From: Pinguiococcus pyrenoidosus
Lineage: Eukaryota > Sar > Pinguiophyceae > Pinguiochrysidales > Pinguiochrysidaceae
Length of the DNA stretch: 36,359 bases
NCBI GenBank assembly: GCA_019677205.1
Contig: JAAMXY010001079.1
Coordinates: 1-36,359, forward strand
Direction: 5' to 3'
The translations under genes and the position numbers were made by a program. Under the pieces are notes generated by a model that was given only the letters and a program-made list of their open reading frames with translations, did not search any database and was not told the origin of the DNA. The number at the start of each line of letters is the position of its first letter. The stretch's first letter is position 1. Positions 1 to 36,359 of the stretch are shown here, in pieces.

Positions 1-479
1 CATGTTGTGGAGTACCCAGAAGTATGGGAAGTAATGTGTGTGATTGGATAATCGTGACCGTAGGAAAGAGTCATGAATGACGCATGATCTTGTGATAACT
101 TTGATAGTTAGCCGCATATGCAGGCAAAGACCTGAAATGCTCCGCTGGGGCACAATCCTCGTTGACGTCGGCGTCACGAGTTTCTTAAGACTAAGCTATT
201 GCTTATACTCCCTTTCAATCTAGCTCTATTCGCTATAGAACAGAGTGTTGTCGTGCGACGATCTATTTACAACATATTTAAATTATTATTACAGCATTTA
301 ACCAATCATGTACTGATACCTGTAAACAGAGCTGATGTTCACCTCGGCAACGGGGCTCTTGTCCTTTTCGCGCCTCCATCCTCTCTCAAAGATCCGCGCC
401 TTGCTCGGCTCATGCTGAGGAGTCGGGCTTTGACGTTGGTCTTGGAATGAGGTGGAGCCTCCGCAGGCGCTAGCCAGCG
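1..479. other. left-end non-coding region, upstream of syntaxin gene
   Basis: I see no convincing gene here. The first 340 bases are AT-richer than the rest of the window, and the short open frames lack family resemblance. The segment presumably carries the promoter and 5' leader of the syntaxin gene that starts at 480. It holds a CCAAT sequence at 302-306 and an inverted pair of TGACG half-sites at 163-176. Neither is proven functional. Confidence 0.5.
163..176. promoter_or_regulatory. inverted TGACG pair, possible bZIP/CRE-like site
   Basis: The sequence TGACGTCGGCGTCA has two TGACG half-sites in opposite orientation separated by four bases. TGACG is the core bound by CREB/TGA-type bZIP factors. 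It lies about 300 bp upstream of the syntaxin start codon. Function is inferred from the motif only. Confidence 0.2.
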
Positions 480-1793
480 ATGCAGGATCTCTGGAGCTCC
501 TGGGCGGAGATCGTGGCAGATCTGCGGGGCGTCGCGGGGCCTATTGTTCTCTCCAGAGCTCCAGAAGCGTCCCCATGGTCTCCACTCGTGCGGGCGGAGG
601 CGATCGATGCCAGCATCTCCGAGATGAGCGATTTTCTGAGGTCCATTCGACCGCAGTACCTGGCGCCAGCGGAATTGGGCCGTCTCGCGCTGCTCGGAGA
701 CGCTTGGGCTGACGCGCAGCGTGACGCCATCGACCTGCAGGTTATTTCCGACGCCTGCGACAGGCGACTGACGTAGTGGACTTGCAGCTGGCGTGCGAAT
801 CAATCTGCTGACTCCCCCTCCCCCCCCTAGGTGTCAACCTTTCTGAAGGAGTGCGCCGATCAGATTTCTGCGCTGCAGCAGGCAGCGAATGGGGCGAGGC
901 GGCCTGTGGGGCGGGCGGAGACCTCTCAGGGAGCCAGAGAGGATGGTGGTCGGCTGACGGTGCTGGCAGAGTGGGAGGCAGACACTCAGTTCTTCATCTG
1001 CGGTGGGATAGTAATGTCGCTCTACGAGCGGCTGAGGGAGATCTCCGACGCGAGCAAGTGGATGCGCAGCACGCGGGTGGCTCACGCGCGGACCTTCTCG
1101 GCGCCGTTCGTCCTATCTTCGAGTGGCTTGGAAGAAGAAGGCCCGACGGAGGACGTGGGCGACGAGATAAAGGACCTGCTCGGTCGTGGACCTAGTCTAG
1201 CTCGCTTGACATGGGCGCCCACCGAGCAGGAAAAGGAAATGCTGGCGGAGCCATCGGCACCAAACTTGAGACCAATGAGCGACCAAGCTCGTCGTCAAAG
1301 GATCCTTGAGCTTTTCGCACAACCTACCACGAAGAAGAAAGCGAAGGCAGAGGAGGCGGGTGGACAAGCTGATGCACGGGGCACAGAAGAACAGGCCTTT
1401 GAAGAGCAGATTCCATCCGGCGATAGCCTCGCTGCGCCTGCTGCTCGATTTGCGCCGGGACGAGCTTCTGCGCAGATGCAAATGATGTTGCAAGAGAGCG
1501 CGATGGACTTGGAGAGAGAGTTGGCGAGCGAGCTGGACGATGCGCACAACCTGGAGCTCAAAATGAACGAGGTGTTTGACCTCATTGGCTTCCTCACCGA
1601 GCATCTATCCGTGCAGCAGGAGGATCTTGTGATGCTCGAGGGCAACATTGACACGACGAAGCGCAATGTCCAGGCAGGGAACGAGGAGCTCCTGCGAGCC
1701 AAGGAGCACGTTGGGCAAGGCTCTCGGGTCATGACGGTGATGATCATGATCCTGTCGTTCGTGTTGCTGTATCTCGACTGGTTTTATTCATGA
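480..1793 (+). CDS. STX18: syntaxin 18-like Qa-SNARE (ER)
   Basis: The product is the ER-resident Qa-SNARE of retrograde Golgi-to-ER transport (Ufe1/syntaxin 18 family), expected to pair with Sec22, Use1 and Sec20-type SNAREs. Exons are 480-740 and 831-1793, joined in phase 0 across a 90-nt intron (CAG|GTTATT ... CCCTAG|GTG), giving 407 residues. Exon 1 has the syntaxin-18 N-terminal helices (DFLRSIRPQY near the middle; AWADAQRDAIDLQ at its end), continued in exon 2 by STFLKECADQISALQ. A low-complexity linker follows. The SNARE helix is at about 320-385, with the likely zero-layer Gln in the VQQED stretch, then GNEELLRAKEHVG and a tail anchor ending LLYLDWFYS, very like the family's LLFLDWYDS. 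The start at 480 is the first ATG giving this frame; the extreme N-terminus is the least certain part. It converges on CCDC40, with 74 bp between stop codons. Confidence 0.87.
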
Positions 1794-1867
1794 CTGGAGA
1801 GAAGCTCCGACGCGGTTAGAAAGGCAGGCACCTTCTTGGTCTTCCGTCGGAGAATCATAGGGGCTTC

Positions 1868-4721
1868 TTAAGCGTAGTTTTCTTCACAGAGCGACACGAC
1901 TCGATCCAAGACTCCGTCGAGGTGGACAAACCTTCCCTGCAAGCCGCGCACGATACCCTTCACTCTTTCGAGTCGATTCTCTGCGTCGTAGAGGCCTCGC
2001 TCCACATTCAACACGTCCCCTTCAGCCGCGTCTGCGCTGGCACCCCGCGCGAAAGCTTGGAACTGCCCGAGAAGCTTTCGCTTTCTCTCGAGGAGGCTGC
2101 TCTTCCGTTGCTTCTCATACAGGGACGAGTTCATCTTCGCCTGCAGGTCGTTTGCCTGTTCCTCCAGAGCCCCGTACTCTAGGGTCTTCTCCTCCAGCGT
2201 CTTTGAGATCTGATCATTCTTCTGCGCCCGCTGGGCCACCGCAGACTCGTATCTGTACGCGTTCTCGGACGTCTTCTGAATCTCTCGGGAGAGCTGAGCA
2301 AGCTTCCGTTGCAGCCCGGCCTTGGTGTATTCCGAAGCCTTGGCACCCCCGACCCCTCCACCAATCTTCCGCCGAATTGGCTTGGCGGAGGCAATGTTCT
2401 CCGCTTCCTTGACGCCCCGGTATCGCGTGCAAATGGTCTCTCGCTTGTACACAGCTCGCTCCAGTTCGATCAGGAGCTTCTCCTGCTCCCGCTGCAAGCC
2501 TTCTTGTCGAATGCGCATTCGATGGATTTCCCGCTCCATCGACTTCACCTCGGCTTGGCCAGACTCGGGGTCCAGCGCTGCTTTCGTCTCCTTCTCCAGC
2601 TCGATCTTCTTCTCCCAGAGGAGCAGCTGCCTCTCGGCTTCGACGATCTCCGTGCTGATCTGAGACTTCTCTTCTCGCGCCTTTCGCGTTCGTTGTTCGA
2701 GCTCAGAGCTCTCTTGCTCCAACTCCTTCAGGCTCTCCACGAACTCGCGCTCGAGCACAAAGTTGTCGTTCTTTATTGCCTGCTGCATGGTTGAGTTCTT
2801 GCCGATGAGGTCGTTGAGCCTGGTCATGTCTTGGTGCAGCACGCGCATTCGTGCTTCCAGACGCCTCGCCTCTTCATCCTGCCCACCGATGCTGGCAAGC
2901 ATTCGAAGACGCTTCTGGGAGAGGATGGTGATCTTGGCGTCAAGCTCTTTGTTCGCATCTCGGAGCTCTTCCGTCGCGGCCGTGCACGCCACAAGCTCCG
3001 TCTGGTCTCGAAGCCACTCGCGCTGAAGCTCTGCAGACTGCTGGCCTTGCTCTTCGAGCTCCCGGCGAAGATTCGAGATGGTGGCCTCGAGGGGGCCGTT
3101 CGATTCTTCGTCGACAACGTTCTCCATCATTTTCTCGTACTTTCGGTTCAGTCGATCCACCCGATACATCTTCTTTTCGATGTCGTCGTTTCTCTGACGG
3201 ACCTCGAGCTGGTACTTTTCGATGAGACGATCTTTGGCCTTCAGCTCGTCGAGCACTTTCTGCAGGGTCCCGCGGAGCTGGACCGTGTGGGCTTCTGTGT
3301 TGAGCTTGTCGATGTTGATCCGAGACATCTCGTTGTCGAGGTTGGCGATCTCAAAGCCAGTGGCGTGCTTCTGGCTGAGGAGCTGGGCGCTCTGCTTGTT
3401 CAGGTTTTTCACCGCTTTCGATGCCGTCAGCTGCAGATTTTTCTCTTCCAGGATGGACGTTTCCATCTTGTTCCTCTCTCGGGCGACGGTCTGAATAGAG
3501 TTGTTCAGATTCTCGATCTGCACCATGAGCGCCCGACGCGCGACTTCCAGTTCGCCTTCCTGAGCCTCCGTCGTGCCGAGGGACTTTTGCAGCAGGGCAA
3601 ACCTCTCCTCCAGAACGGCTCGATCCGCTCTTATCTTCGCGATGGCCTCTTCCACGAACTTGCTCTCCGCCTCCAGGGTCTCCTTGCGCGAGAAGACGGC
3701 CTCCTGCGCGTTCTGGATCGCCCTGATCTCCCTCTTGACGGCTTCGAGTTCGATGTCCTTGTCGGAAGACGATATCTCCGCTTCGCGCAACACCTTCTTG
3801 GCTGCCATCAGCGCATCGTCACGGCGGCTCAAGCCGATGAGTGCAGACCTCCACTGCTGCATGAGGGTCTTCTTCTCAAAATCGATGGCCTCCATCTCGG
3901 TCGCCGTTTCCCTGATGATCTCGTCGGCCGCTTTCGATTCTTCCCGCGCCTTTGCAACCTGCTCGTCGAGCAATTTCAGATCTTCCTGCAGGGTCTTCAG
4001 CTGCTGCGTCAGCGAGTCGATGAAGAGGTCTTGGCCCTTCTTGCCCTTCTCCAGATTCGCGACCGCTTCCTCCGCCTTGTACGTTGCTCGGCGGGTGACG
4101 GCGATCTCCGACTCCACCTCTGCGTTGTACTTCTCGACCTGGCGAATCGTATCCACGAGTCCCCGCAGCTCCGCCTCATTCTTCTGCAGCTGCTTCTCGA
4201 GGTCCCTGAGGATGTCACGCTTCTCCGCGTTCGCGTCCTGCTGCTTCACCGTGGCAAGCTCTTCCTCTTCCCGATCGCGCACGAGGTCTTGGCACTGCTT
4301 GTACTCGTTCTCCAGCTGGACGTGCAGCTTGGCCAGCTGCTGCTGCAATCCGTAGAGCGTCACACCCGTCTCCTCACGGGTCTTCTGGGTCATTCGAAGC
4401 AGCTCTGCCTTCTCGCGTGCCTCGGCCGCCAGCCTTTCGTACTCCGTGCTGAGCTGCTTGTAGAGGGCGTCCTGGACGCGCTGCATCCTCGGATGTCTGC
4501 CCATCTCCGTGATGACCTGCTCCACGTCCTCCTGTGGCAGCGCATCCAGCTCCATCTCGCCGTCCTCCACGTAGGCATCCTGCATCTGGGCCAGCGAGTC
4601 AGCGGCGAGAAGTTCTCCTCCAAGCAGGCACTGCTGCCGCCTCGCCACGCACCTTCTCTTCCTCCTCCTGCTGCGCCGTGGAGGCCTTTTGGACCTCCAC
4701 CTCTGCTTCGGGAGTCTCCAT
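1868..4721 (-). CDS. CCDC40: CCDC40/FAP172-like ciliary ruler protein
   Basis: This is an almost continuous coiled coil, matching CCDC40 (Chlamydomonas FAP172). With CCDC39 it forms the 96-nm axonemal ruler that positions inner dynein arms and the nexin-dynein regulatory complex. The diagnostic block is at about residues 680-746: LLLWEKKIELEKETKAALDP, then GQAEVKSMEREIHRMRIR and LERAVYKRETICTRYRG. This resembles the CCDC40 C-terminal third rather than CCDC39. The preferred model has exon 1 at 4653-4721 (23 codons, METPEAEVEV...) and exon 2 at 1868-4585, with a 67-nt intron (AAG|GTGCGT ... CCCAG|ATG), total 928 residues. Alternatively, the main frame is open upstream to an ATG at 4648, giving 926 residues without splicing. 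The spliced form is favoured because both sites are good, the phase is 0, and exon 1 is acidic and low-complexity as is usual for this family. It is divergent from the hydroxylase gene, with 382 bp shared upstream DNA. Confidence 0.9.
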
Positions 4722-5103
4722 GCCTGCCGCGACCCGCAAGACCGGCGAACGCCGGAGACGAGAGAGTCGGAACATTTCTATCCGAGTCAAACCTCCAGGA
4801 GCCGTTTCAGCCGTTTCGCTGGTCGGAGGATGATTATAAGACCAAAATCCTTTCAAAGTCTTTGGTCGGGACTTTAACGGCTTCAACAGCTTAAAAGAAA
4901 TACTAAAAGGCCCATCTTGAGGAAATCAAATCAGCTATGAATCAGAACCCATAACGATCCTGCTCGAAGAACTTTCGGCTGCCTGGACACGCCTGAACCA
5001 CGTTGGCGCCTCACTTGGGACACTTCACTGCGCCTTGGTGACTCGATTGCCGCATTTTTTCCGCCTCAGGTCGGATTCGTAGGTGTGGAGATCGTGCGGG
5101 ACC
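4722..5103. promoter_or_regulatory. divergent intergenic promoter region (CCDC40 / hydroxylase)
   Basis: This 382-bp segment lies between two divergent start codons, so it should contain both promoters. It has an AT-richer centre (about 4850-4950) with runs such as TTAAAAG and TACTAAAAGG. I see no clear TATA box or known element. Its role is inferred from gene orientation. Confidence 0.45.
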
Positions 5104-6216
5104 ATGGAAGCGGCGCTTCCGCTGCTCAATGCGGCGGCAATCGGAGGCTTCGCGGTCAGTGCCAATGTCCTTCTGAAGCCGCAGCCCTCTGTCAGCGCGC
5201 CTGAGCTGTACTGCTACGGAGCCCTCGCCGTCGTGAGCCTCACCTACCTGCTGGGCTTCTTCGGGGTGCAAATCGCGTGGGACGCGCTCGGGGGGTCCAA
5301 AAAGCCATCGGCCACGCCGACGGATTTTGGCAGCTTGCTGAAGAGCGCGATTGTGTGGCCAGCCATTGTGTGGTTTCCGCTGTACATGACGTATCTGGGT
5401 GGTCATGAGCGCCACTTCCTGCCGGGGTGGTGGGAAGATGGAGCTGGAGCGGATTTCTTCGGCTGGGAAGCGCTCAGGCATGCCCCCAGTCCGCTGGGCC
5501 TGACGCTGGGGCTTCTTGCAGTGCTGGTTGGGATGGTTCCCGTGGTCCTGTACCACGCCATGAGGCGAGGAGGCTTCCTGGGCTCGCTGCGCCCCATCCA
5601 GAAGGAGGGCGCGCCGCAGTACAACTTCTGGGAGGGCTTGGTGACGCACCTGAGCCAGCCGAGCGGATTCGCCCTGCTTGGAGGGTATCTCATTGGCACG
5701 TGGATGTTCAATCTCATGCCGCCGAGCTACTACACTTACGATCAGGGTATCAATTGGTGGCATGTTGCCGCGCAGCTGCTCGTGCAGGACTTCATTCAGT
5801 TTTTGGGCCACTATGCGGAGCACCGCGTGTCCAAGGCGTTCTACCGGATTTCGCACAAGGCGCACCACAACTTCACCAACCCGCGGATCTTCGATGCGTT
5901 TTCCGCGGCGTCGGTGGACACCGTTTGCATGATTCTGATCCCGCTGTTCCTCACGGCCTGGATCGTGCCGGCGAACGTGTGGTCCTACATGACGTTCGGA
6001 TCGCTGTTCGCCAACTGGCTGACGATGATTCACTCCGAGTACGCGCACCCATGGGACCTGATGTTCCGCGCGATCGGGCTCGGAACGGCGGCCGATCACC
6101 ATGTGCACCACAAGACCTTCAAGTACAACTTCAGTCACCTCTTCCTCTACTGGGATCGCGCAGCGGGGACGTACAGGGATCCGAAGGACGTGCGTTCCTT
6201 CAACGAAGGGGTGTAG
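5104..6216 (+). CDS. fatty acid hydroxylase superfamily (sterol desaturase-like) membrane protein
   Basis: This single-exon gene encodes 370 residues of an integral-membrane di-iron oxygenase-type protein (FA_hydroxylase, PF04116 family). The three histidine clusters that bind iron are visible: HYAEH at 236-240, HKAHH at 251-255 and HHVHH at 332-336. Hydrophobic segments lie near residues 35-55, 80-95, 130-155, 195-215 and 280-300. The start is the ATG at 5104 in a perfect Kozak context (ACCATGG). A GTG at 5083 is in frame but unlikely in a eukaryote. Members act in ER membranes on sterols, sphingolipids, alkanes or ether lipids; the substrate cannot be told from this sequence. The N-terminal 200 residues, with extra membrane helices and no His box, are longer than in C-5 sterol desaturases. 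The 3' end is 104 bp from the convergent DNAAF4 stop. Confidence 0.85.
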   Translation: MEAALPLLNAAAIGGFAVSANVLLKPQPSVSAPELYCYGALAVVSLTYLLGFFGVQIAWDALGGSKKPSATPTDFGSLLKSAIVWPAIVWFPLYMTYLGGHERHFLPGWWEDGAGADFFGWEALRHAPSPLGLTLGLLAVLVGMVPVVLYHAMRRGGFLGSLRPIQKEGAPQYNFWEGLVTHLSQPSGFALLGGYLIGTWMFNLMPPSYYTYDQGINWWHVAAQLLVQDFIQFLGHYAEHRVSKAFYRISHKAHHNFTNPRIFDAFSAASVDTVCMILIPLFLTAWIVPANVWSYMTFGSLFANWLTMIHSEYAHPWDLMFRAIGLGTAADHHVHHKTFKYNFSHLFLYWDRAAGTYRDPKDVRSFNEGV

Positions 6217-6320
6217 TTCTCAGGGGAGAAGAGCGCAGCAGGGCGTGATTGAAGTCTTGGTCCCGGGCCTTAAGAGAGCGCCGAGATTCAGGGCAGTCCA
6301 ACGCCGTGTCTTTGTTTCAT

Positions 6321-8318
6321 TCAGCAAGCGTCTTCGTTCATCAGCTCCTCGATCTCTTTGACGTCATTCTGCAACTCGACGTTTCCTGGATCAAGCTGCA
6401 GGGCGTCGCGGTAGTCCGCCAGCGAGCACTTGTAGTCCCCCAGCTCTAAGAAAGCGGCACCTGGATAGAGCGAGTCCACGGGGATGAGGCCACTGCGTTC
6501 TCGCGAGCTGCGCTGGACGAAACCTACCTCGGCGGAGCAAGGTTTTCAAGACCCATTCCTTGCGCACGGCACTGCCGGGGGGCGGAACGGCTCCACTAAT
6601 CAGCTCATGTGCCTCTGGTTCCCCGTGGCCGATGCTGCCAGCGTCGGCCATGAGCAGGTCCAAAGCGCGAGAGCACAAGGCTGCGCCGTCGCTATGCTTG
6701 CCGCGAGCCATCTTCAGGGCCGCGCGGTTGCTGAGGGCGGAAACGAGCCCGGGCTCCTCGGCAAGGGCTTTCTCATACTCCGCGTCCGCTGCCTCGAATT
6801 CGCTGCTGGCAAAGAGGGCATCCGCGTCGGTCTTTAATCGAACGGCAGCCTCCAGCTTCTGGAGCTGGTTCAAGCTGGAGCGCAAGCTCTCGCTATCACC
6901 ATCCGCTTGCAGGCGAAGGGCGATCTTGAGGTCCCGCGCGGCGGACTCGAATGTCCCTTGCTGAGAAAAGGCCGCGCTCCTCTTCACAAAGGTCTCGACA
7001 AGCATGTCCCTGAGCTTTGGCTCCACGTTCTCCAGCCTCGCCAGGGGCATGTCCGCCGCTGCGTCGCCGGAGACGGCGTCCTTCAGGGCTGATGCAAGAC
7101 GCGCGTCCTCTTCAACCGCCTTCGAAAGCTTCTCAACCAGTTCTGTGCAGACGTTGACGCATTCACTCAGGCGGCCCAAGCGGAGCAGGCACATCGCTTT
7201 GCAGCTCATGCACGGTAGATGATCTGGATCTGCGTCGAGCGCCGACTGGTACGCGTTCATGGCCGAGTTGAGGTCGCCGCCCCGGTACAAGTCGTCCCCT
7301 TTCCCTTTGAGCCACACGGGGTCCACGTCTCCAATGTCGTGTGCGTCCTTGCCGAGGCGCTTACCCATTGTGGGATGCTTGCGGAGGTACAGCTTGTTCT
7401 TCTGCACCCACTCGTCCTCTTCCTGCCTCTTGGACTCCCTCAGAGGCGTCGGGAAGACGCGAGGCGTGTGGCTGATCCGGACCTTGCCCGCAGAAGCACG
7501 AGGCCCCGGCACATACGCCAAGACGTCGTCCTCGGGTTCCTCTGTTTCATCTGGCTCCTCTGCTTCCTTGGAGGCCGCCATCGGCATTTCCGAAGGCCGC
7601 TGGTCCTGGGAAACATGCGACTCCTCGTCGAGCAGTTCTTGTACCAGCTCGTCATCATCGATCTCGTCCTCAATGCCTTCGTCGGCAAGGTCGCCATCGT
7701 GACCGTTGCCGTCCTCAGCATCTCTAGACGGCTTCCTGTCCACAACTACTTTGGCCTTCTCAGCTCGAAGGCGTTCGAAGGTGGCGTACATGTCCTCTTC
7801 CGCACGCTGCTTCTCGTCTTCCTGCGATGCGTCTGTCTCAGGCGCTGCTTTCGATTTGGCACGTCCCGTTGTCCCCCCCCGCTACTTACCTTTAAGTCCT
7901 CGATGGCTCGTCGCTCTGTCTCCTCAATGCTCATCATCTGCCGCAGCGCTGTCCTCTCGTCCTGGATGCGGCGATCCCGGCGCTTCTCGCGGAGCTGCTC
8001 CTCTTGCTCCTGCTTGCGCTTCAAGCTCTCTGCGCGTCGGCCTTTGGCGTCACCATCGAAGGTGAGGCGCCCCCATTTGCCATGGGTCGTCTTGGGAAGC
8101 CTGACGGAGAGAGTTCCGCCCGTGGCGCTCGCACGGCACTGGATGTCGTCGACTTCACCATGCAAGTCCAGCGCGAGAAGGTAGGGCTTGAAGTTGATCT
8201 TGAGGAACACGTCGGCAGCGAAGACGTCCACATCCGCCGCCTTCGCGCCGCGGAGCGGAACGCTGACCACGACCTCCGAAGCGCTCTCGGACCATGTGTA
8301 CTTGGGCGTGATGGGCAT
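6321..8318 (-). CDS. DNAAF4: DNAAF4 (DYX1C1) dynein axonemal assembly factor
   Basis: This is a cytoplasmic co-chaperone for preassembly of ciliary dynein arms. Exons are 7890-8318, 6528-7821 and 6321-6460, with introns of 68 and 67 nt in phases 0 and 1. The product is 620 residues, against about 420 in vertebrates. Residues 1-85 form a CS/p23-like domain starting MPITPKYTWSESASEVVVSV, followed by a basic-acidic helix ending RRAIEDLK. A family signature, HTPRVFPTPLRESK, starts near residue 261. TPR repeats follow from about 310 to the C-terminus. The last exon supplies the conserved final TPR (AAFLELGDYKCSLADYRDA), which an unspliced reading would lose. The extra length lies in an acidic linker (about 175-250) and in expanded TPR spacers. 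The 5' intron acceptor could alternatively be 15 nt further upstream, adding TDASQ; this does not change the frame. Confidence 0.93.
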
Positions 8319-8830
8319 CCTTCCTGCTTACGAAGTCCTGCGCAACCGATGTGCTCGCGCCCGTACGCAATGAGACAGACGTTCTCGAAAGACCCTCGCT
8401 CGCTCACGGCAGATGTATGGGTATGGCAGATGGTCCAGATGGCTTTGGTAGGGCGGCAAAGACGCTCGTACGACGCCCAGTGCGGCGCTGTGCGGCGCAA
8501 CACATGCGGGCGTGAGGCAGAACAGATGTGTTTTGAATCTTCATGCGTTTCATAACACGAAACGGTCACACTGAAGAACCGTTGCGGAAGAACTTCTGGG
8601 GCGACAGAAAGAGTGCAGAGAGCACTGATGCTACGGTAAGTAAGAATATATATTTACCCAGACATCCATCATTTTCCCGCTAACGGCATCAACGGCATCC
8701 CCGTTCAAATTTTTATTATGATGCTTACAGTAATGATCGGAATCGGATCCATTGACAATCCTTGTCGAACACCAGATCTGTGACGAATCGTGATCATTGC
8801 GGAGAAGCGGAATGCTGCGAGGTCACACAG
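8319..8830. promoter_or_regulatory. divergent intergenic region (DNAAF4 / WD40)
   Basis: This region lies between two divergently transcribed genes and should hold both promoters. Visible elements are an AT-rich TATATATTT stretch near 8645-8655 and TTTTCCCGC at 8672-8680, which fits the E2F/DP consensus TTTSSCGC. A small direct repeat (AACGGCATC) occurs near 8682-8698. No RNA gene was recognised. Confidence 0.4.
8672..8680. promoter_or_regulatory. E2F-like site TTTTCCCGC
   Basis: This fits the E2F/DP consensus and lies between the DNAAF4 and WD40 genes, about 160 bp upstream of the first in-frame ATG of the WD40 gene. It is a motif match only; such 8-mers also arise by chance in GC-rich DNA. 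Confidence 0.25.
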
Positions 8831-10600
8831 ATGCGTCCCCCCCAAAAAGCGTTTCGAACTCTTACAAAAACTCCAGTTCCTTCACCTGAAACTCTGATAT
8901 TTCCGAATCGCGAGATGGCCCCACAGAAACGTCCAGAGTGCCTGGGCAAGTCGTCAGATTCGTATTCGAAGGCATCCGCCAATGGGGTGACGGATGTCCG
9001 GCGTAGGAAGCGCCTTGGGCCAATCGACGCCGAAGCAATAAGGCTTCCTTTTTCGCGTGAGCGAAAGCGCTTTCGTGCGAGGTGTCGCCCCAAGCTCGAA
9101 GGGCTGCATCCTGGTGTCCTTTGGACGCCGAGAATGGCCGAAGTCACCGTTCCCGAGCGCGTGGAACTCATTCGAGCGGGTCGCTGCACGCGTCATCCTT
9201 CCGAGCATCTCGTCGAGGAAGTGTGGGGGACGAAGCGCAGAGGCTTCTTCCGGCGCAAGCAGAAGGTCCTGCTCGGCACCCAGCGACGCGCGTGCCCGCA
9301 GTGCGCCAGCATCGCGCCCCGCTCCAGCACCCTCATGTCGGACACCCTCGACGCGCAGCTGGACGGCAAGAGCCCGGAGGAGCAGGCGGCCTTCTGGAGG
9401 CAGGAAGCGCAGCGGCTTCGGGAGGAGCGCCAACAGCTGGAGAAGGACAGGGAAGCGTACCGCGCCTTGGCGGACCAGCGCCGAGAGGCCTTGGAGGCCG
9501 TGAAGCCCGGCGCGGACGGAGAAATCCGAGCGCCCGTGAACGCCAATGGAGGCCTCACGGAAAATGAAGAAGACAAGCCACAGGCGGCCGCCTCGTCGCC
9601 GGAGACGTCGCAGGCCAAGGAGAGGCTTCTGCGGGCGGCCGCCTTCATCACCTGCTCGCTGACCTTGGACGACCACGACGACGACGTTGCCGACGTGCAG
9701 GTCAGCCCGGACGGGGGCTTCGTGCTCACGGCCAGCGCCGACGGCGAATCGAAGGTCTGGCTCGTGCACAAGACCGTCGCGTCGGCGGTGTGCATGCAAA
9801 CGCTGGATCACCCCAAGGCGATCCTCTCCGTGGCCATCTCCGCCGACAGCAGCTATGTGGTCACGGCCAGTGCGGACTCCACCGCCAAGGTCTGGCTGGT
9901 GGACATCAACGCGCCCAAGTGGTCCTCCTTCGAGCTCAAGCATGCCAGCATCGTGCAGTCCGTGGCCATCGCAGCCAACGGCGCGTTCGTCGTGACGGGA
10001 TGCCACAACGGCAACGGCAGATTCTGGATCACCGACCAGGACTCGGCGACGTGGGAGCACCGCCCCCTAGAGGGCCACACCGCCGAGGTCACAAGCGTGG
10101 CGATCAGCGCCGACAGCACCTTCATCGTCACGGGCAGCAAGGATCGGAACGCGAGAGTCTGGACGGTGGACCTCATGTCCCCCGAGCCCCCCGCCTGCGT
10201 GACAGAGCTTGTCGCTCACCGAGACGAAATCACCGACGTGGCGATCGCGCCGGACAACAGCTTCGTCCTGACTGGCAGCGGGGACCGCACCGGCAAGGTT
10301 TGGAACGTGAACCTCGATGAAGAGTTCTGGACGCCCGCGGCGACCCTCGCGGGGCACCGGGGTAGTGTGAATGCCGTCGCGATCTCGTCGGACTCCACGT
10401 TCGCCGTGACCGGCAGCTCGGACAAGTCCGTCAAGCTCTGGCTCGTGGACCGGAGCGAGTCCTCCTGGTTCTGCCTGAGCACCATCCAGCATGCCCGGCC
10501 CGTGCTGTCCGTCGCTGTGTCTCCCGACGGATCTTACATCGTGTCCGGCAGCGCATCAGGCGACACCAAACTTTTCACCATGGATGACCATGAAGAGTAG
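8831..10600 (+). CDS. seven-bladed WD40 protein with N-terminal Cys/His motif and coiled coil
   Basis: The C-terminal ~330 residues form one complete beta-propeller. Seven repeats follow each other, each with a core like VTSVAISADSTFIVTGS and a closing strand like KVWLVD. A charged helix precedes it (EEQAAFWRQEAQRLREER and beyond). Upstream is a short basic segment with CTRHP and, about 37 residues later, CPQC, a spacing suggesting zinc binding. As I recall it, similar C-x2-HP...CPxC segments occur in many diatom and other stramenopile proteins. That motif indicates that translation begins upstream of the ATG at 9335, so I place the start at the first in-frame ATG, 8831 (589 residues). ATGs at 8915 and 9134 are alternatives; 9134 would give 488 residues and still keep the motif. 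No intron is evident. The propeller is presumably a protein-binding scaffold, and the partner is unknown. Confidence 0.83.
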   Translation: MRPPQKAFRTLTKTPVPSPETLIFPNREMAPQKRPECLGKSSDSYSKASANGVTDVRRRKRLGPIDAEAIRLPFSRERKRFRARCRPKLEGLHPGVLWTPRMAEVTVPERVELIRAGRCTRHPSEHLVEEVWGTKRRGFFRRKQKVLLGTQRRACPQCASIAPRSSTLMSDTLDAQLDGKSPEEQAAFWRQEAQRLREERQQLEKDREAYRALADQRREALEAVKPGADGEIRAPVNANGGLTENEEDKPQAAASSPETSQAKERLLRAAAFITCSLTLDDHDDDVADVQVSPDGGFVLTASADGESKVWLVHKTVASAVCMQTLDHPKAILSVAISADSSYVVTASADSTAKVWLVDINAPKWSSFELKHASIVQSVAIAANGAFVVTGCHNGNGRFWITDQDSATWEHRPLEGHTAEVTSVAISADSTFIVTGSKDRNARVWTVDLMSPEPPACVTELVAHRDEITDVAIAPDNSFVLTGSGDRTGKVWNVNLDEEFWTPAATLAGHRGSVNAVAISSDSTFAVTGSSDKSVKLWLVDRSESSWFCLSTIQHARPVLSVAVSPDGSYIVSGSASGDTKLFTMDDHEE

Positions 10601-11191
10601 GTACATCCTCAGTTTTGCTTCAGGTCATCGCGAAGGCTTCGCCATCCGCCTCGCTGGAGTCCTTGCTCGGACTGCCGCCGCTAGGAGCGCCCCATGAGTC
10701 CAGGAGCAATGCTTACCATGCGTGCTGCGCAGTCTTCATCGAGACCGCGCTCGTAGGAGGAGTGTCCTGTGATTGTTTGCTTGAGTGTGTGTCGCGTGCT
10801 TCAGCAAGTCTCAAGAACGCGTTTAGGCTTTCCCGCCCCTCGTACTTGCCGAGTCTCTCCGAATCCCCTTCTCGATGTCCCCACATCCAGTGCAGATGAG
10901 AAGTGGGGAGGCAAGATACGTCCTGCTGACAATCAAGTCAGCGAGCTTGTTCGTTGCGACGAGGCACCGAGCGTGGAAGCTTGCGCAGCTTGAGGTGTCG
11001 CGTGATCACAAAAGAAAACGCTATGACAATAATATGACGTTGTCTAAATACCTGTGCAATAGCCCAGCAATCGAGGAAAGAACTCCTTTGCGCTTTCGCG
11101 CCACATTACCTACTTCCGCTTCCACTGTCCGGCGTCTCCGTGTGGTAGAGGTCATAAGACCGTCTGACCGCTCGGAGGAGGCCTATCTGCG
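10601..11191. other. intergenic region between WD40 and SFT2 genes
   Basis: This 591-bp stretch holds the 3' end of the WD40 transcript and the promoter of SFT2. Short open frames are present, but none has family resemblance, domain features or good splice partners. The part around 11010-11060 is AT-richer. I see no TATA box, tRNA or repeat. Confidence 0.5.
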
Positions 11192-11913
11192 ATGGAGAGC
11201 ATCCAAAGCCTTCTCAAGGATGGCCTTCAGGTGCTCAAATCCTCGATATCCCACGAGGGAATCCACTCTTTCGGGCCTGACTCACCTTCTGCCTCCGCAG
11301 ATCCAGCGCGAGAAGAGCTGGTATGACGAGCTAGAGGAGGAGGTGCGTCTGAGAAACGCTCCGGTGCCAAAGATCATCAGAGGTCACCTCTCAGTCCCCC
11401 GCAGGTCTGTGAGCTGTGCCCGGAGCTCACGTTGCAACAGCGGGTCATGGGCTGTGTGGCGTGCTTCAGCCTGGGCTTCCTCATGAGCCTGGGCTCCTTG
11501 TTCAAGCTTGTGGAGCTCGTGGAGGGCAACCCGGTGCCGTTTGCGATGACATACACCTTGGGAAACATCGTCGCCATTTGCTCTTCGTGCTTCCTCTCCG
11601 GGCCGAAAAGCCAGGCGACCAAGATGTTCAAGGGCCACCGCCTCTTCGCGACCCTGTCTTACTTGCTGAGCATCGGCCTCACGCTTATCGTGACCTTCAC
11701 GCCGGATGTGCCCAAGAGACTCTTTCTAGTGCTCATTTGCATCATGCTGCAGTTTGTTGCTCTCGCCTGGTAGGATGATCCCACAAGAGATCGCAGGCGC
11801 CAGGCGCCTAGCTTTGGCCTCACACCGTCTTTACTTTCAGGTATACCCTGAGCTGGATTCCCTTTGCGCGCGAGGCGGTAGGCAATTGCTGCAAGAGCAT
11901 GTGCAAGGTTTGA
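11192..11913 (+). CDS. SFT2: SFT2-like Golgi vesicle transport protein
   Basis: This is a small tetraspanning protein of the SFT2/Got1 group, which acts in endosome-to-Golgi vesicle fusion. Exons are 11192-11230, 11301-11342, 11405-11769 and 11841-11913, with introns of 70, 62 and 71 nt, giving 172 residues. Exon 1 encodes MESIQSLLKDGLQ and exon 2 IQREKSWYDELEEE, which form the cytosolic N-terminus. Exon 3 holds LCPELTLQQRVMGC and the membrane helices with the family signature FAMTYTLGNIVAICSSCFL and GPKSQATKMF. The last intron splits a Trp codon (TG|G), and exon 4 adds YTLSWIPFAREAVGNCC, matching the family's YSLSYIPYARDAV. Without that splice the frame ends at an intronic TAG right after the Trp. 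It converges on the giant DUF1415 gene, with 231 bp between the stops. Confidence 0.94.
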
Positions 11914-12144
11914 AGCGGTGATAGAGATCGCGGCGTCAATCGCTGCCTTTCCAGCATTCAAGCGATAGCCATAGTGATAGCGGAAGCTCTGAAAGCTCTG
12001 AAATGCCGATGCTGTGGTCAAGTGGGTTGGCTTTCGGAGTCTGTCAGACGTTGTACTGTAGTCCGGAGAAAAAAACAACTAGGAGACTTCATAGGAAAAG
12101 CGCAAACTTCACGGACAATGCTACTGCTACGGTTCCGAGTCGCC
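11914..12144. other. convergent 3' intergenic spacer
   Basis: This spacer lies between the SFT2 stop (+) and the stop of the giant DUF1415 gene (-). It contains a short direct repeat (AGCTCTGAA twice near 11985-12003). No gene or RNA is recognised. It must hold both 3' ends. Confidence 0.5.
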
Positions 12145-15100
12145 TCATTGGCGCTTACGCCGTCGAAGCGGGTTGAGCTTATCGTACCGGCGGGCCTCGG
12201 ATATCAAGGACCTCGCCGTCTGTACGAATCGTGCCACACTACTTTTACTAACCTTTGGCACCCCCTGGGCCTTCACAGCATCTTTGTCGCCTTGCGCAGC
12301 GGCTACTCGCCGCTGAAGCAGCTCGATCATCCAGACCAGCGCCTCGCGCTGCTCCCTGGTCAAGCCAGAGGATGCTGCCTCAGCCCGTGCCCGCTGCTCC
12401 TTCGCAATGAAAGCTGGGTCCTTGCCCGCCGTGATCGCCGCCTCGTACGGGTCGTCAGAGCTCCGCTTCTCTGCTTCGGAGGTGCTCGACCTACCCCGCT
12501 CCCCATCCTCCATGGACACCTGCCGTTCTTGGGCCTCCACAACCTCACTTGGGTCAGATTGTACATCTTGTGCACCGGTCACCTCCTTCTCGACTGATTT
12601 CTCTTTCTGCTCTTCACCAGTCGGAGCCGCCTTCTTCTCCTCGTCGGACATAAGCTCTATGCTTTGAGGTATCTTCTGCTTGTCCTGCTTCTGCCCTGCA
12701 GCCTCTCCTGTCTTTACATCTGGTGCTTGACCCTCTCTATCTTCTTGCCCTACTTCTTGCTTGGCATCAATCGTCGGTGCAACTTTGCTATCAAGCGCAG
12801 GCTTGGCTTCGGAAACGGATTCTGAATCGCTGGCCTCCAGCGTGCCAGGGTCTTGCGAACTAGGGACAGGAGAAGCGCCTTCTCCACTGGGTGCGTTCTC
12901 AGTGGGCGACGGATCACGGCCTCCTGAGCTAAGCGACACCTCAACCGCGACGGAGGGCTGTTTCTCAGAGGAGGAATCCTTGACTTCCACGTCAACGGTT
13001 AGCTCAGCCACATCGGCACTTGGCTGGGAGGACCCCACCAGCACATCCTCCGCAGCCTTAAGGTCCGAGGCTTCAACTTCGCCGGTCGCGCTTGACGAGC
13101 TGGCTTTGGGCACTACTCCGGGGAGTTTTTCGTCGGCCGACTGGACCTCTGGCGCGGTCAGGGGAGCTGCTGGCGTGCTAGCGCCTACTAATGTGTCCAC
13201 TGCCTTGTCGGGAATGTCAGCCTTGGCGTCTTCCTTCTCAAGGCTCTCGATTGGGGCGCCGCTCTCACTGGGCACCTTGGTTGGCGCCGCCTCTTTCCCA
13301 TCCGACAACGACCCCGAGGCAGGGTCAATCTCGCTAGGCGAGGATGCTTTTAAGGCTTTCTTCTGGCCTTCGACTTGCTTGGCTTCAGGCGAAGATGCCA
13401 CGTCCTTTGTCGAAGCTTTCTCGATTGGTGCCTCCGCAGCAACGGCTGTCGCAAGCTCAGCCTTATCCAGAATTACGTCCGTCGTCTTTGCAGCGTTCCC
13501 CCCCATCGGGGCTTCAGCCAGTTGATTTTCTTCGGAGTTGATCGTCTGCGGAGCGTCTCCAGGCGGAGCTCTCTTGCCATCGTCGGCTGCCAATACCGCA
13601 ACCGCAGCGCTCAGGTCACCAGCGTCCACAAGTTGCTTGGCCCCTTCAATGTCTCGTTTCTCAGAATCCTCGACCTCTGCGGCTTTCGCCTTCTCCGCTT
13701 CGATGCTGAGGGGCTGCCTGAGCTCAATCGACTCGGTGTCTTTGACGTCCGATATCTTCTCCTTCTCCGTTTCCAGAGTAAGCTTCTCACCCACTTGGGC
13801 AGTCTCTTCCTCGGCAGGCTCGACCTCCACTGTCTCGAGCTTCGCTGCCGAGCCACTGTCCAGAGACACCTCCGAAGCTTGCTCAGCCTCGGCGACCTCG
13901 GCCTTGTCTTCGGGCATCTTAAGAGTCTCCGCCTCCATGCTAAGAGCCGGCTTGAGGTCCACTGACTCGGTGTCTTTGGCGTCCGACATCTTCTCCTTCT
14001 CCGTTTCCAGAGAAAGCTTCTCACCGACTTGGGCAGCCTTTTCCTCGGCAGGCTCGACCTCCAATGTCTCGAGCTTCGCTGCCGAGCCACTGTCCAGAGA
14101 CACCTCCGAAGCTTGCTCAGCCTCGGCGACCTCGGCCTTATCTTCGGGCATCTTAAGACTCTCCGCCTCCATGCTAAGCGCCGGCTTGAGGTCCACTGAC
14201 TCGGTGTCTCTGGCGTCCGACATCTTCTCCTTCTCCGTTTCCAGGGTAAGCTTCTCACCGACTTGGGCAGTCTTTTCCTCGGCAGGCTCGACCTCCACTG
14301 TCTCGAGCTTCGCTGCCGAGCCACTATCCAGAGACACCTCCGAAACTTGCTCAGCCTCGGCGACCTCGGCCTTATCTTCGGGCATCTTAAGACTCTCCGC
14401 CTCAATGCTAAGAGCCGGCTTGAGGTCCACTGACTCGGTGTCTCTGGCGTCCGACATCTTCTCCTTCTCCGTTTCCAGAGAAAGCTTCTCACCCACTTGG
14501 GCAGCCTTTTCCTCGGCAGGCTCGACCTCCACTGTCTCGAGCTTCGCTGCCGAGCCACTATCCAGAGACACCTCCGAAGCTTGCTCAGCCTCGGCGACCT
14601 CGGCCTTATCTTCGGGCATCTTAAGAGTCTCCGCCTCCATGCTAAGAGCCGGCTTGAGGTCCACTGACTCGGTGTCTTCGGCGTCCGACATCTTCTCCTT
14701 CTCCGTTTCCAGAGTAAGCTTCTCACCCAGTAGGATCTCCTTTCCTTCGCTCGCTATGGAAGGAGACTCGTCGTCTTTTTGCGCCGCTTCAGAATCAATA
14801 GGAAGCGACGCAACAGGAGTTTCCTTGACCAGCTCGACATCCTTTGAGCTGTCTAGCCTGTCCGCCTTCTCCGTGAGGAGAGTCACCGACGGCTTGACGT
14901 CGACCACCCCTTCTGCTGGAGACGCTTCCTTTTCCAAAGCTTTGGCCGTTTCTCCGCTCGCTTGAGCATCGCTGCTCTCTGTCTCTGTCGACGCAGATCC
15001 CGAAGCAATGGACTCTGTTCCCGACGCATTTTCGAGCGCCGTCACAGGAGTCTTCCCGGATTCGGAAACATCAACGTGGACCTCTGACACCTCCGATTTT

Positions 15101-18100
15101 TCCGTGTCAAGGCTGACCGTGGCTTTGACGTCGACCTTACCACCCTTCAAGCCCTCCGTCTGCTCCGGCTCGCCTGACTCCGAGTCGGCGCCAAGAGGCG
15201 GCAAGATCTCCCCGTCGAGAGATAGCACCGGAGCTTCCACCGGCTCTTCCTCCTTCGAAGCAACAACCGACTCAGAGGCTTCGCCGTCAATGGGCGAAGA
15301 CGTCGACTTGATCGGTTCTGCAGAGGATTCCCCACTGGGCGGTACTGCCGCAAGCTCCTCCAGCTGGGCGGCGTCAGCGTTCTCCTTCAGCGCCTGCGGC
15401 TTGTCAGCATCGAGGCTGATGGACGGCTTGAGTTCAGTCTTTCTTTGATCCAAGGACTCTTCCTTCTCAGAGACAGCCGTTGCCTTGGTGCTGATGCGAG
15501 GGCCGTCGCCATCAACGGCTCCAGCCTCGGGTTGGACCAACCCGGCCGAGGACTCGCTATCGAGAGACAGCGCGGGAATCTCATCTGGCTGGGTGACGTC
15601 AAGCTTTTCGGTCGACTCCTCGATCTTCGCAGACCCGAGGCCCGCAGGCACATGGACTCCAGCTGGCTCATTGTCTGGCAGATCCGCAGCCTGCTCTTCT
15701 TTCGATTCTGAGCTCGATTTACTCAGCGACAACGGCTCACCCGTGGGGAGCTCGACTGCATCCTGCTTCGATTCCTCGTCACTTTTGCCTCTCTGACCAT
15801 CCTTGCGCGCCACGGGCACTTCGCGCTGGAGGTTGTCCATCTTCTGCTTCTCTGCTTCCAGGGTCAAGAGAGGCAAACGGTCTGCATCTAGCTTCGACTC
15901 CGTGTCTAGCTTCGACTCCGTGTCTAGCGTCGACTCCGTGTCTAGCTTCGACTCCGTGTCTAGCTTCGACTGTGCATCTCGCTTCGACTCTGCATCTAGC
16001 TTGGTATCTGCATCGTCTTGAGCCAGCATGGCAGCCTCGGCAGCACCCGCATCTGCAGTCGCCAGATCCTTCAGCTTTTCCTTCTCACCTTCGATAGTCA
16101 AGGAAGGCAGGCCAACGTCATCCAGCGCCGACTCTTCACTACTCTGCGTCATTTCGGGATGTTTGATCGGGGCTTCGACTTCCGTCTCGGAGGCCTCGCT
16201 CTTCGCCTTTTCCGCTTCCAAGTTCAAAGGAGGAAAAGCGGCTGCGGATGCATCCTGAACGTCGGGGAGACGTTCCTTCTCGGTGTCCAGCGTCAGCATT
16301 TTGCCAACTTGCTCATCCTCTTCCTTATCAGCAGAAGCTTCCGAAGCTTGCGGCGACTTCCCAGAATCCTTCAACGCTTGGGCTGGATCAGCGCTGTCCT
16401 TAGCTACTTCGACAGGTTTGTCTGCTTCAGGCGCTTTCGGTGTGTCTATTGCGATCGCCCCTGCTTCCGAATCCTTGGACATAGTCTCGACTGACACGGC
16501 AGCGGTCTCTCCATCTTTGGGATCGACCAGCTCCTTCTCGCCGCCCAGCTTCAACGTCACCTCCTCCACCTCCTCAGAAGAAGCCACGTCCGACTCTGGC
16601 GTCGAATCCGATAAATTCACTGGATCGGAGCCATTCAGCAGCGGTTCCGAAGTTCCAGTCGATGGCAGAGGCTTGGAGTCGCGATGTTCGTCCCCCTTCA
16701 CCTCAGTTGCTGATTCTGCTGCCGACGCATCCACTGGATCAGTCGACTGCTGCGAACTGCTGAGTGCCTCCGAAGCGGGCGCATCCACCGCACCAGCGGT
16801 GAGCTGCACGTCCACGGCATCTGACTTAAGCTCTGGAATGCCGTCAGAACGCAGCGAATCTTCACTCGCCAGGCTCTCAGCTTCAGACGAGCCCTCTTTC
16901 GGAATGGAGCTCGACGCAGAGGGGGAAAGCTCAGGGTCTCCAAAGCCTGCTTCCGCTTCCGTCTCAAGCTTGGATTCCGTTTGTTCCTCCTTCGGTTTGG
17001 ATGCGCTAGCCGGTGGTTCTGAAGTCAACGAGTTGAGGTAGCTGAATCCTGCGACGAATTCGGAGGGCGGCGCGATGGGTTCGGCCTCTGCTTTCTCTGG
17101 ACTTGTACTTGCTTCAGAAGCCATGTACGGGGCCCCGACCGGCTCAGAAGATGCCGGCGAAGGCTCGGCTCCAATGCTTGTCGTTTGCAGAAGGTCTCCC
17201 AGCATCGCCTCTTCCGGCACTTCTTGGATGGAGCCCTGATCCGCGCCACTCCCTACTGACGCAGCCGCGTCGCGGATCTCCTGAGACTCAGGTTCGATGT
17301 TCAGCTTGTCTGACGTTTCGACCAGTTCCTCGACCGAAGAGCTTGGCGCATCGCTCACTCCTTGCTTGATGCGTAGGTCCGAAGCTTCTTCCGACGACGC
17401 AGTTTCTGCTGTTGCCACTGGGGCGGGATCCAACGAGAGCGCAGACACACCAGAAACTTCTTCGGCGATCTTCACCTCGCCAGAAGCCGTTTCAGAAGGA
17501 GTCGACGGAGTTGACGCTTTCCCTGGTTCGGCGACAGCTGTCAAGTCTTTCTCCAAGGAGACAGAGCTGCTATTTTCGCCGGTGACCTCAGAGGAGGACT
17601 TGGATTCGGATTTAGTTTCCAGGGTCGCCTCCTGCTTCTGTGACTCGTCAACCTTGGTCTCGCTGGAAAGAGATCCCTGTACCTCGGCAATGTCGAGAGG
17701 CTTGTAGTCTCCGAAAACAAGTTGCGCGGCTCGCTCAGTGGCTGACTCGTCCTTCTCGATAGCCTTGGCACCCGCGTCCGCGACAACGGCAGGAGGCGCC
17801 TCCAGCTCCGACTTGGCAGCCTTCTGCTTCTCTCCGGACTCGATGCTCGAGGGCTCGCCACCGATCGTCGCAGGCGAAGCAACGGGGACGTCTACCTGCG
17901 CCTCGTCGTCGCGGGGCTCGAGAGAAGTCTTGATCTCGTTTTTCGGCAAGGCATCGCTCCCGGCTTCGAGCTCCAGCGCTGCTGGCGGATCCTTTGGGAG
18001 TGCAGCGGGCGACACATCAACGCTCAAGGAGACGTCAACACTTAGGTCGTCCGACTTGACAGTGAGCGATACGTCGAGCATGTCAGCCTGGGAGGCCTCC

Positions 18101-20075
18101 ACCGAGATCTGCTGATCCACCTCGGAAGCTTCGATTGCCACGGGCACGTCCAGAGTTTGCGATTCTGACGGCACACTTGGCGATGGGTCCGCTACTGCTA
18201 CCTGCGAGTCCTCGTCAGCCTGGTCTAGGCTCGGATCGAGACTTGGCAGACTGGCTTCGCCGAGAGACGGGTCCATGTCAGAAGTGACATCTTTTCCGGA
18301 TGCCACATCAGCTGCGTCATCGCCAACCGTGGCAGGCTCGGAAGAGATGACGGTTGCTTCAATTGGTGGTTGAAGGTCCGTCGACTGCTGCTGCTGCTGC
18401 TGCCGCTCCAATTGCAGCTGATCGTCCTCCTTGTCCACTACTTGATTCTGGATGTCGCTGGTGTCGAGCGCCCCTTCACCTTGGGAAGCTGCCAACGCCA
18501 GCGCTGGCGCTTCCACAACGTCTGTGGCCTCTTCAAAGTCGAGGGTCTCCAGTGCTTCCCGGGATCCTTGGGCAGCCTCCACCGCGGCAGTGACCGTCGC
18601 GGCTTTCTTCCACAAGCCTTGGCGTCGATCGACCTTGTAGCCTTGCAATTCCTCCCAGTCAGCGCTCTCCAGCATGTGCTGGAGCCGCTCGGTGCCAACC
18701 TCGCCAAGCGTGCGTTGGTTCTGCAGGTACACGGCCCCGGTTGGAATCACACGCTGCGCTGCGCGAACCTGCGGCGTTCGCAGGATATTGACCATGGGGT
18801 GGGGACTCCGGCGAGCATAGTTGCCAGCGGCAGCATCATCCCTCTCCTGGCCGTCCGAGTCGCTGGCCTGCATGCGATCAGCGCCGTCTCGAAACTCGTA
18901 GTTCGGGTGGAAGAAGACCAGCTGGATGCCAAGCTCTCCCTCGTCGATGCGAAGGGGTTCCAAGGCTCTCGTGAGGGTGGTCGAGAACGCGTCAAACGCG
19001 TCCGCGCTGCGAAGGCAGAAGTTGGGGCAAACGAGCATCGTCGTGCTCAAGCTGCGCTCGTCGCTCTCCTGCAGCCTCGCCACTTCCGCCCAGAACGTCT
19101 TGTACATGGTCTCTGCATCCGCGCAACGTTCAACTGGATAAGCGACGTCGCCAAGTGGGAGCCCCGCCTTCTCCGAGGAGGTCGCGAAGGGACAGACTCC
19201 AAGGCCAGCCACGAGGGACTGCACCCACTCCTTGTTGACCTTCACGAGGTCCTCATCGGAGAGGCTGCCGGGATGCAGCTTGCCCCAAGGCCCGTAGACG
19301 TCGGCCTCGGCCATCGAGGCCTCCGTCGCCGATCCTTTCACCTCCCAGTTCTCATCCCAGCCCTCGTCCTCGGATCCGCCTGCAATCCAAATCGTCAGCG
19401 ATGCGATGCGACACGACACGCTTGCGAAGCGCATCACTTGCAGCCACGTACCGATCTCCCAGAACATGCCGCTGCCCTTGTCCTCCGACGCCGAGGGCCG
19501 CTTCAGCTCGACCACGGCCTCCTTGAGCTCTCCGTCGTACTCCTGCGGGTGGTGGCCGATCGCGTAGACCTTGGAGCCGAAGCCCTCGCAGACGTCCTTG
19601 CAATCCTCCAAGTGCTCCAGGAAGGCCGCCATCTGGCCGGCGTCATCGAACGCGGTGACGCCCGGGAAGCGCACGAGTCGCGTGGAATCGTCTGCAGAGC
19701 ACAAGGCGAGACACGTGATGTGAGGATGGCCAGTGTGGCGCCCGAGCGCTGCGCTGGACACCACTGACCGAGGCCTCCGGCATCGCTGAATCCGAAGACT
19801 TTCTCGTCCGAGGCGCCATCTTCGCCCTCGTCCAGCATGTCCCCCACTGCCGCCCACACATCTCGCAGAGCGGCCGCAGTGGTGATGGCGTCGGAGACCG
19901 TCTCCTTGGCACTCGTGAACCTAGCGCCGGCCCAAGGGCAAGGTTCAGCGGGAGGCGACAGCGGGCGGCGCGTGAGCGGCTCGCGGACGCTCTTCGAGAC
20001 GCGCGGCGCCACTCGGAAGGCTTCCAAGGCTTCTGGCGCCGCGAGGAACAGCAGGAGCACGAAGCTCGAGGCCAT
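12145..20075 (-). CDS. plastid-directed DUF1415 protein with giant acidic repeat tail (copy A)
   Basis: Exons are 19769-20075, 19452-19691 and 12145-19379, with introns of 77 and 72 nt, both phase 1, giving 2,593 residues. Residues 1-19 are a signal peptide, and position 20 begins FRVAP followed by an Arg/Ser/Pro-rich stretch: the bipartite presequence of complex red plastids. A conserved segment (LVRFPGVTAFDD; EHLEDCKDVC; MFWEIG) precedes the DUF1415 domain at about 232-415 (WVQSLVAGLGVCPFA; IQLVFFHPNYEF; YARRSPHPMVNILRTPQVRAA). DUF1415 has no established activity. From about residue 470 the protein becomes a ~2,120-residue tail rich in Ser, Glu, Asp, Ala and Lys, almost without aromatics or Cys, so probably disordered. 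The tail contains a polyQ run, an 18-bp array, a 234-bp array and a basic end (RYDKLNPLRRRKRQ). The second intron has no stop and is a multiple of 3, so an unspliced reading stays open; splicing is inferred from copy B, which has an intron at the identical position and phase. Confidence 0.86.
13683..14718 (-). repeat. tandem array of 234-bp (78-aa) coding repeats
   Basis: Four full 234-bp units plus a partial fifth lie inside the tail of DUF1415 copy A. The same landmark recurs at 13737, 13971, 14205, 14439 and 14673, always exactly 234 bp apart. Units encode L(T/S)LETEKEKMSDA, then DLKPALSMEAE, then EVSLDSGSAAKLE. They differ by only a few bases, so the expansion is recent or is being homogenised. 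Each unit appears to consist of three sub-repeats of about 24-29 residues built on the same short motif. Confidence 0.92.
15881..16006 (-). repeat. 18-bp coding minisatellite (SKLDTE)n
   Basis: About seven 18-bp units encode variants of the hexapeptide S-K-L-D-T-E (for example SKLDAE, STLDTE) within the tail of DUF1415 copy A. The period is a multiple of three, so length changes keep the frame. It is a likely site of length polymorphism. Confidence 0.9.
18385..18402 (-). repeat. CAG run encoding polyglutamine
   Basis: A short CTG run on the + strand is read as six Gln residues (ERQQQQQQS) shortly after the DUF1415 domain of copy A, at the beginning of the disordered tail. Confidence 0.85.
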
Positions 20076-20610
20076 CTTGGGCGGTGCGCCTGCAGGTTTT
20101 GCAGGAATCACTTGAAGTTTTCGTGGATTTAGCCGAGAGATAGGCCGGGTCTTTCGTCGGTTCTGTGCGAAGGACGCGTCACATCGGGAAGGTCCGGATC
20201 CGGATCTATCCTTCAAATAGGAATCTGCGATGAACACGCACGTCGCGGACAGCGAAAATAGCGACGATACGAGCGACGTACGCGAAAACGGGAGAGGTCT
20301 CTCTTCCGAGCCAAGGGCGGCGTCTCCCACTTTTTTTTCCGTCTTCGTGGCCTTGCAACGCAGGACGCCAATGTGAAAATGACGCGCAGACGAGAATCAC
20401 GTCGTTGTTGGCTTCGAGGTTGTGGTCTTCGACGTGCGCTCTTTACTACGTATCGTGCGCTCCTCCGGCCGCCGGCACTCCTGATCTCTCTAGGCGCGAC
20501 GATTACAACCATCCCACAGACTACCCCTCTCTAAACTGCAGCGGTCGAGACCGGCAACTTCCGCTTCTGTGAGCTACGGACAGAGGGCCGCGCGGGGAGC
20601 GCGGTGCGGG
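20076..20610. other. spacer between tandem DUF1415 copies
   Basis: This 535-bp spacer separates the start of copy A from the stop of copy B; both are on the minus strand. It should hold the promoter of copy A and the 3' end of copy B. Open frames on the minus strand extend into it from exon 1 but lack features. I see a short TCCGGATCCGGAT repeat near 20190 and a T8 run near 20331. No regulatory element is certain. Confidence 0.45.
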
Positions 20611-22177
20611 TCACTTCTGCGCTTTGTCGGCGGCCACCGTCAGCTCTTTGTCGTCGTCGAAATCGATGTCTTCAAGACCTTCGCGCGACCCTTCGGCGGC
20701 TTCCACGGCCTCCGTCACTTTCGCGGCCCGCTTCCACAGCCCTTCTCGTCTATCAACCTTGTAGTCCTGCAGGCCCTCCCACTCCGCCTGCTCCAGCATG
20801 TCCTGCAGCCGCTCGGTGCCGACCTGGCCAAGCGTCCGCTGGTTCTGGACGTAGACGGCGCCGGTGGGAATCACGCGCTGCGCGGCTCGCACCTGCGGCG
20901 TCCTCAGGATGTTGATCATGGGATGCGGGCTTCGGCGCGCAAAGTTTCCCGCGGCCGCATCTCGCGCAGCCTGGCTGTCCGAGTCCGCGGCTTGCATCCG
21001 ATCGGCGCCGTCTCGGAACTCGTAGCCCGGATGGAAGAACACCAGCTGGATGCCGAGATCACCCTCGTCCACGGCAAGCGGCTCTAGCGCCCTGGTCAGC
21101 GTCGTCGAGAACACGTCGAACGAATCCGCACTGCGCAGGCAAAAGCTGGGGGCGACGAGCATCGTCGTACTCAAGCTGCGCTCGTCGGTGTCCTGCAGCC
21201 GCGCAACCTCCGACCAGAACGCCTTGTACATCGTCTCGGCATCGGTGCAGCGCACGATTGGGTAGGCGACCTCTCCCAAGGGGAGTCCCGCGCGCTCCGA
21301 GGACGTGGCGAACGGACACACGCCCAGGCCTGCGACGACGGACTGCACCCACCGCTTGTTGATCTCCACGAGCTCCGCATCGGAGAGGCCCTCCGGATCC
21401 AGCTTCGCTCCGGCGTCGTAGACCGCCGAGCCGTCCTTCTGCGCCTCGCCATCTGGCAAGTCCAAATCCCAGTCGTCGTCCCACGCGTCGTCGTCAGCTC
21501 CGCCTGCGGTGAACTCCGCTCCGTTAGGCAACGCGGTCTCCCGCGGATTTGTGCAGCTTCAATGCAGGTTCAGTGCGTACCCATCTCCCAGAACATCCCG
21601 CCGCTGTCCTCGCTGGACGTCGCCGGCCGCCGCAGCTCCAGCACGGCCTCCTTGAGCTTCCCGTCGTACTCGCAGGGGTGGTGCCCGAAGGAGTACAGCT
21701 CGGAGCCAAAGCGCTCGCACACATCTTTGCAGTCCTCCAGATGCTCCAGAAACCCCGCCATTCTCGCGGGACTTTCCAGCGTCGCGACCTTGGGGAAGCG
21801 CACGAGGCGCCGGCCTCCACCTAGACTCGGCAAAAGCCACGACGATCTGGTCAGCTGTCGCACTTGCTTGCGCTTCGGGGGGACCGCGGTATCTTCTCGG
21901 ATCCTCTCGTGCGAGGGTTTGTCCAGTACTCACCTTCCTCTTCCTTCAGCATCTCCTCCACCGCGAGCCACACGTCTCTCAAGGCGGCGGCCATGGTGCT
22001 CGCGTCGGAGACGCTATCCTTGGCGTCTCCAAACTTTGCGGCTGCCCAGGCGCAGCTCTCCGTGGCGGGCGCCAGGGCGTGTCGCTTCCATGTCGCCGCC
22101 CTGGCGGAGCTCCGCAGAGGCGCCTGGAAGGCGTCGAAGGCGCTCGGCGCGGCGATGAGCAGCAAGGCCAACAGCAT
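20611..22177 (-). CDS. plastid-directed DUF1415 protein (copy B)
   Basis: Exons are 21934-22177, 21581-21820 and 20611-21503, with introns of 113 and 77 nt, both phase 1, giving 458 residues. Residues 1-16 are a signal peptide ending ...SAFDA, followed by FQAPLRSSARAATWKR, an ASAFAP-type plastid presequence. The conserved EHLEDCKDVCERFGSELYSF segment and the DUF1415 domain (about 212-400: WVQSVVAGLGVCPFATSS; FFHPGYEF; FARRSPHPMINILRTPQVRA) follow. After YKVDRREGLWKRA the protein ends in a short acidic tail (DIDFDDDKELTVAADKAQK). It is the tandem paralogue of copy A: exon 2 is the same length (240 nt), and both introns are at the same positions and phases. Here the second intron contains a stop soon after the donor, which proves the need for splicing. 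Function is unknown; bacterial DUF1415 proteins are small soluble proteins. Confidence 0.91.
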
Positions 22178-22585
22178 GGCGGGGAATTCGGTGCCCCGTG
22201 TGGCGCTGCGACTTGAAGTTCTGCTTATGCTACGGCGTTCAGAACCGGCCGTAGCTGAAGGCGACGGGCTTCAGAACCAGACAGGACCGCAGCCGGGATC
22301 TGTAGTTCAAATCGGCCAAACCGCTCCACGGAGAGGCTCGCGCCCACGGGCGGATCTGGAGCCATTCGCGGTCCTTTCCCTTGCCTGCGGCTTTGGCGCT
22401 AAAAGCTCGCACAGAGCGATGTGGTCGACGTTGCGGAGACGGAGTGCAGGAAGGGGGAGAGGCGGGTTGTGTGGAAATACTTTCGTGGACTTCTCTTGCC
22501 CAAATCGCCTAAAGCTCACTCGAAATGCCCGAAGCTGGCCGCTCTACTCCCCCTCCTAGTTCTCCCACTTCACCCTGCCTGGAAC
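22178..22585. other. spacer between DUF1415 copy B and PRL genes
   Basis: This 408-bp stretch should contain the promoter of copy B and the 3' end of the phosphatase transcript. I recognise no gene, RNA or clear promoter element. Confidence 0.45.
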
Positions 22586-23137
22586 CTACATGATGACACA
22601 CGAACACGCGCCTCCTGCCCGAGTGGCAACATAGGATTCCAGATACTGCAGCTGCTTGGAGTTGATGGCGCCCCGGCGCTGCTTCCGGATGAGCGTCACC
22701 GCCTCGGTCGGCTCCAGCGCCGCAAACTCGATCAGGGCGATGGCGACCAGCACGGGCGCGCGTCCCAGCCCGGCGACGCAGTGCACCGCGATGCAGGGCT
22801 TCTCGTCCGCCTTGGCCACCGCCTTTGCGGAGAAGGTCTGCTCCACCACGTCCAGCCACTTGTCGATGACCTCCTGCGGCGGGTGGGAGCCATCGGCGTA
22901 CTCCATCTCGTGCATGTGGATGCCCGCGGACTCGACGTGCTCGGCGTTGTACGTCGGCTGGCACACGCGCACCAGATGCACCACGTTGTTCTTCTTGCAC
23001 TCCAGCAGGTACTGCGGCAGGTCGTGCTCCTTGGGGGCGTCCAGGATGAGAAAGCGCATGTCGTCCACCTCCACCAGGCTCGGCCGGCCAGCCAGACTGA
23101 CCGTGTTCAGCTCCACGCTGCCGTTGCTGCGCGACAT
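22586..23137 (-). CDS. PTP4A: PRL-type prenylated protein tyrosine phosphatase (PTP4A family)
   Basis: This single-exon gene encodes 183 residues, close to the 173 of animal PRLs. The phosphatase loop is VHCVAGLGRAP, with catalytic Cys120 and Arg126; the Ala after Arg, instead of Ser/Thr, is typical of PRLs and slows catalysis. The general-acid Asp is probably Asp82 in EYADGSHPP. Cys59 in VRVCQPTYN matches the PRL cysteine that can form a regulatory disulfide with the catalytic one. RRGAINSKQLQYLE is the conserved end of the fold. The protein ends in CVIM, a CaaX box that predicts farnesylation, so it should sit on the plasma membrane or endosomes. Animal PRLs also bind CNNM magnesium transporters. 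The N-terminus is about 10 residues longer than in human PRL-1. Confidence 0.94.
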   Translation of the reverse strand: MSRSNGSVELNTVSLAGRPSLVEVDDMRFLILDAPKEHDLPQYLLECKKNNVVHLVRVCQPTYNAEHVESAGIHMHEMEYADGSHPPQEVIDKWLDVVEQTFSAKAVAKADEKPCIAVHCVAGLGRAPVLVAIALIEFAALEPTEAVTLIRKQRRGAINSKQLQYLESYVATRAGGACSCVIM

Positions 23138-23567
23138 CTTGTTGATTTAGGGGCGGATCGGCCCCGACGTAGGCGCGCCCGAACGCGGACCGCGGCGAAT
23201 GGAACGGTGTTCAAAACTCGCTCGGCGAAGGACGTCGGCACGGCGGCGCGGTGGCCCGCTCGCAAAGCTTTGAAGATGCGCCAGCGTTGTGAAGCAAAAC
23301 CTCAAGGTCCGAGGACCTGACCTGAGAGAGTGGAGCCCAAACCGTCTTGGCCCCTACCAGGCAGACAAACGCGGCGTGGTGAGCATGCGCTTCAACTCCT
23401 GCGGCGCCTTCCGCGGCCCAACTTACCACCGCTTCGAAGGCGGTCGGGGCAGCACGCCAGAGGGGCCTCACGCGGCCGTGATAAAGACGCGTCGTCTTCG
23501 GCCTCGGCACCGTCGTCGCTCGCAAACGGCGAAGGGGGCTTCTGAGGAGGGAAGGGGGACTGCGGAG

Positions 23568-23575
23568 TATAAAAA
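23568..23575 (+). promoter_or_regulatory. TATA-box-like TATAAAAA without an identified gene
   Basis: This TATA-like octamer lies on the + strand in GC-rich surroundings. No coding gene was found in the following kilobase. It could drive a non-coding transcript or be fortuitous. Confidence 0.25.
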
Positions 23576-24441
23576 GTAGACAGTTACCGAGACGAGCGCG
23601 CTTGATTACCTGTCCTTCAGGAAAATAAGGAACAGGATCGCGTCAGGGGGCGCGAGGGCGCGAAAACCACCCGATGTACGCCGCGGAGCTGAGCCTAAGC
23701 CACCACCTGCAGTCAGCTGTGCCTTGCGAGGCTTGAAGCAGGGGTGCGTGGTCCACATGCTGACCGGCGCTTGGCAGAGCGGGGCGGTTCGCGGCGACCT
23801 TGGCCTGCGTGGCCGAAGGAGTCCAAGAAAAGAAAAGAAGCTGCGCTTCATCGTGTCAAGCCACGGGGATGCTGCGCCAAAGCTCGTGATTTACTTTTCT
23901 GGAGGGATGCGGCCCAAGGGTTCCTGACTTTCCAGAGGTCGGGTGGTGCTGAAGGCGCTCAGCAAGGATGCGGCCGCCCAGCGGTTCGCTGATGCGGAAG
24001 ACGCTCCGGGAGCAAGCCGGCGGGAACGCGGATAGCTTCAATGTCTTAGCCTTGGACGTTGGGAGCCAGCAGATAGCTAGGCGTACAGATTTGCACACAA
24101 GGGAGGAAGGCACGAGCGCATCAGCGGCGGAGAAGCTGGTGGATGTGTGTGTGTTCCTACTGTGGATTCGTCGCGAGCCTAACGCAAGGTGGATGTTAGC
24201 CAGTGTCGAAGATGTTCGCCAGTGTCGAAGTACAACGAAGCACGGAGCAAGCCCTCCTGCCCAAAGCAGCGGAGGCGTCGCCGTACTGTTGCAACGCGCG
24301 CTCTTCGGCTGCGAAGATTGCAGCATTCCCCTGAGCCCTAGAAGAATCCTCAATCCTGATCTTCTTGGGCTGCGGAATGGGTCTGGTTCTCTGCAGGGCC
24401 CCATTCCCATTCCACTCCATGCTTTCCCACGATCCCGAACA

Positions 24442-24469
24442 GCATTCCGCATTCCGCATTCCGCATTCC
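24442..24469 (+). repeat. 7-bp tandem repeat (GCATTCC)4
   Basis: Four perfect head-to-tail copies of GCATTCC lie in a non-coding region between the PRL and selenoprotein genes. This is a simple microsatellite. Confidence 0.9.
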
Positions 24470-24943
24470 TCAACCTGTGCCGAAGATCAGTCCTGCGGAG
24501 AGCGTGCACCTATGTCCGAGACCGAGGAGGGAAAAAAAAAAGTTCCTGCAACGTCGATGCTGTCTCTGTCCCGAACCGGGACGGATGCCACGTCCGAACC
24601 GCAGCCGCAGCCGCGGCGACCCAATCATCCCTTCTTCATACATTTGATTTTGGTGTCTTTCTGTGCCTTATTTGCGCCAAATTCGTGGATCCCTGCATCT
24701 CCATGATTCAGGTTTCCGTAAAAAAAAATCAAAAAGCAGCGGTAGCCCAATCGTTATGGAGATGGACATAATTCTCCAATATCAATAGAAAATAGAAGAA
24801 ACGTTGAAAGGATCGTCAGCCAATCCTGAATCCAGCATCTCCAAACCTCAGCTGTGACGGAGCGACACTTTGCCGGAGTGGCCAGAACGGGTGGGCGCGC
24901 TTTTGGGGCTGAATCTCGCAACGCAGCGCGGCAAGTCCGCACC

Positions 24944-26073
24944 ATGAAGGCGCCTGCTCTGCTCCTCGCGCTGCTGAGCGCGTTGGGCTGCAGTGCTCAG
25001 AAGCGAGGCGTCGTCAAGGTCTGCTGCGCATCTCTCCTCATTCCCCAAGGGCGAAGCTCAACCATTCTCTCTCTCTCTCTCTCTTCCGCGACAGAGCTGC
25101 CCCGCGTGACGCTTGAATCGTCTGCCGGAGGTGAAGAAGTTCCTCAAGCAGAGCGGAGGTCAGTGAGCACAGCCCCCATCCTCTGCTTTACCTCTTGAAG
25201 CGTTCTTTCCGCTAACTTCGCACGTGGCATCAGGGGTGGACCTGTATCCGGATGTAACGATAGACTGGATCAGGTGCGTAAGCTTTCTCCTCTTTTTTTT
25301 TTTTTTGGGGGGGGGNNNNNNNNNNNNNNNNNNNNNTCAGACGCTTCAGTTAAGACCTCATGGATCTTGTTTTGTAGGGGACATAACCCGGACCTCTACG
25401 TGTATGAAGGACCGTCAAGCGAAGCAAAACGCGTCGTGGACCTTGGCGCCTACAAGTACGATCAGCTTCACAGACTGTTTGGGGAGGAGCTAGGATTTAG
25501 GAAAGTGCCAGCAGCGCCGTCGGCGCCGCTGGTCTCGAAGGCACAGGGACAGGGGCAGGGGCAGGGGCGGGGGCAAGAACAGGGAAGAGTTTCTGACGCG
25601 CAGCGGGATGACTCGAGCTCGAAAGGGCCCGATGAAAAGGCTGCCGGGGAAAGGAAAGAGCTCGCTGTTGGACAGCCCCGGGATGGAGCGGCAAGCGGCG
25701 GCGCAGCCCAGCCCGTGAAGAAGGAGTACGTCCGAGTGCATCAACTGAGAACGGGACCGTTGAGGCAAGCTACAGAGGTGGATGACGGAGGCCATCGGCA
25801 TGGAGAAATGCGACCACCAGACGTGTTGGACGGCGCGAAACAGTCGGCGGAAGCAGAGACCGGACTGCTGATCATCGTAGTCCCGTCGCTACTGATCGTT
25901 TGTGCGATCGGGTTCTTTCGACACCGGGTACGTGGCCGGATAGGCTTTTGCCTTACATACCCGAGGTAGCATCAGAGCGTAGGGAGTCCTGACCTGCCAA
26001 CTTTCCCTACCTACGACAGCTTCAGAACCTTTTTGTGCGAGCACGGAGCAAGAATGATCTGGAGTCGAAGTAG
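24944..26073 (+). CDS. SELENOM: SelM/Sep15-family selenoprotein with UGA-encoded Sec and C-terminal membrane anchor
   Basis: Exons are 24944-25018, 25095-25158, 25234-25273, 25378-25927 and 26020-26073, giving 260 residues. Residues 1-18 are a signal peptide (MKAPALLLALLSALGCSA). Exon 2 reads SCPAURLNRLPEVKKFL, where U is an in-frame TGA at 25107. This matches the CGGU-QLNRLKEV redox site of selenoprotein M, and the thioredoxin-like fold continues with DLYPDVTIDWI, RGHNPDLYVYEG and FGEELGFRK, all SelM/Sep15 signatures. All phases agree (0, 1, 2, 0). Beyond the usual SelM length lies a Gln/Gly-rich linker of about 120 residues, a membrane helix (about 222-240) and a short basic tail. The last intron (25928-26019) is inferred from GTACGT...GACAG; without it the protein ends at 25969. 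A likely ER-lumen thiol oxidoreductase, anchored as a type I membrane protein. Intron 3 contains an assembly gap. No SECIS was securely identified. Confidence 0.86.
25066..25085 (+). repeat. CT microsatellite in intron 1 of the selenoprotein gene
   Basis: A (CT)n run lies just before the splice acceptor of intron 1 and serves as its polypyrimidine tract. Confidence 0.85.
25107..25109 (+). other. in-frame UGA, predicted selenocysteine codon
   Basis: This TGA falls exactly where the second redox residue of the C-x-x-U motif is expected in the SelM/Sep15 fold (SCPAU), with homologous sequence continuing on both sides of it. The alternative acceptor that would avoid it abolishes all resemblance to the family. 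Confidence 0.87.
25316..25336. other. assembly gap (21 N)
   Basis: Twenty-one undetermined bases follow a T16-G9 homopolymer within intron 3 of the selenoprotein gene. The gap does not touch coding sequence in the model given. The true intron length is unknown. Confidence 0.99.
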
Positions 26074-26648
26074 TTGAAGAGGCCCTTCTTGAAACGAAGG
26101 TCTCGACTGGACTGCTCGATGGTTTTTCTTGTGAATGGGATATAGCAGCGGCGGGATCAGGCTCTTGTTTCAAGTCTTCGGATGCCGATGCAGAAAAACG
26201 CATGGCAGTTTTGTGCACGGAGCGAACTCTCGGCGCTTCCCAGCCCTTCCCCCTCTCTCGAACAGCCCTTGTAGATGAACGCGCATCAGTGAAGCGCAGG
26301 AGCACCAAGGACGGTGGAAAACGAGTCAGAAAATGGATTACTCCCGACGCATCACACAGCGGCTTCCAAGAGCTCCCTCACGTCAAGCCAGGGCCTTTCT
26401 TCTCCCGATTCCCCCTTCCCCGTGCCCTCCCCCAGGTCTGCCGAGCAGCAGAGGAGGCCCTCCAGCTCAGCTGGCACCGGGTCACGGGAGCGCAGCGGTC
26501 TGGGAGTATGCTCCGTCACTGTTTTCAAGGCACGGTCTGCGACGAACGTCGTCGTCGAAGCTCCGAAGGGTCTTCTTGACGACTGCAATCGCGGCAGGCA
26601 AATTCGCTAACTACTCGGTGAGGAAGGCACCGACGCCGCCATTCATGT
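26074..26648. other. convergent 3' region of the selenoprotein and B56 genes
   Basis: This 575-bp segment must hold the 3' UTR of the selenoprotein mRNA, where a SECIS element is expected, and that of the B56 gene on the other strand. Two stems are visible: CCTTC...GAAGG at about 26083-26101, and a longer hairpin at about 26182-26207 with TGCC/GGCA and ATGC/GCAT arms around an A-rich loop. Neither shows the ATGA...GA quartet at the proper place. No gene is supported. Confidence 0.5.
26182..26207. other. hairpin with A-rich loop in the selenoprotein 3' UTR
   Basis: Arms TGCC and ATGC pair with GCAT and GGCA around a loop AGAAAAAC, with one bulged G. It lies about 110 nt after the selenoprotein stop. 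It resembles the apical part of a SECIS only in having an A-rich loop; the non-Watson-Crick quartet is not evident. Confidence 0.3.
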
Positions 26649-28330
26649 CTACGTCGAGGCAGCCACCTCCTCCACTTTCTGCCAAAGATCATCAGACTCC
26701 TTCCGCTTGGCTTCCTTCTGCTCCACTTGACGGAAGTATTCCGTGGAGCATCTGTCATACAAATTCAGATCAAACTCCATGTACATCTTCAGCACGTTCT
26801 GCGCCAGCCCCTCGACGGTGGCGTTCCAGTGATTCGCGCTGTTGCGGTAAAGAGAGCCGTAGATGATCGGCAGTATCCCCGGAGCGAAATGCCGGCTCAG
26901 GCACCCACTCTGAACCAGCTGCTCGTTATTCCAAAGCAAAAGAGCCCTCTCCGCAACCTGCGAAAAGCCAAGGAAAGACACGGCACAAGAAGACAAGAGA
27001 CGCGCGGGGCGCATTAGACGAGGGGCGTCCTTTCAAATGCTGGACTTGATCCTGCGGTACCTGGAAGTGAGCAGAGCCGACGCACTGCGACAGCAAGGTG
27101 TAGAGGGAATGCTGGAGACTCTCCTGGCCATTGCTCTGCGTCAACTGCTCAGAGCCAACCAGCTCAAGGATCTCCTCTAGTTCGGAGAGAATCAGGACCT
27201 GCTTCGAACTCGATGACCACGGCCAGAGGCGGATGATACCCTTCAAGATCGGCACGGCCGTGTCCGGATCTTTCTCGACGTACTGCACAATGCAGTAGCT
27301 CAGCTGCTGATGATACAGGTTGATGCACTTCGGCTTGTGCAAGGGAATCAGCGCCCGCTTGAGGAACACGAGGTGCTCTTGCTTCAGAGGTATGGCGAAC
27401 CCGTTGATGATGGAGCCCAAGATCTCCAGGAGCTCGCCGATGCCGTTGTGCCTCTCCGTCTCGTAGATGAAGCGGTAGAACATGTTGGAGATTGTCTTGC
27501 GAATGAACGACCGGTGGCTCATGAACTTCCCGTAGATGCGATGCAGGATGGTCTTCAGATAGTCCCGTTCCCGAGGATCCTCCGAGTCAAACAGCTCGAT
27601 CAGATTTAAACAGAAGGTCTGGTCGACGTATCGCTTCGCCACCTTCGCGTTGACCTCTTGCGACACGATGAATCGCAGGAAGAACTCGTACACGACCTAG
27701 ACGCATGCAGCTCGTCAGCAACCGCCGACACCGCGCTCCGCCGGGCAGCAGTCGTACCTGCAGGTGCGGCCACGCCGGCTCCAGCACGGGATCATCTTCG
27801 TCGGGGTCGAACTCATCCATCTGCGGCGGCAGCGAGCGGAAGATGTTCGCCGACACGCACGAGACGATGTCGGGCATGAGGCTTTCCGTAAACACCTTCT
27901 GCCCAACTGGGGTGTTCACAAAGTCTACCAACTCCAGTAGCGTCTGTCTCTTGAGGTCCTTCTCGGTCTTGTCCTCATTTGCACCCCCGGCGAAGCTGAA
28001 GATCACGGAACAAAGCTCTAGCTTCTGTTGGAACAGCCACTCCCGTCGTTGTACGCTAACATCTCGGAGAGCCGGCAGGTCCTGCAACGTGCAACAAGCC
28101 TTAGTTTGAGGCCAAGCTCCCGGCTTCGTCGGCCGGGCATGTAGTGCCCTCACCTTCAACGCTTCTACTTTCTGGTGCGCGAGGAACGACGATCTCCGCC
28201 GCTCTCGCTTTGGAAGAGCGACGTCTGCGCTCGGAGTCGGACTTGTCCCCGCGGGATCAGCTGCTGGCGCCGTGCCGTTGCCCTCCACCTTCTTGTCCGG
28301 CCTCCGCTTGATGTTGAAAAGGTTCTTCAT
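26649..28330 (-). CDS. PPP2R5: PP2A B56-family regulatory subunit
   Basis: This is a HEAT-like regulatory B' subunit of protein phosphatase 2A, which recruits LxxIxE-type substrates and acts at kinetochores and in signalling. Exons are 28154-28330, 27758-28081, 27061-27696 and 26649-26957. The introns (72, 61 and 103 nt) are all phase 0, giving 481 residues. Residues 1-59 are a variable, basic, Ser-rich N-terminus ([14 protein letters not shown]). Then come [76 protein letters not shown] and [19 protein letters not shown], the almost invariant B56 core. The last exon gives [15 protein letters not shown] and [18 protein letters not shown]. The start is the first ATG in frame. A CCCCCAG just upstream at about 28340 looks like a splice acceptor, so a 5'-UTR intron is possible. 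Confidence 0.95.
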
Positions 28331-29052
28331 CTTGCCAGCCTGGGGGAAAAGGATCCCGAGGGACGCGCGCGGGTCAATCGTCTCGTCGGCTATTGCGTCC
28401 CGTAGGCTCTCAGAAGCCACACCTGCGGTCCCCAGCGCAGAAAGCCTTACTCCTCCCCTTTCGAGTCAAGGTGCCCACCCTAGAAGCATCAGGTTAGTCA
28501 GGCTGCATAGCGGGCAAGTGGCGTCTCGTGTTCTGTTCCCGCCTCCGGAGAAGGCATTCAACCATCCTTGCTCCCGCCCGTGCGGCCAGATCCTCACGTC
28601 CGTTCGCAGACCATGCTCCCTCACGACTCTTCCAGTAGCATCATAACTCTTCAGTCAGAGTCCGCATGGGCGCCACAGGGCTTCTTTCGGGGGGCAACGT
28701 CGCTGCTCCGTCCCCGTCCCTCCGGATGCTCTCCAACGGCTGCGAGCCGCACGATTCTGTTCCATTTCGGTCGAGGGGCTTCCGCGCGCGCGGAGAGCAG
28801 TCGCCATTCGATCCAGAAGCGCGGAATGCGCACGCGCGTCCGGAAACCCGAGGCGGTGCGTACCAATATTCTGACCCAAAACAAGGCCGGTCGTTTCCCT
28901 CCGCAAGCCAGGATCGATCGGTCCTTTCGAAAAGCACCGGTCAATCTTGGCGCACACCTGGCGGCGCCGGCGCCCCTTCCTCCGGTTCTCGAAGCAGCGG
29001 GACCGCGGCGGTGTGTGAAGCCGCAGTGGCGATCGCGCGGGACCGGACAGGC

Positions 29053-29066
29053 TTTTGGCGGGAAAA
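29053..29066. promoter_or_regulatory. strong E2F-type site TTTTGGCGGGAAAA
   Basis: This is a near-perfect E2F/DP consensus (TTTSGCGGGAAA). It lies 720 bp upstream of the B56 start codon and 1.4 kb from cyclin B, nearer than either to no recognised gene. Binding is inferred from the motif. Confidence 0.4.
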
Positions 29067-29700
29067 CGCCTTCAAAGGTGGTTTCTCACCCATGTGGTTT
29101 CAAAGAAGTTTTGCGTACAAGAACTGAGATGCGCTGTGGGTATGGCTCCTTTGAAAATATTTAAAGTTGATGCGACTCGCAATTTGGCCGCCACTATCTT
29201 TTGGAATTTTATTTTCGGTTCCTTGCACGCATTCTTTGGCGCCGTTTTCCGCAATCGGTTACAGCTTCGAATGAGAATGGGAACCTTGGGCCATTCCATT
29301 GGTGCATTCCATGGGTGGATATTGGAGTTCTTTTCTCAACAAGCGTGATTGGGTTATGATCCCCTCTAATTGCGTCACCCAAACACATCAAGTTTCTTTT
29401 CTCGCTGTAAGGGGCATTCATCAGTTTCCGTTTTCGCGTCCCGCCAGCTTCCCGCAGCTCGCTACTGTTGTATCTGTATCACTGTTTCCACAGTACGCCA
29501 TCATTGGTTGTGGCAACAGCAACACGGCATGGTCCATCACGTCGTATTGCCTTAGCCAGGTCGTTCATCACGTCTTACGAGAGGCCTTATCACGACTTAA
29601 GAGGTCACGGAATGAATACAGTACGTCTTGCTTCGTGACGAGTCAATCCTGCCTACTCTTCATGGCTGCATCGTCTCCCTCGAATTCCTAGACTAGCTAG

Positions 29701-29850
29701 CTGTGGGCTGTGGGCCTTCTTCGCGCTCCTGGTCGCTGCTCCTTCTTTCGCTGCCTGTGGGCCGTGGGCCTTCGCACTCGCGCTCCTTGTCGCCCCGCTG
29801 TGGGCTGTGGGCCGTCGCGCTCCTTGCTTCTTGTCGCTGTGGCTGCTGTG
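29701..29850 (+). repeat. imperfect ~50-bp minisatellite
   Basis: About three degenerate copies of a unit starting CTGTGGGC(T/C)GTGGGCC and continuing with CGCGCTCCT(T/G)GTCGC follow one another. They differ by small indels and substitutions. Non-coding. Confidence 0.7.
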
Positions 29851-29886
29851 GTGGTAGCACACGAACTATAGCTATAGATCGTGAAG

Positions 29887-29933
29887 GCAAGGAGCAAGGA
29901 GCAAGGAGCAAGGAGCAAGGAGCACGGAGCACG
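29887..29933 (+). repeat. 7-bp tandem repeat (GCAAGGA)n
   Basis: Five perfect copies of GCAAGGA are followed by two altered copies (GCACGGA, GCACGAA). This is a simple microsatellite in the B56-cyclin intergenic region. Confidence 0.92.
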
Positions 29934-30307
29934 AACCAAGGGAAGGGAAGGGTCTTTTGGCGTCTCGGAGGTTGAGCAGGACAAGTCCGGGAGAAGCTGT
30001 CCGGAGCGGGTCGGGAATTGGAATTGCCGAAGCGGGGGAAAATCGGAGAGTTTTGAAATTTGCGGATTAAAGTTCCTGAGGTTTCAACCAATCATTTGAG
30101 CCTCTGTGACGAGGCTCTTGCCGAACTTTAGGAAGCATGGTTCAAAGTTTTTTGGCTCGCGTTTCTTGGTTTGCCGAAGCTCCAAATATTTCCTTTTGAA
30201 AACAGCAACGGCTAGACATCTTTCTCGCATATATGCATGGCGGATCCAAGCCAAGAATAGTACGAGGTATGATTCAGGAGAATAAGAGTTGAAACTGGTC
30301 TGTTCCC

Positions 30308-30316
30308 TTTCGCGCC
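30308..30316 (+). promoter_or_regulatory. E2F-like site TTTCGCGCC upstream of cyclin B
   Basis: This fits the consensus TTTSSCGC and lies 171 bp before the cyclin start codon, a sensible position for cell-cycle control. It is a motif match only. Confidence 0.4.
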
Positions 30317-30478
30317 GGAATCGTCCAAATCTGACGGCCGTCTCGCAGACCTAGTCCACCCCGCCCGGCGCCGCCCCGACAGCTCAGAAAGCGCCGTCTT
30401 CGATCTGGTTTTGGTCAGATCCCTTTAGATAGACGTCGGTGGATAGTTTGCGAAGCCAGTCTTGCTTGAACGAGCGCC

Positions 30479-31801
30479 ATGGCACCCACGATGCGTCGCA
30501 GATCGAAGAGAAGAGCTCCGCTACGCACGATCGTGCCCTCCAACCACGAGCCTGACAACGCGGAAGCACCGGAGAAGATCAGCGGCTCCAAGAGAAGCAA
30601 GGTAAGCAACTGGGAAGGAAGCGTGGTGCGCGAGGGGCATGTGTGCATCCTTCCAGTTTGAATGCAGAAGGCGCGAAACGCCGTTTCGGAGCCTTTGGGA
30701 AGGAACCAGGCCTGACCAACCTCTCCCCTGTTGCAGAGACAGCGCACCGTGAAGGCAGAGCGAGAGAAGACCGTAGAGAGCCGGGCGCAGACGAAACGCG
30801 CCCGACGTGAGGTCACGCCCGATGAAAGGAACGTCGAGAACGGCCCGGTTTCCACGCCGAAGCGCGCCGCGAAGAAGAGCTCCTCGCGCGCTGCGATTGA
30901 CTGGGCGGACGAGTACAAGGACGACATTCTGCAGCACTGGAAGGACACCGAGGGCTCTCGAGCTGTGAAGCCGTACATGTCTGCACAGCGGGACATCGAC
31001 GCCCGGATGCGCGCCATCCTCGTGAACTGGCTCGTTGAAGTGCACATGCGCTTCGGCCTCCAGCCGCGCACCATCTTCATGGCCGTGCACATCATCGACT
31101 TGTACTGCATTAACACGGCAGTGGCGCGCTGCCGGCTGCAGCTCGTGGGCATCACGGCCCTCTTCATGGCATGCAAGTACGAGGAGAAGACTTCCCCAGA
31201 AATTCAGGACTTCGTCTACATCACCGACAACGCGTATTCTGCGGAGGAGGTCCTGGAGATGGAAGTATGCATGTTTCACAGGTGCGCGCCAAGAACACGG
31301 ATTGGGAGCAGCATAGGCCACCAGCCTCACTCCCTTCTTTTGTGTTTCGAACCTAGGCTTCATCATCGCCTCTGCTTCCCGACTGCGTTCGAGTTCTACG
31401 TCGCCTTCGCCGAGGCGGCTGGGTTGGACCCGAAGGGCACGAACTTGGCGTACTATCTGGTGGAGCGGACGCTGCAAGAGCACGACATGCTCGTCTATAG
31501 ACCCTCGAAGATTGCGGCGGCAGGGGTTTTCGTCGCTCTTCTGGCGGAGAACGGCAACCCTGCACGGGCGTGGACCTCGCACATGGAGCGGATCACGGGG
31601 TACTCGTATCGTGGCATCAAGGATTGCGTTGGGCAGATGCTGACGGCAGCAAACTCGGTGTCTCGCTCCAAGAGCCGCCAGCTTGTGGCAGTGAAGACCA
31701 AGTTCGAGTCGGAGGAGTTCCTGGAGGTCTCCAAGCTGCCGCTGCCGGTGTGGGAGAAGGCGAGTCCCTCGCCGACAGAGGTTCCCAACGCGTCGACATA
31801 G
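30479..31801 (+). CDS. CCNB: mitotic B-type cyclin
   Basis: This is the regulatory partner of a cyclin-dependent kinase at mitotic entry. Exons are 30479-30601, 30737-31281 and 31357-31801, with introns of 135 and 75 nt in phases 0 and 2, giving 370 residues. A destruction box for the anaphase-promoting complex is at residues 12-22, [11 protein letters not shown] (R-x2-L-x2-I then N). Many Lys and Arg follow. The cyclin box begins near 140 with [16 protein letters not shown], the hallmark of A/B cyclins, then [18 protein letters not shown] and [26 protein letters not shown]. The C-terminal cyclin fold includes [23 protein letters not shown]. The start is in a GCCATGGC context. The second intron contains no stop and is a multiple of 3, so an unspliced reading stays open but breaks the cyclin box. 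Confidence 0.94.
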
Positions 31802-32124
31802 AAAATCTAGATGAGAAGAGAACGCTCATTGTTCAGATCCACGCAGCTCCCAACTCCCAGCTCCCAGTCCATCGCATTGCCTCTACGCTAGGTACCCTGC
31901 GATTTCTGCACTCTGCGCTCTCGCTCGTCTGCTCTCCTCCGCCGCCCAAAGACGCGGCCTTCGTGGATCTTCCATCCGAAACCCCCCTCCCTCTGTCATG
32001 GATTCGACGAGCGGGAAACGTTTGTACATCTTCGCGATCAGCTTTAGCTACCTTTGAAAATATAAAATTGAGCGGGAACTCTCGCCAGCCAAATCCCGTG
32101 TGCGTTTGCGCCACAGCCGCCGCG
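31802..32124. promoter_or_regulatory. cyclin B to EF-Ts intergenic region with TATA-like element
   Basis: This 323-bp spacer holds the 3' end of the cyclin transcript and the EF-Ts promoter. TATAAAAT at 32061-32068, 57 bp before the EF-Ts ATG, is the best TATA-like element here. AGCGGGAAC follows at about 32071. No gene is supported in the spacer. Confidence 0.4.
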
Positions 32125-33416
32125 ATGTTCTGCCGCTTCGCACAAGCTCGACTTGCGCCCCTGGGCCGGCGCTCGCTGGCGAACTTGGCGCTGCTCAAGG
32201 AGCTCCGGGCGGTCAGCGGTGCGCCTGTGGGCGACTGCAAGAAGGCGCTGAAGGAATGTGACGGCCTAGACGACGCTTTAGATTGGCTCCGCAAGAAAGG
32301 TATGAGGGAATTCGTTGCAGCTGCCAATGCTCACAGGCCTGAGCGATGCGTCACAATACGTCAGGCGCGTTGACAGCGGCAAAGAAGGCCGACCGAGCAA
32401 GTTCCGAAGGCCTCGTGGGCCTCCGGACGGGACGTGATTTTGGTCTGCTGCTGCACCTGTGCTCCGAGACGGACTTTGTAGCCAGAAACGAGCGCTTCCA
32501 GACGCTGGTGAATGAGGCTCTCGACGCCGCTGAGGCGCAGCGGGCCGCGCTGGGCGGGAACGCCACCGGAGAGACCCGGCTGGTGCCGCTGGACGTGGAG
32601 AAGCTGCTGGCGCAGGCGGTGCCGGGCGTCGACGAGGCTCTAGGAGATCGCGTGGCGGCGGCGGTGACTGCAATTCGGGAGAACATCAAGTGCGTGGAAA
32701 CAGGAAATCCCAGAGCGGAGCTGAAGCCCTCTGATCGTTTGTGTTTCGCCCCTTCCCCCTCCCCCCTCCCAATAACAGCATCGGGCGGGTCTTGGTGCTG
32801 CAGCCGGCGCCGATTTTGGGAAGCTATGTGCATAGGAGCGTTGTGGAAGGGGTATGCTGCAGTGCGTGCATTCCGTGAGGCCGCTCCAGCTGCTTGATGC
32901 TGATCGTTGATCGCCACGTGGATTAGATTGGATCTGCTGCCGCGCTCGTGGCGCTGTCGACGCCGGAACCGCTGGCTGATGAGCAGAAGGAGGATGCGCT
33001 CGACGTTGCCAAGAAGCTCGCGATGCATGTCGTCGCGGCCTCGCCGCGCTATCTGAACGAAGCGGATGTCCCGAAGGATGTGATTGACAGCGAGAAAGCG
33101 ATCTACGCGGAAACACTACCTCCCGGGAAGCCGGACCATATCGTGGAGAAGATCACCATGGGCAAGATGAAGAAATGGTAGGTTGCGAAAGTCGAGCACC
33201 AAAAAAGCGACGCGCACGAGTACAGGTTAACAAGGATCGTGTCTTCGATGCGCTGATCCTCTTGCATCGGGTAGGTTTTCAGAGAATTGCCTGGTCCGGC
33301 AAGCGCATTTGGTGGAGGAAAGCGGCGATCCTGTGGACAAGGTCCTTGAGGAAGCTTCCAAGCGAATTGGGCAGCCGTTGTCTCTGGATGGCTTCGCACA
33401 CCTCAAAGTTGGATGA
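32125..33416 (+). CDS. TSFM: mitochondrial translation elongation factor EF-Ts
   Basis: This is the guanine nucleotide exchange factor for EF-Tu. Exons are 32125-32299, 32365-32689, 32779-32851, 32927-33177 and 33275-33416, with introns of 65, 89, 75 and 97 nt in phases 1, 2, 0 and 2, giving 321 residues. The N-terminus [20 protein letters not shown] is Arg-rich, without acids and not preceded by a signal peptide, so a mitochondrial presequence rather than a complex-plastid one. The UBA-like domain reads [20 protein letters not shown]. The catalytic core has [20 protein letters not shown] and [20 protein letters not shown], the EF-Ts signature. Exon 3 supplies [24 protein letters not shown] and exon 5 [15 protein letters not shown]. 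The fourth intron splits a Trp codon; unspliced, a TAG follows at once. The protein ends [12 protein letters not shown]. Confidence 0.94.
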
Positions 33417-33838
33417 TGGCTTGAGGCAGCGCTGGCGTCATAGCTCCAGCAGCAGGAACATCACGAAATTGATTTACTCAACTTGCTCCAGCTTCCTACT
33501 CTTAATCGAGCCGCAGCAGTCTCGCGTGGTAAACGGCTCTCTGCCAAACATGAAATACTTCACGCCCTCGCGCTTTCGGGGCAGCGGCTACATAGCCGAA
33601 GCTGCTGAACGACCGGGCGAGTCACATTCATTCTGTCAGCCTTATTGGAAACTGTTGACGCCGCGCACGTTGGATGGGCCTTCTTTTGCCTCTCTCCTCA
33701 AGCGGCGAGATCGCTCCAGAAAGCGCGCGCGCGCGCGAGAGAGAGAGAGAGGGAGAGAGAGAGAGAGAGACGTGGTCCCTCTCCAGGCTCTGTAGCTGGA
33801 TAGCGGCTTTAGCTGAAAGAAAGAGTCTTATCTCCTCC
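33417..33838. other. convergent 3' intergenic region with GC/GA microsatellite
   Basis: This 422-bp stretch lies between the EF-Ts stop (+) and the stop of the membrane protein gene (-). Apart from the dinucleotide repeat at 33723 I see nothing in it. Open frames across it are interrupted or repeat-derived. Confidence 0.5.
33723..33770 (+). repeat. compound (GC)n(GA)n microsatellite
   Basis: A run of alternating GC (about 33723-33737) passes directly into alternating GA with one interruption, ending at about 33770. It is non-coding and a probable length-variable site. Confidence 0.92.
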
Positions 33839-35972
33839 TCACAGGTCTTCAGAGCTCCTCACGAAAGCGACGTCCGGGCTGCCTTGAGGGAACGGATCGG
33901 CCCCCAGAAGGTTCATCAACTGATGCGGCAGCTGGTCAAGGAAGGCTTTCAGCCTCTTGAGTTGGTCCGGAAGGTTGCGCAGCGCAGACTCAATGTAGTC
34001 TCGCAGGCGCGTCAGCTGAAGGCTCGACTTCAGGATCACGTTGTCCACGAAGACCGGCGCTTCGGGCAGGGTGAGGCGGGACTGCAGCGGCTCTAGCCGT
34101 AGCCTGCATGAGCGGCTTGGCCATAGATCCCCGAACTTCGGCCGCCATTCGCAGATCGTGTACGGGAGGCAGCCAGGAATACGGAGACTCAGGCCGAAGC
34201 CCAGATTGATGGGATCCGGATCGGGGTGAAGCAGCGGCTTGGGGCTGGCCGAGTGATTGACGGTCTGCTGCCTCCAATAAAAACGGCACTCGCGGTCGGT
34301 TCGAGGCACCCAGTGTCTCCCTATGAGAAGGTTGATTCAGCGGGAAGGAGCGAGGGCGAAGGCTTCGCTCTACCAAGCACACGACAAGCAAGGAGGACAG
34401 GATTTACCGATCAAGAGGCCAGCGAGATAGCTGTTCAGGGTGTCAAGGAGACTCGCGTCTCCCTGCTCGAGGTCGTCAAGAATCCTCACCATGCGCGCGC
34501 TGTGTTGTGCCTGTCCAAATCCGACTCGGTCAGCGTGCTGCGTCTGTCTTGGCAGGACTCCACGTCCGTACCTTGGCGCGGCTTACTTCCAGCCTTTCGA
34601 GCCGCAGAAGCATCAAGCGATGCTCCTCGGAGGCTCCAGTCGTCAGTGTTTGCGTCAAGTTTCGCAGCGCCTTGCGATGTGCTTCGCGAGCATTATATCC
34701 CGATTTTCGCTTCGCTTGTGCGCCCGAGGCAGCTGATACCAGCCCCACCAAAGCCGCTTTCCGAGCGCTACTGCTCGACGCGATGGGCTCCACGGCTTGC
34801 TCACCGGTCTGATCCTTCTGGCTCTCACTGACGGCGTGCTTCTCACGCAGCATACTCAATACATCCTCCTCGCCGCTTTTGTCGCCTTCCGCCTCGTCTG
34901 CCCCATCAACTGCTACCTCTTGTACCTTCCGCTCCACTCCCACCTTCCCCTCTTTGTCTTCGTCTTCGCTGTCCATTTCGATTTCGACTTTGATTTCCAC
35001 TTCGACTTCGTTTTCGCCATCGCCATCATCATCATCGTCATCATGATCATCATCGTCGTCACTGTCTTTGTAATTGTCTTCGTCATTGTCTTCGTCTTCA
35101 CCTTCGTCTTCGGGCGCGATTCGCTCCGATTCCTTGTCATTCCCATCGCCATCGTCAAGTGCATTCCGCAATAGTCGTTCTCCTTCCAGAAATTGATCCC
35201 CATGTTTATCCTCTATCTGTTCCACCAGCCCATCCCCTTCTTCCGCCTTGACCTCATCCTGCTCCGCGTCCACGTCCTTCTTCTGTTCCCTTATGGTCTT
35301 GTCGCCCTCTGCGGGGGCACTACTGGACGCCCTGCCATCCTCTGTTCCTTCTGACTCCCTCTCCCTCTCCTTCTCTTCCCTGCCCGCGCCCTCTTTCTCC
35401 CAAACGCCCGCACCGCCTTCAACATCCTGTTGGTCCTGCGCAGGCAGGGAAGCCGCTTCCGGCTCTGGGCTCTTCGCGAGCACCGGATCCACTAGGTGAA
35501 GCACGGGAGGGGTCTCAGCTACGCTGGGCTGCGGCCCCACCAGGCCGTCCCCACGAGGATTCGACAGCGCAAAGTACAGCATGGCGAAGATCCAGGCGCC
35601 GAGCAGAAGCAGACTCACTCTTCTCACCACGCCACCGGCGGCAGCTTCCAGATCCCAAGAGCTATCGTCGTCTTGCTCGGCAGGTTGGGTCGGCCGTCGA
35701 GGCGGACTGGCGATGGCCGCGAGGCGCCTCAGCGTTCGCAGGTAGTCCGTGCCCGGGCTCTTTGGCGGCGACCGAGCTGCTTGCGCCGCTTGCTCGGGCT
35801 TTCGTCGCTCAGGTGTCGACATCGGGCGCGCTTGCGGCGGCTTCGCCTCGGGGCGCATGGCGCGCCGGAGCTGCAACTGCGGGCTTGGCGTGGCCTTAGC
35901 CTCGCGCCAGGCCTGCCAGGACGCGCCCGATAGTGGACGAAGCGGTTCTCTGGGCCGGCTGGGCTTGGCCAT
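33839..35972 (-). CDS. unrecognised single-pass membrane protein with long acidic domain
   Basis: I do not recognise this family. The model has exons 34572-35972, 34408-34510 and 33839-34320, with introns of 61 and 87 nt in phases 0 and 1, giving 661 residues. The start MAKPSRPREP is in a CCATGGC context. Residues 1-115 are basic, Pro/Arg-rich and probably cytosolic. One hydrophobic helix (VSLLLLGAWIFAMLYFAL) lies at about 120-140. Then follow about 270 residues very rich in Glu and Asp, including an almost pure Asp stretch near 290. A helical, leucine-rich segment (LMLLRLERLEVSRAK, continued in exon 2 by VRILDDLEQGDASLLDTLN) comes next. The last exon encodes a more globular-looking end (GFGLSLRIPGCLPYTICEW; VFVDNVILKSSLQLTRLRDY). 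Exons 2 and 3 are inferred from splice sites, phase agreement and continuity of helix character, so they are less certain. A donor-like GTGAGG at the stop leaves room for a further exon. Confidence 0.6.
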
Positions 35973-36359
35973 GGAGAAATCCCGCTTGCCTGGACGACGC
36001 GAGCGAAAAGCGCGGGAAAGGGGAACGTTTGAAATCTCCCAACCAGTGTTCCGGCTTCGAATATTTTGAATATGTATGAAAGTGGTTTCCTTATAGATAT
36101 ATATACTTTGAATATTTGCTTCAGCCAATCGGCTGTGCGGGCAGGCTGCGTTCCTCCACTTGGAAGGGGAGGATCGTTGCCGCGTCGAAGAAGCCGAGCT
36201 ATCGAGTTGGCTGGCCCGGGGTGGAAGTGGAGGAGCTTAGCGATCTCAAGGGACGGGCGCTCGTGGCCGTGGTCGCCGATAAAAGCTCTTGGAGCGTCTG
36301 GCTTGGAGCTTCTGTGGTGGGGTTTCTCGAGCTTGCTTGCAACGGCATCGCAGGATGGG
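35973..36359. other. right-end region: upstream DNA of the membrane protein gene and an unexplained open frame
   Basis: Directly upstream of the minus-strand start are an E2F-like GCGCGGGAAA (36010-36019) and an AT-rich TATATATAT stretch near 36097-36105. CCAAT occurs at 36125. From 36080 to the window end one + frame stays open without an ATG. From about 36146 it encodes plausible protein (GRIVAASKKPSYRVGWPGVE; LKGRALVAVVADKSSWSVWL). It may be an internal exon of a + strand gene that begins elsewhere, with an acceptor such as GCGGGCAG|G at 36144. Some resemblance to PUA-like domains of MCT-1/eIF2D is noted but weak. Confidence 0.3.

Follow-up and report, generated by a model that had tools for sequence, protein, structure and literature searches.

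The locus at positions 24944-26073 of the forward strand raises the question of whether a selenoprotein of the SelM/Sep15 type can be tethered to a membrane, as a preliminary description of this DNA had proposed. Both SelM and SelF are small proteins of the ER, and what they act on is still unclear. The stretch analysed as a whole (the window, 36,359 nucleotides) is a single contig from the genome of a photosynthetic protist, Pinguiococcus pyrenoidosus, which comprises 23.7 Mb in 768 contigs. The observation itself, consisting of a gene, a redox domain, an in-frame UGA codon and an anchor, was confirmed. Beyond that, we consider it probable (about 0.84) that the gene encodes a selenocysteine (Sec)-containing SELENOM acting as a type I membrane-tethered oxidoreductase, with Sec insertion, topology, compartment and substrates being predictions from sequence.

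The gene is composed of five exons specifying 260 residues, and all four of its introns are bounded by GT..AG. Joining the exons gives a frame of 783 bases in which the sole internal stop is the UGA at 25107-25109, corresponding to residue 30. Exon 1 (24944-25018) contains the start codon, an apparent signal peptide of 18 residues recognised by eye (MKAPALLLALLSALGCSA) and the start of the mature protein, and was matched in a protein search of the organism's own genome. Exon 2 (25095-25158), which lies within the Pfam and PDB matches, encodes SCPAU RLNRLPEVKKFLKQSG with the CxxU redox motif and is followed by exon 3 (25234-25273; GVDLYPDVTIDWI), while exon 4 (25378-25927) encodes the end of the redox domain, a linker and a transmembrane helix, and exon 5 (26020-26073) a basic tail (LQNLFVRARSKNDLESK) and the stop codon. 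Intron 3 includes a run of 21 Ns at 25316-25336 after a poly-T/poly-G stretch, representing an assembly gap or a masked stretch outside the coding sequence.

Among 5.8 billion proteins searched, the sole match to the whole sequence was P0001, a JGI protein of 229 amino acids from a contig of 1104 bases, which is identical to residues 32-260 except for a Gly to Glu replacement at position 129. Because the window DNA yields P0001 only after removal of introns 2, 3 and 4, the P0001 contig most plausibly represents a transcript, and these three introns, including both junctions of exon 3, are backed by it. The candidate first intron separates residues 25 and 26, upstream of P0001, and was placed by the reading frame and the signal peptide. 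P0001 starts with a TTG after UGA-CGC, two codons past the UGA, which is what would be expected of a gene finder with an in-frame UGA standing in the transcript. This transcript-like sequence keeps the frame and starts right after the UGA, which speaks against transcripts that splice it out or shift around it, and the consistent splice junctions proposed for the gene hold for introns 2 to 4 at this level. The own-genome protein search recovered the five exons in order, with the next matches at E values of 0.2 and 0.4, and revealed no paralogue or second copy. A search of the whole genome with the Sep15/SelM profile PF08806 gave zero matches, presumably owing to the division of the domain among several exons.

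Several other genes were seen in the window. A gene for the PP2A regulatory subunit B56, in three open frames (26649-28420, reverse strand), is convergent with the SelM gene, and an open frame of 2570 codons at 12145-19857 (reverse strand) contains a DUF1415 domain at residues 208-393 (E 3e-30), with no further Pfam family in it at E ≤ 0.001. Judged by a BRE1-like frame (1868-4648, reverse strand) and frames for a fatty acid hydroxylase (5083-6216), a WD40 protein (8762-10600) and a cyclin (30731-31801), all three on the forward strand, this is a nuclear eukaryotic neighbourhood.

In the predicted protein, PF08806 matches residues 23-97 with 47.9 bits (E 1.4e-12), above the curated cut-off of 26 bits, and a thioredoxin-like fold would follow from membership in the SelM family. 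The best PDB sequence match is SelM (2a2p, E 1.6e-7; Sep15 reached E 0.061), and in this alignment CPAU falls on the SelM active site with the UGA of C-P-A-UGA at the Sec column. The domain is followed by a linker of 119 residues (residues 103-221; 25505-25861), which agrees with the length of about 120 residues given in the preliminary description; the Gln/Gly richness ascribed to it there is confined to about residues 116-129, the remainder being more charged. A Kyte-Doolittle scan placed the hydropathy maximum (mean hydropathy 2.76) at residues 222-240 (25862-25918), a 19-residue stretch, GLLIIVVPSLLIVCAIGFF, and the short basic tail beyond it ends in DLESK without a KDEL-like end. These results support the preliminary description as right on the gene, its family, the position of the UGA and the membrane anchor.

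Single-sequence searches for relatives found P0001 only, and a short query found nothing. Proteins with the same plan surfaced only with a profile built from the mature protein together with a stretch each of SelM and SelF, which matched 585 proteins at E ≤ 1, 120 of them listed. Besides P0001, the highest identities among these 120 of 585 belonged to P0033 (178 amino acids, 64% over 31% of the query), P0042 (187 amino acids, 64% over 31%) and P0037 (160 amino acids, 54% over 37%). With PF08806 they scored 26.4, 26.3 and 29.7 bits, respectively, against the cut-off of 26, and P0001 scored 34.9 bits. Each of the three has a linker, then a hydrophobic helix, then a short basic tail, the latter being TRSKRHEDTE in two of them and TMAKRKEDMQ in the other, and their linkers differ in sequence and length from the one described here. 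Their first residue is in every case a Met that aligns with Val 38 (VKKFLK), eight residues past the UGA position, and these gene-call starts suggest that they may contain Sec as well. Beyond the UGA position their reading frame agrees with that of the gene, and their membrane tails are of like type; an unrelated reading frame at this exon was seen in none of the three. Their DNA was sought in viral contigs and in prokaryote genomes, where 161 and 50 pattern matches, respectively, gave 0 confirmed cases.

The tail sets these proteins apart within the family as sampled. In a hydropathy scan of the 120 listed of 585 matches (from residue 46 onward, threshold 1.5), only P0001, P0033, P0037 and P0042 were flagged, leaving the other 116 without a flagged helix. 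Thirty of the 120 were of SelM type by motif and ended in RADL (17), HADL (9), HDDL, KEEL, HSDL or HPDL, and of the remaining 86 at least 68 ended in TN-x-I/V. KDEL-like ends of SelM proteins of this sort would serve as ER-retrieval signals. A tree built from 30 of these 120 sequences, unrooted and with very long inner branches, grouped the four tailed proteins apart from the SelM and SelF types with a support of 95.6/94, on a long branch of their own and not inside animal SelM.

Profile comparison gave a probability of 94 and an E value of 1e-7 for SelM (8 sequences), and a probability of 50 and an E value of 1.6e-4 for SelF (10 sequences); by this measure SelM is the nearer of the two to the four tailed proteins. 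When a profile of these four, whose sequences all begin past the active site, was run against the PDB, it retrieved no SelM chain at E ≤ 10. With animal SELENOM (2a2p) the protein shares the redox domain, the signal peptide, the CxxU spacing, the ELGF...K end of the domain and the UGA at the aligned column. By contrast, the active site of animal SELENOM, CGGU as described in PMC10668967, was not found here, its place being taken by CPAU; two extra residues precede the conserved LY; and, where the animal protein is soluble and closes with a short tail whose last four residues are KDEL-like, a linker, a predicted membrane helix and a basic tail are found. SELENOF (Sep15, 2a4h) belongs to the same Pfam family and shares the RG-x-(D/N)-P stretch, but differs in its weaker profile match, in the CxC motif of the insect forms examined, in a longer Cys-containing N-terminal region and in the absence of a flagged helix past residue 45.

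We propose that the signal peptide would send the protein into the ER, where the SelM thioredoxin-like domain with its Cys-Pro-Ala-Sec site would face the lumen, or the exterior as its topological equivalent. A type I topology is predicted from the signal peptide in combination with a single C-terminal helix that has basic residues after it. The helix and the short basic tail, presumably cytosolic, would serve as the anchor, with the long and flexible linker holding the redox domain off the membrane and giving it reach to substrates. In such an arrangement the anchor may take over the retention role played by the KDEL-like C-terminus in animal SelM and keep the CPAU centre near the membrane. 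The likely activity would be thiol/disulfide exchange, or peroxide reduction, on substrates of the secretory pathway; PMC10668967 treats SelM as a presumed oxidoreductase and reports glutathione peroxidase activity for it in vitro.

The alternative that competes best with an ER location is that the tethered SelM resides elsewhere, either in the plasma membrane or in one that surrounds the plastid. The genome does encode light-harvesting proteins (29 exon-level matches, with 1 of 14 control genomes also matching), which mark the organism as an alga; the tail has no KDEL-like end to hold the protein in the ER, and the N-termini of some proteins of this genome resemble the motif of complex-plastid signals. 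That motif may point to a secondary red plastid in this organism. However, inspection by eye of the sequence past the signal peptide showed no transit-like continuation containing Phe, and SelM has an ER signal peptide, with Sep15 too described as an ER protein in PMC10668967 and PMC5917014. We regard a location outside the ER as possible but rather unlikely.

Reading of the UGA as Sec would call for decoding machinery, of which the genome was found to contain several components. One tRNA-Sec with anticodon UCA scored 72.3 bits against a cut-off of 47 (5 of the 14 control genomes also pass), with four weaker matches at 39-44 bits under the cut-off. SepSecS gave a full-length match (E 3e-119; 3 of 14 controls also match) and the eEFSec domain was matched at E 1e-17 with no match in any control. 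Selenophosphate synthetase is an 812-residue protein encoded at L007 811-3249 (reverse strand) on contig C403; it has CGGCGAK without Sec, and its N-terminal part resembles NADH dehydrogenase by eye, a kind of fusion known from protists (described in PMC4561486). Two genes of the glutathione peroxidase (GPx) family also bear a UGA: one on contig C550, with the UGA at NVASYU and as the one TGA within a match of 123.8 bits, and a putative one on contig C382, with the UGA at NVASFU in a match of 33.9 bits and a second TGA in an apparent intron. A third GSHPx-family match, on contig C85, is a Cys form (NVASFC). Two further families were set aside as selenoproteins, namely a PF10262 match on contig C343, which is a Cys form (CTGC) with stops that seem intronic, and seven PF01625 matches with no TGA inside, among which a single TAG belongs to a match that is weak and partial.

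No convincing SECIS element was recovered from the 3' UTR of the SelM gene. Rfam gave no match there at E values up to 10 (up to 5 in a search of the locus), but this silence is weak evidence because Rfam also misses the 3' UTRs of both UGA-bearing GPx genes; its SECIS_1 model matched neither the whole genome nor any of the 14 controls and is thus uninformative. A scan for the canonical SECIS left the two GPx 3' UTRs empty as well and is therefore without proven power, custom pattern scans did not separate signal from background, and local RNA folds after the SelM gene included no element that could be called a canonical SECIS. A weak candidate at 26275-26302 (forward strand) consists of ATGAA, arms of 4 bp, GGAG and an outer helix of CCTTG/CAAGG. 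Its pattern was chosen post hoc after viewing the GPx genes, does not fit one of them (L013), and occurs 5 times (12 in a looser form) in 271 kb of partly self-overlapping background. Another weak candidate, at 26075-26106 (forward strand) beside the stop codon and with an apical AAA, was rejected as being at chance level (47 of 293 background chunks contained a match at the same thresholds), as were those at 26055 and 26132, which fall within the background range.

The two GPx 3' UTRs were found to have a compact hairpin in common, ATGAA-6bp-TGAN...NGAN-6bp-GGAR, at L013 2076-2113 (C550:8799-8836) and L015 2163-2198 (C382:52546-52581). Its arms differ between the two genes yet are fully complementary in both, and it offers two possible G.A tandems without an apical AA. 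Genome-wide, the pattern matched 17 times (8 for the reversed pattern), and the 2 matches with fully complementary arms were those of the GPx genes, the next best pairing being 4/6. This hairpin may be an unusual SECIS. It was absent in the same form after the SelM gene.

The lack of a recognised SECIS in the SelM 3' UTR is what speaks for a second alternative, that of a genuine tail behind a UGA which is decoded poorly or not at all, in which case residue 29 would be the last of the main product. Against it, the frame stays intact for 230 codons past the UGA and P0001 differs from it at 1 of 229 residues; P0033, P0037 and P0042 keep the frame, the linker and the tail; and the genome has both the Sec machinery and two other UGA-bearing genes. 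We consider this explanation improbable. A mis-joining of two separate genes, one for the SelM domain and one for the membrane part, could be imagined from the long low-complexity linker and the small redox domain but is highly improbable, as the end of the domain, the linker and the helix lie within one open exon (25378-25927), P0001 runs on into exon 5, and the order of parts is identical in the three relatives.

Extended and membrane-bound selenoproteins are known from algae in other forms. PMC7539508, which surveys 137 algae, describes SELENOM fusions with a pVHL domain in Aureococcus anophagefferens and with an ShKT domain in Emiliania huxleyi. These fusions resemble the present protein in that a unicellular alga has a SELENOM domain with further sequence attached, but by their description in that survey the attached parts are named domains; its main text does not contain the word transmembrane. 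MSP, found in Ostreococcus and Dictyostelium, is likewise a predicted membrane selenoprotein with an alga among its hosts, and is distinguished here by being tabulated as a family of its own beside SelM and Sep15 (PMC2375036). SelM itself is recorded in Ostreococcus, Thalassiosira and Chlamydomonas (PMC2375036, PMC9404770), and PMC6627142 contains neither SelM nor SELENOM as a word. A membrane-anchored SelM was not seen in the titles and opening parts of abstracts covered, and an entry with this plan may exist elsewhere.

For the membrane-tethered SELENOM that we favour, a broader proposal can be put forward tentatively: the tailed proteins may constitute a separate SELENOM subfamily found in several lineages, presumably of algae. 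In this subfamily the place of the KDEL-like signal would be taken by a transmembrane anchor, and the UGA would be decoded via a compact SECIS, akin to the GPx element, that current models do not recognise. The UGA hides such genes, with P0001 listed only from two codons past it and the other relatives from a few residues later. A membrane form with its redox domain held by a linker, and with relatives of the same plan, narrows where that domain must act, and a naturally tethered SelM would be a tool for trapping its partners.
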